Source: Ignavibacteria bacterium (GTDB lineage: Bacteria > Bacteroidota > Ignavibacteria > Kapaibacteriales > UBA4661). Taken from it: a DNA stretch of 64,000 bases. The notes beneath the pieces are model-generated. The model worked only from the letters and a program-made list of their open reading frames with translations, did not search any database and was not told the origin of the DNA. Shown here piece after piece: positions 1 to 64,000 of this stretch (position 1 is its first letter; each line of letters opens with the position of its first letter). A program made the position numbers and the translations under genes. The stretch is taken from contig JACVZY010000071.1 in assembly GCA_014654705.1 (NCBI GenBank), positions 29,429-93,428 of the forward strand, in the 5' to 3' direction.

Positions 1-1631
1 ACGTCGGATATGGTGCAAAAATTGACAACTCGGTAATATGGGAGCGCACAAAAATTGGTGATTATGCCTCGCTGACAAACGATGTTGTGACGAATGACGT
101 AACTATTGGCGATTACGTCAAGGTAGCAGAGAACGTCTTCATTTCGGATGGCTGTACGATTGGTGATTATGCAAAACTCGTTTCCAATATCAAACTCTGG
201 CCCGGTAAAGAAGTCGAATCCCGCGCAATACTGACGCGGAGTCTTGTCCAAGAAGAAAAATGGATGCGCGATCTCTTCACCGATGCTCGCGTGACGGGTG
301 CATCGAATATTGAGATGAACCCAGAGTTTGGAGCAAAATTCGGTGCGGCGCTTGGGAACTCGCTCGGCGCAGACAAAACGGTTATCGGTAGCCGCGATGC
401 CAATGAGGTCTGCCGGATGATCAAACGCGCTATGGCTGCGGGATTGATGTCGGTGGGGACGAATGTGGTAGATTTGCAGACGACACCGCTTCCACTTACG
501 CGGCAAGCATTGCTGGACGGCAAGGCTGTGGCTGGCTTTCACGTCCGGCAGTCGCCTTATTACCCGCGTCAAATTGATATTATTTTGCTCAATTCCGACG
601 GGCGTGATATGCAGACAAGCGCTCTCAAGAAAATTGAGCGTCTCTTTTTTGGAGAAGACATTAAGCGTGTAGCGCCCGAAGACATTGGTAGCCTGATTTT
701 CCCAGAGCGCACCGCAGAGGCATACACCAACGCCTACACAAGCGCACTTGATGTGAAGCGCATTGCGGAGCGTCAGTTCAGCATCGTCGTGGACTATGCG
801 TACGGTATGACTTCTGCAATCTTTCCGCGACTGTTGGGTGAATTGCAATGTCAGGTGGTCGGTTTGAACGGCTACATAGACACGCGGCGCTCCATTCGTG
901 GCGACGAGCAGTCTAAAGCCGCACGAGAGCAAATGGGACAAGTGATGAGTTCGCTCAAGTACGAAATCGGTTTTATTATTGACCCCGGCGTAGAAAAAAT
1001 TTCTGTCGTGGACGGAAGCGGGCGTTGGTACGATAATCGCTTGTTGCCAATTGTCGCAAAGTTGTTTATGGAAACCAACAAAGACCGAGCACCGTATAAG
1101 ATAGCACTTTCGGTTGTGGCATCAAGTGAAATCGAAGAAGCATCAAAGGCGTACAACAACGTAACAATCGTCCGTATTCCCAACTCGCACTCAGCAATGA
1201 TGGAGGCAACACGAGATAAAGATATTTTGTTCTTGGGCGATATGCGCGGAAGACTTATTTTTAGCGAATTTTTCTTTGCCAGCGATTCAATGTTTGCCAT
1301 CGGCAAAATACTTGATATGTTGGCAAAAACGGGCAAAACTATCGGCGAAGTAGATAAAGAACTGCCCAGACGCTACCAGTTCAATCATCAAGCACCCTGC
1401 CCATGGGAGAAAAAAGGCTTGATTATGCGCCGCGCTATGGAATACAGCGAAGGTAAAAAGCGTGAACTGATAGACGGTGTGAAAATTATTGATGGCGACG
1501 TATCGGTGCTGTTTCTGCCGGACAAAGAGCGTGGTATTTTCCATGTTACCGCCGAAGCCGCCGAAAAAGACAAAGCAAAATCTGCTGCCGAAGAACACAT
1601 CAAACTCGTAGAGCAGTGGCGCGACGAGTAA
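1..1631 (+). CDS. Nucleotidyltransferase-linked phosphohexomutase-like protein, C-terminal part (5' truncated)
   Basis: The reading frame (codons from base 3) is open to the left edge, so the gene begins outside the window; about 542 residues are visible. The first 50 or so carry hexapeptide repeats of the IGDYA type, forming a left-handed beta-helix as in sugar-nucleotide pyrophosphorylases. The rest follows the domain order of alpha-D-phosphohexomutases. This matches the long bacterial GMP-pyrophosphorylase/PMM-like proteins, whose N-terminal nucleotidyltransferase domain would lie upstream. The mutase active site is degenerate: where a catalytic TASHNP loop is expected the sequence reads HVRQSPYYP, and the DxDxDR metal loop is replaced by DPGVEKISVVDG. 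Mutase activity is therefore unlikely and a regulatory or sugar-nucleotide-forming role more plausible (inference). The family call is solid; the reaction is not. Confidence 0.85.
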   Translation, partial: VGYGAKIDNSVIWERTKIGDYASLTNDVVTNDVTIGDYVKVAENVFISDGCTIGDYAKLVSNIKLWPGKEVESRAILTRSLVQEEKWMRDLFTDARVTGASNIEMNPEFGAKFGAALGNSLGADKTVIGSRDANEVCRMIKRAMAAGLMSVGTNVVDLQTTPLPLTRQALLDGKAVAGFHVRQSPYYPRQIDIILLNSDGRDMQTSALKKIERLFFGEDIKRVAPEDIGSLIFPERTAEAYTNAYTSALDVKRIAERQFSIVVDYAYGMTSAIFPRLLGELQCQVVGLNGYIDTRRSIRGDEQSKAAREQMGQVMSSLKYEIGFIIDPGVEKISVVDGSGRWYDNRLLPIVAKLFMETNKDRAPYKIALSVVASSEIEEASKAYNNVTIVRIPNSHSAMMEATRDKDILFLGDMRGRLIFSEFFFASDSMFAIGKILDMLAKTGKTIGEVDKELPRRYQFNHQAPCPWEKKGLIMRRAMEYSEGKKRELIDGVKIIDGDVSVLFLPDKERGIFHVTAEAAEKDKAKSAAEEHIKLVEQWRDE

Positions 1632-1668
1632 AATTTTATGCTCTACGTGATCACGAAAGTCTTGATCA

Positions 1669-1711
1669 GAATAAACAATAGTATGGCTTCACACCATACT
1701 ATTGTTCATTC
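1669..1711. terminator. Long near-perfect hairpin between two genes
   Basis: The arms at 1669-1686 and 1694-1711 pair over 18 bp with one mismatch around a 7-nt loop. The hairpin starts 37 bases after the stop of the phosphohexomutase-like gene and ends 56 bases before the IIA-like start. No T-run follows on either strand, so it is not a classical intrinsic terminator. It may act as a transcript-end stabiliser, a weak terminator or a protein-binding palindrome. Confidence 0.5.
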
Positions 1712-1767
1712 TCAAAATCTGTATCACTGTAATTTGTCCTTTATCATTCGTAATTCCGACGACCCAA

Positions 1768-2238
1768 ATGCGTATCACCGACGTTTTGAATGCCTCCTCG
1801 GTGGCTGTCCACCAAACCCATCCGACCAAGAACGATGCTCTGCATTTTATGGTTGATATGATTAGTCAGCGCGGCGGCGTTGCCGATGTGGCAAAAGTAG
1901 AATCTCTGATTTTGGAACGTGAGAATATCATGTCCACCGGTGTCGGCAAAGGCTTTGCATTTCCCCATGCCAAGACCGATGCGGTCGCGCAACCCATCGG
2001 CGCACTCATCACGCTGGATGAGCCGGTCGAATACCAGGCGCTTGATAATAAGCCAGTCAATATTATTTTTATGCTTTTGGGGCAGGAAAGTGCCGTTGGT
2101 ACTCATTTGCGCTTGCTTTCGCGGGTTTCGCGATTGATGAGCAGCGATGAATTTCGCGAAAGGCTCCTCGGAGCAAGTTCAGCAGCAGAAGCACTGGAAA
2201 TTATTGGCGAGGAAGAATCACAAAAGCTGGATTTGTAA
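1768..2238 (+). CDS. PTS EIIA type-2 (PtsN/fructose IIA-like) protein
   Basis: This 156-residue cytoplasmic protein has the single-domain PTS EIIA-2 fold, which accepts phosphate from HPr on a histidine. The active-site signature GKGFAFPHAK places the phosphorylatable His at residue 67. The downstream core (ALITLDEPV, IIFMLLGQE, HLRLLSRVSR) is typical. No EIIB or EIIC lies nearby, so a PtsN-like regulatory role is more likely than sugar import (inference). The frame opens further upstream at 1702, but those 22 residues are not family-like, and the ATG at 1768 begins the usual MRITDVL start. Confidence 0.85.
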   Translation: MRITDVLNASSVAVHQTHPTKNDALHFMVDMISQRGGVADVAKVESLILERENIMSTGVGKGFAFPHAKTDAVAQPIGALITLDEPVEYQALDNKPVNIIFMLLGQESAVGTHLRLLSRVSRLMSSDEFRERLLGASSAAEALEIIGEEESQKLDL

Positions 2239-2297
2239 CCGTACCATTTTTCACACTTTGCACGTTCACACTTCGTACTTGCACCTTTCGTACCTCT

Positions 2298-3197
2298 ATG
2301 GACTTCCTGCGCACACACGCCGCTAAAATTGCCATTGCTATTGTTACCTTGTTCGTTGTTTTGCTCCTCGGTGAGCAACTCATCGTTAACCGTTCCAGCC
2401 GCATGAGTACTGATGTTCCTGCTAATACTCCAGCACAACAAGCTGATGATGCTTCCGTAACGACCAATACTCCACCACCTGCGACGGCGCCGCTTCCCAC
2501 CTACGGCATCGAAGTTATTCGCACCATTCCTCACGATACTCAGGCATTTACACAAGGCTTGACGTTCTTTAATGGTGATTTATACGAAAGCACGGGGCAG
2601 TACGGCACGTCTTCATTCCGCAAGCTCGATCCGCAAACAGGTAAAGTCCTCAAAAAAGTTGGTGTTGATGCTGCTTATTTTGCAGAAGGAATGGTCGTTG
2701 TGGGGGGGAAAGCATATCAGCTTACGTGGCAGTCCGGCATTGGTTTTGTCTATGATATCAAAACGTTTCAGCAACTCCGCACCTTCAGCTATTTTGGCGA
2801 AGGTTGGGGGCTTACCTACGACGGTAAAAGTATGATTATGAGCGACGGCACCAGCAGCATACGCTTTCTTGACCCCGATTCGCTTTTAATTCGCAAAATG
2901 CTTACCGTGACTGCCAATGGCGTTCCAGTGAAAAATCTCAATGAACTGGAAGTCGTTAATGGTGAGCTTTGGGCAAATATTTGGCAAACAGATTCTATTG
3001 CTCGCATTAATCCCCAAACAGGGAATGTCCTTGGATGGATAGATTGCTCCGGCTTACTGACACCGCAAGAGCGCTCACAGGCTGATGTTCTGAACGGTAT
3101 TGCCTACGATTCTAAGCGTGACGTGCTCCTGCTCACAGGAAAAAATTGGTCAAAAATGTTCGAAGTGCGCGTGAAGAATAAGGAAAAGATGCAGTAA
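2298..3197 (+). CDS. Glutaminyl-peptide cyclotransferase (glutamine cyclotransferase family)
   Basis: The 299-residue protein belongs to the bacterial/plant-type glutamine cyclotransferase family, a five-bladed propeller that converts N-terminal Gln of peptides to pyroglutamate. An N-terminal hydrophobic segment (about residues 9-30) would export or anchor it, and a Thr/Pro/Ala-rich linker follows to about residue 70. The catalytic domain opens with IPHDTQAFTQGLTF and shows YESTGQYG and NELEVVNGELWANIWQT, all hallmarks of the family. It probably acts on secreted proteins in the periplasm. The T9SS-exported proteins of this window are possible substrates, because Gln often follows the signal-peptide cut in such proteins (inference). 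lgt lies 83 bases downstream on the same strand. Confidence 0.9.
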   Translation: MDFLRTHAAKIAIAIVTLFVVLLLGEQLIVNRSSRMSTDVPANTPAQQADDASVTTNTPPPATAPLPTYGIEVIRTIPHDTQAFTQGLTFFNGDLYESTGQYGTSSFRKLDPQTGKVLKKVGVDAAYFAEGMVVVGGKAYQLTWQSGIGFVYDIKTFQQLRTFSYFGEGWGLTYDGKSMIMSDGTSSIRFLDPDSLLIRKMLTVTANGVPVKNLNELEVVNGELWANIWQTDSIARINPQTGNVLGWIDCSGLLTPQERSQADVLNGIAYDSKRDVLLLTGKNWSKMFEVRVKNKEKMQ

Positions 3198-3280
3198 AGA
3201 TGTAGTTTTGTGCTGCTATTGTTGTTGATTCGGATTCCAGCTTGAATTCAAGCAAATTTTTTCACGACACTTGACTCATA

Positions 3281-4186
3281 ATGATTATACCTACTCTTTC
3301 ATTGCTTTCCATTGCTGCTATTACGTGGGATGTAAAGCCTGAAATGTTTACTTTTGGTTCGGTAACGATTCGCTGGTACGGACTGCTCTTTTCTTCCGGC
3401 TTTTTCTTGGGCTATCTTCTCATGTCGCGGATGTTTGTGCGAGAATACCGCCCCGTTACCGATATGGAGCCGCTTACGTTCTATATGATTGGCGGTACTA
3501 TTCTTGGGATGCGCTTAGGGCATTGCCTCTTCTATCAGCCCGATTACTACCTTGCGAATCCCCTCGAAATTCTCCAAATATGGAAGGGCGGCTATGCCAG
3601 TCATGGTGCGGTCGTTGGGATTTCCATAGCACTCTGGCTCTATGCGCGAAAGCGTCCTGCACAGCCTTTCCTGTGGATTATTGACCGAATTGCGATTGTC
3701 GTCGCACTCGCGGCATTTCTTATTCGCGTCGGAAACTTTTTCAACCACGAAATGATTGGTCATCCGACCGACCTTCCGTGGGCGGTTATTTTCACCCAGC
3801 GCGACCTTCTTCCGCGCCACCCATCGCAATTATACGAAGCTGTGTGCTATATTCTCACTTTCGCACTGATGCGCTTCATGTACAACCGTTACGATGCCAA
3901 AACACCGAATGGTCTGCTCTTGGGCGTATTTTTTATCTGCATTTTCGGCGCTCGGTTTGCAATTGAATTTACAAAAGAGAATCAAGTGGCTTTTGAAAAT
4001 GGTTTGCCGTTCAACATGGGACAAATACTGAGTGTGCCACTCGTTGCCTTAGGCGTGTTTTTGATGTGGCGCTCGCTTGCTCATCCCGTCATCACCTCCG
4101 ACAAGCCCACAAGAGCCGCAAACACTAAACCAAACGGAAAAATATCGCATCCAAGCGAAAAATCGCAATCCACTAAACGCCGCTAA
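3281..4186 (+). CDS. lgt: Prolipoprotein diacylglyceryl transferase
   Basis: Lgt transfers diacylglycerol from phosphatidylglycerol to the lipobox cysteine of prolipoproteins in the inner membrane. The 301-residue protein has about seven hydrophobic segments and the expected motifs: YASHGAVVGI and the signature RVGNFFNHEMIGHPTDLPWA, followed by RHPSQLYEA. A hydrophilic Lys/Ser/Thr-rich tail of about 35 residues follows the last membrane segment. The ATG at 3281 gives the normal N-terminus. The gene may form a transcription unit with the DUF1232 gene that starts 5 bases after its stop, and possibly with the cyclotransferase upstream. The identification is firm. Confidence 0.96.
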   Translation: MIIPTLSLLSIAAITWDVKPEMFTFGSVTIRWYGLLFSSGFFLGYLLMSRMFVREYRPVTDMEPLTFYMIGGTILGMRLGHCLFYQPDYYLANPLEILQIWKGGYASHGAVVGISIALWLYARKRPAQPFLWIIDRIAIVVALAAFLIRVGNFFNHEMIGHPTDLPWAVIFTQRDLLPRHPSQLYEAVCYILTFALMRFMYNRYDAKTPNGLLLGVFFICIFGARFAIEFTKENQVAFENGLPFNMGQILSVPLVALGVFLMWRSLAHPVITSDKPTRAANTKPNGKISHPSEKSQSTKRR

Positions 4187-4191
4187 TACCA

Positions 4192-4632
4192 ATGGACACC
4201 ATGAAAGAAACGCCTATTTCCGCCGAGCAGCAACAACGCCTAGAGCAAGAGCTTTTTGAACGGGCAAAGAATGTTTCGCGCGAAGACGAAAAAGTTGTGG
4301 TAGAAGAACTCCCCGAGAAGGTTGCAAAGGTCTTAGACTCCGTTAATCAGCGCCTTCCTATTGTGAAAAATCTGCTCGGCAAGGTAAAAACGCTCTATGC
4401 TATGCTCCGCGATAAAGAATTTGCAATGGCATGGTCGAGCAAGACGATGGTGATTGCAGGGCTGCTGTATTTCATCTCGCCGATTGATCTTCTGCCGGAC
4501 TATATTCCCATTCTGGGCTATATTGATGATGCTTTTGTGATGAGCGTTGTGATGAATGCAATGGCTTCCGAAATTGAGCGCTACAAGGCGTATATGGAGC
4601 AGAAAAGCTTCGGGAAAATTGCTTCAGAATGA
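4192..4632 (+). CDS. YkvA-like DUF1232 membrane protein
   Basis: This 146-residue protein has a charged N-terminal half with helical, coiled-coil-like character and then the DUF1232 signature FISPIDLLPDYIPILGYIDD near residues 100-120, with a hydrophobic segment on either side. Members of the family are small membrane-associated proteins of unknown function. The start could be the ATG at 4192 or the one at 4201. It follows lgt by 5 bases, so the two are very probably cotranscribed, and an intrinsic terminator stands just after it. No specific function can be assigned. Confidence 0.85.
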   Translation: MDTMKETPISAEQQQRLEQELFERAKNVSREDEKVVVEELPEKVAKVLDSVNQRLPIVKNLLGKVKTLYAMLRDKEFAMAWSSKTMVIAGLLYFISPIDLLPDYIPILGYIDDAFVMSVVMNAMASEIERYKAYMEQKSFGKIASE

Positions 4633-4650
4633 GATTTGAACGATAAAATC

Positions 4651-4700
4651 AAACCCGCTTCCCGTCGTAAAGCAGACAGGAAGCGGGTTTGTCGTTTTTT
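4651..4700 (+). terminator. Intrinsic terminator after the lgt/DUF1232 unit
   Basis: The arms 4651-4662 and 4679-4690 pair perfectly over 12 bp (aaacccgcttcc and its complement) around a 16-nt loop, and a T-rich run ends at 4700. It closes the plus-strand unit ending at 4632. Confidence 0.85.
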
Positions 4701-4765
4701 GAACTCTGGCATACTTCTTGCTTATTTGAGTAAAAAACTGCATACCACTTTTGCCGTACTGCCCC

Positions 4766-6964
4766 ATGAATACTTGGAATACTTGCTTTCGATTGTCTTG
4801 TTTTTTTGTCTGGTGCTTGCTTGCTCTGAAGCCTGCATCAGCACAAGTTTTTACCGCGCCCACTATACAGAATTTCGGCTCGCTCTCCTGCACAAGCGGC
4901 GTAATAACAACGACGATTGCTATTCAGAACACGGGAGTTGCCACGCTCATTCTCTCCGGCGGGGCAGTCAGTCCTACCAATGCCGATTTTAGCATTGTTT
5001 CTCCGGCAAGTATTTCTCAAGCAACCCCGATATTCATTACTCCAGGCGTAACGCAAGCAATCGTTATTGCCTACAACCCCAGTCGTATCGGTGCTATCAA
5101 TGCCTCGCTCGTCTTTGCCTCCAATGCTGTCAACGCTTCGGGTGGTATCAATTCTATTTTGCTTTCGGCACAGCGCGATTCTACGGGCTTTGTACTTTCA
5201 ACAACGAATATTGTACTGAACAATATTGCTATCAACACCCCAACAACGACCATTATCACCTTGCGCAACACCGGCACAGTACCGCTTTCATTTGGGACAC
5301 CGATTTTTTCGGGTGCATTTTCTCTTGACTCGATTACCCCTGCGGTCGTCTTGCCAAATGCACAGGCGCAAGTATTTGTGCGCTTTTTCGGCGCTCCGGC
5401 TGGTGTAACGACTGCTACGACATTTACCCTGCCGGATGCCTGTGGGCGAACAACGCAAATACGGGCTTTTGCGGCGGTACAGGCGCAGCCCGTTATCACA
5501 AGCATCGCTCCAAGCATCGGTACAGTCGGCACACCAATCACTATTACAGGCACGAATCTGGGTAATGCTCAATCCATCCTGTTTGGTGATGTACAAGCAC
5601 AATCATTCCGCATTGTAAGCGATACGCAGCTAACAGCAGTGGTGGGACAGGGCGCAACAGGTCTGGTGAATGTTAGCGTCGGAGGCATCGTGGCAACTGC
5701 CCCGCAAGCCTTTACGTTTATCGCACCGCCGACTGCATTGTTTGCATCGCCTCTCACGGGCGGCGCCGGAACGGTGGTCACAATTATCGGCACCAACCTG
5801 AGCAATGTAACAAGTGTTTCTTTTGGCGGTACGCCGGCATCGTTTACGATTAACAGTCCGACGCAGATTACTGCTGTTATTGGCAATGGTGCAAGTGGTG
5901 TTATCGCTCTCTCTACGCTTGTTAGCACGGTGTCTTCTACTTTACGCTTTACGTTTGTACCCGCACCAAACGTACTATTTATTACGCCTCAGTCCGGAGC
6001 TGCCGGCACAGTAGTGACTATTGTCGGCACGAACCTCGATAGTACGCGCAGTGTAGCCTTTGGCGGTATTGCGGCACAATCCTTTACCCAAATAAGCCCA
6101 ACGCAGCTTACAGCCGTCGTCGGTGCAAACGGAGCGACCGGAACGGTAAGTGTTACCACACAAGGCGGTACATCGTCGTCGCAGCAAATTTTTACGTTTG
6201 TGGCACCGCCTGTGATTACGTTTGTCTCGCCGACAACGGGCGGAACAGGAACGATTGTCAACATCATCGGCACGAATTTTACGAATGTAACAGGCGTGAG
6301 CTTTGGCGGCACTCCGGCTCAAAATTATATTGTCAGTAGTCCATCGCAAATTATTGCAACCCTTGGCAATGGCTCTAGCGGTGCAATTACCGTTACGACG
6401 CAAACCGGCTCTACGAGCGCCACACAGCAGTTTGTTTTTACCGCACCGCCCACTGTCACATTTTTTTCACCCACATTTGGCGGACCCGGCACGGTGGTGA
6501 ATATTTTCGGCTCGTTTTTTAACGGCGTTAGTGCTGTTACCTTCGGTGGTATTCCGGCACGGTCGTTTACGGTTCTGTCGCCCACGCAAATTCAGGCAGT
6601 CCTCGCTCAGGGTGCAAGTGGCTCTATTGCTGTCGTTGCGCAAGGTGGTGTCGGATTTTCCACCTCACAATTCATGTTCACTCCGACCAGTGTGCGCACC
6701 AGTGATGCTGTTGCATTTGAAGTATTACCCAATCCTATCAGTCATTCTGCGGTCTTGCGCTATACACTGAAGTCTGTGCAGTCCGTGAGGCTTGATATTT
6801 TTTCGATGCTTGGCGAGCACATTGCCACACTTGACGAAGGCGTACGACCTGCAGGGACACATTCGCTCAATTGGTCGGTGGGGAATATTGCACAAGGCGT
6901 ATATTCGTGCCGCTTGCAGATAGGGCAGGATTGGCAAACATTACTGCTCTATGTAGTAAAATAA
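4766..6964 (+). CDS. Secreted IPT/TIG-repeat protein with T9SS type A sorting domain
   Basis: I take the ATG at 4766, which gives a clean signal peptide ending ALKPASA before QVF. The frame also allows a TTG at 4751. The protein has 732 residues. After the signal comes a region of ASH/DUF1573-like character (residues about 27-240, with NTGVATLILSGG and RNTGTVPLSFG repeats). Five IPT/TIG immunoglobulin-like repeats of about 80 residues follow, each starting with a SPxxGxxGTxVxIxGTN pattern and containing SFGGxxA. The last 75 residues are a T9SS sorting domain (VLPNPISHSAVLRYTL, YSCRLQIG), so the protein should cross the outer membrane and be displayed or released. It is probably adhesive or structural; no catalytic domain is visible. 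A terminator isolates it from the gene upstream. Confidence 0.88.
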   Translation: MNTWNTCFRLSCFFVWCLLALKPASAQVFTAPTIQNFGSLSCTSGVITTTIAIQNTGVATLILSGGAVSPTNADFSIVSPASISQATPIFITPGVTQAIVIAYNPSRIGAINASLVFASNAVNASGGINSILLSAQRDSTGFVLSTTNIVLNNIAINTPTTTIITLRNTGTVPLSFGTPIFSGAFSLDSITPAVVLPNAQAQVFVRFFGAPAGVTTATTFTLPDACGRTTQIRAFAAVQAQPVITSIAPSIGTVGTPITITGTNLGNAQSILFGDVQAQSFRIVSDTQLTAVVGQGATGLVNVSVGGIVATAPQAFTFIAPPTALFASPLTGGAGTVVTIIGTNLSNVTSVSFGGTPASFTINSPTQITAVIGNGASGVIALSTLVSTVSSTLRFTFVPAPNVLFITPQSGAAGTVVTIVGTNLDSTRSVAFGGIAAQSFTQISPTQLTAVVGANGATGTVSVTTQGGTSSSQQIFTFVAPPVITFVSPTTGGTGTIVNIIGTNFTNVTGVSFGGTPAQNYIVSSPSQIIATLGNGSSGAITVTTQTGSTSATQQFVFTAPPTVTFFSPTFGGPGTVVNIFGSFFNGVSAVTFGGIPARSFTVLSPTQIQAVLAQGASGSIAVVAQGGVGFSTSQFMFTPTSVRTSDAVAFEVLPNPISHSAVLRYTLKSVQSVRLDIFSMLGEHIATLDEGVRPAGTHSLNWSVGNIAQGVYSCRLQIGQDWQTLLLYVVK

Positions 6965-7040
6965 TGTGCTTGAAGAAAAAAAACGTCGCGTCAATGACCA
7001 TGCTAGAACGTTGGTATTGCGATATGATTACAGATGATAT

Positions 7041-7071
7041 TTTAACGGGATAGAATTTAGTTGTATTTTTG
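7041..7071 (+). promoter_or_regulatory. Candidate FCB-type promoter for gcvT
   Basis: A TTTA at 7041-7044 is followed 19 bases later by TATTTTTG at 7064-7071, close to the Bacteroidota consensus TTTG-N19..21-TAnnTTTG with one mismatch in the -33 element. Transcription would begin near 7078, at the end of the 10-bp palindrome gcagcgctgc (7071-7080), leaving a leader of about 95 bases. No glycine-riboswitch core is visible in that leader. Confidence 0.35.
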
Positions 7072-7173
7072 CAGCGCTGCGGGGTCAAATTCGGTCGCCA
7101 TCAACATTGAGTAGCCGATTTAGAAAGTGCAGCATCAAGTTCAATCCCCCCATCCACTCCTTTTCTCAGCACT

Positions 7174-8274
7174 ATGGAAGCCTCAAGCCAACGCACCAAT
7201 TTTTATGACATCCACAAAGCACTCGGCGCAAAAATTATCCCCTTTGCCGGGTTTGATATGCCGGTGAATTATTCTAAGGGAATTTTGCAAGAACATTTTG
7301 CAGTGCGTAATAGTGTCGGCATCTTCGATGTTTCCCATATGGGAGAAGTAGAAATACACGGTAAAAATGCACTGGCTTTTTTGCAAAAGCTTACCGTGAA
7401 TGACGCATCAAAGCTAGAGACAGGGAAAGCCCAGTATTCTGCTATGTGCTACCGCGAGGGCGGAATTGTGGATGATTTGCTGGTCTATCATAGAGGCGAC
7501 CATTACTTTCTCGTCATCAATGCCTCGAACATCGCGAAAGACCTTGCGTGGATGCACGAAGTAGCGAAGGGTATGGACGATATAGAAATCCGAAATATCA
7601 GCGATGAAATGAACTTGCTTGCTGTGCAGGGTCCGAAATCACTCGCAACCTTACAGAAGCTGACCGCGACGGCGCTGGAACCGATTGCATATTATAGCTT
7701 TGCCGATGGGGTCGTGGCGGGGATCCCGATGCTCATTTCGCGAACAGGATATACAGGCGAATTGGGATTTGAACTCTATTTTCGCGGCGGTGCGGATGTT
7801 GCTGCCAACGTGTGGAATGCAATTATGAACGCCGGAGCAGAGTTTAGCATTGAACCATGCGGCTTGGGAGCACGCGACACCTTGCGCTTGGAAAAAGGGT
7901 ATTGTCTCTACGGAAATGATATTGACCAAACCACGAACCCGCTTGAAGCAGGCTTGGGCTGGATTACCAAACTCGCTAAAGATGATTTCACGGGCAAGAC
8001 ACCTATTGCGGCAGCAAAGGAGCAAGGTCTCAAGCGAAAATTGGTTGGATTCAAACTGCAACAAGAAAAAGTTATTCCGCGCCAAGGATACACCTTGCAC
8101 CACGACGGCAAGCAAATTGGCACAGTAACAAGTGGAGGCATCTCGCCGATACTGAACATCGGTATTGGCATGGGATACGTGGATGCGGCTTGTAGTGCGG
8201 TCGGCACAATTATTCAGTTGGCGGTACGCGGTAAAGAATTTCCGGCAGAAGTCGTAAAGATGCCGTTTGTGTAA
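7174..8274 (+). CDS. gcvT: Aminomethyltransferase, glycine cleavage T protein
   Basis: GcvT takes the aminomethyl group from the H-protein lipoyl arm and releases ammonia and methylene-tetrahydrofolate. The 366-residue length is standard. Family motifs are present: PFAGFDMPVNY near the N-terminus, VGIFDVSHMGEVEI, a central ISRTGYTGELGFE folate-site signature and GLGARDTLRLEKGYCLYGND. No gcvH or gcvP lies in this window, so the cleavage-system genes are dispersed in this genome or sit elsewhere. The gene stands alone, convergent with the ABC-2 permease that ends 35 bases away on the other strand. Confidence 0.96.
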   Translation: MEASSQRTNFYDIHKALGAKIIPFAGFDMPVNYSKGILQEHFAVRNSVGIFDVSHMGEVEIHGKNALAFLQKLTVNDASKLETGKAQYSAMCYREGGIVDDLLVYHRGDHYFLVINASNIAKDLAWMHEVAKGMDDIEIRNISDEMNLLAVQGPKSLATLQKLTATALEPIAYYSFADGVVAGIPMLISRTGYTGELGFELYFRGGADVAANVWNAIMNAGAEFSIEPCGLGARDTLRLEKGYCLYGNDIDQTTNPLEAGLGWITKLAKDDFTGKTPIAAAKEQGLKRKLVGFKLQQEKVIPRQGYTLHHDGKQIGTVTSGGISPILNIGIGMGYVDAACSAVGTIIQLAVRGKEFPAEVVKMPFV

Positions 8275-8309
8275 AAAACAGCGATGGCTTTTTTGTATAG
8301 TATCGCGGC

Positions 8310-9137
8310 TTATCCACCAAACGCTGAATAGCGCATTATTCCTCGTTTCCAGACGAAAAGCGTGATGCCGTACAGAAGAATCATCCACACGAACGCGCCG
8401 GCAAAATACGGCAAGGCAGCACTTGCCGGAATAGTCCCGACGATAAGCGATGCCGGAATATATGCCAAATACTGGAACGGAAGCATATTGGAAACGCGCA
8501 GCACATCGGGCGGCAAGGTAGAGAGCGGCAAAAGCTGCCCGGATAAAAACCAAAAGCTAATGTCCTTCACGACGTGAAACGTCCAAACTTCATCAAGCCA
8601 GAAGGCAAAATACGACAGCATGAGCGCAATGAGGCTATGAATCATCATGCCGCAAAGCAAGATTGGCAAGGCACAAAGCGCTCCCGTCCATGAAAGTGAT
8701 ACGCCCGCCGTGAGCGTAAGCGGAACACCGACAACTATCACGAGAATTACAGTAAGCTGGAGTGAGACGATGCGCTCTGCAGTAGCTGCTGCGAGGACAT
8801 AGCCAATGTGGGTGATAGGCTTGACGAGGTATTTGTTAAGTTCGCCATTGCGAATTTCTTCACCGGTGGCACGCTCAAAGCGACCTTTCCGGCAAATGGA
8901 AGCGCATAATGTGGCGCAGACGATATAGGAGAGCATCTGCGGCAGCGTGATAGATGCAAGCGTCGTTTGGGAAGATGATTCATAGACGGCATACCAGAGA
9001 TACATATTCACCGCAGCAGAAACCACCAACCACGCCAACGTATCAATCAAAAAATTTGTGCGATATTCCACTGCGTTGGCGAGTCCGGCGCGAATTACCC
9101 CCCTGTACGGTCTCCATACTTCACTCCAACGGCGCAT
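8310..9137 (-). CDS. ABC-2 family (DUF990-like) transporter permease
   Basis: The 275-residue integral membrane protein has about six hydrophobic helices and resembles the ABC-2/DUF990 permeases found in antibiotic- or lipid-export ABC systems. Indicative segments are the charged loop RNGELNKYLVKPI after helix 2 and SGQLLPLSTLPPDVLRV before the last helices. Such permeases usually come as a pair with an ATP-binding protein. Here neither partner is adjacent, and the only neighbour in the unit is the MarR-family gene that ends 4 bases upstream of this start. The pair resembles a drug- or stress-responsive exporter with its regulator (inference). Substrate unknown. Confidence 0.75.
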   Translation of the reverse strand: MRRWSEVWRPYRGVIRAGLANAVEYRTNFLIDTLAWLVVSAAVNMYLWYAVYESSSQTTLASITLPQMLSYIVCATLCASICRKGRFERATGEEIRNGELNKYLVKPITHIGYVLAAATAERIVSLQLTVILVIVVGVPLTLTAGVSLSWTGALCALPILLCGMMIHSLIALMLSYFAFWLDEVWTFHVVKDISFWFLSGQLLPLSTLPPDVLRVSNMLPFQYLAYIPASLIVGTIPASAALPYFAGAFVWMILLYGITLFVWKRGIMRYSAFGG

Positions 9138-9141
9138 AGCG

Positions 9142-9603
9142 TCACTCTTCCAGTTGTTTGATAATGCCGGAGCGTACTTTTTTTGTTAGGCTGATAAGCG
9201 CTTCGTGTTCTTCTGCGCTCAGTTCATTCATTACCGATTCTACAGCGCTGGTGTAGCGCTTATCGAGTTTGTTCACCACTCGCCGTCCCTCGCGCGTTAG
9301 CTCAATGTGATAGCTGCGGCGGTCGCCCTCTACGTTGGTACGGACAAGAAGACCTTGCTTTTCCAATCGGTCAAGTAATCCGGTGATGTTAGATTTATCA
9401 ACAAGCAATTTACGACTCAAGTCGTTTTGTGTCAGAGGCTTATGAGCTTCTTTGAGCAAAACGAGAATATTGAACTGCGCTTCGGAAGCCAGTTCGGGCT
9501 GGAAAATTTTGGTAGAAATTTTCTTCAGCATCAGCGATGTCCACCAAACGCTCATCAGCGCTTCATGCGGCTTGTCGTTCAGACGGATGGGGAGTTCGAC
9601 CAT
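9142..9603 (-). CDS. MarR-family transcriptional regulator
   Basis: The 153-residue protein has the MarR winged-helix layout: an N-terminal dimerisation helix, then the DNA-reading region (LTQNDLSRKLLVDKSNITGLLDRLEKQGL), the wing VEGDRRSYHIELT and a C-terminal dimerisation helix. I chose the ATG at 9603; a GTG at 9615 in frame would add four residues. It is the first gene of a two-gene minus-strand unit, followed after 4 bases by an ABC-2 permease that it probably controls. MarR proteins commonly repress efflux genes until a small ligand or oxidant releases them. No clear operator palindrome was found upstream. Confidence 0.88.
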   Translation of the reverse strand: MVELPIRLNDKPHEALMSVWWTSLMLKKISTKIFQPELASEAQFNILVLLKEAHKPLTQNDLSRKLLVDKSNITGLLDRLEKQGLLVRTNVEGDRRSYHIELTREGRRVVNKLDKRYTSAVESVMNELSAEEHEALISLTKKVRSGIIKQLEE

Positions 9604-9767
9604 GGTAGAACACACGAAAAAAATAGTGCGGAAATGCTGGGGTTAAGCGAGACATTATGCCTCTTTGAGCTGCAATATACGGAAAGTCGTTGAGTTCTCA
9701 ACAGTGTTTTTGTAAACTGTTGGTAATGTATTGTGCGGTGTGCGCTGGGCGAGTACGATAAGTATCA

Positions 9768-9816
9768 CAACAAAAAACGCCTTTGCTGCCGAAAGGAGCA
9801 AAGGCGTTTTTTGTTG
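9768..9816. terminator. Perfect bidirectional hairpin terminator
   Basis: The arms 9768-9787 and 9797-9816 pair perfectly over 20 bp around a 9-nt loop. The outer part gives a run of six T on each strand. It ends the minus-strand cyclophilin unit coming from the right and separates it from the MarR gene. Confidence 0.9.
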
Positions 9817-9872
9817 CGAAGCCGTTTGTGCGGAGACGCTTGGTACTTAACTTTTGTAGAAACTGGCAAGCA

Positions 9873-10556
9873 TTATTTTTTTACAATTTTCATCTCAACT
9901 TTTTCAACTGGGCTGGAAAGGTCTCCGCCGCCTGCTTGCTCGCACGGAACACGAGCGATTTGGTCAACGACTTCCATGCCGCTAATGACTTTTCCATAAA
10001 TCGAATACTGTCCGTCCAAGTGCGCGGGGCTGCCATGGCAAATAAAGAACTGTGAGGTAGCACTGTTCGGGTCAGCAGTGCGGGCGGCAGAAATAATGCC
10101 TGGCTCATGCTTGAGCGTCTGGCTGAACTCCGATGGCACGGTGCGTTGTCCGGGTTCGCCCATTCCCCAGAACATTTTCGGTTTTCCGCTATTCGGGCGC
10201 GAATTTGGGTCGCCGCCTTGAATCATAAAGCCGGGAATAATACGGTGAAACGCTGTGCCGTCGTAGAACTTTGCCGCAACAAGGCTATCAAAATTTGCAG
10301 CGTGTTTTGGCGCAAGATCATTGTAAATTTCAATCGTCATGTTGCCAAGGGGTCTGCCACCGTGGGTAACACTAATCACATACTGCGGGCGTGCGGGTGT
10401 CGTGCTCATTTTGGATGAAGTAGTAGTTTTGGATGAAGATGATTTCTCTTTCGAGGCTTTTTTCTGTGCGAATACCGATAAGGCTGTAAAGCTGCTGAGT
10501 ACGATAGTGGCAAGCGCCAGCAACGAGATAGAATTGAATACTCGTCGTGTTGTCAT
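9873..10556 (-). CDS. Exported cyclophilin-type peptidyl-prolyl isomerase (first of two)
   Basis: Cyclophilins isomerise Xaa-Pro bonds. The catalytic core is clear: FHRIIPGFMIQGGD containing the catalytic Arg, SQFFICHGSPAHLDGQYSIYGKV and a closing hydrophobic strand. The N-terminus is a signal peptide (ISLLALATIVLSSFTALSVFA) followed by a Lys/Ser/Thr-rich linker, so the enzyme works in the periplasm. I chose the ATG at 10556 because a gagga ribosome site stands 8 bases before it; an upstream TTG at 10571 would overlap that site. The protein has 227 residues. It lies 49 bases downstream of a second cyclophilin and before a strong terminator. A TAACTTTG on the minus strand (10589-10582) could give it an extra promoter. 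Confidence 0.92.
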   Translation of the reverse strand: MTTRRVFNSISLLALATIVLSSFTALSVFAQKKASKEKSSSSKTTTSSKMSTTPARPQYVISVTHGGRPLGNMTIEIYNDLAPKHAANFDSLVAAKFYDGTAFHRIIPGFMIQGGDPNSRPNSGKPKMFWGMGEPGQRTVPSEFSQTLKHEPGIISAARTADPNSATSQFFICHGSPAHLDGQYSIYGKVISGMEVVDQIARVPCEQAGGGDLSSPVEKVEMKIVKK

Positions 10557-10605
10557 GGTGTGTATCCTCAAATTTGTTGAACAAAGTTATTTACTGATAT
10601 TTTTT

Positions 10606-11352
10606 CTATTTCCGTGCAAGGGCGCGTACTTTCGACACCGCGACGGACTTAATAGCAATTACTTTGACGGGACGGCCGTCATTTTCGTTTAATTGTGGTG
10701 TAATTTCAACCCCACCAATACTGTCCAACACGTCCTGCCCGTGCAGCACTTCACCAAAGATGGTAAACTGCTGTGGCAGCTCCGGGACATCGCGCAGGCA
10801 AATAAAAAACTGGCTGGTGTTCGCATCCGGGCTGCGGTTTGCCATAGCGACTGTACCGCGCTTGTAGCCGCGCTTGACGCTCGGAGCATCGGTAAAAATT
10901 TCATCTGGGAACGGCTCACCGAAAGCACTTTCGCCACCTGAGCCCCATTCGTCTTTTTTACGCTTGTCTTTGGTTTTTGGGTCGCCGGTCTGAACGACAA
11001 AGTTCTTTGCCACGCGGTGAAAAAGAATACCGCGAAAAAATTTTCGCTCTGACAATTTCACAAAATTCTCGACCGCCTGCGGTGCATCCTTGCCATACAA
11101 ACCAATGGTGATTTCGCCGAAGGTGGTGCGGATGACCGCACGGTGCGTCAGAAGTGGTATTGTATCAGGTTTTGCCGATGAATCTGACGGGCTTTCGGGT
11201 AACTTCGTGCTTACGCTTTTGGAGGGCGTTGATGTTTGCTGGAGTGCAGCAAAGCGTCGTAATCGCTCAGGCTGTCCATATTTTTGACAAGCGACGCCCG
11301 CCCATACAAACAAGAGAGCTACTGCAAGACCGAATGAGAAGGGAAGACGCAT
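10606..11352 (-). CDS. Exported cyclophilin-type peptidyl-prolyl isomerase (second)
   Basis: The 248-residue protein has an N-terminal hydrophobic export signal ending in a cysteine (VWAGVACQ). This may be a lipoprotein site, although its lipobox is imperfect. A Ser/Pro-rich linker follows to about residue 65, then a cyclophilin domain with LFHRVAKNFVVQTGDP and TSQFFICLRDVPELPQQFTIFGEV. Where most cyclophilins have IPGFMIQGGD it reads VAKNFVVQTGD, but the catalytic Arg remains. It sits 12 bases after uppP and 49 bases before the other exported cyclophilin, so the three genes probably form one unit concerned with the cell envelope. The two enzymes are clearly diverged from each other. Confidence 0.9.
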   Translation of the reverse strand: MRLPFSFGLAVALLFVWAGVACQKYGQPERLRRFAALQQTSTPSKSVSTKLPESPSDSSAKPDTIPLLTHRAVIRTTFGEITIGLYGKDAPQAVENFVKLSERKFFRGILFHRVAKNFVVQTGDPKTKDKRKKDEWGSGGESAFGEPFPDEIFTDAPSVKRGYKRGTVAMANRSPDANTSQFFICLRDVPELPQQFTIFGEVLHGQDVLDSIGGVEITPQLNENDGRPVKVIAIKSVAVSKVRALARK

Positions 11353-11364
11353 AGCGGCATCCGC

Positions 11365-12204
11365 CTAAAAAAGTGATTTCCAGATGGTGAGAAGCGCCAC
11401 GCCCAGCGCCACGCGATAGATGACAAATACTGCCGTTGAGTGCGTTTGGAGATAGCGTAGCAAGAGTGCGATAGTGGCGTAACCCGCAATGCCGGACACG
11501 ACAGTCGCCACGACAAGCGTTGTCAAATCCTGTGTGTTCATAAAGCCAAGTGCCTGCTTGAGTTGCAAGAGTCCACTAGCCAAAACTGCCGGAATACTGA
11601 GCAAAAAGGAAAATCGCGCGGCAATATCGCGCTTCAAGCCAATAAACAAGCCCGCTGTAATCGTCGTGCCGGAGCGCGACGCACCCGGAAAGAGCGCCAG
11701 CGTCTGAGCAAAACCAATAACGAGAGCATCACGCCATGTAACAGCCTCAAAGCCGCGCATTTGCTTGCCGACACGCTCGGCAAAAAGCAGTACGAGTGCA
11801 AGCACAATGAGCGTCCATGCAATAAGGGTAACGTCTTTGGTGAGGCTGCTTTCAATCACCTTTTTGAGCAGAAGCCCAATAGTAACAATCGGGAGAGTGC
11901 CAATAATTACGTACCATCCCATTTTTGACTCGTGCGATTGCTCGGCGAGCGGTTTGCGAGCGGTAAGATTGTCACGGAAAAATGCCGTCGAAATCTGAGC
12001 AATATCCCGTGCAAAATAGAGCAGCACCGCCATAAGCGTCCCAAGCTGAATCACAGCCACAAATGCCGTCCACGATTCGGGATGTTCCGGTGAAATCAAG
12101 CCCATTGCCTTGCCGACAAGTGTCAAATGCGCGGAACTGCTGACAGGCAAAAATTCTGTGAGACCTTGGACAAGACCAAGAATAATAGCTTGTAAAATTG
12201 TCAT
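11365..12204 (-). CDS. uppP: Undecaprenyl-diphosphatase (bacitracin-resistance type)
   Basis: UppP dephosphorylates undecaprenyl pyrophosphate to recycle the lipid carrier of peptidoglycan and polysaccharide synthesis. The 279-residue polytopic protein has the signature LVQGLTEFLPVSSSAHL at its N-terminus with the catalytic Glu and Ser residues, and the second motif ALFPGASRSGTTI with the catalytic Arg. I chose the ATG at 12204, which starts directly before the first membrane segment; an in-frame start at 12231 would add nine residues lying closer to the upstream terminator. It begins a three-gene minus unit with two exported cyclophilins. Confidence 0.95.
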   Translation of the reverse strand: MTILQAIILGLVQGLTEFLPVSSSAHLTLVGKAMGLISPEHPESWTAFVAVIQLGTLMAVLLYFARDIAQISTAFFRDNLTARKPLAEQSHESKMGWYVIIGTLPIVTIGLLLKKVIESSLTKDVTLIAWTLIVLALVLLFAERVGKQMRGFEAVTWRDALVIGFAQTLALFPGASRSGTTITAGLFIGLKRDIAARFSFLLSIPAVLASGLLQLKQALGFMNTQDLTTLVVATVVSGIAGYATIALLLRYLQTHSTAVFVIYRVALGVALLTIWKSLF

Positions 12205-12234
12205 TGGTAAAAGCGACAACAAAAAATACAAAAA

Positions 12235-12275
12235 AAGAGCCTTGTTCGCGTTTTAGTGTGCGGCACAAGGCTCTT
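12235..12275 (-). terminator. Intrinsic terminator after the CFA-synthase-like gene
   Basis: The arms 12235-12245 and 12265-12275 pair over 11 bp (aagagccttgt and complement). Read on the minus strand, the hairpin is followed by a T-rich stretch. It ends the unit of the methyltransferase whose stop is at 12289 and separates it from uppP. Confidence 0.8.
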
Positions 12276-12288
12276 GTTATTGGTCTCT

Positions 12289-13473
12289 TTAGAGTTCCAT
12301 CGGAACGGCTATGTCGAGTGCACGTTCGCCGAGATTGAGTTTGCCGAGATACTCATTGCGATTGGTCTCGTTAAAGTTTTTGTGAGCGATAATGCCCCAG
12401 CACGTTGACGAGCCTTGCGCACCAATATCCACCGACCAGCGCAAGAAAATCTGCCACAAGCGGAACCACCAAACACCATAACTGCTATTGATAAATTCTT
12501 CATTCTCCATCCAGTTATCGTACCATTTCTGAATTGTGTGCGAGTAGTGGATGCCGAGGTTCTCAACGGTGTTCACTTCAAAATTTGCGTTTTGCAATGA
12601 ACGAGTAAGGAATGCAAGCGGTGTGCTGGCATCGGCACCGGAGAAGATGTATTCGTTCATAAACAAGCCCCAAATCAAGTCTTCCCAATGCTGACCACTT
12701 TGGAAAATACCCGGATTAGCACGTAAGCCGGCTTGCTGGATGTAGAATTTTCCATCATCTTCCAGAAGACCATAAATCTGCTCAATAAAGCCTTGAAACT
12801 TGCGAATACCAACGTGTTCGCCCATTTCCAAGCAGGTGATTTTGTCGAATTTTTGCTTTGGGATGTCGCGGTAATCCATACGCAAAATACGTGCACGGTC
12901 GCTTACGCCATTATCAGCAATTTGCTTCATTCCCCAGTTGTAGCCTTCTTGAGCGATTGTTACGCCGGTAGAATTTGCGCCAAAATGCTTTGCGGAGTAT
13001 GTTACGAGCGTTCCCCAGCCGCAACCGATATCCAAATGGCGATCACCCTCTTTCATATGGAGTTTTTGGCAGACCATTTGCATTTTGCGGTCTTGCGCCA
13101 TTTCGAGAGTATCTGTTTCCAAATCCACAAAAAAGCCGCTTGTATAGACCATACGTGGACCCAAGAATGCGCGGAAGAAGTCATTGCCACGGTCATAGTG
13201 CTCACGAACAATGCGCTCATCTTGTTTCTTTGAGTGGATAAGTACCTCAGGAATCATTCGGCGAATGATGAAACTGAGGTGATGCGGGATGAGTTTATAG
13301 TCGAAGTATGTGTCGCGCACGGTCATAAAATCGGAGAAGTTGCCCTGTACATCAACTTCTTGACTGATGTAGTCCTCCACAAATTGCGCGAAGGATGGAC
13401 GGTTGCCGGCTTTGTACCGCGCACGTGTTGCCGCTGTTTTGGGAACGAGGTAATCAAGTGCTGATTTGCTCAT
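12289..13473 (-). CDS. Cyclopropane-fatty-acyl-phospholipid synthase-like SAM methyltransferase
   Basis: The 394-residue protein shows the CFA synthase/mycolic acid cyclopropane synthase layout: an N-terminal region to about residue 115, the HYDRGNDFFRAFLG lead-in, the SAM-binding loop LDIGCGWGTLV, then ITCLEMGEHVG and a C-terminal helical part. These enzymes add a methylene or methyl group from SAM to unsaturated lipid chains at the inner membrane. The sequence also resembles the sphingolipid C9-methyltransferase branch of the same family, so the exact lipid is open. I chose the ATG at 13473; the frame opens at 13527, but those 18 residues are not family-like. It lies downstream of the OsmC and LamG-like genes on the same strand. 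Confidence 0.85.
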   Translation of the reverse strand: MSKSALDYLVPKTAATRARYKAGNRPSFAQFVEDYISQEVDVQGNFSDFMTVRDTYFDYKLIPHHLSFIIRRMIPEVLIHSKKQDERIVREHYDRGNDFFRAFLGPRMVYTSGFFVDLETDTLEMAQDRKMQMVCQKLHMKEGDRHLDIGCGWGTLVTYSAKHFGANSTGVTIAQEGYNWGMKQIADNGVSDRARILRMDYRDIPKQKFDKITCLEMGEHVGIRKFQGFIEQIYGLLEDDGKFYIQQAGLRANPGIFQSGQHWEDLIWGLFMNEYIFSGADASTPLAFLTRSLQNANFEVNTVENLGIHYSHTIQKWYDNWMENEEFINSSYGVWWFRLWQIFLRWSVDIGAQGSSTCWGIIAHKNFNETNRNEYLGKLNLGERALDIAVPMEL

Positions 13474-13590
13474 AGAAAATAACAAATGAGATGATAAAAA
13501 GACAGTATCCCACGTGAGGGGGTACATCTTGCTTAAATTGTTTTTGAAGTTGCTACTTTAGGGGAATATGGTGATTCTCCGCAGCATCGT

Positions 13591-14019
13591 TTAAGGACGC
13601 TCAATACTACACGTCCACGAAACAGCGCACCCGCTTCGCTTAATCATTGCAAAGGCGCTACAATACTGGTCTTGCGAGAGTTCGCACGCACGAGTAAGGT
13701 CGCCTTCGGTAGCGTCGGGGCTGACGAGGGTATAGTTCACTGCAATAGAGGTGTACACGTGTGGATGCTCTTCCGCACGCTCACCTTCGATTGCAATGCG
13801 TAAGTTGCTGACGGTTTTCCGCTTTTTGCGAATAATACTTAAAATATCCATGCCTGAGCACGCTGCTGCCGACTGAAGAAAAACTTCCATCGGTGAAGCC
13901 GCTGAGCCGTTTCCACCGTTTTCTGCCATTACATCAAAAGCAGTGGTTTGCCCTGATTCGTTTGTTCCAACAAGGCGCATTGCGCCATCGTCCAGATTGA
14001 GAATTGCTTTTTTCGTCAT
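13591..14019 (-). CDS. OsmC-family redox protein
   Basis: OsmC proteins are small cytoplasmic thiol peroxidases that reduce organic hydroperoxides. The 142-residue length fits. Both signature cysteines are present: the first in SAAACSGMDILSIIRKKR and the second in LSQDQYCSAFAMI. This is the YhfA-like branch, which has slightly different surroundings from the Ohr resistance proteins. It starts 32 bases after the LamG-like gene ends and lies upstream of the CFA-synthase-like gene. An OsmC next to a lipid-modifying enzyme suggests protection against lipid peroxidation (inference). Confidence 0.88.
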   Translation of the reverse strand: MTKKAILNLDDGAMRLVGTNESGQTTAFDVMAENGGNGSAASPMEVFLQSAAACSGMDILSIIRKKRKTVSNLRIAIEGERAEEHPHVYTSIAVNYTLVSPDATEGDLTRACELSQDQYCSAFAMIKRSGCAVSWTCSIERP

Positions 14020-14051
14020 AACCGTATAAATCTTGCGTTATTTCGTCAGTA

Positions 14052-14981
14052 TTACTGGGCTTGTTTGTTCAACTTATACTTTGCTGTCAGGTAGCTTTCC
14101 ACCTGCTTTTGCTCGTCGGCAGAAAGTGCGCGGTTAAAGAGCAGAATTTCACCAAGCTGACCAGAGAAAAACTGTACCGGTCCGTGATTCAAGCGCCCAA
14201 TCATAAAGCGGCGCAAATCCACAGGCTGAACAGAAATGTTTTTGTGCAATTTCGGTTCGGTCGGCGGTCCCATTGGTTGATTGTTCGCGTCGGGCACGTC
14301 AGTTCCATCGCCTTTTGGGTCGTATGCGCTAAAGTATATGCCGTTGTATGCGGGCTGACCAGCAGGTGCAGATTTAGCATTCTCGTAATCTGTACCAAAA
14401 GCACCGCTTGAATAGAGGCGCTGGAAACCCGCACCACCGTATTCTTTACGCTTCCAGACAGCATAGACCGTTGCTGGGCTTACGCCAAAATTACTTTCAA
14501 AGTAATAGAATGAATCTTTACCGTCGAAATGCAAAGCATCTTTGCCGTTGATTTCGCCCTGCGAGTATCGAGGACGGCTTACAGGGTACATTTGGCGGGC
14601 ATCATTACGCAAGGGCGACGCATCGGGGAGCACAGCGACGAGGTCGGCGTGTTTGGTACCCTGCTGCACGGCGTCCGCACGAAGCCACAATACCAGACCC
14701 TCACGAACTTTAAGATTCGGGTCGTCCGCAGGAGCAGGAAGTTTAATTTTCGCAATTTCGTCGAGAGAATTGGTCGGCTGCGGGTTCGCCTCGACAATCA
14801 CCGGGTGGGGGGTTTTGAGGACAGTTTCACCATAACGTTCCGGCTTGCCTTTCAACCAGGGATTGATATATGCTTCAGCATAAAAGCCTCCAAAAATAAT
14901 TCCCATCATACACACTAAACCGATGCCGACAAACGTCGCCATCTTTGCGAAATCAGAACGTTGCTCAGGGTTTGTACTCAT
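14052..14981 (-). CDS. Membrane-anchored LamG/concanavalin-like domain protein
   Basis: The 309-residue protein has one N-terminal hydrophobic segment (about residues 18-42), a Pro-rich linker, and from about residue 90 a jelly-roll domain of the LamG/concanavalin A-like type. The signs are REGLVLWLRADAV, DALHFDGKDSFYYF and the closing GQLGEILLFNRALSADEQKQVESYL, which is a very typical LamG-3 ending. It is probably anchored in the membrane with the lectin-like domain outside. No enzyme motif is visible. I chose the ATG at 14981; an in-frame start at 15005 is possible. It may be cotranscribed with the OsmC gene 32 bases downstream. Confidence 0.75.
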   Translation of the reverse strand: MSTNPEQRSDFAKMATFVGIGLVCMMGIIFGGFYAEAYINPWLKGKPERYGETVLKTPHPVIVEANPQPTNSLDEIAKIKLPAPADDPNLKVREGLVLWLRADAVQQGTKHADLVAVLPDASPLRNDARQMYPVSRPRYSQGEINGKDALHFDGKDSFYYFESNFGVSPATVYAVWKRKEYGGAGFQRLYSSGAFGTDYENAKSAPAGQPAYNGIYFSAYDPKGDGTDVPDANNQPMGPPTEPKLHKNISVQPVDLRRFMIGRLNHGPVQFFSGQLGEILLFNRALSADEQKQVESYLTAKYKLNKQAQ

Positions 14982-15160
14982 AGCGTATTCAACAAAAAGT
15001 TCCAAATAAAAGAGATTGTAAGACTACAAGTGGAAGGTAACAATTTATTTGCATAATCACTTGTGTTTTAGCAAAACAGCCTCTAAATTACACAAAATTT
15101 CCAACCTACGGCAAAATTTATCAAGACCCTCTAAAAAAACGATAGATATCCGAACACGTT

Positions 15161-16081
15161 ATGCAACAGCCAGAGACCATTCTTACACGCATTGAACGCT
15201 ATTTGCTTCAGCGCCAAGCGTTAGCGGGTAATATTGCCTATATCGGACCTTACCGTAAAGCGGACAGTAAATTAGACTCCGAACTAGACATTACCGTAAT
15301 ACCGACCATGGATATTAAGCACGGCAAGCCAGCACGTTCAGACGAACAAACGGCACCGGTAACCTCTACTTCTTCCACTAAAGACTTTCCAGTCATGCCT
15401 AAAGCCTACAATCCACCTGCCGACGTGCCTGCGCCCTCGCTTTTTGGTGAAACCGTACAAGCGCCAGCACCAGAAAAAAAACAGCCATCGGCATACGCTA
15501 ATGCCGCTTGGCAGAGCGCTCTGAGCCTGCCTGCTCTCCGTGAGCAAATCCACACGTGTCAGAACTGTAAACTCGGCGCAACGCGCACAAACTTTGTCTT
15601 TGGTGTTGGTAATCCCAATGCAGGTCTGATGGTCATTGGTGAAGCGCCCGGAGCGGACGAGGATGCACAGGGCGAGCCTTTTGTGGGGCGTGGTGGTCAG
15701 TTGCTAACAAAGATTTTGGAAGCCATAGATTTCAAGCGCGAGGATGTGTATATCGCAAATATTATCAAATGCCGCCCACCGGAGAATCGCCGCCCTGAAT
15801 CGGATGAAGTTGCTGAATGTGAACCGTATTTGTATAAGCAAATTGACCTTGTAAAGCCTAAATTTATTCTCGCACTGGGGCTTACTGCCGTTAATACGCT
15901 GCTCAAGTCGAAGCATACAATGGGGGTGATTCGTGGTAAAGTGCTGGAATTTCGCGGAATCCCAATGATGACGACGTATCATCCTGCCGCTCTGCTCCGC
16001 AATCCCGAATGGAAAAGGGCTGCATGGGAAGACGTACAACTTCTGCGAAAACTCTATGACGAAACCTTGCAAAGCAAATAA
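15161..16081 (+). CDS. Type-4 (iron-sulfur) uracil-DNA glycosylase
   Basis: This enzyme excises uracil from DNA at the start of base-excision repair. The 306-residue protein has a variable Pro/Ala-rich N-terminal half (to about residue 120) and then the family-4 core: [12 protein letters not shown] with two Fe-S cysteines, the catalytic loop [21 protein letters not shown], the third cysteine in [12 protein letters not shown], the fourth in AECEPYL, and the closing [11 protein letters not shown] motif. The N-terminal extension is longer than in minimal thermophile Udg4 proteins, as in related Bacteroidota/Chlorobi proteins. It is transcribed away from the LamG-like gene; the 179-base gap between them is AT-rich and shows no clear promoter. 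Confidence 0.92.
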
Positions 16082-16211
16082 TTGTCATACTGCTAAGAGC
16101 CATCAAAAATAAAGCCATTGAATCCATGCAAACAAAGCAGAGAGAAATCTGGTACAATAAATCTTCTTGTGTTTCGTTTAATTGAAGGAAGAATGTGTAG
16201 CACAAAAACTC

Positions 16212-16243
16212 TTTGGTAAACCGATAATAAATCCGTACTTTTG
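16212..16243 (+). promoter_or_regulatory. FCB-type promoter upstream of rpoD
   Basis: An exact TTTG at 16212-16215 is followed after 20 bases by an exact TACTTTTG (TAnnTTTG) at 16236-16243. This matches the Bacteroidota housekeeping promoter consensus in both elements and spacing. The predicted leader to the rpoD ATG is about 115 bases. Confidence 0.55.
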
Positions 16244-16365
16244 AGGTTTGCCTTTTCAGGCTACGTTGCTTCGTTTATATCGAAGCAATGTCATAAAAAG
16301 ACGGTTTTATCACGGATTAAGAAGACTTTGACCACGACAGAATATCGGAGAATTGTACAAGTACC

Positions 16366-17229
16366 ATGCGCATAACCAAACAATACACAAACCGCGAAAG
16401 CCAGTCCCTCGATAAGTATTTGCAGGAAATCGGGCGAGTTGAGCTTTTAACGGGCGACGAAGAAATTGAAATTGCGAAGCAAATTAAAAAGGGTGGCGAC
16501 GAAGGTCAGTACGCAATGGAGCGTTTGACAAAAGCCAACTTGCGATTTGTCGTCTCGGTAGCAAAGCAATATCAAAATCAGGGGCTTTCACTTGGCGACC
16601 TTATTAACGAAGGCAATTTAGGCTTAATTAAAGCGGCAAAACGTTTCGACGAAACACGCGGCTTCAAATTTATTTCCTACGCTGTCTGGTGGATCCGCCA
16701 GTCTATCTTGCAGGCATTGGCAGAACAATCCCGTATTGTTCGCCTGCCGCTCAACCGGGTCGGTGCGCTTAATAAAATCGGTAAAAAATACAGCGAGCTT
16801 GAGCAAGCGTATGAACGCGAACCCACAAGCGCCGAACTTGCCGAACAGCTTGATATGAGCATGAGTGAAGTGACCGATACTATCAAAATTTCCGGTCGTC
16901 ACCTGTCGGTAGATGCGCCCTTCAACGATGGTGAAGATAATCGCCTTCTGGATGTACTTCCTAACGAACAGCAGCCACCGCCAGACCACGGACTTATGGC
17001 GGAGTCGTTGCGCGTAGAAGTTCGTCGTGCGCTCTCGACGCTCTCCGAGCGCGAAGCGGAAGTCGTTCGTCTCTATTTTGGGTTGGACAATGAACATTCG
17101 CTTACACTGGAAGAAATTGGAGAACGCTTCAATCTTACCCGCGAGCGAGTCCGTCAAATCAAGGAAAAAGCCATTCGGCGCTTGCGCCACGCCTCGCGCT
17201 CCAAAGCGCTTCGGGCGTATCTCGGCTAA
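16366..17229 (+). CDS. rpoD: RNA polymerase primary sigma factor (RpoD/SigA)
   Basis: The 287-residue protein is a short group-1 sigma factor of the Bacteroidota/Chlorobi kind without the long region 1.1 insert. Region 1.2 ([20 protein letters not shown]) is followed by region 2 ([38 protein letters not shown], then the -10 reading stretch with [14 protein letters not shown]), region 3 and region 4 ([34 protein letters not shown]). It directs RNA polymerase to housekeeping promoters. Its own upstream region carries an exact TTTG/TAnnTTTG pair, fitting autogenous transcription. A terminator follows at 17335. Confidence 0.96.
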
Positions 17230-17334
17230 TGTTGTGTCCTTGATTATTCGCAGTCTTGGGCTTGGCAGAAGTATGCAATCATGCGCTGCCGTCCCTATTT
17301 TCCCCTTACTTCATTAGGTATATCCTACTTGCAG

Positions 17335-17378
17335 ACCCGAAAACAAGACCAAATCTTGCTTTTCGGGTTTTTCTTGTT
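17335..17378 (+). terminator. Intrinsic terminator after rpoD
   Basis: The arms 17335-17343 and 17360-17368 pair over 9 bp (acccgaaaa and complement), with an inner CAAG/CTTG extension across a bulge, and a T-rich run follows. It separates rpoD from ftsY. Confidence 0.75.
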
Positions 17379-17432
17379 CATTGGTGATATTCAACACGCG
17401 AAATTTAATACTTACAATATCTCTTCAAGACA

Positions 17433-18494
17433 ATGGCACTTTTCGACAAATTCAAAGAAAAAGTAAGTTCTGCCAAGGACAAAATGTCCGATAAAATGGC
17501 GGAAACGCGCGAAAAGGTTGGCGCGGCGGTAAGCAATACAAAAGAAAAACTCAAATTCACCCGCCTCCGTGAGGGGCTTACCAAGACACGGACAAATCTG
17601 GTCAATCGTCTGGCGGGCGCTCTTTTGCCCGGTCGCAAGATTGACGAAGCGCTTATTCAGGAAATTGAAGAAATTCTTATTACCGCCGATATTGGCGTGA
17701 AAACGACGACCGCGCTTATTGCATCGGTGCGCAACCGTGTTCGCAAAGAAGGATTAGACAATGCAGCCGAACTTTACGATTTTATCAAGCAGGAGATTCT
17801 TGCCATTTTGCAGCAAGGACGAGATGGTATCAAATCGTTGGATGATGCAAAGCCTATGGTCATTATGGTTGTCGGTGTGAACGGTGTTGGCAAAACGACG
17901 AGCATCGGCAAACTAGCGCTGAATTTCAAAGATAATGGCAAAAAGGTCATTATCGGCGCTGCCGATACCTTCCGCGCTGCCGCAAGTGAGCAGCTCGAAG
18001 TCTGGGCTGAACGTGCCGATGTGCCAATCATCAAACAGCAGCAAGGTGCAGACCCAGCTGCCGTTGCTTTCGATACTCTTCAGGCAGCAATTGCCCGTGA
18101 GTCCGATATTGTGATGATTGACACCGCAGGGCGCTTGCACAACAAAACCGGACTTATGGCGGAACTCGAAAAAATCAGTCGCGTAATGAAAAAACTTCGT
18201 CCTACTGCGCCCGAAGAAGTATTTCTTGTGCTGGACGCAACAACGGGGCAAAACGCTATTCAGCAAGCAAAAGAGTTTACGAAAGTTGCGCCCGTAACAG
18301 GTTTGATTCTGACCAAACTTGACGGTACGGCAAAGGGCGGTGTGGTGATTGCGATTGCCAACGAATTCAAAATTCCCGTGCGGTACATCGGCGTTGGCGA
18401 AAAGATTGCCGACCTTCAGGAATTTGACCCTGCTGAATTCGTCAATGCGCTTTTTGAAACAGAAGGTGAGAGCGAAGAGTCCGCAAATACCTAA
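17433..18494 (+). CDS. ftsY: Signal recognition particle receptor FtsY
   Basis: FtsY is the membrane-associated GTPase that docks SRP-ribosome complexes at the Sec translocon. The 353-residue protein has a Lys/Glu-rich N-terminal A region (to about residue 45), the helical N domain, and the G domain with P-loop GVNGVGKTTS at 148-157, DTFRAAASEQLE at 178-189, DTAGRLHN at 230-237 and the specificity motif TKLDGTAKGG near 294-303. The very short A region is normal outside the proteobacteria. The acetyltransferase gene starts about 50 bases downstream. Confidence 0.97.
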   Translation: MALFDKFKEKVSSAKDKMSDKMAETREKVGAAVSNTKEKLKFTRLREGLTKTRTNLVNRLAGALLPGRKIDEALIQEIEEILITADIGVKTTTALIASVRNRVRKEGLDNAAELYDFIKQEILAILQQGRDGIKSLDDAKPMVIMVVGVNGVGKTTSIGKLALNFKDNGKKVIIGAADTFRAAASEQLEVWAERADVPIIKQQQGADPAAVAFDTLQAAIARESDIVMIDTAGRLHNKTGLMAELEKISRVMKKLRPTAPEEVFLVLDATTGQNAIQQAKEFTKVAPVTGLILTKLDGTAKGGVVIAIANEFKIPVRYIGVGEKIADLQEFDPAEFVNALFETEGESEESANT

Positions 18495-18546
18495 TGCTAT
18501 CACGCCAATGTAAGCTTGTTTCGCTAATCCTGTACTATTGTTAAAT

Positions 18547-19128
18547 ATGAACACTATCTCCAATCTCGACGAGCGCGACATTTTTATTCGTGGGAAAAGT
18601 ATTGTTTTGAAGGCATTAAGCGAAAGCGATGTGCTGGAAAGCGGTTGGTACGGCTGGTTCAATAGTGAAGAAGCCACTGAGTTTGTGCAGCAGCGTTATT
18701 TCCCGAACACGCTTCAGAAGCAAATGGAGTTTTATCGCTCCGGCATCGCCAGTTCTTCCACCAAAATTCAGCTTGGAATTGTACCACACGGTATGCTGAC
18801 TATCGTTGGTGTGGTGAGTCTGAGCAATATTGATTTTCTCAACCGTAAGGCAGAATTTGGCATTATGGTTGGCGACAAATCTGCACGGGGCAAGGGGTAC
18901 GGTACGGAAGCCTGTGAGTTGATTATACGGCACGGATTTGAGCGTCTCAGTCTGAACAAAATTTATCTTGGCGTTCACGCAGATCATAAAGCCGCGATTC
19001 ACAGTTACGAAAAAGCAGGCTTTCGGCAAGATGGTGTCTTGCGCGAGGATGTATTGATGAATGGGAAATATGCTGACACCGTGATAATGAGCATTCTTGC
19101 CAGTGAATTTCGTACTCAATCGAAATAA
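18547..19128 (+). CDS. GNAT N-acetyltransferase (RimJ/PseH-like)
   Basis: The 193-residue protein is a GNAT acetyltransferase that uses acetyl-CoA. Motif A shows as AEFGIMVGDKSARGKGYGTEACELI, with the pyrophosphate loop near RGKGYG, and motif B as NKIYLGVHADHKAAIHSYEKAGFRQDG. It is closer to the RimJ/RimL and sugar-acetylating branch than to small-molecule GNATs. The next gene, 29 bases downstream, is an SpsF-type cytidylyltransferase. Such pairs occur in pathways making acetylated nonulosonic or related surface sugars, so an amino-sugar substrate is likely (inference). I chose the ATG at 18547; a TTG at 18538 is possible. Confidence 0.82.
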   Translation: MNTISNLDERDIFIRGKSIVLKALSESDVLESGWYGWFNSEEATEFVQQRYFPNTLQKQMEFYRSGIASSSTKIQLGIVPHGMLTIVGVVSLSNIDFLNRKAEFGIMVGDKSARGKGYGTEACELIIRHGFERLSLNKIYLGVHADHKAAIHSYEKAGFRQDGVLREDVLMNGKYADTVIMSILASEFRTQSK

Positions 19129-19157
19129 AAATCTATTGCAATAATTTTGTATCTCGT

Positions 19158-19919
19158 ATGACCTCTCAATACCGCATCGTCGCAAGCATTGAAGCCCGCA
19201 TGACCAGTTCCCGACTGCCGGGCAAAGTTCTGATGATGGCAGGCGGCAAGCCGCTTTTGCAGATTTTGATAGAACGCCTCAAAAAGTCGCGTTTTATTCA
19301 CGACATCGTTGTCGCCACAACGGTCAACACTCAGGATGACCCAATTATAGCGCTTGCCGAGCAACTTGGCGTGAAGTCTTTTCGCGGAAGCGAATTGAAT
19401 GTCTTGGATCGCGTGTGCGGTGCGGCAAAGTCCGTTAATGCGGAGGCGTTGGTTGAAATTACGGGTGACTGTCCGCTTATTGACGTTGGGCTTGTGGATG
19501 GCGTAATTGAAGCGTTTCTTGCTCATTTCCCTGAACACCGCTATTTCTCCAATACCGGATCAGAAATTTCTATGCCGTGGGGATTCGATGCGCAGGTGTT
19601 TCTTGCCGAAGACCTCTACGATATTAACGCAAACAACCCCGACAAAGAAGACCAAGAACATGTTTCGTACCGCTTTTACCGCAAAGAAAGCGGCGACAAA
19701 TACAAGCCGTTTCACATCAAATACACAGGCGAACTCAATCGCCCCGAACTCCGCGTTACGCTCGACTACCGCGAAGATTACGAACTCATCAAAGCCGCTT
19801 ACGAAGCGCTGACACCGCAGAATCCCGATTTTACGGCTGTGGATGTCATTCGCTGGCTTGACCAAAATCCGAGTGTACGTGATGCAGCTATACGCATCCG
19901 CGAGGAGCGCGAAAAATAA
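19158..19919 (+). CDS. SpsF-type cytidylyltransferase family protein
   Basis: The 253-residue protein has the SpsF/CMP-KDO-synthetase-like nucleotidyltransferase fold: IVASIEARMTSSRLPGKVLM contains the nucleotide-binding Arg/Lys pattern, followed by VATTVNTQDD, the metal-site ITGDCPLID and, further on, VTLDYREDYELI. The family activates surface sugars, such as pseudaminic or legionaminic acid-like compounds, with CTP. It directly follows a GNAT acetyltransferase. A TAATTTTG stands at 19142-19149, only 8 bases before the start codon, which would allow a very short leader. The rest of a surface-sugar pathway is not in this window. Confidence 0.85.
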   Translation: MTSQYRIVASIEARMTSSRLPGKVLMMAGGKPLLQILIERLKKSRFIHDIVVATTVNTQDDPIIALAEQLGVKSFRGSELNVLDRVCGAAKSVNAEALVEITGDCPLIDVGLVDGVIEAFLAHFPEHRYFSNTGSEISMPWGFDAQVFLAEDLYDINANNPDKEDQEHVSYRFYRKESGDKYKPFHIKYTGELNRPELRVTLDYREDYELIKAAYEALTPQNPDFTAVDVIRWLDQNPSVRDAAIRIREEREK

Positions 19920-19982
19920 GGCTACAAGCGCCTTCTCTATCAATTCAGAATTCAATATCCATCACTCAAAATTTCTTCGATT

Positions 19983-21596
19983 ATGATTACTGTCGCCAAC
20001 TTAGCCAAATCTTTCGGCAGCAAAATGCTTTTCGAGGACGTAACAGTAACGTTCTCATCGGGCAATCGTTACGGCTTGACCGGACCCAATGGAGCGGGCA
20101 AATCTACATTCCTGAAAATTGTGCAGGGCGAGGAAGAAGCCTCTGCCGGAACCGTCTCGCTTCCGAAGCGCACAGGCAGCTTGAAGCAAAATCAATTCGC
20201 TTACGATGAACACCGCATTGTTGACACGGTGCTTATGGGCAATGCCGTGCTCTGGGAAGCAATGCAGGAGCGCGAAGGGCTGTGGAATGCAACCGATTTT
20301 ACCGATGAAATGGGTATTCGCTTGGGTGAATTGGAAGGCATTATCGGGGATGAAAACGGCTACGAAGCCGAGACCGAAGCGGAACAGCTTTTGGAGGGCA
20401 TTGGTATTCCATCGGACAAGCACACCGACCTTATGAAAACGTTGCCGACGGACTTGAAATTCCGCGTTCTTCTCGCGCAAGCACTTTTTGGCAGCCCTGA
20501 AGCACTTCTGCTGGACGAGCCGACGAACTATTTGGATTTGTCGTCGGTGCAGTGGTTGGAAGAAAAGCTCATGGCATATAAAGGCACACTGATTGTGATT
20601 TCCCACGATCGCCACTTCCTGAACGCCGTTTGTACGCACATTGCGGATATTGACTACGACACCGTGATTATTTATCCCGGCAATTACGACGACATGGTGG
20701 ATATGAAAATGCAAGCACGGTCGAAAATCGAATCGGAAAACCGCGAAAAATCTAAGAAAGTGGCACAACTGCAAGATTTCGTTGCTCGCTTCGGTGCAGG
20801 CACACGCGCAAGCCAGGTACAATCGCGCAAGAAGGAAATTGAGCGCTTGGAAGCAACGGACTTAAAAAAATCAAACATCCAACGCCCCTACATTCGCTTC
20901 GATGTGAAAAAGCAGTCAGGGCGCGAAACGCTTACCGCGACAAAACTCAACAAATCGTACGTTCAGCCCGACGGCTCAACGCTGCACGTCATCAAGGATT
21001 TGGACGTGTCCATCGGGCGCGGCGACCGTATTGCAGTCATCGGGAACAACGGTGTGGGCAAAACAACGCTCTTGCGTATGCTTGCGGGCGATATTGCGCC
21101 GGATAGCGGCACGGTAGTCTATGGACACGAAGCAAGCGTTGGCTATTTTCCACAGGACTATAAAGACGGCATCCAGCGCGGCATGACGGCATACAAATGG
21201 CTGGAAGGCTTTGCGACACCGGAAGACGGTAATGAGGTCTTAAGCGGCTTGCTGGGACGGATGCTCTTTAGCGGCGAAGCACGTCTGAAAATGACCGATA
21301 ATCTCTCCGGTGGCGAGTCGGCACGTCTTATCATTGCCAAACTCATGCTTCAGCAAAACAACCTTCTCATTCTCGACGAACCCACGAACCACCTTGATTT
21401 GGAGTCCGTGAGCGCACTGGCGGAAAGTTTGGAGAAGTTCCAAGGCACTGCTATTGTGGTCAGCCACGACCGTGACCTTGTAAGTCGCTTTGCGACCCGC
21501 GTTATCGAGATGACGCACGGTGAAGTGATGGATTATAGCGGCACATACGATGAGTTTATCGAATGGAAGCAGCGGACACGCGGGGAGAAGAAGTAA
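19983..21596 (+). CDS. ABC-F family ATP-binding protein (YbiT-like)
   Basis: The 537-residue soluble protein has two ABC ATPase domains and no membrane segment, as in ABC-F translation factors. Domain 1 has GPNGAGKST and LLLDEPTNYLDL. The linker (about residues 235-300) is Lys/Glu-rich. Domain 2 has GNNGVGKTTLL, the signature LSGGESARLIIAKL and LLILDEPTNHLDLES. The first signature is degenerate (LPTDLKFRVLLAQ), which is typical of the YbiT branch. ABC-F proteins bind the ribosomal E site; some protect against antibiotics, but this branch is generally housekeeping. It appears to be transcribed on its own. Confidence 0.92.
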   Translation: MITVANLAKSFGSKMLFEDVTVTFSSGNRYGLTGPNGAGKSTFLKIVQGEEEASAGTVSLPKRTGSLKQNQFAYDEHRIVDTVLMGNAVLWEAMQEREGLWNATDFTDEMGIRLGELEGIIGDENGYEAETEAEQLLEGIGIPSDKHTDLMKTLPTDLKFRVLLAQALFGSPEALLLDEPTNYLDLSSVQWLEEKLMAYKGTLIVISHDRHFLNAVCTHIADIDYDTVIIYPGNYDDMVDMKMQARSKIESENREKSKKVAQLQDFVARFGAGTRASQVQSRKKEIERLEATDLKKSNIQRPYIRFDVKKQSGRETLTATKLNKSYVQPDGSTLHVIKDLDVSIGRGDRIAVIGNNGVGKTTLLRMLAGDIAPDSGTVVYGHEASVGYFPQDYKDGIQRGMTAYKWLEGFATPEDGNEVLSGLLGRMLFSGEARLKMTDNLSGGESARLIIAKLMLQQNNLLILDEPTNHLDLESVSALAESLEKFQGTAIVVSHDRDLVSRFATRVIEMTHGEVMDYSGTYDEFIEWKQRTRGEKK

Positions 21597-21663
21597 TTTT
21601 CGCTCCAAATATGCAAAATCTCACGGTATTCCAATGTTTGGCAATGGAAGAGAGGATACGACT

Positions 21664-22828
21664 ATGAAACACGTTGTTTTGACTGCTCTGGGCTTTGTTC
21701 TGTCTTTTGTCGTCAGCGTGGTGTGTAATCCTTTTGCAGCATGGCTTCTGCCTGTGGGGACGTATTTGGGGGATTTTCGTGCGTTACTTCCAAATAGTAA
21801 TATCTTTAACTCAGCGAGTATTCTTTTTGCTCCATCAATACTCTTTGCATACAGTTCCTTTGTTGGGCGGATGTGTCGAGATGATAAGAAAATAAGAGTC
21901 TTCCAAGTCTATCTAGTAATGGGATGTTTTGCTGGATTCATCTATTTGATGGTAAGTTCTGTCAATAAAATACGAGATGTGGTAAATTTTGCCTCTGGAG
22001 GATTTGGCTTATTGCCGTTAATCTTTCTTATGGGAACACTGGGAGTTATTGTTGGAATCTTGTATTTAGGTTTTATGGGAGGAGTATTACTAGGCAATGT
22101 TGGTGCGATTGTTTTGGGAAGTTATGCTGCATATGACAGGCAACATATCAACTATAAAGGTGTGGCAGCAGTATTTTTAATATTTTTTTGCTTTTGTACT
22201 GTATTCACCTATGGGGTTTTTCCTTTGGCAGATGTTAAGAAAACTACTCTAAGCAGGAACACCACTGAAATGATAGTACAGGACTGGACAATACATTCGG
22301 ATAGCGTGCATCAATATGTGTACAGAATGGAACATATTAGAAATGGCTATATTGCCGAATATACAAAAGAAACCTCGCCCGCTGAAAAACCTCTCCGATA
22401 GCGTGCATCAATATGTGTACAGAATGGAACATATTAGAAATGGCTATATTGCCGAATATACAAAAGAAACCTCGCCCGCTGAAAAACCTCTCCGATTATG
22501 CTATAAAGTGTACGATAAAAACAGGAAACTCATTGCTGAAAATTATTACTCTCCTCAGATATTGGAAAACTATCTGCCAAATATCAAAAAACTAAGCAAT
22601 CAAGACGTCCTAATGCAGATAGTGCGCTATCGCCGCAAAGAAATTTCTTTGAAAGACTTGGTTACGTGGGCACATTGTGTCTTTTTTGATGGCAGTATTT
22701 CTGAAAAGAGTCCCAATGAGATTATATATGTCGTTGGACGTATTGGTCTTGTTGACGTACCAGAATTCGGATTATCTGAAGAAATAATTCGTGAGTTAAC
22801 CGCCAGGCTTACTGTCGGCACACAATAA
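21664..22828 (+). pseudogene. Membrane-protein gene interrupted by a 97-bp tandem duplication
   Basis: From the ATG at 21664 the frame encodes about six membrane segments (starting MKHVVLTALGFVLSFVV) and then a soluble region, but stops at 22401. A 97-base block is present twice in a row (22300-22396 and 22397-22493). Because 97 is not a multiple of three, the second copy shifts the frame, and the natural continuation (LCYKVYDKNRKL to the stop at 22828) runs in another frame. Removing one copy gives a single 355-residue protein: a membrane domain of about 210 residues plus a soluble C-terminal domain. I do not recognise the family. Either the gene is newly broken (and could revert), or the second copy is an assembly error. 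Confidence 0.8.
22300..22496 (+). repeat. Exact 97-bp tandem duplication
   Basis: The unit at 22300-22396 (beginning gatagcgtgcatcaatatg) recurs without mismatch at 22397-22493, and the next three bases (gat) also match the start of the unit. It lies inside a coding region and breaks its frame. Confidence 0.97.
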
Positions 22829-22867
22829 ACCAACAAATTCCCCCAACATCTTCAAAACCCCAAGCAG

Positions 22868-24067
22868 ATGCCCAACGTTTTCATCATTGACCCCATCCGC
22901 ACGCCCGTCGGCAAATACGGTGGCGCTCTTTCCTCCGTCCGTCCCGACGACCTCGCTGCATACGTGATAGCAAGCCTCGTCCAGCGTACTGCCATTCCGC
23001 CCGAAGCCATTGACGATGTGATTTTGGGCTGCTCTAATCAAGCGGGCGAAGACAATCGCAATGTTGCTCGTATGGCGGCGCTCTTGGCGGGGCTGCCGGA
23101 AACAGTGCCCGGAGTGACGGTGAATCGTCTTTGCGCATCGTCGCTGGAAACGGTGATACAAGGCGCACGGGCGATTCAAACAGGTGAAGCGGAACTGATT
23201 GTTGCCGGAGGTGTGGAGTCCATGAGCCGCGCTCCTTATGCCATGCCCAAAAACGTGAGCGGACAAGCGATGTTCGGCAATCTCACCGCCTACGATACCG
23301 CGCTCGGCTGGCGTTTCCCGAATGAACGCCTGAAAGCAAAATTTCCGCTTGAAGCAATGGGCGAAACGGCAGAAAACCTCGCCGAAGAGTACCATATCAA
23401 GCGCGAAGACCAAGATGCCTTTGCCGTGCAATCCCACGAAAAAGCTGTCAAAGCACGTTCAGCAGGTATTTTTGCTGAAGAAATCGTTCCTGTGCCCCTT
23501 CAGAGCAAGGCAGGTACGACGTTTGCCGATACGGACGAACAGCCTCGTCCCGACGCAAGCATAGAAGCACTCGCCAAACTCAAGCCCGCATTCCGTCAAG
23601 GCGGAACAGTAACGGCGGGTAATGCCTCGTCGCTCAACGACGGCGCGGCAGCCGTACTGCTTGCCAGCGAAGAAGCCGTGAAAAAATACAACCTAAAGCC
23701 GCTTGCTCGCTACGTTTCGTCAGGCGTTGCCGGAGTGAATCCACGCACGATGGGCATCGGTCCTGTGCCGGCAATTTCCAAAGCGCTTTCTCGCGCAAAC
23801 CTTCGCTTGGAAGACATCGGGCTGGTGGAAATAAACGAAGCATTTGCAGCGCAAGTGCTGTCGTGTGTGCAAGCATTGAAGCTAGATACAAGCCGTTTGA
23901 ACATACACGGTGGCGCTATTGCGCTGGGGCATCCGCTCGGCATGAGTGGTGCGCGGCTTGTGGGAACGCTTACGCGCTCCATGCAGCGCGAGAATGTGCG
24001 TTATGGCGTTGCCTCGCTCTGCATTGGTGTTGGGCAGGGCTTGGCTGCTGTGTTTGAGAAGGTATAG
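22868..24067 (+). CDS. Acetyl-CoA C-acyltransferase (thiolase)
   Basis: The 399-residue protein has the thiolase fold with the nucleophile Cys89 in [11 protein letters not shown], His355 in [14 protein letters not shown] and the second catalytic Cys385 in [29 protein letters not shown] resembles the 3-oxoadipyl-CoA thiolase (PcaF/PaaJ) branch, but acetoacetyl-CoA or beta-oxidation use is equally possible from sequence alone. The residue after the catalytic Cys is Ala where Gly is usual (CGS to CAS). No beta-oxidation or phenylacetate genes flank it, so the pathway is undetermined. Confidence 0.92.
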
Positions 24068-24181
24068 CGTCTTGTGCGATGACTCGGATCTTTCAAGAAC
24101 TTCGCAGCCCTGCCCTCCACGTTGTGAATCGGCACTCTTCAGGAAGTTTTCAGGTAATCCCTACGGTGTGGATAACCCATA

Positions 24182-24212
24182 TTTTTCCTTTCCGAAAGTT
24201 TCTCTATCTTTG
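24182..24212 (+). promoter_or_regulatory. Candidate FCB-type promoter for the helicase gene
   Basis: TATCTTTG (TAnnTTTG) at 24205-24212 is preceded by TTTT at 24182-24185 with a 19-base spacer; the -33 box has one mismatch. It lies in the 220-base gap before the helicase start. A 12-base direct repeat (ttcacagagcag at 24254-24265 and 24269-24280) sits in the leader. Confidence 0.35.
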
Positions 24213-24287
24213 TTGCCCGTTTCATGCAGGAGGGATTTGTTTCTCGACCTTGATTCACAGAGCAGAGTTTCACAGAGCAGCAGCATA

Positions 24288-26189
24288 ATGAGCCTTTTCC
24301 ATTCCGCAGAGCTTTTTTCAGGCGTTGTCAGCAGTAATACTATTGCCGAACAGCTTCCTGACACACACACGGCAGCACTTCCCGGCATTACCCTACAAGA
24401 AGGGTTTCGTCTTCGTGCGGGGCAGTTTGCTTTTTTGCAAAAACTCGCGAGTGCGCTCCAAAGCGGCAACGTATCGCACTTGGGCGTGTTCGTGCCGGGT
24501 TATGGAAAAACTATCACCGCACTTGCATCCTTCGCCATTGCGCGGCACTTGGGCTTGGCGACCAAGCTCGTCGTCTTTGTGCCACGCGGCAATTTGCGAG
24601 ACCAATACGCGGATGCCCGTGAGCTTGCCTCTGTTTTCCGCAATCTCGGCGCTCCGGCACTATCCTTCTGCGTTGCCGACTCTGAGCGGACATTTCTGAA
24701 AAATCTCCACACCGATATCATCATCACCACGTACCAGTACGCAAGCGGCAAGGGCGGGAATGAAGCATTGAAGCGCTTTTGCCTCAGTGCGGCGTGTATG
24801 TTTGTGTTCGATGAAGTGCATCACCTTTCTGAGGACGGCTCATGGGCTGGGAGCATCACGAAGTTTCCTTTTACTTGCAGCGTGGCGCTTTCCGGTACGC
24901 CGATGCGCTCGGATAATAAATCTCTTTTTGGCGTTCCCACCGAAACTCGTACCGGAGCAGACGGACGCCAAACACAATTCTACACCCCGCTCCACGAGAC
25001 ACTTCTGCGCGATGCCCATGCTGAGGGTAGCATTCTGAAGCGCGTCGCGGTTCATGTTATTGACTATACCGTGAAGCTAAAGAATACCGACACGGGCGAA
25101 ATTGTCGAACTTTCCCTCGATAAACTGAGCAAAGAAGCCGCCGGTAGTGCCGAAGTGGATGCGTTTCTTGCTCGTAAGAAACTGCGCTTTCACGAGGTGT
25201 ATTTGGATGCCCTTTTGCGCCCTGCTTTTGAGCGGTTCACCGAAAAGCGACGAACACTGGAACAAAGCGCACGCGCCGAACGGCAGCATCAGATGTTGAT
25301 AATTGCCATGAGTAACAAACACGCCGAAGCAATGCTGGACTACGTGCAGGCACACTTTCCCGAAGTGCGTTCGGGGCGCATCGGGCAGGATGTTCCCGAA
25401 GAAGAGCGCCGTGCATTGCTTGCCGACTACCGCGACGGGCGCTTGGACGTGATGGTGCAAGTGGATATGATTGGGGAAGGTACAGATATTAAGCCGATAA
25501 GCGTGATTGTGAAGGCAGATTTGGTGCGGGCTTTTTCGAAGACAATGCAGCAAATTTTTCGCGGCATGAGATATTATCCGGGCTTCAGCGAAGAAGCAAA
25601 TGTGTGCGATATTTATGCCTCCAACGACGCAGATTTGGTGCAGGTACTTGATTGGATTTCCAGCGAAGAACAAATCGGCGTAGCGCTCCGCAAGCCGCGA
25701 ACAAACGACGAGCAGCGCTCACGGACGAACGCCCCCGAACACAAGGAACTCTGGCAACTCACCTCGGTAGAGCATCAATCCATCGAAACGCACGGACTAA
25801 CACTCTTCGAGGGCTATTTACGTCCAACGCCTGTGGTAAAGCGCTCTGCAAAGAAATCCTCTGTCCAAAGTGCCCTTGTCTTTCGCAATACCCCTCTGGA
25901 AAACGGTTTATACCAAGGCTTGCAGCCCTCAACAGCGCTCAATCCCGATGCTCACCTGAACATTGCCGAACGCGAACGACTACTACGGCAGGAGTGCTCC
26001 GCGATGGCAGCACGTCTGGCACGAATACTGGAAAGCAGCAATGCGGCTGACACGCGCACGATGATAAGCAAAATTCACACGGCTGCTATTCGGAAGTTTG
26101 CGAAAGCACAAGAGCAGATGAGCGTTCCGGAGCTTCTCAAAAAGCGCGACTGGCTGGAACAGTGCCTTGCAGCAAGGCGGATTGTGTAA
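24288..26189 (+). CDS. DEAH-type superfamily 2 helicase
   Basis: The 633-residue protein has an SF2 helicase core in its N-terminal two thirds: Walker A GVFVPGYGKTITAL (residues 66-79), motif Ia VVFVPRGNLRDQY, the Walker B box FDEVHHLSEDG (DEVH, 174-184), motif III LSGTPMRSD, motif V GEGTDIK and motif VI QQIFRGMRYYPG. The Walker A is unusual (PGYGKT rather than SGKT), and motif VI lacks the usual GRxGR order. About 190 residues follow the core without a recognised domain. It resembles ResIII-like helicases that occur alone or in restriction and defence loci, but no nuclease or methylase is adjacent. The frame is open back to 23946, but that part overlaps the thiolase, so the ATG at 24288 is chosen. 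Confidence 0.82.
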   Translation: MSLFHSAELFSGVVSSNTIAEQLPDTHTAALPGITLQEGFRLRAGQFAFLQKLASALQSGNVSHLGVFVPGYGKTITALASFAIARHLGLATKLVVFVPRGNLRDQYADARELASVFRNLGAPALSFCVADSERTFLKNLHTDIIITTYQYASGKGGNEALKRFCLSAACMFVFDEVHHLSEDGSWAGSITKFPFTCSVALSGTPMRSDNKSLFGVPTETRTGADGRQTQFYTPLHETLLRDAHAEGSILKRVAVHVIDYTVKLKNTDTGEIVELSLDKLSKEAAGSAEVDAFLARKKLRFHEVYLDALLRPAFERFTEKRRTLEQSARAERQHQMLIIAMSNKHAEAMLDYVQAHFPEVRSGRIGQDVPEEERRALLADYRDGRLDVMVQVDMIGEGTDIKPISVIVKADLVRAFSKTMQQIFRGMRYYPGFSEEANVCDIYASNDADLVQVLDWISSEEQIGVALRKPRTNDEQRSRTNAPEHKELWQLTSVEHQSIETHGLTLFEGYLRPTPVVKRSAKKSSVQSALVFRNTPLENGLYQGLQPSTALNPDAHLNIAERERLLRQECSAMAARLARILESSNAADTRTMISKIHTAAIRKFAKAQEQMSVPELLKKRDWLEQCLAARRIV

Positions 26190-26293
26190 GCACTTTAGAG
26201 AACAATTCGTAGCACAATTCTTTTTGTCAATGCCGAAGGCTTGTGTAAATTCTGCCGTAATCGTTTGCCCCTTCACCGTCAAGGCTTGCATTC

Positions 26294-27259
26294 ATGCCCA
26301 CCAGCGAATATTCCTCCGTCTTCCGCGCCGAAGAAGAACTTCTCGACCACGCCAAAGCAGTGAGCAGTGCGGCAACCGAAAGCCTGACGCTCACCGCTCT
26401 GCACGATGAATACCGCATCTTGGCAGAGCGCTACGCCGTGATGCTCCGCGAAAGTACGCAGCTTACGCGCATTAGCGACTTCACACAGACCAAACTCATT
26501 CGCCTCCAAACCCAACTGGAAAAGGCACTTGCCGAATCTGAAGCGAACTTGAAAAAAGCTGAAGATGCCAATAGCCGTAAGACGGAGCTTCTCAGCGTGG
26601 TGTCGCACGACCTCAAAAGCCCGCTTGCATCGGTGCTTGCGGCAGTGCAGCTCATCGAAATGGGCGACATTACGAGTGAAGAATTTCCTGAATCTGGTGC
26701 GAGAATCCGCGAAATATGCGAACGGATGCTTGCTTTAATTGAGAGCCTCCTCGCAAGTTCGGCAATGGAAATGGGTAAAATTCAGGTGAATAAGTCTTTC
26801 TGCAATGCGAAAAAACTTCTCGATGCTGTTATCGAACAAAACCGCCTCCGTGCACAAGAAAAAGACCAAATTCTTACCGTTAGCGCCACAGGTGATGATT
26901 TCACGTTCTATGCTGATGCCATTCTTGTTCAGCAGGTGCTGGAAAATTTTGTGAGCAATGCGCTAAAATACTCACCACGCGGCGCAACCGTGCAGACCCG
27001 CGTAATAGCTCTATCGGAGACAATTCGCTTTGAAGTGCAGGACGAAGGTCCCGGATTCACGGAGGAAGATAAGCAAAAACTTTTTGGCTTTTTCCAACGC
27101 CTCTCGGCGCGTCCCACAGGTGGCGAATCCTCACACGGCGTGGGCTTGGCAATCACCAAGCGCGTGGTGGAACTGCACAACGGACAAATCTGGGTGGAAA
27201 GCGAGCAAGGGCAAGGCTCTACGTTTGTGGTTCTCCTACCGCGCAAGGGTGAGGTTTGA
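26294..27259 (+). CDS. Soluble sensor histidine kinase
   Basis: The 321-residue protein has no membrane segment. Residues 1-95 are mostly helical, with a likely coiled coil (LQTQLEKALAESEANLKKAE). HisKA follows with the phosphoacceptor in LSVVSHDLKSPLASV, then HATPase_c with the N box LENFVSNALKYSP, the G1 box DEGPGFTEEDKQKLFGFFQR and the G2 region HGVGLAITKRVVELHNG. No response regulator is adjacent, so it is an orphan kinase. A coiled-coil input without a sensor domain suggests it responds through a partner protein. It starts about 100 bases after the helicase gene and may share its transcript. Confidence 0.9.
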   Translation: MPTSEYSSVFRAEEELLDHAKAVSSAATESLTLTALHDEYRILAERYAVMLRESTQLTRISDFTQTKLIRLQTQLEKALAESEANLKKAEDANSRKTELLSVVSHDLKSPLASVLAAVQLIEMGDITSEEFPESGARIREICERMLALIESLLASSAMEMGKIQVNKSFCNAKKLLDAVIEQNRLRAQEKDQILTVSATGDDFTFYADAILVQQVLENFVSNALKYSPRGATVQTRVIALSETIRFEVQDEGPGFTEEDKQKLFGFFQRLSARPTGGESSHGVGLAITKRVVELHNGQIWVESEQGQGSTFVVLLPRKGEV

Positions 27260-27271
27260 TGTGATATAACA

Positions 27272-27298
27272 AGACCCTGTTTTTCAGATGCAGGGTCT
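27272..27298 (+). terminator. Weak hairpin terminator after the histidine kinase
   Basis: The arms 27272-27279 and 27291-27298 pair perfectly over 8 bp (agaccctg and complement) around an 11-nt loop. The downstream T-run is short (gttt), so termination may be partial. Confidence 0.5.
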
Positions 27299-27429
27299 GT
27301 TTGAAAAAAGTGTCTCCCTCTGAAACTAATTACGAAACTCTTCGTAGGCAATATATTATTTGCCGCGCTTCTTCCTCGCAGGCAATTATTTTTCCTTATT
27401 CTCAACACATACTCATCTGTGGAGCAACC

Positions 27430-28761
27430 ATGCAAGCTACTTTTGCTATCGCCGCCGCCCTTGTTGTCATACTTTTTCGGCAACTTCCCGCGCAAACGGA
27501 CTCGACACATAACCATGCACCAGTGAAAACAATCTCTGCAGATTCGACACTCACCCCTGCTACTGATTCTATGAGCAGTGGCGCACCAAAGCTCTTTCTC
27601 AACTGTACAGGGTGGTGTTTTGAGGATTATGTCAAAACGGAGTTGTCATTTTTCAATTTTGTTCGTGACCGCTTCCAAGCCGATGTACAGCTGCTGATTA
27701 TCCGTCAAGCCACCGGAAGTGATGGTAGCCTTTTTACCGTCAATTTTTTAGGTCAGCATCAATTTCAAGGGATGTCGGATACGCTCACATTTAATCTCGA
27801 CCAATCGGCAAGCGATGAAATGATTCGCAGTGAACTCGCCAAGGTCTTGCAGGCAGGCTTGGTACGCTTTGTGGCAAAAACGCCGCTTCGGAGCAAAATG
27901 TCGTTCACGTTCCCCAAGCGCGAGCAATCAACGATTTCGTCTATCAAAGACGTATGGGATTATTGGACATTTACCATAGGGGCAAACGGAAACACTTCCG
28001 GCGAATCGAATAATCGTTTTATTTGGCTCAATAGCTTTCTCACCGTGCGGCGCATCACTAATGAAAACAAAATCATTGCCAATGGTTTCTTTCGCCGAAA
28101 TTCCAGCGAGTTCACTATTGATGGCGAGCAGTATTTTGCTGCGACTGATTCTTATGGCGCAAATGCGTTATATGCTCACAGCCTCAGCGATCACTGGTCT
28201 CTGGGCGGTTTATACATTGGCGAACACTCTGTTTTCCGGAATATCAATTTTTCCCATCGCATTGCTCCTATCATCGAGTACAACGTCTTTCCGTACACCG
28301 AAAACACCTATCGTCAACTCCGTATTTCCTACGAAGCAGGAGCACAACAGTTGAATTATCTGGAAGAAACGGTGTTCAGTCGGATGCAGGAATTACGTCC
28401 CTATCAGCGTCTGGCTGTATCGCTGGACTTAACACAGCAATGGGGAACCATTTACACAGGAGTGAAAAGTACAAATTTCATTGATAATTTCTCCCAATAT
28501 CGCGTTACATTCGATACGCAACTGAGCTTGCGGCTTGCCGAAGGCTTGTCTATTCAGCTCTACGGCTCGGCTGCTCTGATTCAAGATCAAATCTCGCTTG
28601 CGAAATCCGACCTCAATACCACAACGGTACTGCTGCAAGGACGACAACTGCCGACGAGTTTTTCGTACTGGGCATATTTTGGCATCAATTACACGTTTGG
28701 CTCTATCTACAACTCTATTGTCAACACTCGCTTTAATGGCTTAACCGAGCAGCAGAATTAA
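27430..28761 (+). CDS. Outer-membrane beta-barrel-like protein of unknown function
   Basis: The ATG at 27430 gives a 443-residue protein with a signal peptide (MQATFAIAAALVVILFRQLPA) and then CTGWCFEDYVKTELSFFNFVRDRFQADVQLLI, a lead-in that I associate with a widespread uncharacterised Bacteroidota family. From about residue 175 the sequence alternates hydrophobic and polar residues with many aromatics and ends in aromatic strands, as in beta-barrels. The CTGWC pair could form a disulfide. The earlier in-frame TTG at 27301 adds residues with no family character. No function is known. It is monocistronic between a weak terminator and the GrpB gene. Confidence 0.72.
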   Translation: MQATFAIAAALVVILFRQLPAQTDSTHNHAPVKTISADSTLTPATDSMSSGAPKLFLNCTGWCFEDYVKTELSFFNFVRDRFQADVQLLIIRQATGSDGSLFTVNFLGQHQFQGMSDTLTFNLDQSASDEMIRSELAKVLQAGLVRFVAKTPLRSKMSFTFPKREQSTISSIKDVWDYWTFTIGANGNTSGESNNRFIWLNSFLTVRRITNENKIIANGFFRRNSSEFTIDGEQYFAATDSYGANALYAHSLSDHWSLGGLYIGEHSVFRNINFSHRIAPIIEYNVFPYTENTYRQLRISYEAGAQQLNYLEETVFSRMQELRPYQRLAVSLDLTQQWGTIYTGVKSTNFIDNFSQYRVTFDTQLSLRLAEGLSIQLYGSAALIQDQISLAKSDLNTTTVLLQGRQLPTSFSYWAYFGINYTFGSIYNSIVNTRFNGLTEQQN

Positions 28762-28967
28762 ATGCTCTCAAAACGCAAGTTTTTGCCAAGAAATTACGGA
28801 ATGCAGAATCTGCGAAGGTCAACATATTGCTGTGACGTAGATTGGGTCGCAACACAATCTGCATTCCAAAAACATTTGATGAAAGCCCAATGCTATTTTT
28901 TTCAAAACATAAAGATTCATCTACACTTCAAAATTAAAACTTCTTGCATTAAAACGTCTCTTCAATC

Positions 28968-29522
28968 ATGCTTATCCAAGAATATCAAGAACGGTGGAAA
29001 GAAGATTTCCACAGCATCAAAACAGTTATTTCGGAAGCACTTGATAATTATGATGTTACCATAGAACATATTGGCAGTACGGCAGTTACTCAGCTTGCAG
29101 CCAAGCCGATTATTGATATTGATGTGGTGTATGCAAAAAGCGACGAATTTGATGCAATCAAGGCAGGCTTAGAGCGCGGCGGCTACGTTCACAAGGGGAA
29201 TCAAGGAATTTCTCAGAGAGAAGTGTTTAAGCGGCATAGTGCGGTGAAAGTACATCCGATTTTGGATTCTATCGCCCATCACCTTTACGTTTGTCCGATT
29301 GATAGCAAAGAATTACAACGGCACATCCTCTTCAGAGATTATCTCATCAAGCATGAAGCCGCACGAGTGCAATATCAAGCCCTCAAATACACAATTGCCG
29401 ATGAAGTGAGCCAAGACCGAAAGAAATATGCGCATGTGAAAGAAGTAAAACTGAGAACATTCGTGGAAGCTATTATCGCAAAAGCTCAAGAGGAGAACAT
29501 CGGAGCATCTTTATCTCGGTGA
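28968..29522 (+). CDS. GrpB family protein (nucleotidyltransferase-like)
   Basis: The 184-residue protein matches the GrpB/UPF0157 family: EYQERWKEDF near the N-terminus, the signature IEHIGSTAVTQLAAKPIIDIDVV (residues about 29-51), HLYVCPIDSKELQRHILFRDYL, and a helical end. The fold belongs to the nucleotidyltransferase superfamily, and the GS-x-DIDV arrangement is the equivalent of its metal site, although the biochemical role is not established. The gene converges on the extradiol dioxygenase, whose stop is 10 bases away on the other strand. The 206 bases before it (28762-28967) contain no convincing gene or RNA. Confidence 0.9.
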   Translation: MLIQEYQERWKEDFHSIKTVISEALDNYDVTIEHIGSTAVTQLAAKPIIDIDVVYAKSDEFDAIKAGLERGGYVHKGNQGISQREVFKRHSAVKVHPILDSIAHHLYVCPIDSKELQRHILFRDYLIKHEAARVQYQALKYTIADEVSQDRKKYAHVKEVKLRTFVEAIIAKAQEENIGASLSR

Positions 29523-29531
29523 ACTGCAATC

Positions 29532-30320
29532 TCACCCCCAAAACCGAAACGCCGCCATTGAAAGATTCTTCCATTGGAATCCGGCGTTTATCTGCTCGTA
29601 CCGGCTGCCCATTGCGCTCACGAAGACAAGCGGCAAGAAGTGCTCCGAGGTGGGATGCGCTTGCCGAAATGTGGGATGCTGGTACAATTCTGCTAGGCGT
29701 TCTGCGTACCCGCCATCATTTGCGCCAGCCGCTAACGTATCCAAAACTAATTTCTCAAAGTCCGCTGCCCATGCGTCCGGCGGCAGTGCCGAGCCGCCAA
29801 AGCGTACAATTTCGTGCCGATTATGCACCAAGCCACCACTTCCGATGAAGAGAACATTTTCTTTCAGAAGCGGTGCAAGCGCTTGTGCGATGTTGGCGTG
29901 ATACGTGGGGTCAAGGCTTTGGTGCAAGGAAATCTGCACCATCGGCACATCTGCCTCTGGAAACATCGTCATCAGCGGAATAAGTGCACCGTGGTCGAGT
30001 TCGGCAAATTTATCAAGCGAAACCGCTACGCCAGCCTTCTGAAGTCGCTCTGCGATGCTCTGTGCTAATACAGGACTACCTTTGGGGGAATATGTGCTAC
30101 GGAACTCTGGTGGAAAGCCCTCATTCGCTTGAACAAGCTGCTGCGCAGTGCTGATTGAGACATTCGGCGCAATCCAATGCCCCGACACCATGACGATAGC
30201 GTCAGGCGTTTGAGGCACAGCGCGTTCACGCACGACGCGAAACATTTCGGGAACGTCAGTACTTTTGAATGCCTCGTAAATAGTGCCGTGCGAGACGAAA
30301 AGAGCGGGTTGAGATTTCAT
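29532..30320 (-). CDS. LigB/DODA-type extradiol dioxygenase (YgiD-like)
   Basis: The 262-residue protein belongs to the class III extradiol ring-cleavage dioxygenases close to 4,5-DOPA dioxygenase (YgiD). Metal-ligand and active-site histidines appear in LFVSHGTIYEA, VMVSGHWIAP, AELDHGALIPLMTMFPEADVP and FIGSGGLVHNR. The family opens catechol rings using Fe2+ and oxygen. It is the last of four closely spaced minus-strand genes (SDR, pirin, SRPBCC, this one). Pirins can have quercetinase activity, so two ring-cleaving candidates sit together, which suggests detoxification of catechols or quinones (inference). Confidence 0.9.
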   Translation of the reverse strand: MKSQPALFVSHGTIYEAFKSTDVPEMFRVVRERAVPQTPDAIVMVSGHWIAPNVSISTAQQLVQANEGFPPEFRSTYSPKGSPVLAQSIAERLQKAGVAVSLDKFAELDHGALIPLMTMFPEADVPMVQISLHQSLDPTYHANIAQALAPLLKENVLFIGSGGLVHNRHEIVRFGGSALPPDAWAADFEKLVLDTLAAGANDGGYAERLAELYQHPTFRQAHPTSEHFLPLVFVSAMGSRYEQINAGFQWKNLSMAAFRFWG

Positions 30321-30374
30321 CTGGTAATGAAGTGCTGGGAAATGTTTGTGGAGAGTTATTGCTGCTCACAATAC

Positions 30375-30887
30375 TTATTGCTGCTCGCAATACCGTTTAA
30401 GTTCAGTATTCATCAACTCAAAGCCTTCGGGCGCATTTTTCATCATGGGCAAATTCCTGATAATAAGCGAGAGCACACCGCGATATTCCTCACGGTTCAC
30501 GACAAGCGTTTTGCCGTTGCCCATGTCTTGCAGTTCAAAAAAATGTTCGCCGTCGAACACACGCGGGAAGCCTGTTTCCGCCAGCCATGCAAAACGTTTA
30601 TTCTCTTCCCAATAGCTCACCAGTGGCGTAAATTCGTAAGGGTCTGTACCCTTCACCGAGAGTTTCAGGTGCAATGTGCCGTGCGGCTTTGCCTCACCGC
30701 CCAAGTACGCTAATTGGCTGTTCCATGCTTTGTAATTCTTGAAATCAACGACGGCGTTCCAGACCTTTTCCGGCGGGGCGTTGATAACGACATCCTTGCG
30801 GATTTCAAACTGTGTGCGGCTGAGTCCGAGAATTGCCAAAAGCGCAATTCCGGCGGAAATAAGGAAGATTCTTTTTGTATTCATCAT
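30375..30887 (-). CDS. SRPBCC-family (START-like) exported or membrane-tethered protein
   Basis: The 170-residue protein starts with a short hydrophobic segment (IFLISAGIALLAILGL), then has the SRPBCC/polyketide-cyclase-like fold signature INAPPEKVWNAVVDFKNYKAWNSQL, and EYRGVLSLIIRNLP near the end. These helix-grip domains hold a hydrophobic ligand. It starts 16 bases after the pirin gene and ends 54 bases before the dioxygenase start, so it is cotranscribed with them and may carry or sequester the same type of aromatic or lipid ligand (inference). Confidence 0.82.
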   Translation of the reverse strand: MMNTKRIFLISAGIALLAILGLSRTQFEIRKDVVINAPPEKVWNAVVDFKNYKAWNSQLAYLGGEAKPHGTLHLKLSVKGTDPYEFTPLVSYWEENKRFAWLAETGFPRVFDGEHFFELQDMGNGKTLVVNREEYRGVLSLIIRNLPMMKNAPEGFELMNTELKRYCEQQ

Positions 30888-30903
30888 TACTGCTCAGTGA
30901 TAA

Positions 30904-31776
30904 TTATGATGTTTTGAAAACAGAAGATGCCTCTAAATGCCCCATTTCACCTTTGCCGTAGCGCAATCGCGTCAGGTGCATTTGCTCGTTAGTGGACATC
31001 ACAAATGGTCCTCCGAAAAGAGTTTGTTCGTTGAAAGGCTTGCCTGTGCCGAGAAGAAAGGTTGCGGAATCGTCGGTTGTCGTAATGTCAATCACACTTC
31101 CTTCACTGCTGAATTTTACGCACGTTGATTGACCATCCGTTTTTTCCAACACTGTTTCGCCCGCAAAAGCTCTACCGCTGACCATCATCACAAAAGATAT
31201 GTTTCCGTCAGGAACGTGGTGTGTAAAGGATGCGTTTGGTTTCATCTGAACATCAAGCAATTCAACATCAGGCAAAGGCTTGATAGCCGCTTGGGTTGTG
31301 CCGTACTGCCCAAGCAATATCCGCACTTCCACATCCGCATTTGGGTGGACGACAGGTACAGCGTGAGAATCTACGTGCATAGCTTTGGGTTCGGCAAATC
31401 TATCTTCCGAGGAGTGATTCAGCCACATCTGTAAACCATGACAGACTTTCCCTTCAATTTCAGGAATTTCTTCGTGTAAAATTCCTATTCCCGCTTGGGT
31501 GAGATGAATTGCTCCGGCTTCAATTCTGCTGTGGTCGCCCAAACTATCCCGATTGATGAATGCACCTTCGCTATCCAAAAACATATACGTCATCACCGAA
31601 AATCCTGCGTGAGGATGGGGCGGAAAGAAGGCTCTCGGCATCCAAAATTCGGTAAGGATGATGAATGGGTCAATGCTTCCTAATTCCGAGGTCAACCCGA
31701 AATTTCTAAAGCCATTTGTTTGTTCCTGAAGGCGCACCACCTTAGCAACTCGCTTGGTTTCAGGTTTGCTATCCAT
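30904..31776 (-). CDS. Pirin family protein (cupin dioxygenase-like)
   Basis: The 290-residue protein has two cupin domains. The N-terminal pirin metal site is complete: FPPHPHAGFSVMTYMF gives two His ligands, and HLTQAGIGILHEEIPE supplies the third His and the Glu. The C-terminal cupin (residues about 170-285) is diverged. Bacterial pirins include quercetin 2,3-dioxygenases and redox-sensing regulators. Its place between an SDR and an SRPBCC protein, in an operon ending with an extradiol dioxygenase, supports a role in flavonoid, catechol or quinone handling (inference). Confidence 0.9.
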   Translation of the reverse strand: MDSKPETKRVAKVVRLQEQTNGFRNFGLTSELGSIDPFIILTEFWMPRAFFPPHPHAGFSVMTYMFLDSEGAFINRDSLGDHSRIEAGAIHLTQAGIGILHEEIPEIEGKVCHGLQMWLNHSSEDRFAEPKAMHVDSHAVPVVHPNADVEVRILLGQYGTTQAAIKPLPDVELLDVQMKPNASFTHHVPDGNISFVMMVSGRAFAGETVLEKTDGQSTCVKFSSEGSVIDITTTDDSATFLLGTGKPFNEQTLFGGPFVMSTNEQMHLTRLRYGKGEMGHLEASSVFKTS

Positions 31777-31826
31777 AAATGTATCAAAAATTCTGTGGAG
31801 AAAAATTTGAAAATGAGCTATTCACC

Positions 31827-32585
31827 TTACAAAATACCGCCATTTGCTTGAATCACCTGCCCCGTTATCCATGCCGTTTCCGGCAGACATAAGGCGAGTA
31901 CCGCTCCTGCCACATCGTTCGGCTGCCCCAAACGACCAAACGGCGTTTGCGCAACAAGTGCTTGCACCATTTCTTGCGGCGCAACCAAACCTTCGGTTTC
32001 CGTCACGCCGGGCGAAACCACATTGACAGAAATACGTTTCGCACCAAGCTCCTTAGCAAGAGAAATGGCGAATTTCTCCAATGCAGATTTTGCTCCGGAA
32101 TACGCGCCACTTGCAATACCGGGCATTGCAGCCGCTCCACTGGAAAGAACAATAATTCGCCCGCCTTCCTTGACGTGATGTGCTGCCTGTTGCAACGCGA
32201 AATAATGCCCTTTCACGGCAGCAAACATTCGGTCGTAGCCATCTTCGGTCATCAATGCCGTTGGCGCAAAGACCGCTTCAGAAAAAGCGTTGGCGATATA
32301 GATGTCTGCTTCGCCGCCAAAGTTTGTAGGCAAAAATTCAAAAACGCTTTTCATTGCGTTTGCGTTGCTTGCGTCGGCTTGCATTGCCACAACGTAAGAG
32401 CTGAACTGCTTTGCTTCCGCTTCGGTCGTTTTGGCGGCATCAGCATTGCTGTTGTAGGTAAAAAGGATATGTGCACCTTCTTTCGCCAGCGCGTGGACAA
32501 TTGCCTTGCCGATACCGCGGCTGCCACCAGTAACGATAACTTTTTTGTTCTCCAGTTTGCCGCTTTGTGTACTTGTCATAGCCAT
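31827..32585 (-). CDS. SDR-family NAD(P)-dependent oxidoreductase
   Basis: The 252-residue protein is a classical short-chain dehydrogenase: the cofactor loop VTGGSRGIGKAI (residues about 18-29), the catalytic Ser in IIVLSSGAAAMPG and the YSGAKSALEKFA Tyr/Lys pair. The usual NNAG strand is replaced by ANAFSEAV. Similar enzymes act on quinones, ketones and small aldehydes; the exact substrate is unknown. It is the first gene of a four-gene minus-strand unit and lies divergent from an HxlR regulator; a promoter with an operator-like palindrome stands just upstream. A second ATG at 32579 is also possible. Confidence 0.9.
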   Translation of the reverse strand: MAMTSTQSGKLENKKVIVTGGSRGIGKAIVHALAKEGAHILFTYNSNADAAKTTEAEAKQFSSYVVAMQADASNANAMKSVFEFLPTNFGGEADIYIANAFSEAVFAPTALMTEDGYDRMFAAVKGHYFALQQAAHHVKEGGRIIVLSSGAAAMPGIASGAYSGAKSALEKFAISLAKELGAKRISVNVVSPGVTETEGLVAPQEMVQALVAQTPFGRLGQPNDVAGAVLALCLPETAWITGQVIQANGGIL

Positions 32586-32631
32586 AGTATTCTTCTCTCG
32601 TTTTTGTTTTTGAATGAATTGATGGTATATT

Positions 32632-32664
32632 CAAACTTACTAATAGTCACTATCCTTTAGCAAG
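32632..32664 (-). promoter_or_regulatory. Promoter-like sequence for the SDR operon, with operator palindrome
   Basis: Read on the minus strand, CTTG (32664-32661) is followed after 21 bases by TAAGTTTG (32639-32632), a match to TTTG-N19..21-TAnnTTTG with one mismatch. The palindrome atagt-c-actat (32643-32653) lies within the spacer, where a bound regulator would block polymerase. Confidence 0.45.
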
Positions 32665-32678
32665 TAGTTGCCTAAATG

Positions 32679-32690
32679 GATACTAGTATC
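32679..32690. promoter_or_regulatory. Second operator-like palindrome in the HxlR/SDR gap
   Basis: The 12-base sequence gatactagtatc is a perfect palindrome. Like the site at 32643-32653 it contains TACT/AGTA-type half-sites, and it lies about 80 bases before the HxlR start. The two together suggest divergent control by the HxlR protein. Confidence 0.4.
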
Positions 32691-32769
32691 GTAAAAGATA
32701 GCTTTTGACTACGTAAGCGATAGAAGACGTAAATAAATTTCATCATAAGCATTATTTGAGGAAAAACCG

Positions 32770-33198
32770 ATGACTAAGGTCGTACAAAATAGCCGTAAAT
32801 TTACTGCAGCCGTGTTTTCGCCGCCGGAATCCAGTGGGGCGACGTGTTCGCAAAAGAGTGATATTTCTTGCCCTGTGCAATTAACGTTGGAACTGTTGGG
32901 CGGGAGGTGGAAATTGGCGATTATTCACAGCCTCTACAACGGCATGAAACGCTTTAAGGAGCTGGAGCGCGACGTAGCGGGCGTTACGCCCAAAATGCTC
33001 ACCAAGCAGCTCAAAGACTTGGAAGCAAACGACATTGTACATCGGGAATATCACGCCACCATCCCGCCGACGGTGGAATATAGCCTCACCGAATACGGAC
33101 ATAGCGTGGTACCGCTTGTGCTGGAAATAAAAAAATGGGGCTTGCAGCATCAGGAGCGGATGAGTAAGCCGAAAGGAAAGAAGGTCAAGAAGACTTGA
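32770..33198 (+). CDS. HxlR-family transcriptional regulator
   Basis: The 142-residue protein has the HxlR winged-helix core: CPVQLTLELLGGRWKLAII, RFKELERDVAGVTPKMLTKQLKDLEANDIV and VEYSLTEYGHSVVPLV. Cys34 is in the conserved Cys-Pro-Val position, which acts as a redox or electrophile sensor in YodB and HypR; a second cysteine lies at residue 26. The gene is divergent from the SDR/pirin/SRPBCC/dioxygenase unit with a 184-base gap containing two palindromes. It is likely the thiol-based regulator of that unit (inference; thiol-sensing HxlR proteins controlling quinone-handling genes are known in Bacillus). Confidence 0.9.
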   Translation: MTKVVQNSRKFTAAVFSPPESSGATCSQKSDISCPVQLTLELLGGRWKLAIIHSLYNGMKRFKELERDVAGVTPKMLTKQLKDLEANDIVHREYHATIPPTVEYSLTEYGHSVVPLVLEIKKWGLQHQERMSKPKGKKVKKT

Positions 33199-33334
33199 TT
33201 TCAAGAGAGCTATGACAGCGATTGAAAAAAGAAATTCTATGGGTCAATAATGCTTTTGTGACTTTTTTTCGTGTTGTGCTTCCTACGTTTATCCAGAACA
33301 ACATTGTCTTACTTTCACAAAAGGTTTACCTACC

Positions 33335-35581
33335 ATGATGCACCATACCATGATGCGAAGCTCTATCACAGGTTTTCTTTCTTTCCTGTTTTTCATCGGC
33401 TCTTCGGCAGCCGCATTTTCTCAAAACACTATCGTTTGGCAGCAGACGAGCGGTCCGGCGGGTGGCAGCGTAAACGCTTTTGCAGAAGCACAGACCGGCT
33501 TGGGTTACACACATCAATATGCCGCGACTAATGGCGGCTTGTACACAGCAAATTCATCCGAACGCGGTAGAACGTGGAAACGGGCGGGCTTAACGGGTCT
33601 TTCCATCAAAGATGTCTCCGCATATTCAAACCACGTCATCGCTGTTGCAGACACATCGCCGCAAAAAGTTTATTATTCCGATAATGCCGGACAAGCATGG
33701 CGAGAAATCGCTGCGCCGGCTCGTATATTCTCGGCAGTGTTGTTGCCAGTTTCGGAGAGGTCGCCCGCGATTGTCATCAGCACGGCTCAGGGCGTGTATC
33801 GCTACGAAAACGCACAATGGAAGCAGCTTGCAACGGCGAGTACACTGGGAATACAGCAATTCGCAGGCAAAGTCTTGTGCAATTCTAAAGGACATATCTT
33901 TGTCAATGCCGGAGCAAGCCTCTGGCGCTCCACCGACGACGGCGCAACGTGGAAAAAAGTAGCAAATCATTTCCCACAACAACTTTCTGTGGCAATAAAT
34001 CAGCAAGACGAAATGGTGATTGCCTACAACTGCGGAGGTATTTTTCGTTCCACCGACAACGGCGAAACGTGGCAAGATATTCGCTATAACAGTACCGAAC
34101 TCTGCATACATTCTGTCGGCATCGCCTTCGACGGCACTATTTTTTGCGCACCGTTCCAAGGCGGAGTCAAAAAACTCGTCTCCGGTGTTGCGGGTTGGAG
34201 TTGGTTGCCAATTTCTGAGGGCTTACCCCAATATAAATATCCCAATAGAACAGTTGTCAACGAACCTTCGGTGATGTTTGTCAACTCCGGAATGCTTGCC
34301 GATTTGAGTATCGGTACGGATGTTTTTATTTCGCGTATTGAAGGCTCAACTGCGCCTGCCATGAGACTGAATCAAGAAAAAAACACGTGGGAAGCGATTG
34401 GCACAACATCATTATTAAACAGTAACATTCTCCAGTTGAAAACTGCTGCCGACGGCACATTATACGCCGCAACAGAACAAGGAATGTTTCGTTCGTCCGA
34501 TACCGATAACGGCTCGTTTTGGGTTTCGATACAAAACGATTTGCCTGCGATACCACGACAAGCGTTGGAAATAGCGCAGGACGGCTCCATTATTGTCGGC
34601 ACTACTCCGAGCGGTGCATATCGTTCTACCACACGAGGGGCATCGTGGGTGAAAATAAGCTCCTTGCCATCTGTGCAAACAATAAGCAAGCACAGTGACG
34701 GCACGCTCATAGCAGCATCGGGTTCCGACGGGCTGTATCAGTCAAGTGATAACGGGGCTTCGTGGACAAAAATCATCACTGACCCTACGGATTATTATTC
34801 GTCTGCATTTTATTCTTCCGATAAAAAAGCACTCTTTGGAAGTTCCTTCAAAGGACTTATGCGGTCGGCTGATGCGGGTAAAACATGGACGAATGTTTTT
34901 GCGAACGCCCCAGCACAAGCAAAAGAAATATTTGCTTACGCCTTGTCACCAACGGGACAAATTGTGATTGGCACACGCGACAGCGGTATGTATCGCTCCC
35001 CTGACAATGGTGCATCGTGGATACGAATTGGTCTGGAAGCTCTTCAAAAAAATCCGACCGCTCCGTATTCCATAACAAGTTGTGTCATCAACTCACAAGG
35101 ACATATTTTTGTGACCACCGCCGGTAGTGGTATGTACCGCTCAACGAATAACGGTTCGTCATGGGAGCAACTCAATGCAGGATTATCAACCACGTGGACT
35201 ACCGCCCTCAGTTTTGCTTCTGACGGCTCGTTGTTTATTGGCACACAAGGAAGCGGTGTATTTCGCAGCAATAATGCACAAACTTCTGTCCAAAATAATG
35301 CAGCACAACAATCCCAGCTATCTCTCCGCGTCTCTCCTAATCCCGTCTCCGACGGTGCTGTGATAGGCTACACACTAGCAACACGTTCATTTGTGACGAT
35401 GGATATTTTCACTCCGCTTGGGCAAACGGTAGCCAATCTTGTCTCTGCTACGCAAGAAATTGGTGAGCATAGCATACAAGTACCTTCTTCTATTCTTAGC
35501 ACTCTGGCAAATGGCGCGTACTTCTGCCGCTTGAGAGCAGGCAATAGCGTCCGTATCATTCCACTCAATGTGCGGCGATAA
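33335..35581 (+). CDS. Secreted Asp-box/YCF48-like beta-propeller protein with T9SS sorting domain
   Basis: The 748-residue protein has a signal peptide (FLSFLFFIGSSAAAFS before QNT). The body is made of beta-propeller blades carrying Asp-box motifs of the form S-x-D/N-x-G-x-S/T-W: STDDGATWKKV, STDNGETWQDI, SSDNGASWTKI, SADAGKTWTNV, SPDNGASWIRI and STNNGSSWEQL. The last 80 residues are a T9SS type A sorting domain (RVSPNPVSDGAVIGYTL, FCRLRAG). No glycosidase catalytic residues are apparent, so it is more likely a binding or structural surface protein. Two ATGs at 33335 and 33350 are both possible. A hairpin terminator follows. Confidence 0.86.
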   Translation: MMHHTMMRSSITGFLSFLFFIGSSAAAFSQNTIVWQQTSGPAGGSVNAFAEAQTGLGYTHQYAATNGGLYTANSSERGRTWKRAGLTGLSIKDVSAYSNHVIAVADTSPQKVYYSDNAGQAWREIAAPARIFSAVLLPVSERSPAIVISTAQGVYRYENAQWKQLATASTLGIQQFAGKVLCNSKGHIFVNAGASLWRSTDDGATWKKVANHFPQQLSVAINQQDEMVIAYNCGGIFRSTDNGETWQDIRYNSTELCIHSVGIAFDGTIFCAPFQGGVKKLVSGVAGWSWLPISEGLPQYKYPNRTVVNEPSVMFVNSGMLADLSIGTDVFISRIEGSTAPAMRLNQEKNTWEAIGTTSLLNSNILQLKTAADGTLYAATEQGMFRSSDTDNGSFWVSIQNDLPAIPRQALEIAQDGSIIVGTTPSGAYRSTTRGASWVKISSLPSVQTISKHSDGTLIAASGSDGLYQSSDNGASWTKIITDPTDYYSSAFYSSDKKALFGSSFKGLMRSADAGKTWTNVFANAPAQAKEIFAYALSPTGQIVIGTRDSGMYRSPDNGASWIRIGLEALQKNPTAPYSITSCVINSQGHIFVTTAGSGMYRSTNNGSSWEQLNAGLSTTWTTALSFASDGSLFIGTQGSGVFRSNNAQTSVQNNAAQQSQLSLRVSPNPVSDGAVIGYTLATRSFVTMDIFTPLGQTVANLVSATQEIGEHSIQVPSSILSTLANGAYFCRLRAGNSVRIIPLNVRR

Positions 35582-35615
35582 CCCCACTTCAATCTCTTGA
35601 AAAACAATGCTTTTC

Positions 35616-35653
35616 CCGTGCGACGGTTTTCTCCGCCGTCGCACGGATTTATT
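35616..35653 (+). terminator. Hairpin terminator between convergent genes
   Basis: The arms 35616-35626 and 35636-35646 pair perfectly over 11 bp (ccgtgcgacgg and complement) around a 9-nt loop, followed by attt-att. It ends the plus-strand propeller gene and faces the convergent SnoaL-like gene. Confidence 0.65.
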
Positions 35654-35660
35654 AAAAGCC

Positions 35661-36140
35661 TCATTTTTTCGGGTCATTCCAGAAATCTACCGCTAATTTC
35701 CAACTGCCATCCTCTTGATGTTTCCAGACGTTCACAAATTTCACCGTGCTTTTGTACACGGAATCTTTGTAGAGCGTCTCGGAATAGGTTGTGCCTGTCT
35801 CGTACACAATGTCTGCATTTCCGCTTACCGATAGGGTTGTGGTGCGCATCGCCTGTGTTTTTGCCACGGCAAGATTTTCCTTCCAAAAGGCAGCAATCGC
35901 TTTTCTACCTGTCGTAAAATCGCCGCCGTCGGGAGAGAGCTTCGCGTTCTCGTCGTACATCAGAGCCAGCTTTTCGGCATCACCCGCCAAAAAACATTTC
36001 TCCAACTGAGTGTTGTTATTGTGAGCAATAGCCTCCATTTCCGCTTGCGTTAGCGATTTAGGATTATTGCAAGAAAAGAGCATCATACCAGCAAGAAATA
36101 CGACGTGCACTGGCAATTTGCGAAGTAGAAATGTAGGCAT
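35661..36140 (-). CDS. SnoaL/DUF4440-like (NTF2 fold) lipoprotein
   Basis: From the ATG at 36140 the protein has 159 residues. An N-terminal signal ends in the lipobox LFSC, so it should be lipid-anchored. The rest matches the NTF2-like/SnoaL fold: LEKCFLAGDAEKLALMYDENAKLSPDG, a central RKAIAAFWKE helix and the closing strand KFVNVWKHQEDGSWKLAVDFWN, typical of DUF4440. These domains bind small molecules or act as accessory enzymes; no substrate is evident. An upstream in-frame start at 36200 would give a non-lipoprotein N-terminus and is less likely. It lies downstream of the M23 gene on the same strand. Confidence 0.8.
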   Translation of the reverse strand: MPTFLLRKLPVHVVFLAGMMLFSCNNPKSLTQAEMEAIAHNNNTQLEKCFLAGDAEKLALMYDENAKLSPDGGDFTTGRKAIAAFWKENLAVAKTQAMRTTTLSVSGNADIVYETGTTYSETLYKDSVYKSTVKFVNVWKHQEDGSWKLAVDFWNDPKK

Positions 36141-36208
36141 AGTGTTAAAATTCTGGATTGAAATTCTTGGGATGAATAGAAAGATGTGAATCGTTACCAA
36201 TGCGAATC

Positions 36209-37291
36209 TTATTTCCCGCTTTTCACAATATCGCCGCTATCAACAGTTCCGTACTTCACCACCTGCTTTTCTGCGCCGCGCAGGAACGAAAAATTGCTAA
36301 AGTACGACGGGATTCCCTCAGCATTGTGCGTAATGGCATTGCGCATCTCAAAGTGCAGGTGTGGGAAAAATGAGCTGCCCGAAGTGCCAATAGCGCCGAT
36401 TGTTTGCGCTTGCTTGACAACATCACCGACTTTAACCGAGATGCTATTCTGCTTCAAATGCCCATAGACGCTGTAAACGCCAGCGCTGTGTTCGATAACC
36501 ACACAATTTCCATACAGCGCAAGTGGATTTGTTTTCAATGCCGGAATGTTGAATTTTTTGTCGTCCAAGTGTGAACCTTCCGCAACAACGACCTTCCCCG
36601 CTGCAACAGCCAGCACCGGTGCGCCAAAGCCAAACCAATCCGTATTTTCTTTACCGTCGTTTTTTTTCTGCAAACCGCCGTCGTTCACAACTACAAAATC
36701 GTAGGCGTAGCGCATGAAATTACCGGAAAATCCAAGTTGCTTAATCGGCACAAATTCGTAGTTAAAGCGGCGATGGTGTGCGTTAAAATCGTGTGCATCA
36801 TAGACCAACAGGCGCTCTTGAAGGGGCAAGATTAGCTGCACTTTTTGTTCGTAGCGTGCGGGCGTGACTTCGTACTTCACGGTGTATTCTTTGTCATTAT
36901 TATCCCCAAAGGTAAATTCAAACGCCATAGTTCGCACTTGTAAGGATGCGCTGTACGCGGGAAACGGGTTGAAAACCAATTCTTTAGACTTTCCATTCCA
37001 AACGCGATTGGGAATAGTTTTGATGCTCGGCGCAGTGCCGTTATTGTCCAGTAAGCGCTCTTGAAGCAGCGCCCGCTTGGCATCAAACAATGAGATTTTG
37101 ACACTGCTGAGTTCCAGCGTGTCTTGGCTTGTATTCTCAATAAGAAAATCAAAATTGACGACGTTTTGCCCGCCGACATTTTCTATCAACACTGCCGTAG
37201 GACTGTGTTTGATGGTGATAGGCTGCTGTTGCGCTGTGAGCGAAAATGCACCGCCACCAAAGAGTATCACAAGAAGGAGTAATTGCATCAT
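36209..37291 (-). CDS. Exported M23-family peptidase-like protein
   Basis: The chosen ATG at 37291 gives 360 residues with a signal peptide (LLLLVILFGGGAFSLTA). Residues 20-150 form a beta-rich domain of unknown type. The C-terminal half is an M23/lysostaphin-like domain: GFGAPVLAVAAGKVVVAEG, IEHSAGVYSVYGHL and the metal motif PHLHFEM. The first metal motif of M23 enzymes (HxxxD) is here RYAYDF, so the first His is missing while the Asp remains, as happens in a Bacteroidota subgroup. It could cut peptidoglycan cross-links or be a non-enzymatic scaffold. Longer starts to 37486 exist but lack a clean signal. Confidence 0.8.
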   Translation of the reverse strand: MMQLLLLVILFGGGAFSLTAQQQPITIKHSPTAVLIENVGGQNVVNFDFLIENTSQDTLELSSVKISLFDAKRALLQERLLDNNGTAPSIKTIPNRVWNGKSKELVFNPFPAYSASLQVRTMAFEFTFGDNNDKEYTVKYEVTPARYEQKVQLILPLQERLLVYDAHDFNAHHRRFNYEFVPIKQLGFSGNFMRYAYDFVVVNDGGLQKKNDGKENTDWFGFGAPVLAVAAGKVVVAEGSHLDDKKFNIPALKTNPLALYGNCVVIEHSAGVYSVYGHLKQNSISVKVGDVVKQAQTIGAIGTSGSSFFPHLHFEMRNAITHNAEGIPSYFSNFSFLRGAEKQVVKYGTVDSGDIVKSGK

Positions 37292-37534
37292 TAGAAAGAA
37301 GAAAATAGTAAAAAAACTGTCCAGTGTGTACGGCTCTACGCCGCGTTCTGCGAAAAGTTTCATGACACTGTCTCCTAATCGGTCGTTCCGTTCCACTCTG
37401 CCATCTACCACACTCTCCCATATCGCGACGACCGGACACATTACCGCTGCTTTTGTCCAAATACACGTTAGTACTTCCACGTCCACAAGCTTACCTCAAT
37501 ATATCTCCATCCAAGCAGTTTCCAATATTGTTCC

Positions 37535-38806
37535 CTACTTCCTCACCAAGCGCCCAATCCTAAATTCCTTGGGTGTTTGCTTGCCTTTCAACAGAATATC
37601 TGCGGCAATCTCCCCAATAACCGGAGCGTGCTTGAAACCATGACCGGAGCCACCGCCAATGATAAGCCCATTTTTAGCATCTGGCAAACGGTCAATAATG
37701 AAATCACCGTCGGTTGAATTTTCATATTGACAAACACGAGCTTGAATGAGCGGTGCATTGCTCAAAGCCGGAAATCTCATTCGGAGGAAGCGCCGCACAG
37801 CGCTCAAACCTTCTTCGCTCGGCATACGGTCGCCCGTAGAAGGACTAAACGGTCCGCCACGCGTATCGGAAGCAATCTTGAAGCCACTGGCAAGCGTTTC
37901 TTTGCCGGAGCCTTGTATGCCATAGAAAAGGTCTTTTCCGGTCATATCCACCCACACAGGAAACTTGCTAATGCGCTTGTCCTCGAAGTTCACACCAAAG
38001 TAGAACACCTCCTGACGCGTGGGACGAATCATATCTTCGAGCAACTCAGGAAAAATCTCCGGCAGCCATGCACCACAAGCAAACACAAATTGCTCGGCGT
38101 TCAAGACTGCGCCATCTGCTAGTTGAATGGACTCTACTTCTCCGCCACGAATAACTTTTCCTTTCATTCCCGACACGCGGTATTCTCCACCCTCAGCTAT
38201 AAATGCCTCCAGAAGTGATTCGCAGCTCCTGCGTGCCAGTAAATATCCCGCTTTTGCCTCGAAAAAGCCATGCCGCACACCGTCCCCCGTTACAAGCGGA
38301 TATTTTTTCGTGACCTCATCCGGCGTAAATTCGTCGAATGGTAAGTTATATTTTTTCAAGGCAGGAATAGATTGGCGGAAGAACTTCTCATCTTCGCCCA
38401 TGAGCCACAGGCAGCCGGACTGAACAAATAATTCTCGCTTTGTTTTTTCCTCATGCGCTTTCCAGAGTTCGATTGACCGTGCTACCATACTCACATAGAC
38501 TTCCGTTGCGCCGTATCCAGCTCTCAGCGCCCGCGTCTCATCGCTTGAGCTGGAACGTATATTGCCCACCCCAAAAGCATCCACAAGCGTTACGCGCAGA
38601 TCCGACCGCAAGAGCGTGAGCGCAGCCCACAAGCCGAACACACCCGCACCAACAACCACCACATTCCGCACAGGGGGCATTTTTGGCATGACGGCGGCGC
38701 CCAGAGTATGCACATTTGCCTCTTGTGGCAAAGTACTTGCCAAACCTGATACTGCAGTGCTTGCACCAAGAGCAAGGGTTTGTTGAAGCAAATTTCGTCT
38801 GGTCAT
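37535..38806 (-). CDS. Tat-exported FAD-dependent oxidoreductase (DAO/sarcosine oxidase-like)
   Basis: The 423-residue protein starts with a twin-arginine signal (MTRRNLLQQTLALGAS). The FAD-binding motif VVVGAGVFGLWAALTLLRS follows near residue 49, then DAFGVGN and SSSDETRALRAGYG, as in monomeric sarcosine oxidase and N-methyl-tryptophan oxidase. The C-terminal GGGSGHGFKHAPVIGEIAAD is also typical of that group. It would oxidise a secondary or N-methyl amine in the periplasm, yielding hydrogen peroxide. Tat export fits a folded flavoprotein. The 243 bases between it and the M23 gene hold no gene I can support. Confidence 0.88.
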   Translation of the reverse strand: MTRRNLLQQTLALGASTAVSGLASTLPQEANVHTLGAAVMPKMPPVRNVVVVGAGVFGLWAALTLLRSDLRVTLVDAFGVGNIRSSSSDETRALRAGYGATEVYVSMVARSIELWKAHEEKTKRELFVQSGCLWLMGEDEKFFRQSIPALKKYNLPFDEFTPDEVTKKYPLVTGDGVRHGFFEAKAGYLLARRSCESLLEAFIAEGGEYRVSGMKGKVIRGGEVESIQLADGAVLNAEQFVFACGAWLPEIFPELLEDMIRPTRQEVFYFGVNFEDKRISKFPVWVDMTGKDLFYGIQGSGKETLASGFKIASDTRGGPFSPSTGDRMPSEEGLSAVRRFLRMRFPALSNAPLIQARVCQYENSTDGDFIIDRLPDAKNGLIIGGGSGHGFKHAPVIGEIAADILLKGKQTPKEFRIGRLVRK

Positions 38807-38889
38807 ACATTTGTTGGGGAAAGTGGTGAGAATAATCGTACACTATGCAAGAATCGCTGCTATGCGAATTCAGGCTATTCGGGGTACTA

Positions 38890-40251
38890 CTAGCCTGCTG
38901 CTTGACTATGCAACAGTATCTCCGAAGCAGATTGCTCTTTTTCCGCAGCCGTTTCTTCGGCACTGCGCTCCAGATACGTGATGCGTACCAGCTCCACAGC
39001 GCGTTTGTTCTTTTTGACAATCGTAAACATATAGCCACCTTCCACTATAATTTCGCTCACATCGGGAATCTTCCCAAAAAGAACATTGATATAACCGCCA
39101 AGCGTCTCATAGCGCTCGTCTTCGGGCAGGAACTTAGGAAGCATATCGTTCAATTCAGTTATCGGCGTGGAAGCAGCTATTTCAAACTCGTACTCGTCCA
39201 CACGGCGCATGGTGGATTGGTCGTCATCAAATTCGTCTTGAATATCGCCGACGATTTCTTCCAAAATATCTTCGAGCGTAATCATGCCCGCCGTACCGCC
39301 AAAATCGTCAATCACAATAGCCACGTGAATACGCCGCTTTTGGAATTCGCGCAAGAGCTCACGGACGCTTTTATTTTCATGGACGAAGTATGCAGGGCGC
39401 ACAATATCAAGCAAAACAATCAATTCCGGGTGCTGCGCCAGCGTAAGAATATCCTTGGTATAAATGACACCAATGATATTATCCAGCGATTCCTTATAGA
39501 CCGGTAAACGCGAAAAACCTTCCTCAATCACGCGCCCCAAAAGCTCACCGACGGGCGTTGCCACGTCAATAGCCGACATACGGGTACGCGAAACCATGAT
39601 TTGCTTGGCAGTACGCTCATTGAGCGTAAAAACGTTTTTGATAAGCTCGTGGTCTGCTGATTCAATCGCACCTGTCTCTTCGCCCCGCTTGAGCAGATAC
39701 TGAAGTTCCTCGACACTGTGAACCTCTTCGTGCGTTACTTCAATACCCAATACTTTGAGGAGTGCATTGGAAAGGTAGTTTAATGCGCTAATGAATGGCT
39801 TAAAAACGGCATAAAAAACGCGCATCGGCAGTGCAACTGCTATGGTAACCGTCTCGGGACGCTGAATAGCAAACCACTTGGGAGCTTGCTCACCCAAGAT
39901 AATATGCAGCGCAGTAATGGTCACAAATGCAATCGGACCGGCGATTCTGTGCGCCAGCTCAAGCTCAATGTTGACGTTGATAAGATGAAAAAATCCTAGC
40001 ACAATCTGCGTCGCCACGTCCTCGCCAATCCACCCCAGCGCCAAACTCGCAAGCGTGATGCCAAGCTGAGAAGCTGATAGATACGCGCTCAGATTGTCCA
40101 AAATATTTTTTGCCACGCCCGCAATACGGCTTCCCGCCTGCACCCGCATTTCTATTTGCGACATACGGACTTTGACAAGCGCAAATTCCGCTGCCACAAA
40201 AAAGCCGTTCAAAAGAACGAGTATCATCGTTAGAAATAAGCTAAGAAGCAT
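38890..40251 (-). CDS. CNNM/CorC-type hemolysin-family transporter protein
   Basis: The 453-residue protein has an N-terminal DUF21/CNNM membrane domain with about four helices (residues 1-190; NGFFVAAEFALVKVRMSQIE), a pair of CBS domains (about 205-330, including SRLPVYKESLDNIIGVIYTKD and VAIVIDDFGGTAGMITLEDI) and the C-terminal CorC_HlyC domain (EIVGDIQDEFDDD to the end). Relatives export or regulate Mg2+ and other divalent ions; the haemolysin name is historical. It follows guaA by about 25 bases on the same strand, so the two are probably cotranscribed. Confidence 0.92.
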   Translation of the reverse strand: MLLSLFLTMILVLLNGFFVAAEFALVKVRMSQIEMRVQAGSRIAGVAKNILDNLSAYLSASQLGITLASLALGWIGEDVATQIVLGFFHLINVNIELELAHRIAGPIAFVTITALHIILGEQAPKWFAIQRPETVTIAVALPMRVFYAVFKPFISALNYLSNALLKVLGIEVTHEEVHSVEELQYLLKRGEETGAIESADHELIKNVFTLNERTAKQIMVSRTRMSAIDVATPVGELLGRVIEEGFSRLPVYKESLDNIIGVIYTKDILTLAQHPELIVLLDIVRPAYFVHENKSVRELLREFQKRRIHVAIVIDDFGGTAGMITLEDILEEIVGDIQDEFDDDQSTMRRVDEYEFEIAASTPITELNDMLPKFLPEDERYETLGGYINVLFGKIPDVSEIIVEGGYMFTIVKKNKRAVELVRITYLERSAEETAAEKEQSASEILLHSQAAG

Positions 40252-40276
40252 ACTATCAAGAATAGTGCGAAAATTT

Positions 40277-41830
40277 TTACTCCCATTCTATCGTTGCCGG
40301 AGGCTTGCTGGACACATCATAGACCACACGGTTTATGCCGCGTACTTCGCTGACAATCCTGTTCGACATCCGCGCCAATACATCGTAGGGCATCGGGAAC
40401 CAATTTGCCGTCATCCCGTCCACGCTCGTAACAGCACGGAGGGCACATACATACTCGTAAGTGCGCTCATCGCCCATCACGCCTACTGTCTGCACAGGCA
40501 GAAGCACAGCGAATGCTTGCCAAATCTCATTATACAGCCCCGCAGAACGAATTTCATCCAAATAAATGTCATCCGCTTTACGCAAAATATCCAGTTTTTC
40601 GCGGGTAATCACGCCGGGAACACGAATAGCCAAGCCGGGTCCCGGGAAAGGATGACGGTCAATGAACCATTCCGGCACGCCCAGCAAACGCCCCACGGCT
40701 CGCACCTCATCCTTGAAAAGCTCACGGAACGGCTCCACAAGCTGCAAGTTCATTTTCTCCGGCAGCCCCCCGACGTTGTGATGCGTCTTAATTGTTACCG
40801 ACGGACCTTTGAAGGAAACAGATTCTATCACATCGGGATAAAGCGTCCCTTGTGCGAGAAATTTCGCATCACCAAATTTTTTCGCTTCTTTGTCGAATAC
40901 ATCAATAAATGCCGCGCCGATAATTTTGCGCTTTTGTTCAGGGTCAGAAACACCTTCTAAGCGGCTGAGAAAGAGGTCGGAAGCGTCAATGAAATCAATG
41001 CTTAAATCAAATGTGTTTTTGAAAAGCTCAATTACTGTGTGGCTTTCATTCGAGCGCATGAGACCATTATCAATATGAATGCAGTGTAGCTGCTTACCAA
41101 TGGCTTTGTGCAGCAGCACCGCCGCAACGGTCGAATCCACACCGCCGGAGAGCGCACAAATAACGCCGCCCGTACCGACCTGAGCGCGAATACTATCCAC
41201 AGCCGCCTCTACAAACGAACCTGCGTCCCATCCGCCCTCGCAAGCGCAGACATCGAACAGAAAGTTTGCCAGTATTTTCGTGCCATCAGTGGTGTGATGC
41301 ACTTCGGGGTGGAACTGCAAACCATAGATTTTACGGCTCTTGTCCTGCAAAGCGCAATAAGGCGCGTTTTCCGTTTTGCCAACGACTTCAAACCCTCTGG
41401 GAAACACCGTAAGCGAGTCTCCGTGCGACATCCACACCTGAGAGCCGGAGGAAATACCTTTCCAAAGCGGACTTTCCCCCACGATTTCTAATGCAGCGTA
41501 CCCAAACTCACGCTTCGCAGCTTTGTCCACTGTGCCGCCTTGTGTGTGGGCGATAAGCTGCAAGCCATAGCACAAGCCCAGTACAGGAATATTCCTCGCT
41601 TCAGCAAAAGCAAATACGTCAAAGTGTGGTATCGGTGCGCCGTCGGCATAAACACTGAAAGGACTGCCGGAGAGAATAATTCCTTTGGGCTGCAAGGCGG
41701 CAAGAGCTTCTTCACTAATAGTGTAAGGGTGAAGTTCAGCAAACACGCCACACTCACGCACCTTGCGGGCGATAAGCTGGGTGTATTGCGAACCGAAGTC
41801 GAGAATGATGATGCGTTCTGAATGATTCAT
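40277..41830 (-). CDS. guaA: GMP synthase (glutamine-hydrolysing)
   Basis: GuaA converts XMP to GMP with glutamine and ATP. The 517-residue protein has the class I glutamine amidotransferase domain (Cys87 in LGLCYGLQL, His174 and Glu176 in LQFHPEV), the ATP-pyrophosphatase P-loop SGGVDSTV at 228-235, and the C-terminal dimerisation domain with [15 protein letters not shown] and the ending KPPATIEWE. All catalytic residues are present. It lies downstream of a small membrane protein and rsmI on the same strand; the 41-base gap shows no terminator. Confidence 0.97.
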
Positions 41831-41871
41831 GGTTGCTTAGTGCTTGAATACGTGATTTCTTAGATTATTAA

Positions 41872-42237
41872 CTATTGCGGCGGATTATCCGACGGCGGCG
41901 TTGTAGCTTGCGTAATGCGCAGGCGCAGCTCTTGGTCTTCCAGTCTCTGCTCTAGCGAACCAACGTAAGAACGAATATCCAAAAGACCGTCTTTTATATC
42001 TTCCAATTCCCGAATTGGCATCTCCGAGGGAAGTTCGTTCCTGCGCTGCGGAGCGAACCAAATCGCAAGGCTACTGAGCGCAGCTCCGGCAATCGCCATG
42101 ACAGGCAGATAGGTCGTGCCACCTGCGCCGCCGGATATAGCAATGAGCGGAATAGATATGCCCATCATTCCACAGGCAATTCCCCAAACGCTTGCGGTTG
42201 CGCGGGTACGCGGGTCTCTTTCGTCATCGTTTCTCAT
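41872..42237 (-). CDS. Small two-helix membrane protein with a coiled-coil tail
   Basis: The 121-residue protein has a charged N-terminus, two adjacent hydrophobic segments (about 17-60, with SVWGIACGMMGISIPLIAI and LPVMAIAGAALSSLAIWF) and then a helical region with likely coiled coil (IRELEDIKDGLLDIRSYVGSLEQRLED), ending in a Pro-rich tail. I do not recognise a named family. It starts 27 bases after rsmI, so it is probably cotranscribed with it. Confidence 0.7.
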   Translation of the reverse strand: MRNDDERDPRTRATASVWGIACGMMGISIPLIAISGGAGGTTYLPVMAIAGAALSSLAIWFAPQRRNELPSEMPIRELEDIKDGLLDIRSYVGSLEQRLEDQELRLRITQATTPPSDNPPQ

Positions 42238-42264
42238 CGCATTTCCCTTGTGTTTGTTGATTGA

Positions 42265-43641
42265 TTATTCACCTTTGGGTGCGTCGTCTTGAGGCTTATC
42301 ACCCTGAGGTCTGTTACCTTGTGGTTTACCGCCGTCACGCCGGAAGTTACCATCGCGCTTGAATCCGCCACCCCGTGCATTTTCAGGTCTGCCGCCACGT
42401 CTAAAGTCTCCACCACGACCACCGTCGCGGCTTCCACCGTCACGATTGCTACCGTCGGGTTTGCTTCGGAAGCCGCCTGAACGACCGTCTTCAGGCTTGG
42501 TTCTGAAGCCTCCTTCGCGTCCGCCTTCGGGTCTGCTTCGGAAGCCACCATCACGATTGCCGCCCTCACGATTACCACCTTCAGTTCTGCCTTTGAAGCC
42601 GCCCTCGCGGTTGCCTTCGCGCTTAAAACCGCCCTCGCGTCCACTACCACCCTCGCGTCGGAAACCACCATCACGTCCGCCACCACCATCGCGGTTAAAC
42701 GGCTTTCTCTCACGGCGGTCATCCCGTGCGCTGTCGCCACCTTGCGGTGCGAAGGATTGTCCACCTTTTACGCCTTCAAAGCAAAACACAAACTCGCCTT
42801 TGAAGCGCGAAACCACAAATTTCGTATAAAGTTCGCTCACCGTGCCGTAGTGATGTGTTTCGGAATCCATGGTGAGGTTACAGCCCAAGTAGGCACGGCG
42901 CTGGGGCATAATTTGACGGGCTGCTTCCAGCAGCGGCACAAGACGATACGGCGTTTCCAAAAGCGCAACCGTGCGGGGTTCTTGCGCTAAACGCTTGAGT
43001 TCTTGAAGGCGCTCGCCCGGTTCACGGCTGACGAAGCCAGCAAAGACGAAGGAATCCATCGGCAGACCACTTGTGGTGAGTGCTGCCATGATGCTCGTTA
43101 CGCCCGGAATAGCGCGGACGGGAATTCCGGCTTCGATTGCTTTGCGCACAAGCTGTGCTCCGGGGTCGGCAAGAAGCGGCGTTCCGGCATCGGAGACCAG
43201 TGCTAACGTTTTTCCATTTTTGAGCAACTGCATGAGAGCGCGTGTTTGCTCGTTTTCATTATGCTCGTTTAATTCCTCAAGTTTTTTAGTAATACGGTGG
43301 TCGTGTAGCAAACGGGCAACCGTCTTGCCTTCTTCGCCGACAACGATGTCTGCTTGCTTGAGCGTCTTGAGCGCACGATTGCTAATGTCCTCATTGTTAC
43401 CAATAGGCGTGGAAACGATGTAAAGCGTTCCGTGATTGATAGCTTTTGCTTTGCCTTTGGGTTGGTCGTCGGCGGCAGGACTGGGCGAATCCATCGTAAA
43501 ATTAGGCAATGCGCCGAAATCATCGGGAGATGGCTCAGTCGGCACGGTTTGATCAGGCAGCAAGCCTTCTTCGGACGGAGAAATTTGATTGTCGTCGGGA
43601 GCGTCGAATGAATCTGCCGCAAAAGTCATAGTAGTATTCAT
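42265..43641 (-). CDS. rsmI: rRNA (cytidine-2'-O)-methyltransferase RsmI-like with Arg/Gly-rich tail
   Basis: RsmI 2'-O-methylates C1402 of 16S rRNA. The tetrapyrrole-methylase-type core runs about 71-290: GTLYIVSTPIGNNEDISNRA, LVSDAGTPLLADPG, IPGVTSIMAALTTSGLP and a closing KGEFVFCFEG. It carries two extensions. Residues 1-70 are acidic and Pro-rich. Residues 291-458 are an Arg/Gly-rich low-complexity tail of many units such as REGGFK, RDGGFRS and GGRGGDFRRGG. The ordinary enzyme is about 280 residues with a small helical C-terminal domain, which this tail seems to replace. RGG-type tails bind RNA and promote condensates, so the tail may add affinity for rRNA (inference). The core family call is good; the 1402 position is inferred from it. 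Confidence 0.85.
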   Translation of the reverse strand: MNTTMTFAADSFDAPDDNQISPSEEGLLPDQTVPTEPSPDDFGALPNFTMDSPSPAADDQPKGKAKAINHGTLYIVSTPIGNNEDISNRALKTLKQADIVVGEEGKTVARLLHDHRITKKLEELNEHNENEQTRALMQLLKNGKTLALVSDAGTPLLADPGAQLVRKAIEAGIPVRAIPGVTSIMAALTTSGLPMDSFVFAGFVSREPGERLQELKRLAQEPRTVALLETPYRLVPLLEAARQIMPQRRAYLGCNLTMDSETHHYGTVSELYTKFVVSRFKGEFVFCFEGVKGGQSFAPQGGDSARDDRRERKPFNRDGGGGRDGGFRREGGSGREGGFKREGNREGGFKGRTEGGNREGGNRDGGFRSRPEGGREGGFRTKPEDGRSGGFRSKPDGSNRDGGSRDGGRGGDFRRGGRPENARGGGFKRDGNFRRDGGKPQGNRPQGDKPQDDAPKGE

Positions 43642-43795
43642 AATGAAGTGGATGCAACAAAAAATAAAAAGCGATTTTAAGCGACCGTGCGTCGTTCAAA
43701 ACCGCTAATTTACAGAATTCCCCGACAACAATTATCAAGAAATCAAGGAATATCGTATTTCTTCTCCACCGCGAAGACGGAACCGTCGTCAGGCG

Positions 43796-44230
43796 CTAAA
43801 ATGGTAAATCTTCATCCGACGGAGCTCCACTAAAGTCAGATGTTTCCGCATTTGTGCTGCCGAAAGCACTTGCGGCGTGTAATACCTCGTCAAAATTCTT
43901 GCGTCCGTCCAAAAGCAATACGTTATCGGCAACAATTTCGACAACCGAGCGGCGCTCGCCATTTTTTTCGTAAAAGCGTGTTTGTATCTTGCCTTCGACC
44001 AACAAGCGTGAGCCTTTTTTCACAATTTCTTGAATGATTTCCGCGAGTTTACTCCATGCAACGATGCTGTGCCAATCGGTGCGCTCTCGCGGTGTACCAT
44101 CTTTATCTTTCCACATTTCGGACGTTGCCAGTGAAAAGGTAGCAACGGGAACGCCACTTGCTGTATAGCGTAGTTCGGGGTCTTTACCGACATTACCGAC
44201 CAATACAACGCGGTTATATCCTCTGGACAT
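43796..44230 (-). CDS. ssb: Single-stranded DNA-binding protein
   Basis: The 144-residue protein has the OB fold of bacterial SSB: GYNRVVLVGNVGKDPELRYT, FSLATSEMW, RTDWHSIVAWSKLAEI and GKIQTRFYEKNGERR, then a short linker and the acidic C-terminal tip DEDLPF that recruits repair and replication proteins. I chose the ATG at 44230, which has a gagagagg ribosome site just upstream; the TTG at 44245 overlaps that site. The linker is shorter than in enterobacteria. It lies divergent from the rRNA methyltransferase gene starting at 44368. Confidence 0.95.
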   Translation of the reverse strand: MSRGYNRVVLVGNVGKDPELRYTASGVPVATFSLATSEMWKDKDGTPRERTDWHSIVAWSKLAEIIQEIVKKGSRLLVEGKIQTRFYEKNGERRSVVEIVADNVLLLDGRKNFDEVLHAASAFGSTNAETSDFSGAPSDEDLPF

Positions 44231-44367
44231 AGAAACCTCTCTCAAAAAAATTTTGGGTGATGTGTGGTACTTTTTTCGGTATTTTCTATTTTCAGTATTT
44301 TCTGTTTAGCTTGAATTCGCGCCATATTGAGGTTTTGAATTCAACACATAAATAATTTTGTAGCGCC

Positions 44368-45153
44368 ATGACGTATCCGACATTACCAATCAGTGTTCAT
44401 CAATACATTCGTTTACTCCGCAAGCGCTCCGAGCGCGACGCAACACGGCAATGCGTTCTCGAAGGGGAGCATTTATGCGACGAGTATCGCCTGATGTGCG
44501 AACGCGGCGCACTTGCTCTTCCGTTTGAGGTCGTCATCCAAAGCGGTTCTTCGGCAAGGGTTGAAAAACTTGCGGGCGCATTTGACCGCCTGAACGTGCC
44601 TGTTTATGCGACTTCCGAGCATAAATTCCAGCAACTCTGCGATGCACAAACACCACAAGGAATCATTGCCATCGTCGATTTTCCTGAATTACCGCTAGAG
44701 ACGGATAAACCGTTGCTTATATTGGATGCGGTTGCCGACCCCGGCAATGTGGGCACCATTATCCGTACAGCCGAATGGTTCGGTGTGCGTAATATCTTGC
44801 TTGGTGCTGGCTCAGCAGACCGTTTTCATCCGAAGACGCTACGCGCCACGATGGGGTCGGTCTTTCGATGTGCCGTGCATAGTACGCCCAATCTTGCCAA
44901 GACACTTCAAGAGCAGTATGCACATTATCGCTTATACGGCACGGCGGCAGGAGCAGCACTAAAACTGGAAGAGATACAACTTCCGCGCACATGGGGCGTG
45001 GTGCTGGGCAGCGAAGCACATGGCATATCGCCGGAGGTAGAGGCGCTGTTGCACGGCACGTTTCGTATTGACCGCGCAAGCGCTTCGGAGGCGGAATCTC
45101 TCAATGTAGCTGTGGCAGCAGGCGTGATTTTGCACCATTGCAGCACATTATGA
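44368..45153 (+). CDS. SpoU/TrmH-family RNA 2'-O-methyltransferase
   Basis: The 261-residue protein has an N-terminal substrate-binding domain (RLLRKRSERDATRQCVLEGEHL, to about residue 100) and the SPOUT methyltransferase knot with motif 1 VADPGNVGTIIRTAEWFG, motif 2 VLGSEAHGISPEV and motif 3 AESLNVAVAAGVILHH. It methylates 2'-O of a ribose in rRNA or tRNA; which one is not decided by sequence. A TAATTTTG stands at 44353-44360, 7 bases before the ATG, as before the gene at 19158, suggesting a very short leader. A terminator follows at 45212. Confidence 0.9.
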   Translation: MTYPTLPISVHQYIRLLRKRSERDATRQCVLEGEHLCDEYRLMCERGALALPFEVVIQSGSSARVEKLAGAFDRLNVPVYATSEHKFQQLCDAQTPQGIIAIVDFPELPLETDKPLLILDAVADPGNVGTIIRTAEWFGVRNILLGAGSADRFHPKTLRATMGSVFRCAVHSTPNLAKTLQEQYAHYRLYGTAAGAALKLEEIQLPRTWGVVLGSEAHGISPEVEALLHGTFRIDRASASEAESLNVAVAAGVILHHCSTL

Positions 45154-45211
45154 AACGCAATGGGTTTTGAAAGACTTGCTCACAATTTGACCCATCAGAA
45201 TTCCTAAAAGC

Positions 45212-45243
45212 AAAAAGAGCTTCTTTTGTGAGAAGCTCTTTTT
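45212..45243. terminator. Bidirectional hairpin terminator
   Basis: The arms 45212-45224 and 45231-45243 pair perfectly over 13 bp (aaaaagagcttct and complement) around a 6-nt loop, giving a T-run on both strands. It lies between the convergent RNA methyltransferase and glutamate dehydrogenase genes. Confidence 0.9.
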
Positions 45244-45289
45244 ATTCTTATCAATTTTTGTTGAGAGCAATATTCGTTTTGCCTCTTGT

Positions 45290-46852
45290 TTATGGGAACA
45301 AGCCAAGTTGCTTGTACGTCGTGGCAACTTTGTCAATCGCAGAAGCAAATGCCGCTGTACGTAGGTCGTGAATTTGCGGATGCGAATCGGAATATTTTTT
45401 GATTTCTTCGTAAGCATTAATCATCGTGTCTTCCAAACCGGAATTCACAAGATCTTCTTCGCCTGCGCCACGAATAAGCAACTTGCGCTCACTTTGCGAG
45501 AAATTACGTCCGACGAGTTCTTCCACAGCCTCCACCATCCGGCGCTGTGTGTTCTCTTCAAAACGCTTTTCCATACGACCGAAGCGGACGTGAGAGATAT
45601 TCTTGAGCCACTCGAAGTACGAAACCGTTACGCCACCTGCGTTCAGATACATATCGGGTATAATCAAAATACCTTTTTTGAGGAGAATATCTTCCGCATC
45701 GGCGGTTACAGGACCATTTGCACCCTCAGCAATGATTTTTGCTTTGATCCGTGGTGCGTTTTCGGAAGTGATTTGGCTTTCAAGTGCTGCCGGAATAAGA
45801 ATGTCGCATTCGTACTCAAGCACTTCGCGACTGTTCTTGATAGTTTTTGCTTTCGGGAAATTCGTGATGCTTTTGGTCTCGTTACGGTGCTTGTCCAAGT
45901 CTTCAATATTGATACCTTTAGGATTATAGACCGCGCCGTCCCATTCCACAACTCCAATAATGGTTGCGCCCTGCTCTTGCAGGAATTTAGCCGCATAGAA
46001 ACCTACATTACCAAAGCCTTGCACAATAATCGTTTTACCTTCCAAGCCAGTGGTCAGCTTCAAGCGCTTCATATCAGCTTTGTCCGCCGTCGCCTGACGC
46101 AAGCCAAACATCACGCCGCGTCCTGTCGCCTCTCGACGACCACGCACACCGCCTTGCGCAATAGGCTTGCCCGTTACGCAGCCAAGAGCGTTGATGTCGG
46201 TGGAGCCGTGAAAGCTAAGATAGGTGTCGGCAATCCACGCCATTTCGCGCTCGCCCGTGCCGTAGTCCGGTGCCGGTACGTCCACAGCGGGACCAATAAA
46301 GTTTTTATGAATCAGCTCCGAGGTATAGCGGCGTGTAATGCGCTCCAACTCTTCCTCAGTGTAATCGCGCGGATTGATTTTGATGCCGCCCTTGGCACCG
46401 CCAAAAGGAACGTGAACAATCGCACATTTGTAGGTCATCAGCGCCGCAAGTGCCATTACCTCGTCTTGGTCAACCATTTCACTGTACCGAATACCGCCTT
46501 TGGTGGGCAGTTTGTGATGGCTGTGCTCACAGCGCCACGCCTCAATTACCTTGAGTCCGCCCTTGATGCGTACAGGGAAATTGAAATAATAAACGGAATT
46601 ACAGGCTTTAATCTGTTCTGCCAAGCCATGCGGCAAGCCAAGCGCCTTCGATGCTTTATCGAAGTTCTGTGCGACCGACAAGAAGAACGGAAGCGGCTGT
46701 GCTGCGTGTCCTGCATGACCGTTGCTGTGACCATTCTGGCTTACTTTAGGCTTTGCCGTAGTTTTTGCTGCGGTCTTCTTAGCAGTTTTCGCTGCGGTAG
46801 CTTTTGCTATCGTAGCTTTTGCTGCGGGTTTTGCAACTGTTTTGGTTGCCAT
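45290..46852 (-). CDS. gdhA: Glutamate dehydrogenase with histone-like Lys/Ala N-terminal tail
   Basis: The dehydrogenase domain (about residues 55-520) has all GDH landmarks: [11 protein letters not shown], the catalytic Lys in [14 protein letters not shown], the Asp in [20 protein letters not shown], the Rossmann loop [16 protein letters not shown] and the closing [15 protein letters not shown]. It interconverts glutamate and 2-oxoglutarate and should be a hexamer. The first 36 residues ([17 protein letters not shown] onward) contain 10 Lys, 13 Ala and 8 Thr with no acidic residue, very like histone H1 tails, followed by an Asn/Gly/His stretch. That tail is not part of known GDHs and could bind nucleic acid or polyanions. 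It lies 64 bases downstream of hisS. Confidence 0.93.
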
Positions 46853-46916
46853 AATTCACACTCCTGAACAATATCTGAAAGCAAATAAATGAATTGAAGA
46901 AATTATAACTGATTTG

Positions 46917-48203
46917 TTATCGAATGTCTATGTGAGTTTTTTCTGTTCCGCTTATGACTTGGTACAGTGTGCCTGTGTCTTCCAACGCCATTTCGTGCTG
47001 CTCACCCGTCGCCATATTTTTGATGATAGCACTTTGGCTGAGTCGCTCCTTCTCACCAATAATTGCCACAAAGCGTGCTTTGGTGCGGTCTGCATCGCGC
47101 ATTTGTGCTTTGAAGGAACGCCGGAGCGCATCGGTGATAACCGTTAAGCCTCGGAGGCGAAGTGCTTGTGCAAGTTTCATGCCGAGCGGGCTGGATTCGT
47201 CGTCAAGAGCAATCACGTAGAGGTCGCATTGTGTGTCGCTTGTGGGTGTTTTTTGCTCTTCTTCGAGGAGAAGAAGGAGGCGCTCAATTCCGAATGCAAA
47301 TCCGATTCCCGGAGTGGGTTTTCCACCGAATTGCTCGAAAAGCCCGTCATAGCGTCCGCCGCCGCCAATTGCGTTTTGCGAACCTAAGCGTGTGGTGACG
47401 AACTCAAACGTCGTATGACAATAGTAGTCAAGCCCCCGCACCAAACGAGCGTCCGCAATATACGGAATTTCTAATGCCACAAGAATTTTTTGTACGCTCT
47501 CAAAATATCGTTGACTTGCATCGTCAAGGTATTCCGTAAGCAAGGGTGCGCCTTTCACGGCATCTGCATCTTCGGGGTGTTTTGAATCCAAGATACGCAA
47601 TGGATTTTTCTCCAAACGATGCTGGCTGTCCGCAGACATTCCGCTGATATGCGGACGGAAATATGCTTGAAGTGCCTCACGGTACCGCAGGCGGCTTTCA
47701 GTGTTCCCTAAGGAATTGAGCCGCAACTCAAATGCCGTTAGTCCGATGGCACGCAAAATGGTGTATGCGAGCAAAAGGCTCTCTGCATCTGCCTCCGGCT
47801 GTGCCGAACCGAGTATTTCCGCATCGAATTGGTGAAATTGACGCAAACGCCCTTTTTGTGGACGCTCTTGGCGAAACATCGCGCCCATATACCAAAGGCG
47901 CAGGAGCGGATTTTTCTCGACAAGCGTATTCTCGATGACTGCACGAACAATGCTTGCGGTGGCTTCGGGACGTAAGGTAAGGGAGGTTTGTCCTTGATCT
48001 AGGAAGGTGTACATTTCCTTGCCAACAATATCTGTCGTCTCGCCGATACCACGCGAGAAGAGTTCGGTATGCTCAAAAACGGGGGTGCGGAGTTCTTGAA
48101 ATCCAAATTGCCCTGCAATGCGGCGAAATGTGGCTTCAAGCGCCTGCCATGCGCCAATATCGGTGGGGAGAATATCTTTTGTACCGCGTACTGCTTGAAT
48201 CAT
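46917..48203 (-). CDS. hisS: Histidyl-tRNA synthetase
   Basis: The 428-residue class II synthetase charges tRNA-His. Motif 1 is in FGFQELRTPVFEHTELFSRG, motif 2 in LRLWYMGAMFRQERPQKGRLRQF with FDAEILG, and the histidine-specific loops are LVRGLDYYCHTTFEF and ATRLGSQNAIGGGGRYDGL. Motif 3 is TPGIGFAFGIERLLLLL. The C-terminal anticodon-binding domain (about 325-420) contains AQALRLRGL and RFVAIIGEKE. Length and motifs are normal. It is followed on the same strand by gdhA without an obvious terminator, so the two may share a transcript. Confidence 0.97.
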   Translation of the reverse strand: MIQAVRGTKDILPTDIGAWQALEATFRRIAGQFGFQELRTPVFEHTELFSRGIGETTDIVGKEMYTFLDQGQTSLTLRPEATASIVRAVIENTLVEKNPLLRLWYMGAMFRQERPQKGRLRQFHQFDAEILGSAQPEADAESLLLAYTILRAIGLTAFELRLNSLGNTESRLRYREALQAYFRPHISGMSADSQHRLEKNPLRILDSKHPEDADAVKGAPLLTEYLDDASQRYFESVQKILVALEIPYIADARLVRGLDYYCHTTFEFVTTRLGSQNAIGGGGRYDGLFEQFGGKPTPGIGFAFGIERLLLLLEEEQKTPTSDTQCDLYVIALDDESSPLGMKLAQALRLRGLTVITDALRRSFKAQMRDADRTKARFVAIIGEKERLSQSAIIKNMATGEQHEMALEDTGTLYQVISGTEKTHIDIR

Positions 48204-48332
48204 GAAGTCTCTGAAATGTTAATAGAATGGATGCTTTCCGGCATAGTTACGCCGCAGCGCCCGTTTTCATTGGCAAATATAGGAGTTTTTGGGGAATTCC
48301 TACGGGGAGATTTTGCATATATTCATAACAAA

Positions 48333-48365
48333 AGCGCCCGCTTATCGTGTAGATAAGCGGGCGCT
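48333..48365 (-). terminator. Intrinsic terminator after the first isocitrate dehydrogenase
   Basis: The arms 48333-48346 and 48352-48365 pair perfectly over 14 bp (agcgcccgcttatc and complement) around a 5-nt loop. On the minus strand the stem is followed by ttttgtt. It closes the minus-strand gene ending at 48389 and stands before hisS. Confidence 0.88.
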
Positions 48366-48388
48366 GCTTGATTTTGTTCACTGCCGAT

Positions 48389-49831
48389 TTAGTTGCCTTG
48401 TACTGCCGAAAACCCGTTTTCACCGTCGAAGGTACAGAGGTTTTCAGTCTTAATGACATCCAGCCCTGCGCTGACGAGCTTTTGCATAAGCTCAACAATT
48501 TGATTGTGCTGAATCGTCCCGCCGTTCTCACCCATATAACGGCAGCGCCAGTGGTCAACACAGAAGGTCTCGGTCATTCCGCCCGGGAATACCTTCACGC
48601 CACGGTTGCTGATAACGCTGAGTTTCAAGTTTCCTGCCGTAATAGGAGTAAGAATTGCGCCAAGGTCTGCCGGCTTGCCACCCGACCAATCCAAGAACAT
48701 ATCCACGCCAACAAGCTCTTTCTTTAGCTTTTTGGGTACTGAAGGCGGAGTGAGAGTCATTGCTTTTGCCTTGCTGTAATCAACGGCTTTCAACTCGTTT
48801 GGCATCTTTCCTAAGTTCTTGATAACTGCATCGGCAAATTCTTTTGTTCCGACCTTTTGCTTACTGATGCCATCTTGGAAAATATCGTAGGTGTGGATGC
48901 CTTGCTCCAGCGTCGAAAGCCACGCATTATGAACGCGTGCCGCGACATCGGCTTGCCCGATATGCCCCAGCATCAGCACTGACCCCAAAAGCAGTCCGGA
49001 GGGATTCGCAAGATTCTGCCCCGCACGGCGCGGTGCAGAACCGTGAATTGCCTCGAACATTGCGCAGTGGTCGCCGATGTTCGATGAGCCTGCAAGCCCG
49101 ACTGAACCTGCAATTTGAGCTGCCACGTCGGACAAAATATCACCATAGAGATTCGGCATCACAATAACGTCGAATGCTTGCGGGGTATCGGCAAGCTTTG
49201 CTGCACCGATGTCCACGATCCACATTTCTTTCTCTAAGTCTGGATATTCTGCGCCAATTTCATCAAAAATTTTATGAAAAATCCCATCGGTCATTTTCAT
49301 AATGTTGTCTTTGGCAAAGCACGTTACTTTCTTGCGTCCGTTCGCACGGGCGTACTCGAAAGCATAACGAACTATTTTCTCGGTTCCCGGTCGCGTGATG
49401 AGTTTTAAGCACTGATAGACATCAGCCGTCTGACGGTGCTCAATTCCCGCATACAAATCTTCTTCGTTTTCGCGGACAATGACCACATCCATTCCTGGGT
49501 GTTTCGTCCGTACATATGGCGCGTACGCTATACAAGGGCGAACATTGGCATACAAGCCAAGCACTTTACGCGTTGTTACATTCAGGCTCTTGAAACCTCC
49601 GCCCTGGGGGGTTGTAATAGGAGCTTTAAGAAAGACTTTTGTGCGGGTGAGCGATTCCCACGATTGCGGCTCAATACCAGCTGCATTACCACGCAAATAG
49701 ACTTTTTCACCAATTTCGATTGTTTCAATAGCCAGCTCTGCGCCGGCTTCGGTGATGATGCGTAAGGTTGCGTCCATAATCTCAGGACCGATGCCGTCGC
49801 CATGCGCGACCGTAATGGGAACTTTTGCCAT
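48389..49831 (-). CDS. icd: Isocitrate dehydrogenase, Thermus/Rickettsia-type with C-terminal domain
   Basis: The 480-residue enzyme oxidises isocitrate to 2-oxoglutarate. Motifs are the N-terminal ITVAHGDGIGPEIMDATL, the substrate loop SLNVTTRKVLGLYANVRPC, VIVRENEEDLYAG, and NLYGDILSDVAAQIAGSVGLAGSSN with MFEAIHGSAPRRAG in the cofactor region. The first 340 residues match the isopropylmalate/isocitrate dehydrogenase fold; about 135 extra C-terminal residues (from about KAMTLTPPSVP) correspond to the domain seen in the Thermus-like branch. Cofactor choice (NAD or NADP) is not certain. It lies divergent from a second isocitrate dehydrogenase of a different subfamily starting at 50115; the 283-base gap between them has no gene. 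Confidence 0.9.
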   Translation of the reverse strand: MAKVPITVAHGDGIGPEIMDATLRIITEAGAELAIETIEIGEKVYLRGNAAGIEPQSWESLTRTKVFLKAPITTPQGGGFKSLNVTTRKVLGLYANVRPCIAYAPYVRTKHPGMDVVIVRENEEDLYAGIEHRQTADVYQCLKLITRPGTEKIVRYAFEYARANGRKKVTCFAKDNIMKMTDGIFHKIFDEIGAEYPDLEKEMWIVDIGAAKLADTPQAFDVIVMPNLYGDILSDVAAQIAGSVGLAGSSNIGDHCAMFEAIHGSAPRRAGQNLANPSGLLLGSVLMLGHIGQADVAARVHNAWLSTLEQGIHTYDIFQDGISKQKVGTKEFADAVIKNLGKMPNELKAVDYSKAKAMTLTPPSVPKKLKKELVGVDMFLDWSGGKPADLGAILTPITAGNLKLSVISNRGVKVFPGGMTETFCVDHWRCRYMGENGGTIQHNQIVELMQKLVSAGLDVIKTENLCTFDGENGFSAVQGN

Positions 49832-50114
49832 TCGTACTCCAAGTTAAAATGTGAAGAAAATGCCGCCTCAATCTCTAGTTTGTATTCTTTGCAAGCGTTG
49901 TTATTTTATGATGAGTCCGCCTACAAGACGAAATGCTATGCGAATCTATTGTTGTAATTTGTGAGATAAAAAAATAATTCTTTTTTCTGCCTCATTCTGC
50001 TCTTTGTAGTGGCGCGGAATTGTGTATTTTAGTACCTTTCAAAGCCGTCATTGCTCTTTTTTTTGATGATGGCTCTCTACCGTTCTACTACTCCAATAAA
50101 TATAGGTTCGTGTT

Positions 50115-51344
50115 ATGAATAAAATTAAGGTTGCTAATCCGGTCGTTGAACTCGACGGCGACGAAATGACCCGCATTATTTGGAAATTTATCAAGGACAA
50201 ACTGGTCTTGCCGTACCTTGATGTGGATATTAAATATTTCGACCTCGGTATTGAGAGCCGAGACCGCACGGACGATACAATCACCGTCGAAGCCGCAGAA
50301 GCAATCAAACTCTATGGCGTGGGGATTAAATGCGCCACTATCACGCCGGATGAAGACCGTGTGAAAGAATTTAAGCTCAAACAAATGTGGAAGTCACCCA
50401 ACGGTACGATTCGCAATATCCTTGATGGAACAGTTTTCCGTGAACCAATTGTATGCAAGAATGTTCCCCGCCTCGTTCCGAACTGGACTGCCCCTATTTG
50501 CGTGGGTCGTCATGCTTTTGGCGACCAGTACCGCGCGACCGATTTTCAAACTAAAGGCAAGGGCAAGCTCACTATTACCTATACTCCCGAAGATGGCTCT
50601 ACACCTCAGTCCTTTGAAGTCTATAATTTCAAAGGCGACGGCGTAGCGATGGCAATGTACAACACCGACGAATCCATTCGTGGCTTTGCTCATTCTTGCT
50701 TCAACCTCGCTTTGCAAAAGAAATGGCCCCTCTATTTCTCCAGCAAAAACACTATTCTGAAAAAATATGATGGGCGCTTCAAAGATATTTTCCAAGAAAT
50801 CTATAATACCGACTTCAAAACGAAATTTGAAGCCGCAGGTATTACCTACGAACATCGCCTCATTGACGACATGGTGGCTTCAGCGCTGAAGCTCAACGGA
50901 AATTTTATCTGGGCGTGTAAAAACTATGACGGCGATGTGCAAAGCGATATTGTCGCACAAGGCTTTGGTTCGCTGGGCTTGATGACTTCCGTTCTCATCA
51001 CTCCCGACGGCAAGGTTATGGAAGCAGAAGCCGCGCACGGCACAGTTACGCGCCACTACCGCGAACACCAAAAAGGGAATCGTACTTCTACCAACCCGAT
51101 TGCGTCTATCTTTGCTTGGACACGTGGCTTAGAGTTTCGTGGTAAGTTAGACGGCAATACCGCACTTATCAATTTCTGCCAGACACTTGAAAAAGTCTGC
51201 GTCGAAACGGTAGAAAGCGGTAAGATGACGAAAGACCTTGCTGTTTGTATCCATGGTAACAAAGTTAATCACGGTGAGCATTATCTTTACACCGAAGAGT
51301 TTTTGGATGCGCTTGACAGTGCTTTGAGAACAACGTTGAGTTAA
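50115..51344 (+). CDS. icd: NADP-dependent isocitrate dehydrogenase, eukaryote-like type II
   Basis: The 409-residue protein is a type II homodimeric IDH, the branch that includes animal IDH1 and IDH2. Diagnostic stretches are [77 protein letters not shown] and [23 protein letters not shown]. It forms 2-oxoglutarate and NADPH. A different isocitrate dehydrogenase (48389-49831) is encoded divergently next to it; together they may split NADH- and NADPH-linked flux, or replace each other by growth condition (inference). Confidence 0.95.
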
Positions 51345-51367
51345 ACGCCGACAAGCTACACAGTGCT

Positions 51368-52195
51368 CTATTGCGGGAGTAGCTCTTTAAGTTTCGTATA
51401 AGAGCGGCGGCTTACGGCAAACGGCTCGGCAATGTCCCGCAAAAACACGAGTGAGCCACTCCCGCTTGATTCCACAGGACGAGAAGCATCTATAAAAAAG
51501 CGGTTAATAATTGTCGCACGATGGATACGCAGAAAATCAGGCTCTGGTAGCATTTCTTCCCACTCGTTCATTGTGCGAAGAAGCATAGAGCGCTTGCCGT
51601 CTGGGAGCCACAAGTCGGTGTAGTTGTCATTGGCAGTGATACAGACAATTTCTTGCACCGACACGAAGCGGCGCTGCCTACCGATAGTAACAAAAACATA
51701 ATCATCCAGAGTAAGTTTTGAAATAGCTTGCTCTGGATGTTCTATTCCTGCCAAGGCTTGTAGCTCCGGCGATACTTTTTCACGTGCTTTTGCTTTTTGC
51801 AAGGCTTTCCATAGCCGATCGATAGTACGTTCCAAACGCTCGGGATCAACGGGCTTCAGCACATAGTCAAGCGCATTGACTGTGAAGGCACGAACCGCGT
51901 ATTCATCATATGCGGTAACAAAGACGATATGGATAGGCTGCGCACCATCATAATCAATTTCTTCCAGTACCTCAAAGCCAGAGCCGTGTGGCATATTGAT
52001 GTCGAGAAAGACTACGTCCGGTCGCATATTATTGGACGGCGAGGTAATAAAATCTACCGCCTCACGTTTGCTTGCCACTTCGCCCACGATAGTAACACGG
52101 TCGGCAAACTCCGCTAGTAGTTGGCTCATTTCCAGTCGTGCCAAGCGCTCGTCGTCCACTATCAAAGCCTTGATTGTATCAGAGTTTATTGTCAT
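51368..52195 (-). CDS. LytTR-family response regulator
   Basis: The ATG at 52195 gives 275 residues. The receiver domain (about 8-130) has the acidic pair in LIVDDERLARLEM, the phosphoacceptor Asp65 in VVFLDINMPHGSGFEVL, and FVTAYDEYAVRAFTVNALDYVLKPV. The C-terminal LytTR domain (about 165-272) shows VQEIVCITANDNYTDLWLPDG and FLRIHRATIINRFFI. LytTR domains bind direct repeats in promoters. It lies 74 bases downstream of the large LytS-type sensor kinase on the same strand and is almost certainly its partner. Confidence 0.93.
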   Translation of the reverse strand: MTINSDTIKALIVDDERLARLEMSQLLAEFADRVTIVGEVASKREAVDFITSPSNNMRPDVVFLDINMPHGSGFEVLEEIDYDGAQPIHIVFVTAYDEYAVRAFTVNALDYVLKPVDPERLERTIDRLWKALQKAKAREKVSPELQALAGIEHPEQAISKLTLDDYVFVTIGRQRRFVSVQEIVCITANDNYTDLWLPDGKRSMLLRTMNEWEEMLPEPDFLRIHRATIINRFFIDASRPVESSGSGSLVFLRDIAEPFAVSRRSYTKLKELLPQ

Positions 52196-52269
52196 AATGT
52201 ACTGTTGATAAGCATGACAAAACAGCAAGAATGTTTACGCAAATTATCTCCACAGCCCGAAGCAAAGCG

Positions 52270-55200
52270 CTACGCGGTTTCTCCGCGCAAGAGTTCTTGT
52301 ACCATAATGGTTAAGCGAACACGCACTATTCCTTGTTCGTGAGTGATTTCTACCGTGTGCTTATTCGGGTATAGTTGTGCCAGACGCTTACGAAGATTTT
52401 CCAGTCCTATGCCCGTGCTACGCTGTTTGATGAGCGCCGCGCCGCTGCTCGCGCCGTTTGCTATCGCCTCCACCCATGAGCCAGTATTGGCAACCTCAAT
52501 AATGAGGTACTCTCCTTCTACACGGCTTACAATCATTAACTTTAACGGCTGCTTTGATGTTTGCATCCCATATTTAATAGCGTTCTCGACCAAAGGCTGC
52601 ACTAAAAAAACCGGTACGTTGAAATCTAGTGTTCTGCGGTCAGCATCAATACTTGCTTCCAAACGCTCTTCATAGCGGAGCTTTTCAATTGCGAGATAAT
52701 GTTCGACAGCTTCGATTTCATCCCCCAGTGGGGCAGTTTGCTTACTGCTCGCCACCAGTGTATGCCTCAGAAGACTTGAAAACTGAATAATCATGCGCTT
52801 GGCATTCCGTTGATTTTCGCCCATGAGCGCATTGACCGAATTCAGAACGTTGAACATGAAATGCGGATTGAGCTGATACCGTAGCATTGCATCCAAAGCC
52901 CGCTTTCGCTCGGTAACATCTTCAATAACAGTCCAAATGCGCTCGGTACTTATCGTGGAGGAATTCTCCGCAATAGCAATGCCATAGAGCACGACCGAAA
53001 GTTTTTCGCCTGTTTTCGGAGTAAGCGTTTGCTCTACAGGACCGAAGGCGTTACGATGCTGTAATGAATAGTGTATTGATGCACTGTGCGTTTCATTTAG
53101 AATATCCCAAAAATTGAGCGTATCAGTCTGATCCGCAGCGTAGCCGGAAATACGTGCAAACGCGGCATTGACCTCCAATACAGAACCATTCACTTGCCAT
53201 AAGACCATACCGAGTGGTGAGGTCTCGAAGAGCGCACGAAATTTTTCTTCCGAGTGCTGAAGTTCATCTTCGGCACGGCGACGGTCTTCAATGTGCCGGA
53301 GCAACTCCTCACGATGCTCTTGCAAGTGCTGAATTCGCAGACGATAGCTTTGCAGCACAGCGGCAAGCACCCCTAAAATAGCAAAAATAAGTATCACACG
53401 AAACCACCACGTCTGCCACCATGGAGGTAAAATAACAACGTGTAGCATGAGACCCGTCATATTCCAAACGCCGTCGCTATTGGCACCGCGAACGCGAAAG
53501 ATGTATTCGCCCGGATTCAAGTTCGTGTATGTGGCTTCGTGCTTGGTTCCATTATGAATCCAGTCTCTATCTACTCCTTCAAGTTTGTGAGCATAAAGAT
53601 TGTTTTGGGGAACGTGAAAATCAAGTGCTGCGAAGCGGAAGGTGAGAAAGTTTTGGTCGTGGTTGAGAACGATACGCTCGTGTCCTTGATGGTTTTGAAC
53701 AAGACTATCAAGGCGTACTTCTTGGTCGAAGATATGAAGCGAGGTCAGCGCAAGAGGCGGTGTAAAAGGATTAAAGAGTAAGTGGTCGGGATGGAAAGCG
53801 TTCAAACCATTCGTACCACCAAAAAACATTGTGCCATTTGTGCTTTTGAAATAACTGAGCCGATTATATTCGCGCCCCTGTAAGCCATCTTCAGTGGTGA
53901 AGCTGCGGAAGGTGTTTTTTTGCCGATCCCACATCGTCAAGCCTGCGTCACTACTTATCCAGAACCGCCCTTGATTATCTTCCAGCATTGCATAGACAGA
54001 GTTATTCGGTAAACCGTCTTGCTCATTAGTAGCGAGGAAACAATCTCGTTCACGGTCATAGCACCCCACACCACTACCCTTGCTGGAAACCCAAAGCGTT
54101 CCCGCCCGGTCTTCTGTAATGGCAGTAACCACGCTTCCCACATTTGTCAGCGAGCTTTTCAGTCCTGATAAAAGTTTGGGGGTAAAATCTTCGATACTAT
54201 TATTTTTCCTAGTTATTCGTAATAATTCATACGTCCCCCCCACCCAGAGCGCGCCAAAGCGGTCTTCGTGGATGGCGAGTACATCCCCTGTCATAAACTT
54301 GTTGCTGTTTGCCTGTTTCGTTGGGATAAACTGAACATCGCTTTCTTTTCGGTCTGGAGGAATGATAAACACTCCCACAATAGTTGTATTGCCTCGTGTT
54401 CCCAAAAGAAGATTACCGGCGCGGTCTTCTGTGATGACCTGTACGTATGCAGTTTCCGGCACAAGAGGGGATTGCACAAAACCATCCAAGTTCTTATCAA
54501 ATCTCAATAGCCCCTTGCCCCGTGTACCTGCCCAAACGACCCCAAAACGGTCTTCAAAAATTGACCAAATTTCATTAATTGGCAGTCGCAAGCGGCGCGG
54601 CAGCGTCTTATCAATGTCATCACGGAAGCGTGTCCAAACGCCGCGTTGAGGGTTGTAACGGCTTATTCCGCCGAAATGTGTTGCCACCCAAAGAACCCCA
54701 GTATGGTCTTGGCAAATACCACGCACATAGTTATTGGCAAGGCTGTTGGCATCAAAGGGGAGATACCGAAACAACTGAAATTTTTGCCGATACGGTGTGT
54801 ACTTATTGATGCCAAACGGCTCGCCGCCTACCCAGATAACACCTGATTTATCGACGAAGAGCGCTCTGACAGCATCCCCGCTCAGACTCGTCGGATTGGC
54901 ATCATTGCTTTGAAGTAATTTGGTTTCATACTCTTTTGGTGAGTCTTTATATCGCAGAAGAACAATTCCACCATTTGACCCAAACCACAACATCCCATCG
55001 GGCGCACAAATTGCTGCACGTGTAGTAAAATAATTCTTTGGTGGATTTTTGAACAGTGACTGCTGGATATAGCTTTCTTGAGGCACGTGCGCTACTAAGG
55101 ACTTTGAACGAGGATCGAAGCAATACAAACCTTCAAGGTCGGTCAACCAGAAAAAACCCGAAGAATCGCGCACAATATTTCCATAAAAAAACTGCTTGTC

Positions 55201-55947
55201 TTTAGCGGTATCAATAAAGTCAAAGTGGTTGTATCTACGCTGCACGGGGTCAAATTCAATCAGCCCGCCACGCTTCCGAATCCATAAGCGCCGCTCCGAG
55301 GGCGCCACACTTCCGTCTCCCTGCTCAATAATACCGCCAAGAGGCAATGATAAAATTGAGGAAACTGCCTTCTGCTCGAACGGATGAATTGTTTGCTGTA
55401 CACGGTCAAAACAAAACAGCCCGTCAATTGTACTTAGCCACAGCACACCTGAGGCATCTTCCATAATAGAGTTTATGTAATCTCGCTCAGCTGTGGGTTT
55501 GTATGCAAATTTTACGACCGAGAATGTTTCGGAACGCGGATTAAATCGCTCAAGCGTATTGTCATAGCTTACCACCCAAATATCCCCGCGTTTATCAGCG
55601 TAGAGAAATCGCGTGTCGCGTGGTTGGGAGCGCGTAGAGCCGCTGCCTTTGCGGTTAAATATCTTAAAATGCGTCCCGTCATAGCGATTGAGACCATTAA
55701 AGGTCGCAATCCACAGAAACCCCTGTGTGTCTTGTGCAAAGCTCGTTACGGTATTATACGAAAGCCCTTGTTCCTGCGAAAGATGCTCAAATGAATATGC
55801 AGGCTGCAGCAGGTCTTGTGCAAAAAGACCTCGCTCAGTGCATAGAAACGTCAAGAGCGCACAAACAATCGGAAGCACCCACCGCGGCGGCGTATTGCTG
55901 AGCCAGTACCGCTCGTAACAATAAATGCAGTTCGCTGTGAGTGCCAT
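52270..55947 (-). CDS. Giant Reg_prop/Y_Y_Y/PAS sensor histidine kinase (LytS-type)
   Basis: I use the ATG at 55947 because the longer frame to 56097 overlaps the upstream reductase gene. The protein has 1225 residues. An N-terminal signal or anchor (WVLPIVCALLTFLCTERGLFA) is followed by a two-component-regulator propeller (Reg_prop) of repeats such as WIATFNGLNRYDGTHF, WLSTIDGLFCFD, WVGGEPFGINKYTP, WVATHFGGISRYNP, WAGTRGKGLLRFD and WISSDAGLTMWD. A Y_Y_Y domain (LNPGEYIFRVRGANSDGVWN) and a membrane helix (WWFRVILIFAILGVLAAVL) follow, then a PAS domain (about 890-1005) and a LytS-type kinase with His near residue 1025 in YQLNPHFMFNVLNSVNAL and an HATPase ending in GIGLENLRKRLAQLY. It should sense a periplasmic ligand, possibly a glycan, and signal to the LytTR regulator. 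Confidence 0.9.
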   Translation of the reverse strand: MALTANCIYCYERYWLSNTPPRWVLPIVCALLTFLCTERGLFAQDLLQPAYSFEHLSQEQGLSYNTVTSFAQDTQGFLWIATFNGLNRYDGTHFKIFNRKGSGSTRSQPRDTRFLYADKRGDIWVVSYDNTLERFNPRSETFSVVKFAYKPTAERDYINSIMEDASGVLWLSTIDGLFCFDRVQQTIHPFEQKAVSSILSLPLGGIIEQGDGSVAPSERRLWIRKRGGLIEFDPVQRRYNHFDFIDTAKDKQFFYGNIVRDSSGFFWLTDLEGLYCFDPRSKSLVAHVPQESYIQQSLFKNPPKNYFTTRAAICAPDGMLWFGSNGGIVLLRYKDSPKEYETKLLQSNDANPTSLSGDAVRALFVDKSGVIWVGGEPFGINKYTPYRQKFQLFRYLPFDANSLANNYVRGICQDHTGVLWVATHFGGISRYNPQRGVWTRFRDDIDKTLPRRLRLPINEIWSIFEDRFGVVWAGTRGKGLLRFDKNLDGFVQSPLVPETAYVQVITEDRAGNLLLGTRGNTTIVGVFIIPPDRKESDVQFIPTKQANSNKFMTGDVLAIHEDRFGALWVGGTYELLRITRKNNSIEDFTPKLLSGLKSSLTNVGSVVTAITEDRAGTLWVSSKGSGVGCYDRERDCFLATNEQDGLPNNSVYAMLEDNQGRFWISSDAGLTMWDRQKNTFRSFTTEDGLQGREYNRLSYFKSTNGTMFFGGTNGLNAFHPDHLLFNPFTPPLALTSLHIFDQEVRLDSLVQNHQGHERIVLNHDQNFLTFRFAALDFHVPQNNLYAHKLEGVDRDWIHNGTKHEATYTNLNPGEYIFRVRGANSDGVWNMTGLMLHVVILPPWWQTWWFRVILIFAILGVLAAVLQSYRLRIQHLQEHREELLRHIEDRRRAEDELQHSEEKFRALFETSPLGMVLWQVNGSVLEVNAAFARISGYAADQTDTLNFWDILNETHSASIHYSLQHRNAFGPVEQTLTPKTGEKLSVVLYGIAIAENSSTISTERIWTVIEDVTERKRALDAMLRYQLNPHFMFNVLNSVNALMGENQRNAKRMIIQFSSLLRHTLVASSKQTAPLGDEIEAVEHYLAIEKLRYEERLEASIDADRRTLDFNVPVFLVQPLVENAIKYGMQTSKQPLKLMIVSRVEGEYLIIEVANTGSWVEAIANGASSGAALIKQRSTGIGLENLRKRLAQLYPNKHTVEITHEQGIVRVRLTIMVQELLRGETA

Positions 55948-55996
55948 GATTGTTGTACAAAGAAAGAGTGTTTTTTGAGCAATCTCCCGCAAAGGC

Positions 55997-57001
55997 TTAA
56001 AAGCCCTGAATCCCCGACACAGTCGTGTATTTGATAACGTGTTTTTTGCCCGGATTGAGTTTTTGTTGCACTGAATGACAAGCAACTGCCGCTTCATGGA
56101 AACCCGTCAAAATGAGTTTAAGTTTATTCGGGTATTCCGCAATATCACCAATTGCATAAATACCTTCCACAGACGTACTGTAATCATGCGGGTTGACCGT
56201 AATTGCATTTTTCTCCAACGCCAAGCCCCAATCGGCAATGGGACCCAATTGCGGAGCCAAACCAAAGAGAGGAATAAAGTAGTCTGCGGCTTTGCGGGTC
56301 TCTTCGCCGGTTTCGGTCGTGATAATGACTTCATTCAGCACACCATTTCCGGCAAGACCCGTTACGTTTGCATCGGCGACAAACGTGATTTTGCCTTCTG
56401 CGGCGAGAGCTTCCATCTTTTGCACGGAATCAGGCGCAGCGCGGAATTGCCTACTGCGGTGGACAAGCGTCAGTTCACTTGCGAGTTCTGCCAGAATAAG
56501 CGTCCAATCAAGCGCGGAATCGCCACCACCAGCCACAACGACCTTTTTACCGCGAAAATCTTCGGGGTCGCGCACGATGTAGTCCACACCTTTGTTCTCA
56601 AACTCCACCAAATTCGCCACATTTGGCTTGCGCGGTGCAAAACATCCCAACCCGCCGGCAATAAAAATAAATTTCGAGTGAATTTCCGTTCCCCGCGAGG
56701 TAATAGTCTTGAACGAACCATCGTCCAGCTTGCTAATATTTTCTGCCCGTTCGCCAAGCGTGAATCCGGGCTTGAAGGGTTCAATTTGCTTCAGAAGATT
56801 ATGGATAAGGTCGCCCGCGAGGACAGACGGGAAGCCGGGAATGTCGTAAATAGGCTTTTTAGGGTAGAGTTCCGCACACTGCCCGCCTGCTATGGGGAGA
56901 TAATCCACAAAGTGGCAATGCAGTTTGAGCAGACCTGCCTCGAAAGCAGTAAATAAGCCGCATGGACCGGCTCCAATAACCAAAATATCGGTAGAAATCA
57001 T
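55997..57001 (-). CDS. Ferredoxin-NADP reductase (thioredoxin-reductase-like, YumC type)
   Basis: The 334-residue flavoprotein has an FAD loop VIGAGPCGLFTAFEAG near its N-terminus, PIAGGQCAELYPKKPIYDIPGFPSVLAGDL (the YumC-type signature, with no redox CxxC), the NADP loop VVVAGGGDSALDW and a C-terminal GIYAIGDIAEYPNKLKLILTGFHEAAVACHS. It transfers electrons between NADPH and ferredoxin or flavodoxin. It stands 49 bases upstream of the giant sensor kinase and 89 bases downstream of the nitrilase-like gene, all on the minus strand, so they may share a transcript even though the functions differ. Confidence 0.92.
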   Translation of the reverse strand: MISTDILVIGAGPCGLFTAFEAGLLKLHCHFVDYLPIAGGQCAELYPKKPIYDIPGFPSVLAGDLIHNLLKQIEPFKPGFTLGERAENISKLDDGSFKTITSRGTEIHSKFIFIAGGLGCFAPRKPNVANLVEFENKGVDYIVRDPEDFRGKKVVVAGGGDSALDWTLILAELASELTLVHRSRQFRAAPDSVQKMEALAAEGKITFVADANVTGLAGNGVLNEVIITTETGEETRKAADYFIPLFGLAPQLGPIADWGLALEKNAITVNPHDYSTSVEGIYAIGDIAEYPNKLKLILTGFHEAAVACHSVQQKLNPGKKHVIKYTTVSGIQGF

Positions 57002-57090
57002 TGTTGGTGAAAAATAATGAAAAATGAAGAAAAAGAGTGTTCTTGGTCAAGTACCATAGTTTATGCGTACAAATTTATGCGTACAGCTCA

Positions 57091-57885
57091 TTACTTGTAC
57101 AGTTCCGGGCGGCGGTCTCGAAAGATATCGTTGAGCGCATTAAACGATTTGTCGCGTGTGGCTATTGGGTCTATCTCGACCGTCAAGATTTCATCGGCTT
57201 CTTCGCCCGCTTTTGCCAGTTCGGAGCCGTTGTAGCTGTAAATGACCGAGCGTCCGGTAAATTTCACACGCTCATCTTCTGCGCCGCGTATTTCCTCGCC
57301 TGCGCGGTTCGGCACTGCCACGTAAACTTTGTTTTCAAGCGCTCTGGCGGGCATGGCAATATGCCAAACATTGGTAACGAGATTTGACGGACAGGCAATA
57401 ATATCTGCACCCTTCAAACCCAGTGTCCGTGCGGACTCCGGGAAACGCCAGTCGTAGCAAATCATCGTGCCGATACGTGCATCAAGGCGGTGATGCGGCA
57501 CAACGAAAAAACCCGTATCGCCGTCGTCGAAGCAATGGCGCTCCTTGTAGAACAAATGCGTCTTGCGGTAGATGCGCGTAGGCGTGTTCGGCGCAAGAAT
57601 CAGAGCCGAGTTATAAACGTTGTCACCATCTTTTTCGGCGAATCCCGCCACGACCATGGCATTGTGTTTGGTTGCCATCGCACGAAAAAAATCAACTGTT
57701 TCGCCGTCCGGCGTCTCGGCGTAAAAGCGTGATTCTTCCTTGCTTTGAAAAAAATAACCTGTTGTGCAAAGTTCAGGAAAGACTATCAGATCGGCATCAA
57801 TTCGCTCACTGTGGGCGTGCAGACGACGAAAATTTTCCTGCTTTTCTCCGAAGGTCGGCGTATATTGGACGATACTCAGTTTCAT
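57091..57885 (-). CDS. Carbon-nitrogen hydrolase (nitrilase superfamily)
   Basis: The 264-residue protein has the nitrilase-superfamily catalytic triad: Glu in LIVFPELCTTGYFF, Lys in TRIYRKTHLFYKE and Cys in IGTMICYDWRFPESARTL. This group hydrolyses amides or nitriles of small carbon compounds; omega-amidase or carbamoylputrescine-type substrates are possible. No neighbouring gene identifies the pathway. Two near-identical 12-base copies (tttatgcgtaca) lie at about 57060-57085, just past its stop on the genomic strand. Confidence 0.9.
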   Translation of the reverse strand: MKLSIVQYTPTFGEKQENFRRLHAHSERIDADLIVFPELCTTGYFFQSKEESRFYAETPDGETVDFFRAMATKHNAMVVAGFAEKDGDNVYNSALILAPNTPTRIYRKTHLFYKERHCFDDGDTGFFVVPHHRLDARIGTMICYDWRFPESARTLGLKGADIIACPSNLVTNVWHIAMPARALENKVYVAVPNRAGEEIRGAEDERVKFTGRSVIYSYNGSELAKAGEEADEILTVEIDPIATRDKSFNALNDIFRDRRPELYK

Positions 57886-58016
57886 TTATAGACTTTTCCT
57901 CGTATTTTGCAATGTCAGTTAGTCAAGTACACGTTTTTACGTATAACAAACTGACAAAATTACGCGGAGTTTCCGCATTTTCCTATTTTTTCACCATTTT
58001 TCGTCGGAGTTTTACC

Positions 58017-58556
58017 ATGACCAACGGTATTCAGCGCCGTATCAGCGCCCTTGTGAGCGCTCTTCTTCTTTGTGCCACAACATTTCTTCACGCACAAGGT
58101 GGCAAGACACCGCCAAGCCCGGCAGCAACCGCTACTGCCACGTTTGACGGTGTAACAGCGACAGTGAATTATTCACAGCCCGGCAAAAAGGGACGCGAAA
58201 TTTTTGGCAAACTTGTTCCCTTTGGCGAAGTCTGGCGCACGGGTGCAAACGCAGCCACCACTATCACCTTCAGCGGTGACGTGAATTTTGGTGGTAAAGC
58301 CCTCAAAGCAGGAACATACGCACTTTTCACGATTCCTACCAAAGATAAATGGACCTTTATTATCAACAGCGAAGCAAAACAGATGGGTGCATTTGGCTAT
58401 TCAAAAGATAAAGACGTACTTCGCGTAGAAGCTATTCCCACAGCAACAAAAGAACTTGTAGAGCGCTTCACCATCAGCTTCGACAAAGCCGACAAAGGTA
58501 CAATACTTACGCTCGCATGGGATATGACCAAAGTGAGCCTTCCTATCACGAAGTAA
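58017..58556 (+). CDS. Exported DUF2911 domain protein
   Basis: The ATG at 58017 gives 179 residues with a signal peptide (ISALVSALLLCATTFLHA) followed by the DUF2911 domain: ATATFDGVTATVNYSQPGKK, FGKLVPFGEVWRTGANAATTITFS and KAGTYALFTIPTKDKWTFIIN. This is a widespread small periplasmic or secreted domain of Bacteroidota with no assigned function. The frame is open back to 57672, but that part overlaps the nitrilase gene on the other strand. It is followed after 13 bases by the small membrane protein gene. Confidence 0.88.
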   Translation: MTNGIQRRISALVSALLLCATTFLHAQGGKTPPSPAATATATFDGVTATVNYSQPGKKGREIFGKLVPFGEVWRTGANAATTITFSGDVNFGGKALKAGTYALFTIPTKDKWTFIINSEAKQMGAFGYSKDKDVLRVEAIPTATKELVERFTISFDKADKGTILTLAWDMTKVSLPITK

Positions 58557-58569
58557 AAATCCGTGCACG

Positions 58570-58812
58570 ATGACAACCGAACAGATCTTCCGAAAATGGC
58601 GATTGTTTGCTCCACTTGGGCTAACGCTCATCGGGCTTGGCATCTCTATCGTTGGCAAAGCAATTGGCTTAAAAACGATTCATGCCGACGCATGGGATTG
58701 GTTTCTTTGGGGAACATTAGGCTTGATTGTCACCAACGCCGGAATTGCGGTCTTTGGCGATGCCGTCAAATGCCGCGTCTTGTATGAATTGAGGAAAGAG
58801 AAAAATCAATAA
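58570..58812 (+). CDS. Small two-helix membrane protein
   Basis: An 80-residue protein with two hydrophobic helices (LFAPLGLTLIGLGISIVGKAI and FLWGTLGLIVTNAGIAVF) and a charged C-terminus. Its length, hydrophobic pattern and position 13 bases after the DUF2911 gene and just before a strong terminator support it as a real gene. No family recognised. Confidence 0.7.
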   Translation: MTTEQIFRKWRLFAPLGLTLIGLGISIVGKAIGLKTIHADAWDWFLWGTLGLIVTNAGIAVFGDAVKCRVLYELRKEKNQ

Positions 58813-58822
58813 CGCTACTTGG

Positions 58823-58859
58823 ATTGTAGCCCGCTTTAGAATGCGGGCTACAATTTTTT
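58823..58859 (+). terminator. Intrinsic terminator
   Basis: The arms 58823-58834 and 58843-58854 pair perfectly over 12 bp (attgtagcccgc and complement) around an 8-nt loop, followed by five T. It ends the DUF2911/small-membrane-protein unit. Confidence 0.9.
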
Positions 58860-58902
58860 ATTGCGAAAACTAAAACTCACAACTTGCTTTCGTTACTCCA
58901 TT

Positions 58903-61377
58903 ATGAAACGCATCATTTCTGCACTCCTCGCAGCCGCGCTTTTAGGCGGTCTTGTCTATGCTACCTCGCGCACATGGGGCAGCATTCCTGCCTTTTCGTA
59001 CTTTCTGGATGTGTGGAATGGAGCGTACCGCACGGCACGACTGGCACACGAAAGCAATAGAATAGAGGATATTCATATCCCGACGCTTTCCGCACCTGTC
59101 AGCATCTACCGCGACGAGCGTAATGTGCCACACATCACGGCACAAAACGATATGGATGCTGTGGCAGCACTTGGGTACTTGATTGCAAAAGAGCGTTTAT
59201 TTCAGATTGATTTCCAAACCCGCGTGGCATCGGGGCGCTTGTCGGAAATTTTTGGTGCAGACCGCGTGAAAACCGACCAGTTTTTGCGTCGGACAGGAAT
59301 GATGCTGGGTGCAGAGCGGACGTGGGAAAGTGTGCAGAAAAATTCTCCGCAAACAAAAGCGGTGCTGGAAGCCTTCTCAAACGGCGTGAATGCGTACATT
59401 TCGGGGCTTTCCGCAAAGGATTATCCCTTTGAATTTCGCCTTCTGGGTTATGCGCCCGAAGCATGGACACCGATAAAATCTATCCTTGTTAATCAACTCA
59501 TGGCGTTTGACCTGACATTTCAAGGGCAACTGGATGATGTTGTGATGGAAGAACTTCGGGGCAAAATTGGCGACAGTGCATTTCAGGCTCTCTACCCAAA
59601 TCATAGTGTTCTGAATGTGCCACAAAGTCCCGAAGTGCGAGGCGTAGTGCGCTCTCAAAGCACAAAAGCTGAAGAACAAGCAACGAATGTCCATCTCGAA
59701 GCCCGTGCCATTACGGCGCTTCTTGCCGCCCGCGACGATGTAGGAGCGCTTTTCGGTGAGCCAGCAGAAGGGAAAGGCAGCAATAACTGGGTGGCAACAG
59801 GCGCAAAAACGCGCTCTGGCAAGCCCATTCTCGCCGGAGACCCGCATTTGGGCTTGTCGCTTCCGGCAATCTGGTACGAAGTGCAAATGATTACGCCGAC
59901 GATGAATATGTACGGAGTGACAATTCCCGGCGCACCGCTCATTATCGTCGGTTACAACGACAACGTTGCGTGGTCGCCGACCAATACCGGCGCGGACGTA
60001 GTGGATTTTTATACCGTAAAATTTGAAGATGCCAAGCAAAAACGCTACTTCCAAGCCGGCGGCTGGGAGCCTGTGGAAGAGCGCATTGCACCTATTCATG
60101 TGAAAGACGGGGCGGATGTGCCTGATACCATGCGCCTGACGCGCTGGGGTCCGGTTGTCACTGTCGAAAATCAATCCCTCGCCGTGCGCTGGACAGCGCA
60201 TGAATCCTCAACGATTCTGGAAGCAATTTGGGGAATGAACCATGCTAAAAACCTCAATGATTTCAGTCAGGCACAGCAAAAATGGGACGTACCGGCGCAA
60301 AACCTTGTCTTTGCGGACAATACGGGAAATATCTCGCTGAGGAGTTGCGGTCACTATCCCATTCGCAAGCGCGGTCACGGGCGCGGTGTTCACGACGGCA
60401 CGACCGATGAAGGCGCATGGATAGGGCGTGTGCCGTTTGATTCCATTCCGGGCAGCGTCAATCCTGAACGCGCATGGCTGGAATCGGCAAATCAAGAGCC
60501 AACTCCCGCCGATTATCCGTATTATTTGAATTACGATTGGGGTGATGTTTGGCGTTCGCGTCGCATTCACGAGTTTCTGACGGGCGCACAGAATCTCACG
60601 TGGCAAGACTTTGAACATTTTCAAACGGACGTAAAAGTGATGCAATGGGAATTCTTGAAGCCGATGGTAAGCGCATTAAACATTACTCCCCAGACTGCAC
60701 CGAAGAAACAAGCGCTGGAGCAGTTGATGGCATGGGACGGCATCGCGACGAAAGAAAATAACGGCGCCTTGCTTTTGCACACATTTATCACAGAACTACG
60801 CCGTCAAACATGGGATGAGATGCTGGACACCGCACAAAACCTTCGTGGGAACCCCAGCGACCCAATGATATATTATCTGTTGAAAAATGAGCCTACTTCG
60901 CGCTGGTTTGACCGCGCCTCGACGTCCGAACATGAGACGGCGACTGATATTCTTCGCTCTTCGATGCAGGCAGCGCTGGATACACTCACATCTAAGTACG
61001 GATCAACCCCTGATGCGTGGCAGTGGGGCAAACAGCACCGTCTCGTCGTTCGCCACCTGACGCGCAGCGATGCACTGAAGCCGCTTTGGCGCGGACCATA
61101 TCCGTTTGTGGGCTTTCAGGCAACCGTTCTTCCGGCGGGCAATTTGATGACTACGCACAGCGCAAGTTGGCGTATGGTTGTAGATTTTGCAAGCGGCAAG
61201 CCTGAAGGACACGCCGTTTATCCAGGCGGACCATCAGGCAATCCGTTTAGCCAGTGGTACGATTCCCAAATTCCTACGTGGCTGGGTGGGACGCTGTATC
61301 CCTTGCGTAAAGCCGCTTCTGAAGCCGAGTGCAAGCAAGCAAATATGAGACTTGCAACAGTTCTTTCACCACAATAA
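58903..61377 (+). CDS. Penicillin acylase family (Ntn hydrolase) protein
   Basis: The 824-residue precursor matches the penicillin amidase/quorum-quenching acylase family. After an N-terminal signal or anchor (IISALLAAALLGGLVYA) comes the alpha-chain with APVSIYRDERNVPHITAQNDMDAVAALGYLIAKERLFQID. The autocatalytic junction is GKGSNNWVATG, with the nucleophile Ser293 expected to become the new N-terminus of the beta chain. The oxyanion region (VGYNDNVAWSPTNTGADVVDFY) and the closing YPGGPSGNPFSQWYDSQ are also typical. It cleaves amide bonds, possibly of acyl-homoserine lactones, beta-lactams or other acyl-amino compounds in the periplasm. The glycosyltransferase gene starts 36 bases downstream. 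Confidence 0.94.
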   Translation: MKRIISALLAAALLGGLVYATSRTWGSIPAFSYFLDVWNGAYRTARLAHESNRIEDIHIPTLSAPVSIYRDERNVPHITAQNDMDAVAALGYLIAKERLFQIDFQTRVASGRLSEIFGADRVKTDQFLRRTGMMLGAERTWESVQKNSPQTKAVLEAFSNGVNAYISGLSAKDYPFEFRLLGYAPEAWTPIKSILVNQLMAFDLTFQGQLDDVVMEELRGKIGDSAFQALYPNHSVLNVPQSPEVRGVVRSQSTKAEEQATNVHLEARAITALLAARDDVGALFGEPAEGKGSNNWVATGAKTRSGKPILAGDPHLGLSLPAIWYEVQMITPTMNMYGVTIPGAPLIIVGYNDNVAWSPTNTGADVVDFYTVKFEDAKQKRYFQAGGWEPVEERIAPIHVKDGADVPDTMRLTRWGPVVTVENQSLAVRWTAHESSTILEAIWGMNHAKNLNDFSQAQQKWDVPAQNLVFADNTGNISLRSCGHYPIRKRGHGRGVHDGTTDEGAWIGRVPFDSIPGSVNPERAWLESANQEPTPADYPYYLNYDWGDVWRSRRIHEFLTGAQNLTWQDFEHFQTDVKVMQWEFLKPMVSALNITPQTAPKKQALEQLMAWDGIATKENNGALLLHTFITELRRQTWDEMLDTAQNLRGNPSDPMIYYLLKNEPTSRWFDRASTSEHETATDILRSSMQAALDTLTSKYGSTPDAWQWGKQHRLVVRHLTRSDALKPLWRGPYPFVGFQATVLPAGNLMTTHSASWRMVVDFASGKPEGHAVYPGGPSGNPFSQWYDSQIPTWLGGTLYPLRKAASEAECKQANMRLATVLSPQ

Positions 61378-61413
61378 CCATCAATCACGATTGCCAACTA
61401 TTAACGATTGGAT

Positions 61414-62922
61414 ATGAAAATCCGCAACCGTGACGAGCGTATATCCGTTCTCCTTTGCACACAAGGTACGTACCCGTATTCCAGTGGTGGCGTTAGTACG
61501 TGGTGCGATTTGCTTTGCCGTCAGCTTCCCACCGTCGATTTTACCTTGTACGCGCTGACCGGGCAACCGCAGACTACCTCGTTGTACGTGCTGCCGGAGA
61601 ATGTCCGTCGCACGATTGCTGTGCCGATGTGGGGGATGCAGCATCCGGCAGAGTACGTTGCAACGCATCTCACCTTCGCTACGATGCGCGAACGAGAGCG
61701 TCTGACCTCGCTTGAGCGTATCGAACACGTCTTTTTGCCAAATTTACGAATTTTGATTCGAGCAATTCTTCAGCCGAACCCCAACCTTCGCAAGTGCGGA
61801 CGAGCACTCTACGACCTCTGGAAATATACGCAGGTCTATGATTGGAATACGAGTTGGAAATCGACTCTTACGTGGGAGGCATTTACGAGCGAGGTTTCAT
61901 TGGTTGTTGAGAGTTTGCCGGAAATGTACCCCGCTAATGAGGCTCCGACGCTACACGACATGAACGCAATGCTGCGAATGTTGTATCACCTGCTCATGTG
62001 CCTGAATGCACCACTCCCGCGCACAAGCATCGTACACAGTACTCTGGCTGGTTTTGCGGGCATTGCAGGAATTTTAGCAAAGTATGAATATGGAACGCCC
62101 TTCGTGGTGACAGAGCACGGGATTTTTGTCCGTGAGCAGTATATGTACATTTCGCAGGAAAAGGCTTTTACGCCTTTTTCAAAGCGCTTTCTTATCAATT
62201 TCTCCAATCTGATTTGCCGCCTTATCTATGAAACGGCAGATGTGATTTCGCCTGTGTGCGACTACAACAAACGTTGGGAACTTCGCTTTGGTGCCGATCC
62301 GCAACGTGTGGAACGCATTTACAACAGCGTTGATACGGATTTTTTTCAACCCTATCCCAAGCCTCCTGAAACGGAGCGCTTTCCGACGGTAGTAGCGGCA
62401 ACGCGCGTTTTTCCCTTGAAAGACATCGAAACGATGATTCGCGCGGCTGCTCTTGTGCGTGACCGTATTCCGAATGTGCGATTCATTGTTTATGGCTCTA
62501 CTACGGATGAGCCGGAGTATTATGCGCGGTGCAAAGCGCTGATGGAAAAGCTTCGTTTGGGGCGAAATTTTACATTTGCGGGTTTGTGCGAGAGGTCTCA
62601 TAGAATCTACACGACGGGGGATATTAGCCTCATTTCGAGTGTTTCGGAAGCATTCCCCTTTGCGGTGATTGAGTCCATGGCGTGTGGAAGACCAGTCGTT
62701 GCCACAGATGTAGGCGGCATCCGTGAGATTTTGCAGGGCTTGGGCGTACTTGTGCCCCCACGCAACCCCGAAGCGCTCGCCGAAGGGATTATCGAACTCC
62801 TCACAAACGAACCAATGCGAACGAGCCTTGGCGAGAAAGCGCGGGCAGAGGTCGTCGAGAAATATCACAAAGAAGTTTTTACCGGTGCGTACCTTGATTT
62901 GTATCAGCGCCTTTTTGATTAA
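61414..62922 (+). CDS. GT4-family glycosyltransferase (PelF/DUF3492-like)
   Basis: From the ATG at 61414 the protein has 502 residues. Its N-terminus, LLCTQGTYPYSSGGVSTWCDLLCRQL, is the DUF3492 signature seen in PelF, and it is followed by a long linker region. The C-terminal GT4 domain has IVHSTLAGFAGIAGIL, EHGIFVREQY, NSVDTDFFQPYP and the Glu-containing donor site SSVSEAFPFAVIESMACGRPVVATDVGGI. PelF polymerises the Pel polysaccharide using UDP-sugars; no other pel gene is nearby, so this may serve a different exopolysaccharide. It lies between the penicillin-acylase-like gene and a secreted protein. Confidence 0.88.
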   Translation: MKIRNRDERISVLLCTQGTYPYSSGGVSTWCDLLCRQLPTVDFTLYALTGQPQTTSLYVLPENVRRTIAVPMWGMQHPAEYVATHLTFATMRERERLTSLERIEHVFLPNLRILIRAILQPNPNLRKCGRALYDLWKYTQVYDWNTSWKSTLTWEAFTSEVSLVVESLPEMYPANEAPTLHDMNAMLRMLYHLLMCLNAPLPRTSIVHSTLAGFAGIAGILAKYEYGTPFVVTEHGIFVREQYMYISQEKAFTPFSKRFLINFSNLICRLIYETADVISPVCDYNKRWELRFGADPQRVERIYNSVDTDFFQPYPKPPETERFPTVVAATRVFPLKDIETMIRAAALVRDRIPNVRFIVYGSTTDEPEYYARCKALMEKLRLGRNFTFAGLCERSHRIYTTGDISLISSVSEAFPFAVIESMACGRPVVATDVGGIREILQGLGVLVPPRNPEALAEGIIELLTNEPMRTSLGEKARAEVVEKYHKEVFTGAYLDLYQRLFD

Positions 62923-63021
62923 ACTCGGGTTCTATGCGCTTCGGAACACTGAAATTGACAAATTTTCTGTATATTATTTTTCATTGTTTGCCTTCGGATT
63001 TTCTCAGCAATTTTTCTTGCC

Positions 63022-63684
63022 ATGACAAACCCGCTTACTATCTCTCTTCGTACGGCGTTGTTGTGCTTTGTCGTTGTCGCTGCATTTTCGATTCAAAGAG
63101 CTACAGCACAGGCACAGCAACTACCCTCCAAGACGGTTCTTGTCCTAAACGCTGCTGTTCACTCGCCCGCGCCATTTCTTGCCCATAGCGGCTCAGGCAC
63201 GTTTGATACTTACCTGACAATGAATCTGCCGTTCGCGCCCATAGAAACACTGTGGAAGTCATTGGAAAAAGCGGTGGAAACACCGCTCAAGAACAGAGGT
63301 GAGGCGCATATTACCGTCATTTCACCGCCAGAATTTACCGGCGTTCTGAGCAAAGTGCTGACGATACAAGAAATTAATGAGATTGCTATATCGCTGAGAA
63401 TTCAATCATCACGCTTCAAAGCCATATGCATGGGACGCGCACAGGTAGCGCTTGATGGCAAGGCTGAGCAAGCGTACTACATCGTAATCCAATCCGAAGA
63501 CCTCTTGAATATCCGCCGCGCAATTTTTCGGAAATACTGCACCAAAGGCGGCGAGCCGTCGCTCTGGGATCCGGAGCATTTTTATCCGCACATAACGGTC
63601 GGCTTTACGAAACAAGACCTTCACGAAGAAAGTAATGGCGTTCGCAAGGGCGCAAATTCATGCTTTATGGGGATTGTTGAGTAG
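63022..63684 (+). CDS. Secreted 2H-phosphoesterase-like protein
   Basis: The 220-residue protein has a signal peptide ending at about residue 29 (LCFVVVAAFSIQRATA). Two HxT motifs, His96 in EAHITVISPPE and His190 in YPHITVGFT, are 94 residues apart, the layout of the 2H phosphoesterase superfamily, which acts on cyclic or 2',3'-phosphate RNA or nucleotide ends. This one is exported, which is unusual. The segment EHFYPHITVGFTKQDL fits well. A role in the periplasm, possibly on nucleotides taken up from outside, is an inference. It precedes the MlaF-like gene by 27 bases. Confidence 0.72.
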   Translation: MTNPLTISLRTALLCFVVVAAFSIQRATAQAQQLPSKTVLVLNAAVHSPAPFLAHSGSGTFDTYLTMNLPFAPIETLWKSLEKAVETPLKNRGEAHITVISPPEFTGVLSKVLTIQEINEIAISLRIQSSRFKAICMGRAQVALDGKAEQAYYIVIQSEDLLNIRRAIFRKYCTKGGEPSLWDPEHFYPHITVGFTKQDLHEESNGVRKGANSCFMGIVE

Positions 63685-63711
63685 CACACACTTGCCCGAA
63701 CAGTACACACT

Positions 63712-64000
63712 ATGCACACAGACCATACCCTTGATGCCGTTATTCGTGTCCGCGATCTCGTGGTGCGCTTTGGCGAGCGGACAATTTTTGAAAATGTTTC
63801 CTTTGACGTGCCGCGTGGGAAAGTTTTTGTAATTTTGGGTGGAAGCGGTTGCGGTAAAAGTACGCTTTTGCGGACGTTGACGGGCTTGGTAACGCCGGTG
63901 ATGGGTAGTGTTCGCTACGACGGCTCAGAATTTATCGGCTCCGAAGGCGAGGCAAGGCGGGCGATTCTGCGAAAATTTGGTATTTTGTTCCAGTCTGGCG
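63712..64000 (+). CDS. ABC transporter ATP-binding protein, MlaF-like (3' truncated)
   Basis: The gene begins at the ATG at 63712 and is cut by the window edge after about 96 codons. It encodes a typical ABC nucleotide-binding start: VRFGERTIFENVSFDVP, the Walker A loop GGSGCGKSTLLRTLTGL and a Q-loop reading FGILFQSG, as in MlaF/Ttg2A ATPases of phospholipid (Mla) transport. No signature or Walker B is in view. The usual Mla partner genes would be expected just beyond the window. Confidence 0.8.
   Translation, partial: MHTDHTLDAVIRVRDLVVRFGERTIFENVSFDVPRGKVFVILGGSGCGKSTLLRTLTGLVTPVMGSVRYDGSEFIGSEGEARRAILRKFGILFQSG

Follow-up and report, generated by a model that had tools for sequence, protein, structure and literature searches.

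The locus described here raises the question of whether an HxlR-family regulator and four genes transcribed away from it form a single unit and, if so, what that unit would act upon. It belongs to a Kapabacteria-type genome and was analysed within a 64-kb stretch of DNA, hereafter the window.

Gene content of the locus

Five intact ORFs, all open, are present, together with a conserved intergenic block:

29532-30320, minus strand: LigB/DODA-type class III extradiol dioxygenase, 262 aa (PF02900, 99 bits)
30375-30887, minus strand: SRPBCC helix-grip protein, 170 aa (Polyketide_cyc2 PF10604, 44 bits)
30904-31776, minus strand: pirin, 290 aa, two cupin domains (Pirin PF02678, 62 bits; Pirin_C PF05726, 49 bits)
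31827-32585, minus strand: SDR, 252 aa (adh_short_C2 PF13561, 151 bits)
32640-32710, no strand: predicted operator/promoter, conserved intergenic block (50/71 columns identical, four genomes)
32770-33198, plus strand: HxlR-family regulator, 142 aa (PF01638, 100.4 bits, cut-off 20.8)

All five genes score above the curated Pfam cut-offs. The minus-strand genes follow one another in the order SDR, pirin, SRPBCC and LigB with intergenic gaps of 16-54 nt, and the HxlR gene diverges from them across 184 nt. The ORFs, strands and Pfam families agree with a sequence-only reading of this DNA, which had described four closely spaced minus-strand genes and a divergent HxlR regulator. The distance from HxlR to LigB is 2.4 kb. 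An Rfam scan of the 64-kb window returned no RNA family.

Conservation across relatives

Conservation of the gene order had been put forward as a check on the proposed unit, and the complete five-gene order does recur in one of 60 relatives, genome G007, at 60-76% protein identity. All five genes are found in two of 61 genomes, both of the same genus. In a third genome of this genus, G002, HxlR faces pirin-SRPBCC, with no SDR at this place and no LigB found in the genome. A fourth, G001, keeps HxlR and the SDR and is missing a 1842-bp stretch corresponding to the pirin, the SRPBCC and half of LigB; given that HxlR and the SDR remain, either the cell can do without the unit or the SDR can function by itself. 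In other families, too, an HxlR gene has LigB, pirin, SRPBCC or DoxX as a neighbour. The neighbourhood analysis left out the regions L092-L097 and L099-L102.

The conserved intergenic block

Across four genomes, 50 of the 71 alignment columns in the block at 32640-32710 are identical, versus 28 of 141 outside it, and the block is kept in G002. When the window is compared with G007, 56 of the block's 71 positions are identical, a higher proportion than in each of the five genes, where 65-74% of nucleotides agree. The block largely overlaps 32632-32690, the span proposed earlier for regulator binding, and its parts are GCAAGTAGT at 32660-32668, the palindrome GATACTAGTATC at 32679-32690, and AAAAGATAGC at 32693-32702. 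A bipartite motif of the block is found once per genome, only at this locus, in the four of eight genus genomes that bear the unit; the other four gave no match, and neither did the reversed control.

The window site does not contain an exact TACTT-N4-AAGTA, having the right arm only. This 10-base palindrome sits between an HxlR gene and the gene divergent from it at four further loci:

G195: HxlR faces DoxX-LigB-Dabb
G005: HxlR faces DoxX
G037: HxlR faces OYE-DoxX
Saprospirales L108: HxlR faces SRPBCC-SnoaL

Eight matches were obtained in 1.71 Mb of loci (a total that includes overlaps), of which six are the four HxlR sites, two sites being counted twice. In six genomes searched throughout, the palindrome has 2-12 occurrences per genome, against 12-23 or 24 for its reversed control; the argument rests on its position and on the longer bipartite motif.

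These results bear on the possibility that four unrelated stress genes are adjacent by chance and that HxlR has another target, as might be supposed from a full order limited to two of 61 genomes and from the piecemeal absences in G001 and G002. Given that the order is kept at 60-76% protein identity, that a conserved block lies between the divergent genes with a motif found nowhere else in the four genomes, and that other families also have HxlR next to LigB, pirin, SRPBCC or DoxX, we consider such a coincidence very improbable.

The HxlR regulator and its cysteines

The best PDB match of the regulator is B. subtilis HypR (YybR, 4a5m), and C34, within an SCPV motif, aligns with HypR Cys14, which places Cys34 in the redox-sensing position, as had been claimed. 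The only cysteines of the window HxlR are C26 and C34, and in an alignment of eight HxlR proteins Cys26 is common to G001 only. A single cysteine is found in five of the seven proteins formed by the window HxlR and the six closest ones compared.

In HypR, Cys49 is the second cysteine of an intersubunit disulfide, and precedents for sensing with one cysteine are QsrR, by alkylation of Cys5, and CatR, with Cys7. A HypR-type two-cysteine switch was rejected for the window HxlR, which has Val at the Cys49 position, and so was a YodB-type switch, as the C-terminal partner cysteine (Cys101/Cys108 in YodB, PMC6798810) is absent. Without these partner cysteines a disulfide switch of the HypR or YodB type is not possible and a one-cysteine mechanism remains, from which we infer that this HxlR would operate as a one-cysteine switch. 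Oxidation turns HypR on, and its target is the flavin disulfide reductase HypO (PMC6943732); by analogy, the window regulator may act as an activator.

The absence of the HypR and YodB disulfide partners would also suit a ligand-binding or aldehyde-type regulator, in which Cys34 is no sensor and the operon responds to a metabolite. HxlR itself is reported to be more specific to aldehyde detoxification (PMC6943732), and the next closest protein, the HxlR of G018 (49%), has Leu at the place of Cys34 although its gene adjoins a pirin. This explanation is nevertheless rather unlikely, since the cysteine before Pro-Val is kept in seven of seven proteins (the window HxlR and the six closest compared) while the rest of the N-terminus varies. 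A cysteine before Pro-Val/Ile is present in five more proteins, i.e., 12 of 26, with Asn or Thr in five and Leu in two, and is thus not peculiar to the operator-bearing proteins. Grouping the seven operator-bearing HxlR proteins as one clade was unsupported, with three changes on a tree that took in 26 of the 27 proteins, L134 being left out.

The four divergent genes

In a 19-row alignment of LigB proteins, H11, D109, H110 and E226 are invariant, and H48, H166 and H227 are kept at at least 90%. The AlphaFold model of the window LigB (pLDDT 94.3) matches the folds of DODA, YgiD, aminophenol dioxygenase and LigAB, the top match being beet DODA (8in2, TM 0.88). By its modelled fold and conserved His/Glu site, the protein is a class III (LigB) extradiol dioxygenase of predicted activity. 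The YgiD / 4,5-DOPA extradiol dioxygenase equivalog was rejected, with NF007914 (NCBIfam) at 132.3 bits against a cut-off of 233, and canonical DODA identity is ruled out by this score and by the tree, where window-type LigB proteins form their own clade (100/98). Judging from these comparisons, the window LigB belongs to a rare subfamily that stands outside the phylum's canonical DODA. In one large family, of 394 genomes, nothing of this subfamily came up at E 1e-75, a result that says little as the search had no positive control. In a control with canonical DODA (47 loci, 43 distinct), neighbours within 1.5 kb, a narrow span relative to the 2.4 kb separating HxlR and LigB in the window, included HxlR once (L169), pirin twice (L178, L181) and SDR three times; four of the 47 loci (L011, L016, L028, L188) yielded no LigB ORF under the filter.

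The SRPBCC protein has an N-terminal hydrophobic helix at residues 4-22 and is probably membrane-anchored. Both the hydrophobic N-terminus and an FDGEHFF motif are common to 22 aligned rows. Its structure model (pLDDT 90.1) presents the PYL/norcoclaurine-synthase/PR-10 fold, and its profile obtained a single, chance-level match against PDB sequences. Among the neighbours of 42 SRPBCC homologues of at most 44% identity there were no pirin, DoxX or HxlR genes, one MarR and two LysR, in a control biased by neighbour queries taken in part from close loci and by distant loci that represent other taxa; seven of the 18 close loci had incomplete flanks.

The best PDB match of the pirin is human pirin (115.7 bits), whose His-x-His and His-x-Glu residues bind iron; H54, H56, H101 and E103 align with these four, so the full metal site attributed to this protein is confirmed. 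Quercetinase activity has been shown for some pirins. The SDR carries the motifs TGGSRGIG and YSGAK, and its best PDB match is tetrahydroxynaphthalene reductase (1ja9, 139 bits).

This last match could favour a catabolic module, degrading a defined aromatic (such as a flavonoid or part of a catecholate siderophore) for carbon or iron instead of detoxifying electrophiles. LigB, pirin and SDR could be successive steps on a polyphenol, and Bacillus CatE is also active in siderophore metabolism (PMC6212828). However, a family scan of the ten ORFs lying at 26.3-36.2 kb matched no hydrolase, decarboxylase, aldolase or transporter family, and what the other HxlR cassettes share are single detox-type genes (DoxX, OYE) and no pathway, which makes catabolism an unlikely purpose. 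One of these ten ORFs, at 27301-28761, has no family match.

Proposed function

We lean, with some reserve, towards the five genes being a self-contained, locally regulated quinone/catechol detoxification unit, in which HxlR would be a repressor switched through C34. Bound at the intergenic site that they share, HxlR would hold down both its own gene and the divergent SDR-pirin-SRPBCC-LigB operon, until modification of C34 by a quinone-like electrophile made it leave the DNA. The inducer would then itself be the target of the enzymes: the SDR would reduce a carbonyl or quinone, the catechol- or quinol-type ring that results would be opened oxidatively by the pirin and LigB, and the SRPBCC would bind or present the hydrophobic substrate. 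We infer repression (as opposed to activation), what happens chemically at the cysteine, and the identity of the inducer and of each enzyme's substrate.

The earlier suggestion of an electrophile or aromatic detoxification unit is supported by comparison: the gene order in one relative, the operator-like block, and the HxlR genes with a similar site that face DoxX, OYE, LigB or SRPBCC all point to such a role. Given that in relatives different gene sets accompany a regulator of this kind and a similar site, the locus is likely a mix-and-match defence directed at quinone- or catechol-like poisons. A more tentative extension, which we doubt somewhat, is that a one-cysteine HxlR and its operator constitute a portable socket for swapped quinone-defence cassettes across Bacteroidota and Kapabacteria, with the membrane-anchored SRPBCC as a new quinol/quinone-binding defence component. 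The cassettes in question are SDR-pirin-SRPBCC-LigB, pirin-SRPBCC, SRPBCC-SnoaL, DoxX-LigB-Dabb, OYE-DoxX and DoxX.

Comparison with known systems

Model bacteria meet quinone and catechol stress with dispersed genes that answer to several regulators. One of the proteins concerned, E. coli YqjF, is DoxX-like, and CatE of Bacillus is, to our knowledge, not a LigB-type enzyme.

E. coli YhaJ, a LysR regulator, binds the promoters of ygiD (DODA), yhaK and yhhW (pirin-type) and yqjF; its regulon (yqjF, yhaK, yhhW, ygiD, ybiJ and yceP) responds to DNT, and yqjF also to hydroquinone and catechol (PMC5031710). As proposed for the window, a single regulator governs pirin-type genes (two in E. coli) and a DODA, in E. 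coli along with YqjF. In contrast with the window, the regulator is of the LysR type instead of HxlR, the promoters are separate, the cited passages of PMC5031710 name no SDR or SRPBCC, and YgiD differs from the window LigB, which falls under the YgiD equivalog cut-off.

B. subtilis YodB and CatR, of the HxlR family, control catDE (PMC6212828), and the QsrR/YodB regulons include dioxygenases and quinone reductases (PMC6798810). Like the window regulator, YodB/CatR and S. aureus QsrR are HxlR (MarR/DUF24) proteins; these three are thiol sensors placed over a ring-cleaving dioxygenase and quinone reductases. The window HxlR, on the other hand, has no counterpart of the C-terminal partner cysteines of YodB, and no pirin or SRPBCC is named in the cited passages of PMC6212828, PMC6943732 and PMC6798810. 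HypR is similar in being the best PDB match, with Cys14 aligned to Cys34, and differs in Cys49 (Val here) and in controlling HypO (PMC6943732).

Divergent regulators facing a DODA or a pirin together with electrophile-handling genes, as in the window, are also found in Rhizobium NZ_CP020951 (LysR / DODA-GST-DoxX-oxidoreductase) and in the E. coli plasmid NZ_MW574939 (LysR / alkene reductase-pirin-isochorismatase), respectively. Unlike the window, both have LysR regulators, DODA and pirin are not together there, and no SRPBCC is annotated in these stretches.

The supposition that pirin, SRPBCC and DODA under an HxlR are an undescribed set therefore holds in part. The effector set has a precedent in the YhaJ regulon as presented in PMC5031710, and only the arrangement of the effectors as one operon, its control by HxlR and the conserved, probably membrane-anchored SRPBCC partner look new relative to it, as do the rare LigB subfamily and the presence of different cassettes at similar regulator/predicted-operator pairs. 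In this uncultured group, E. coli-type effectors (pirin, DODA-like) would thus be gathered into a single operon controlled by a regulator of the Bacillus type, and the locus offers a testable, predicted regulator-operator pair and a compact gene set through which pirins and the conserved SRPBCC family could be given functions.

Gene content and conservation of the unit

The five genes of the unit claimed in the sequence-only reading were borne out by an ORF check and Pfam matches, all being intact. They are listed below with the GrpB-family neighbour.

28968-29522, plus strand: GrpB-family gene, convergent with LigB and stopping 9 nt before its end
29532-30320, minus strand: LigB-family gene
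30375-30887, minus strand: SRPBCC gene, 54 nt from LigB
30904-31776, minus strand: pirin gene, 16 nt from SRPBCC
31827-32585, minus strand: SDR gene, 50 nt from pirin
32770-33198, plus strand: HxlR gene, divergent from SDR with 184 nt between them

The four minus-strand genes are likely read as a single transcript. HxlR is adjoined by a gene outside the unit (33335-35581) for a 748-aa BNR/sortilin-type propeller protein, with a low-scoring Por secretion tail (20 bits, below the cut-off of 27).

Conservation of the gene order holds only in part: the full order is present in the window's genome (G000) and in G007, of the same genus, but these are only two of 61 genomes (the window's and 60 relatives). 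Protein identity between the window and G007 (loci L083/L104) is 76% for SDR, 67% for pirin, 72% for SRPBCC, 60% for LigB, and 70% for HxlR. In G002 (L086), HxlR faces pirin-SRPBCC and SDR is missing from the locus; the genome gave no match for LigB, and the contig stops 485 bases past SRPBCC. G001 has HxlR and the SDR start on one contig (L085), while at L084 (contig C559) the SDR stop directly adjoins the C-terminal half of LigB, at about 4297-4300; the stretch matching window 29985-31826 (1842 bp) is missing, so that pirin and SRPBCC are gone and HxlR and SDR are kept. Given that this assembly has about 570 contigs, an assembly fault may account for the gap, yet 147-aa LigB C-terminal halves are listed for P0150 and, from another contig, for P0220. 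G017 and G051, from a different family of the order, present MarR-DoxX-pirin-SRPBCC. Some 4-6 kb upstream of their pirin lies an HxlR gene; in G017's HxlR, Asn replaces the Cys.

The predicted operator

The gap between HxlR and its divergent gene contains a conserved block (window 32640-32710) in four genomes of the genus. In this block, 50 of 71 columns are identical in all four genomes, versus 28 of 141 in the remaining aligned gap. Between the window and G007, 56 of 71 positions are identical, a higher share than in each of the five genes (HxlR 270/384, SDR 548/744, pirin 560/844, SRPBCC 376/507, and LigB 500/768). The block includes:

32660: GCAAGTAGT
32679-32690: palindrome GATACTAGTATC
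32693-32702: AAAAGATAGC

The combination CAAGTAGT-N(9-13)-TACTNGTAT has exactly one copy each in G000, G001, G002 and G007, always at this locus, and is absent from the other four of the eight genus genomes; the reversed control yielded 0. The palindrome alone, with at most two mismatches, is not above chance in the window (2 found versus 0.80 expected).

Upstream regions (300 bases 5' plus 60 inside) were scanned for 27 HxlR-family ORFs, taken as longest frames from the fetched loci. A perfect ACTT-N4-AAGT is present in four of them, where single-base shuffles predict 0.31 and the frequency over all loci predicts 0.28. All four are the longer TACTT-N4-AAGTA, inside the gap to a divergent gene; the window's site keeps only the right arm (CAAGTAGT).

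HxlR genes with TACTT-N4-AAGTA in the gap, and the genes they face
G195: DoxX_2, LigB, Dabb
G005 (L090:9183-10063): DoxX_2, a minimal regulatory pair with a perfect CTACTTTTGCAAGTAG palindrome between
G037: OYE-type Oxidored_FMN, followed by a DoxX-like ORF truncated at the locus end
L108 (Saprospirales): SRPBCC, SnoaL_4

The 14-mer TACTTTTGCAAGTA is common to G005 and L108, on opposite strands. Across the 1.71 Mb of loci collected, with overlaps included, TACTT-N4-AAGTA occurs eight times, six of which are the four HxlR sites (two fetched twice) and two elsewhere (L100, L101). Given that six whole genomes have it at 2-12 places each, with the reversed control commoner, the motif alone is unspecific. 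From these comparisons, the regulator-operator arrangement appears to have been put to use repeatedly, with cassettes that differ.

Two more HxlR-pirin neighbourhoods, on a Hymenobacter psoromatis plasmid and in G018 (pirin about 0.7 kb past HxlR), are tandem, not divergent. The plasmid (CP014769, L204:4014-6484) presents HxlR-pirin-FMN-dependent azoreductase, its pirin being 41% identical to the window's; its HxlR and pirin are annotated "hypothetical protein".

The HxlR cysteine

The redox position assigned earlier to Cys34 is upheld, as this residue aligns with HypR Cys14. The HypR Cys49 position is Val in the window's HxlR, which has no C-terminal Cys; disulfide pairing of the HypR or YodB type was rejected, the partner cysteines being absent. 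Cys precedes Pro-Val in the window's protein and in the six nearest to it among those compared (G001, G002, G007, G195, G005, and L108). G037 has Cys-Ser-Leu, and G018's HxlR, 49% identical to the window's, has Leu at this place. Across 26 HxlR proteins, Cys precedes Pro-Val/Ile in 12, Asn or Thr is found in 5, Leu in 2, and the rest are without such a motif.

In a tree of 26 of the 27 proteins (L134 left out), the proteins of the four genus genomes make up one clade (96/99), and L108 groups with G037 (96/94). A single clade of operator-bearing proteins (with the block or TACTT-N4-AAGTA in the gap) was not supported: the seven labelled ones, G037 not among them, do not form one clade.

The enzymes and the LigB subfamily

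LigB matches PF02900 with 99 bits, and its AlphaFold model (pLDDT 94.3) is nearest to plant DODA 8in2 (TM 0.88), then E. coli YgiD 2pw6 (0.82), with further matches including aminophenol dioxygenase and LigAB. Across 19 aligned rows, no variation occurs at H11, D109, H110 and E226, and almost none at H48, H166, H222 and H227. Human pirin is the best PDB match of the pirin, with aligned metal-site residues H54, H56, H101 and E103. The SDR has both the cofactor motif and the Tyr-x-x-x-Lys motif; its best PDB match, tetrahydroxynaphthalene reductase, faintly hints at a polyphenol-type substrate.

A LigB profile built mainly from window-type proteins (the window protein's subfamily) exceeds 400 bits in three of 395 genomes of the phylum (G195, G000, G007); 136 genomes gave a match, the next best of them at 196 bits. 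In the order of G195, two of 291 genomes pass E 1e-80, the second being G479, whose protein starts like P0228 (37% identity) and whose locus has no HxlR or pirin match among the ORFs listed. A tree of 41 selected proteins places those of the window type and P0228 in one clade (18 rows, 100/98) and 20 of the phylum's canonical DODAs in another (100/99), with P0232, P0236 and L172 outside both. Pirin genes are also found less than 1.5 kb from canonical DODA genes at L178 and L181 (two genomes, family f29).

The SRPBCC partner

The SRPBCC model (pLDDT 90.1) has a helix at residues 4-22 followed by a helix-grip domain. The 50 fold matches listed comprise PYL receptors, norcoclaurine synthase, PR-10 proteins and a number of uncharacterised bacterial proteins (TM about 0.5-0.65); on this model, they establish the fold only. 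Since its N-terminal stretch is hydrophobic across 22 aligned rows, the protein is predicted to be membrane-anchored.

There were 209 homologues, of which 120 were listed, and 60 genomic loci. Within 3.5 kb of SRPBCC, the 18 close loci (at least 55% identity; L103-L120, including G002, G007, G017 and G051), flanks being cut short at seven, contain pirin in 8, MarR in 6, HxlR in 3, LysR in 2 (not counting one more at 22 bits) and DoxX in 4, versus 0, 1, 0, 2 and 0 in the 42 distant loci (44% identity or less), a comparison biased because some neighbour queries were drawn from close loci and the distant loci are from other taxa. By these counts, this SRPBCC recurs beside pirin or DoxX, and does so under regulators of three families. 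It does not regularly co-occur with window-type LigB: SRPBCC loci led to 16 genomes (14 from close loci, 2 from distant ones), of which 10 match the LigB family, none above 199 bits. A 119-aa protein family near SRPBCC in two Bacteroidota MarR clusters (L119:6701-7060, without a Pfam match, and L106:1689-2042) may be a further, unnamed component of units of this kind.

Proposed mechanism and comparison with known systems

The genes, their conservation and the intergenic site suggest a unit that is self-contained and locally regulated. Bound within the gap that both sides share, HxlR would control its own gene and the operon, as a repressor or an activator. The sensor would be the cysteine before Pro-Val, which leaves alkylation or an inter-subunit disulfide formed by this residue as options; QsrR Cys5 alkylation is a one-cysteine precedent (PMC6798810). 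The SDR is predicted to reduce a carbonyl or quinone, pirin and LigB to perform oxidative ring opening, and SRPBCC to bind a hydrophobic substrate at the membrane.

In the literature covered, which left aside most subscription papers, no publication was found joining pirin, HxlR and dioxygenase, or HxlR and pirin, nor on DoxX, pirin, dioxygenase and operon, nor on DODA, extradiol dioxygenase, LysR and DoxX; for SRPBCC and pirin, nothing was found beyond a Streptomyces vector study.

Related systems have been described. In E. coli, the LysR regulator YhaJ binds the promoters of ygiD, yhaK, yhhW and yqjF, with a response to DNT; yqjF is induced by hydroquinone and catechol as well. Quercetinase activity is described for YhhW, a pirin, and in vitro DODA activity for YgiD (PMC5031710). 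In B. subtilis, catDE is repressed by CatR and YodB, with Fur, CatE being a catechol 2,3-dioxygenase (PMC6212828); under allicin, HypR Cys14 and CatR Cys7 become modified (PMC6943732). Given these precedents, pirin and DODA under one aromatic-responsive regulator, and an HxlR-family regulator over a dioxygenase, are each known. Hence, of the suggestion of an undescribed electrophile or aromatic-detoxification unit, the new make-up stands, but the kind is known (YhaJ-type pirin and DODA; HxlR-family over dioxygenase). On the sequence evidence, the unit is real and conserved in part, and its best reading is a defence against quinone/catechol-type electrophiles, of known kind and new make-up.
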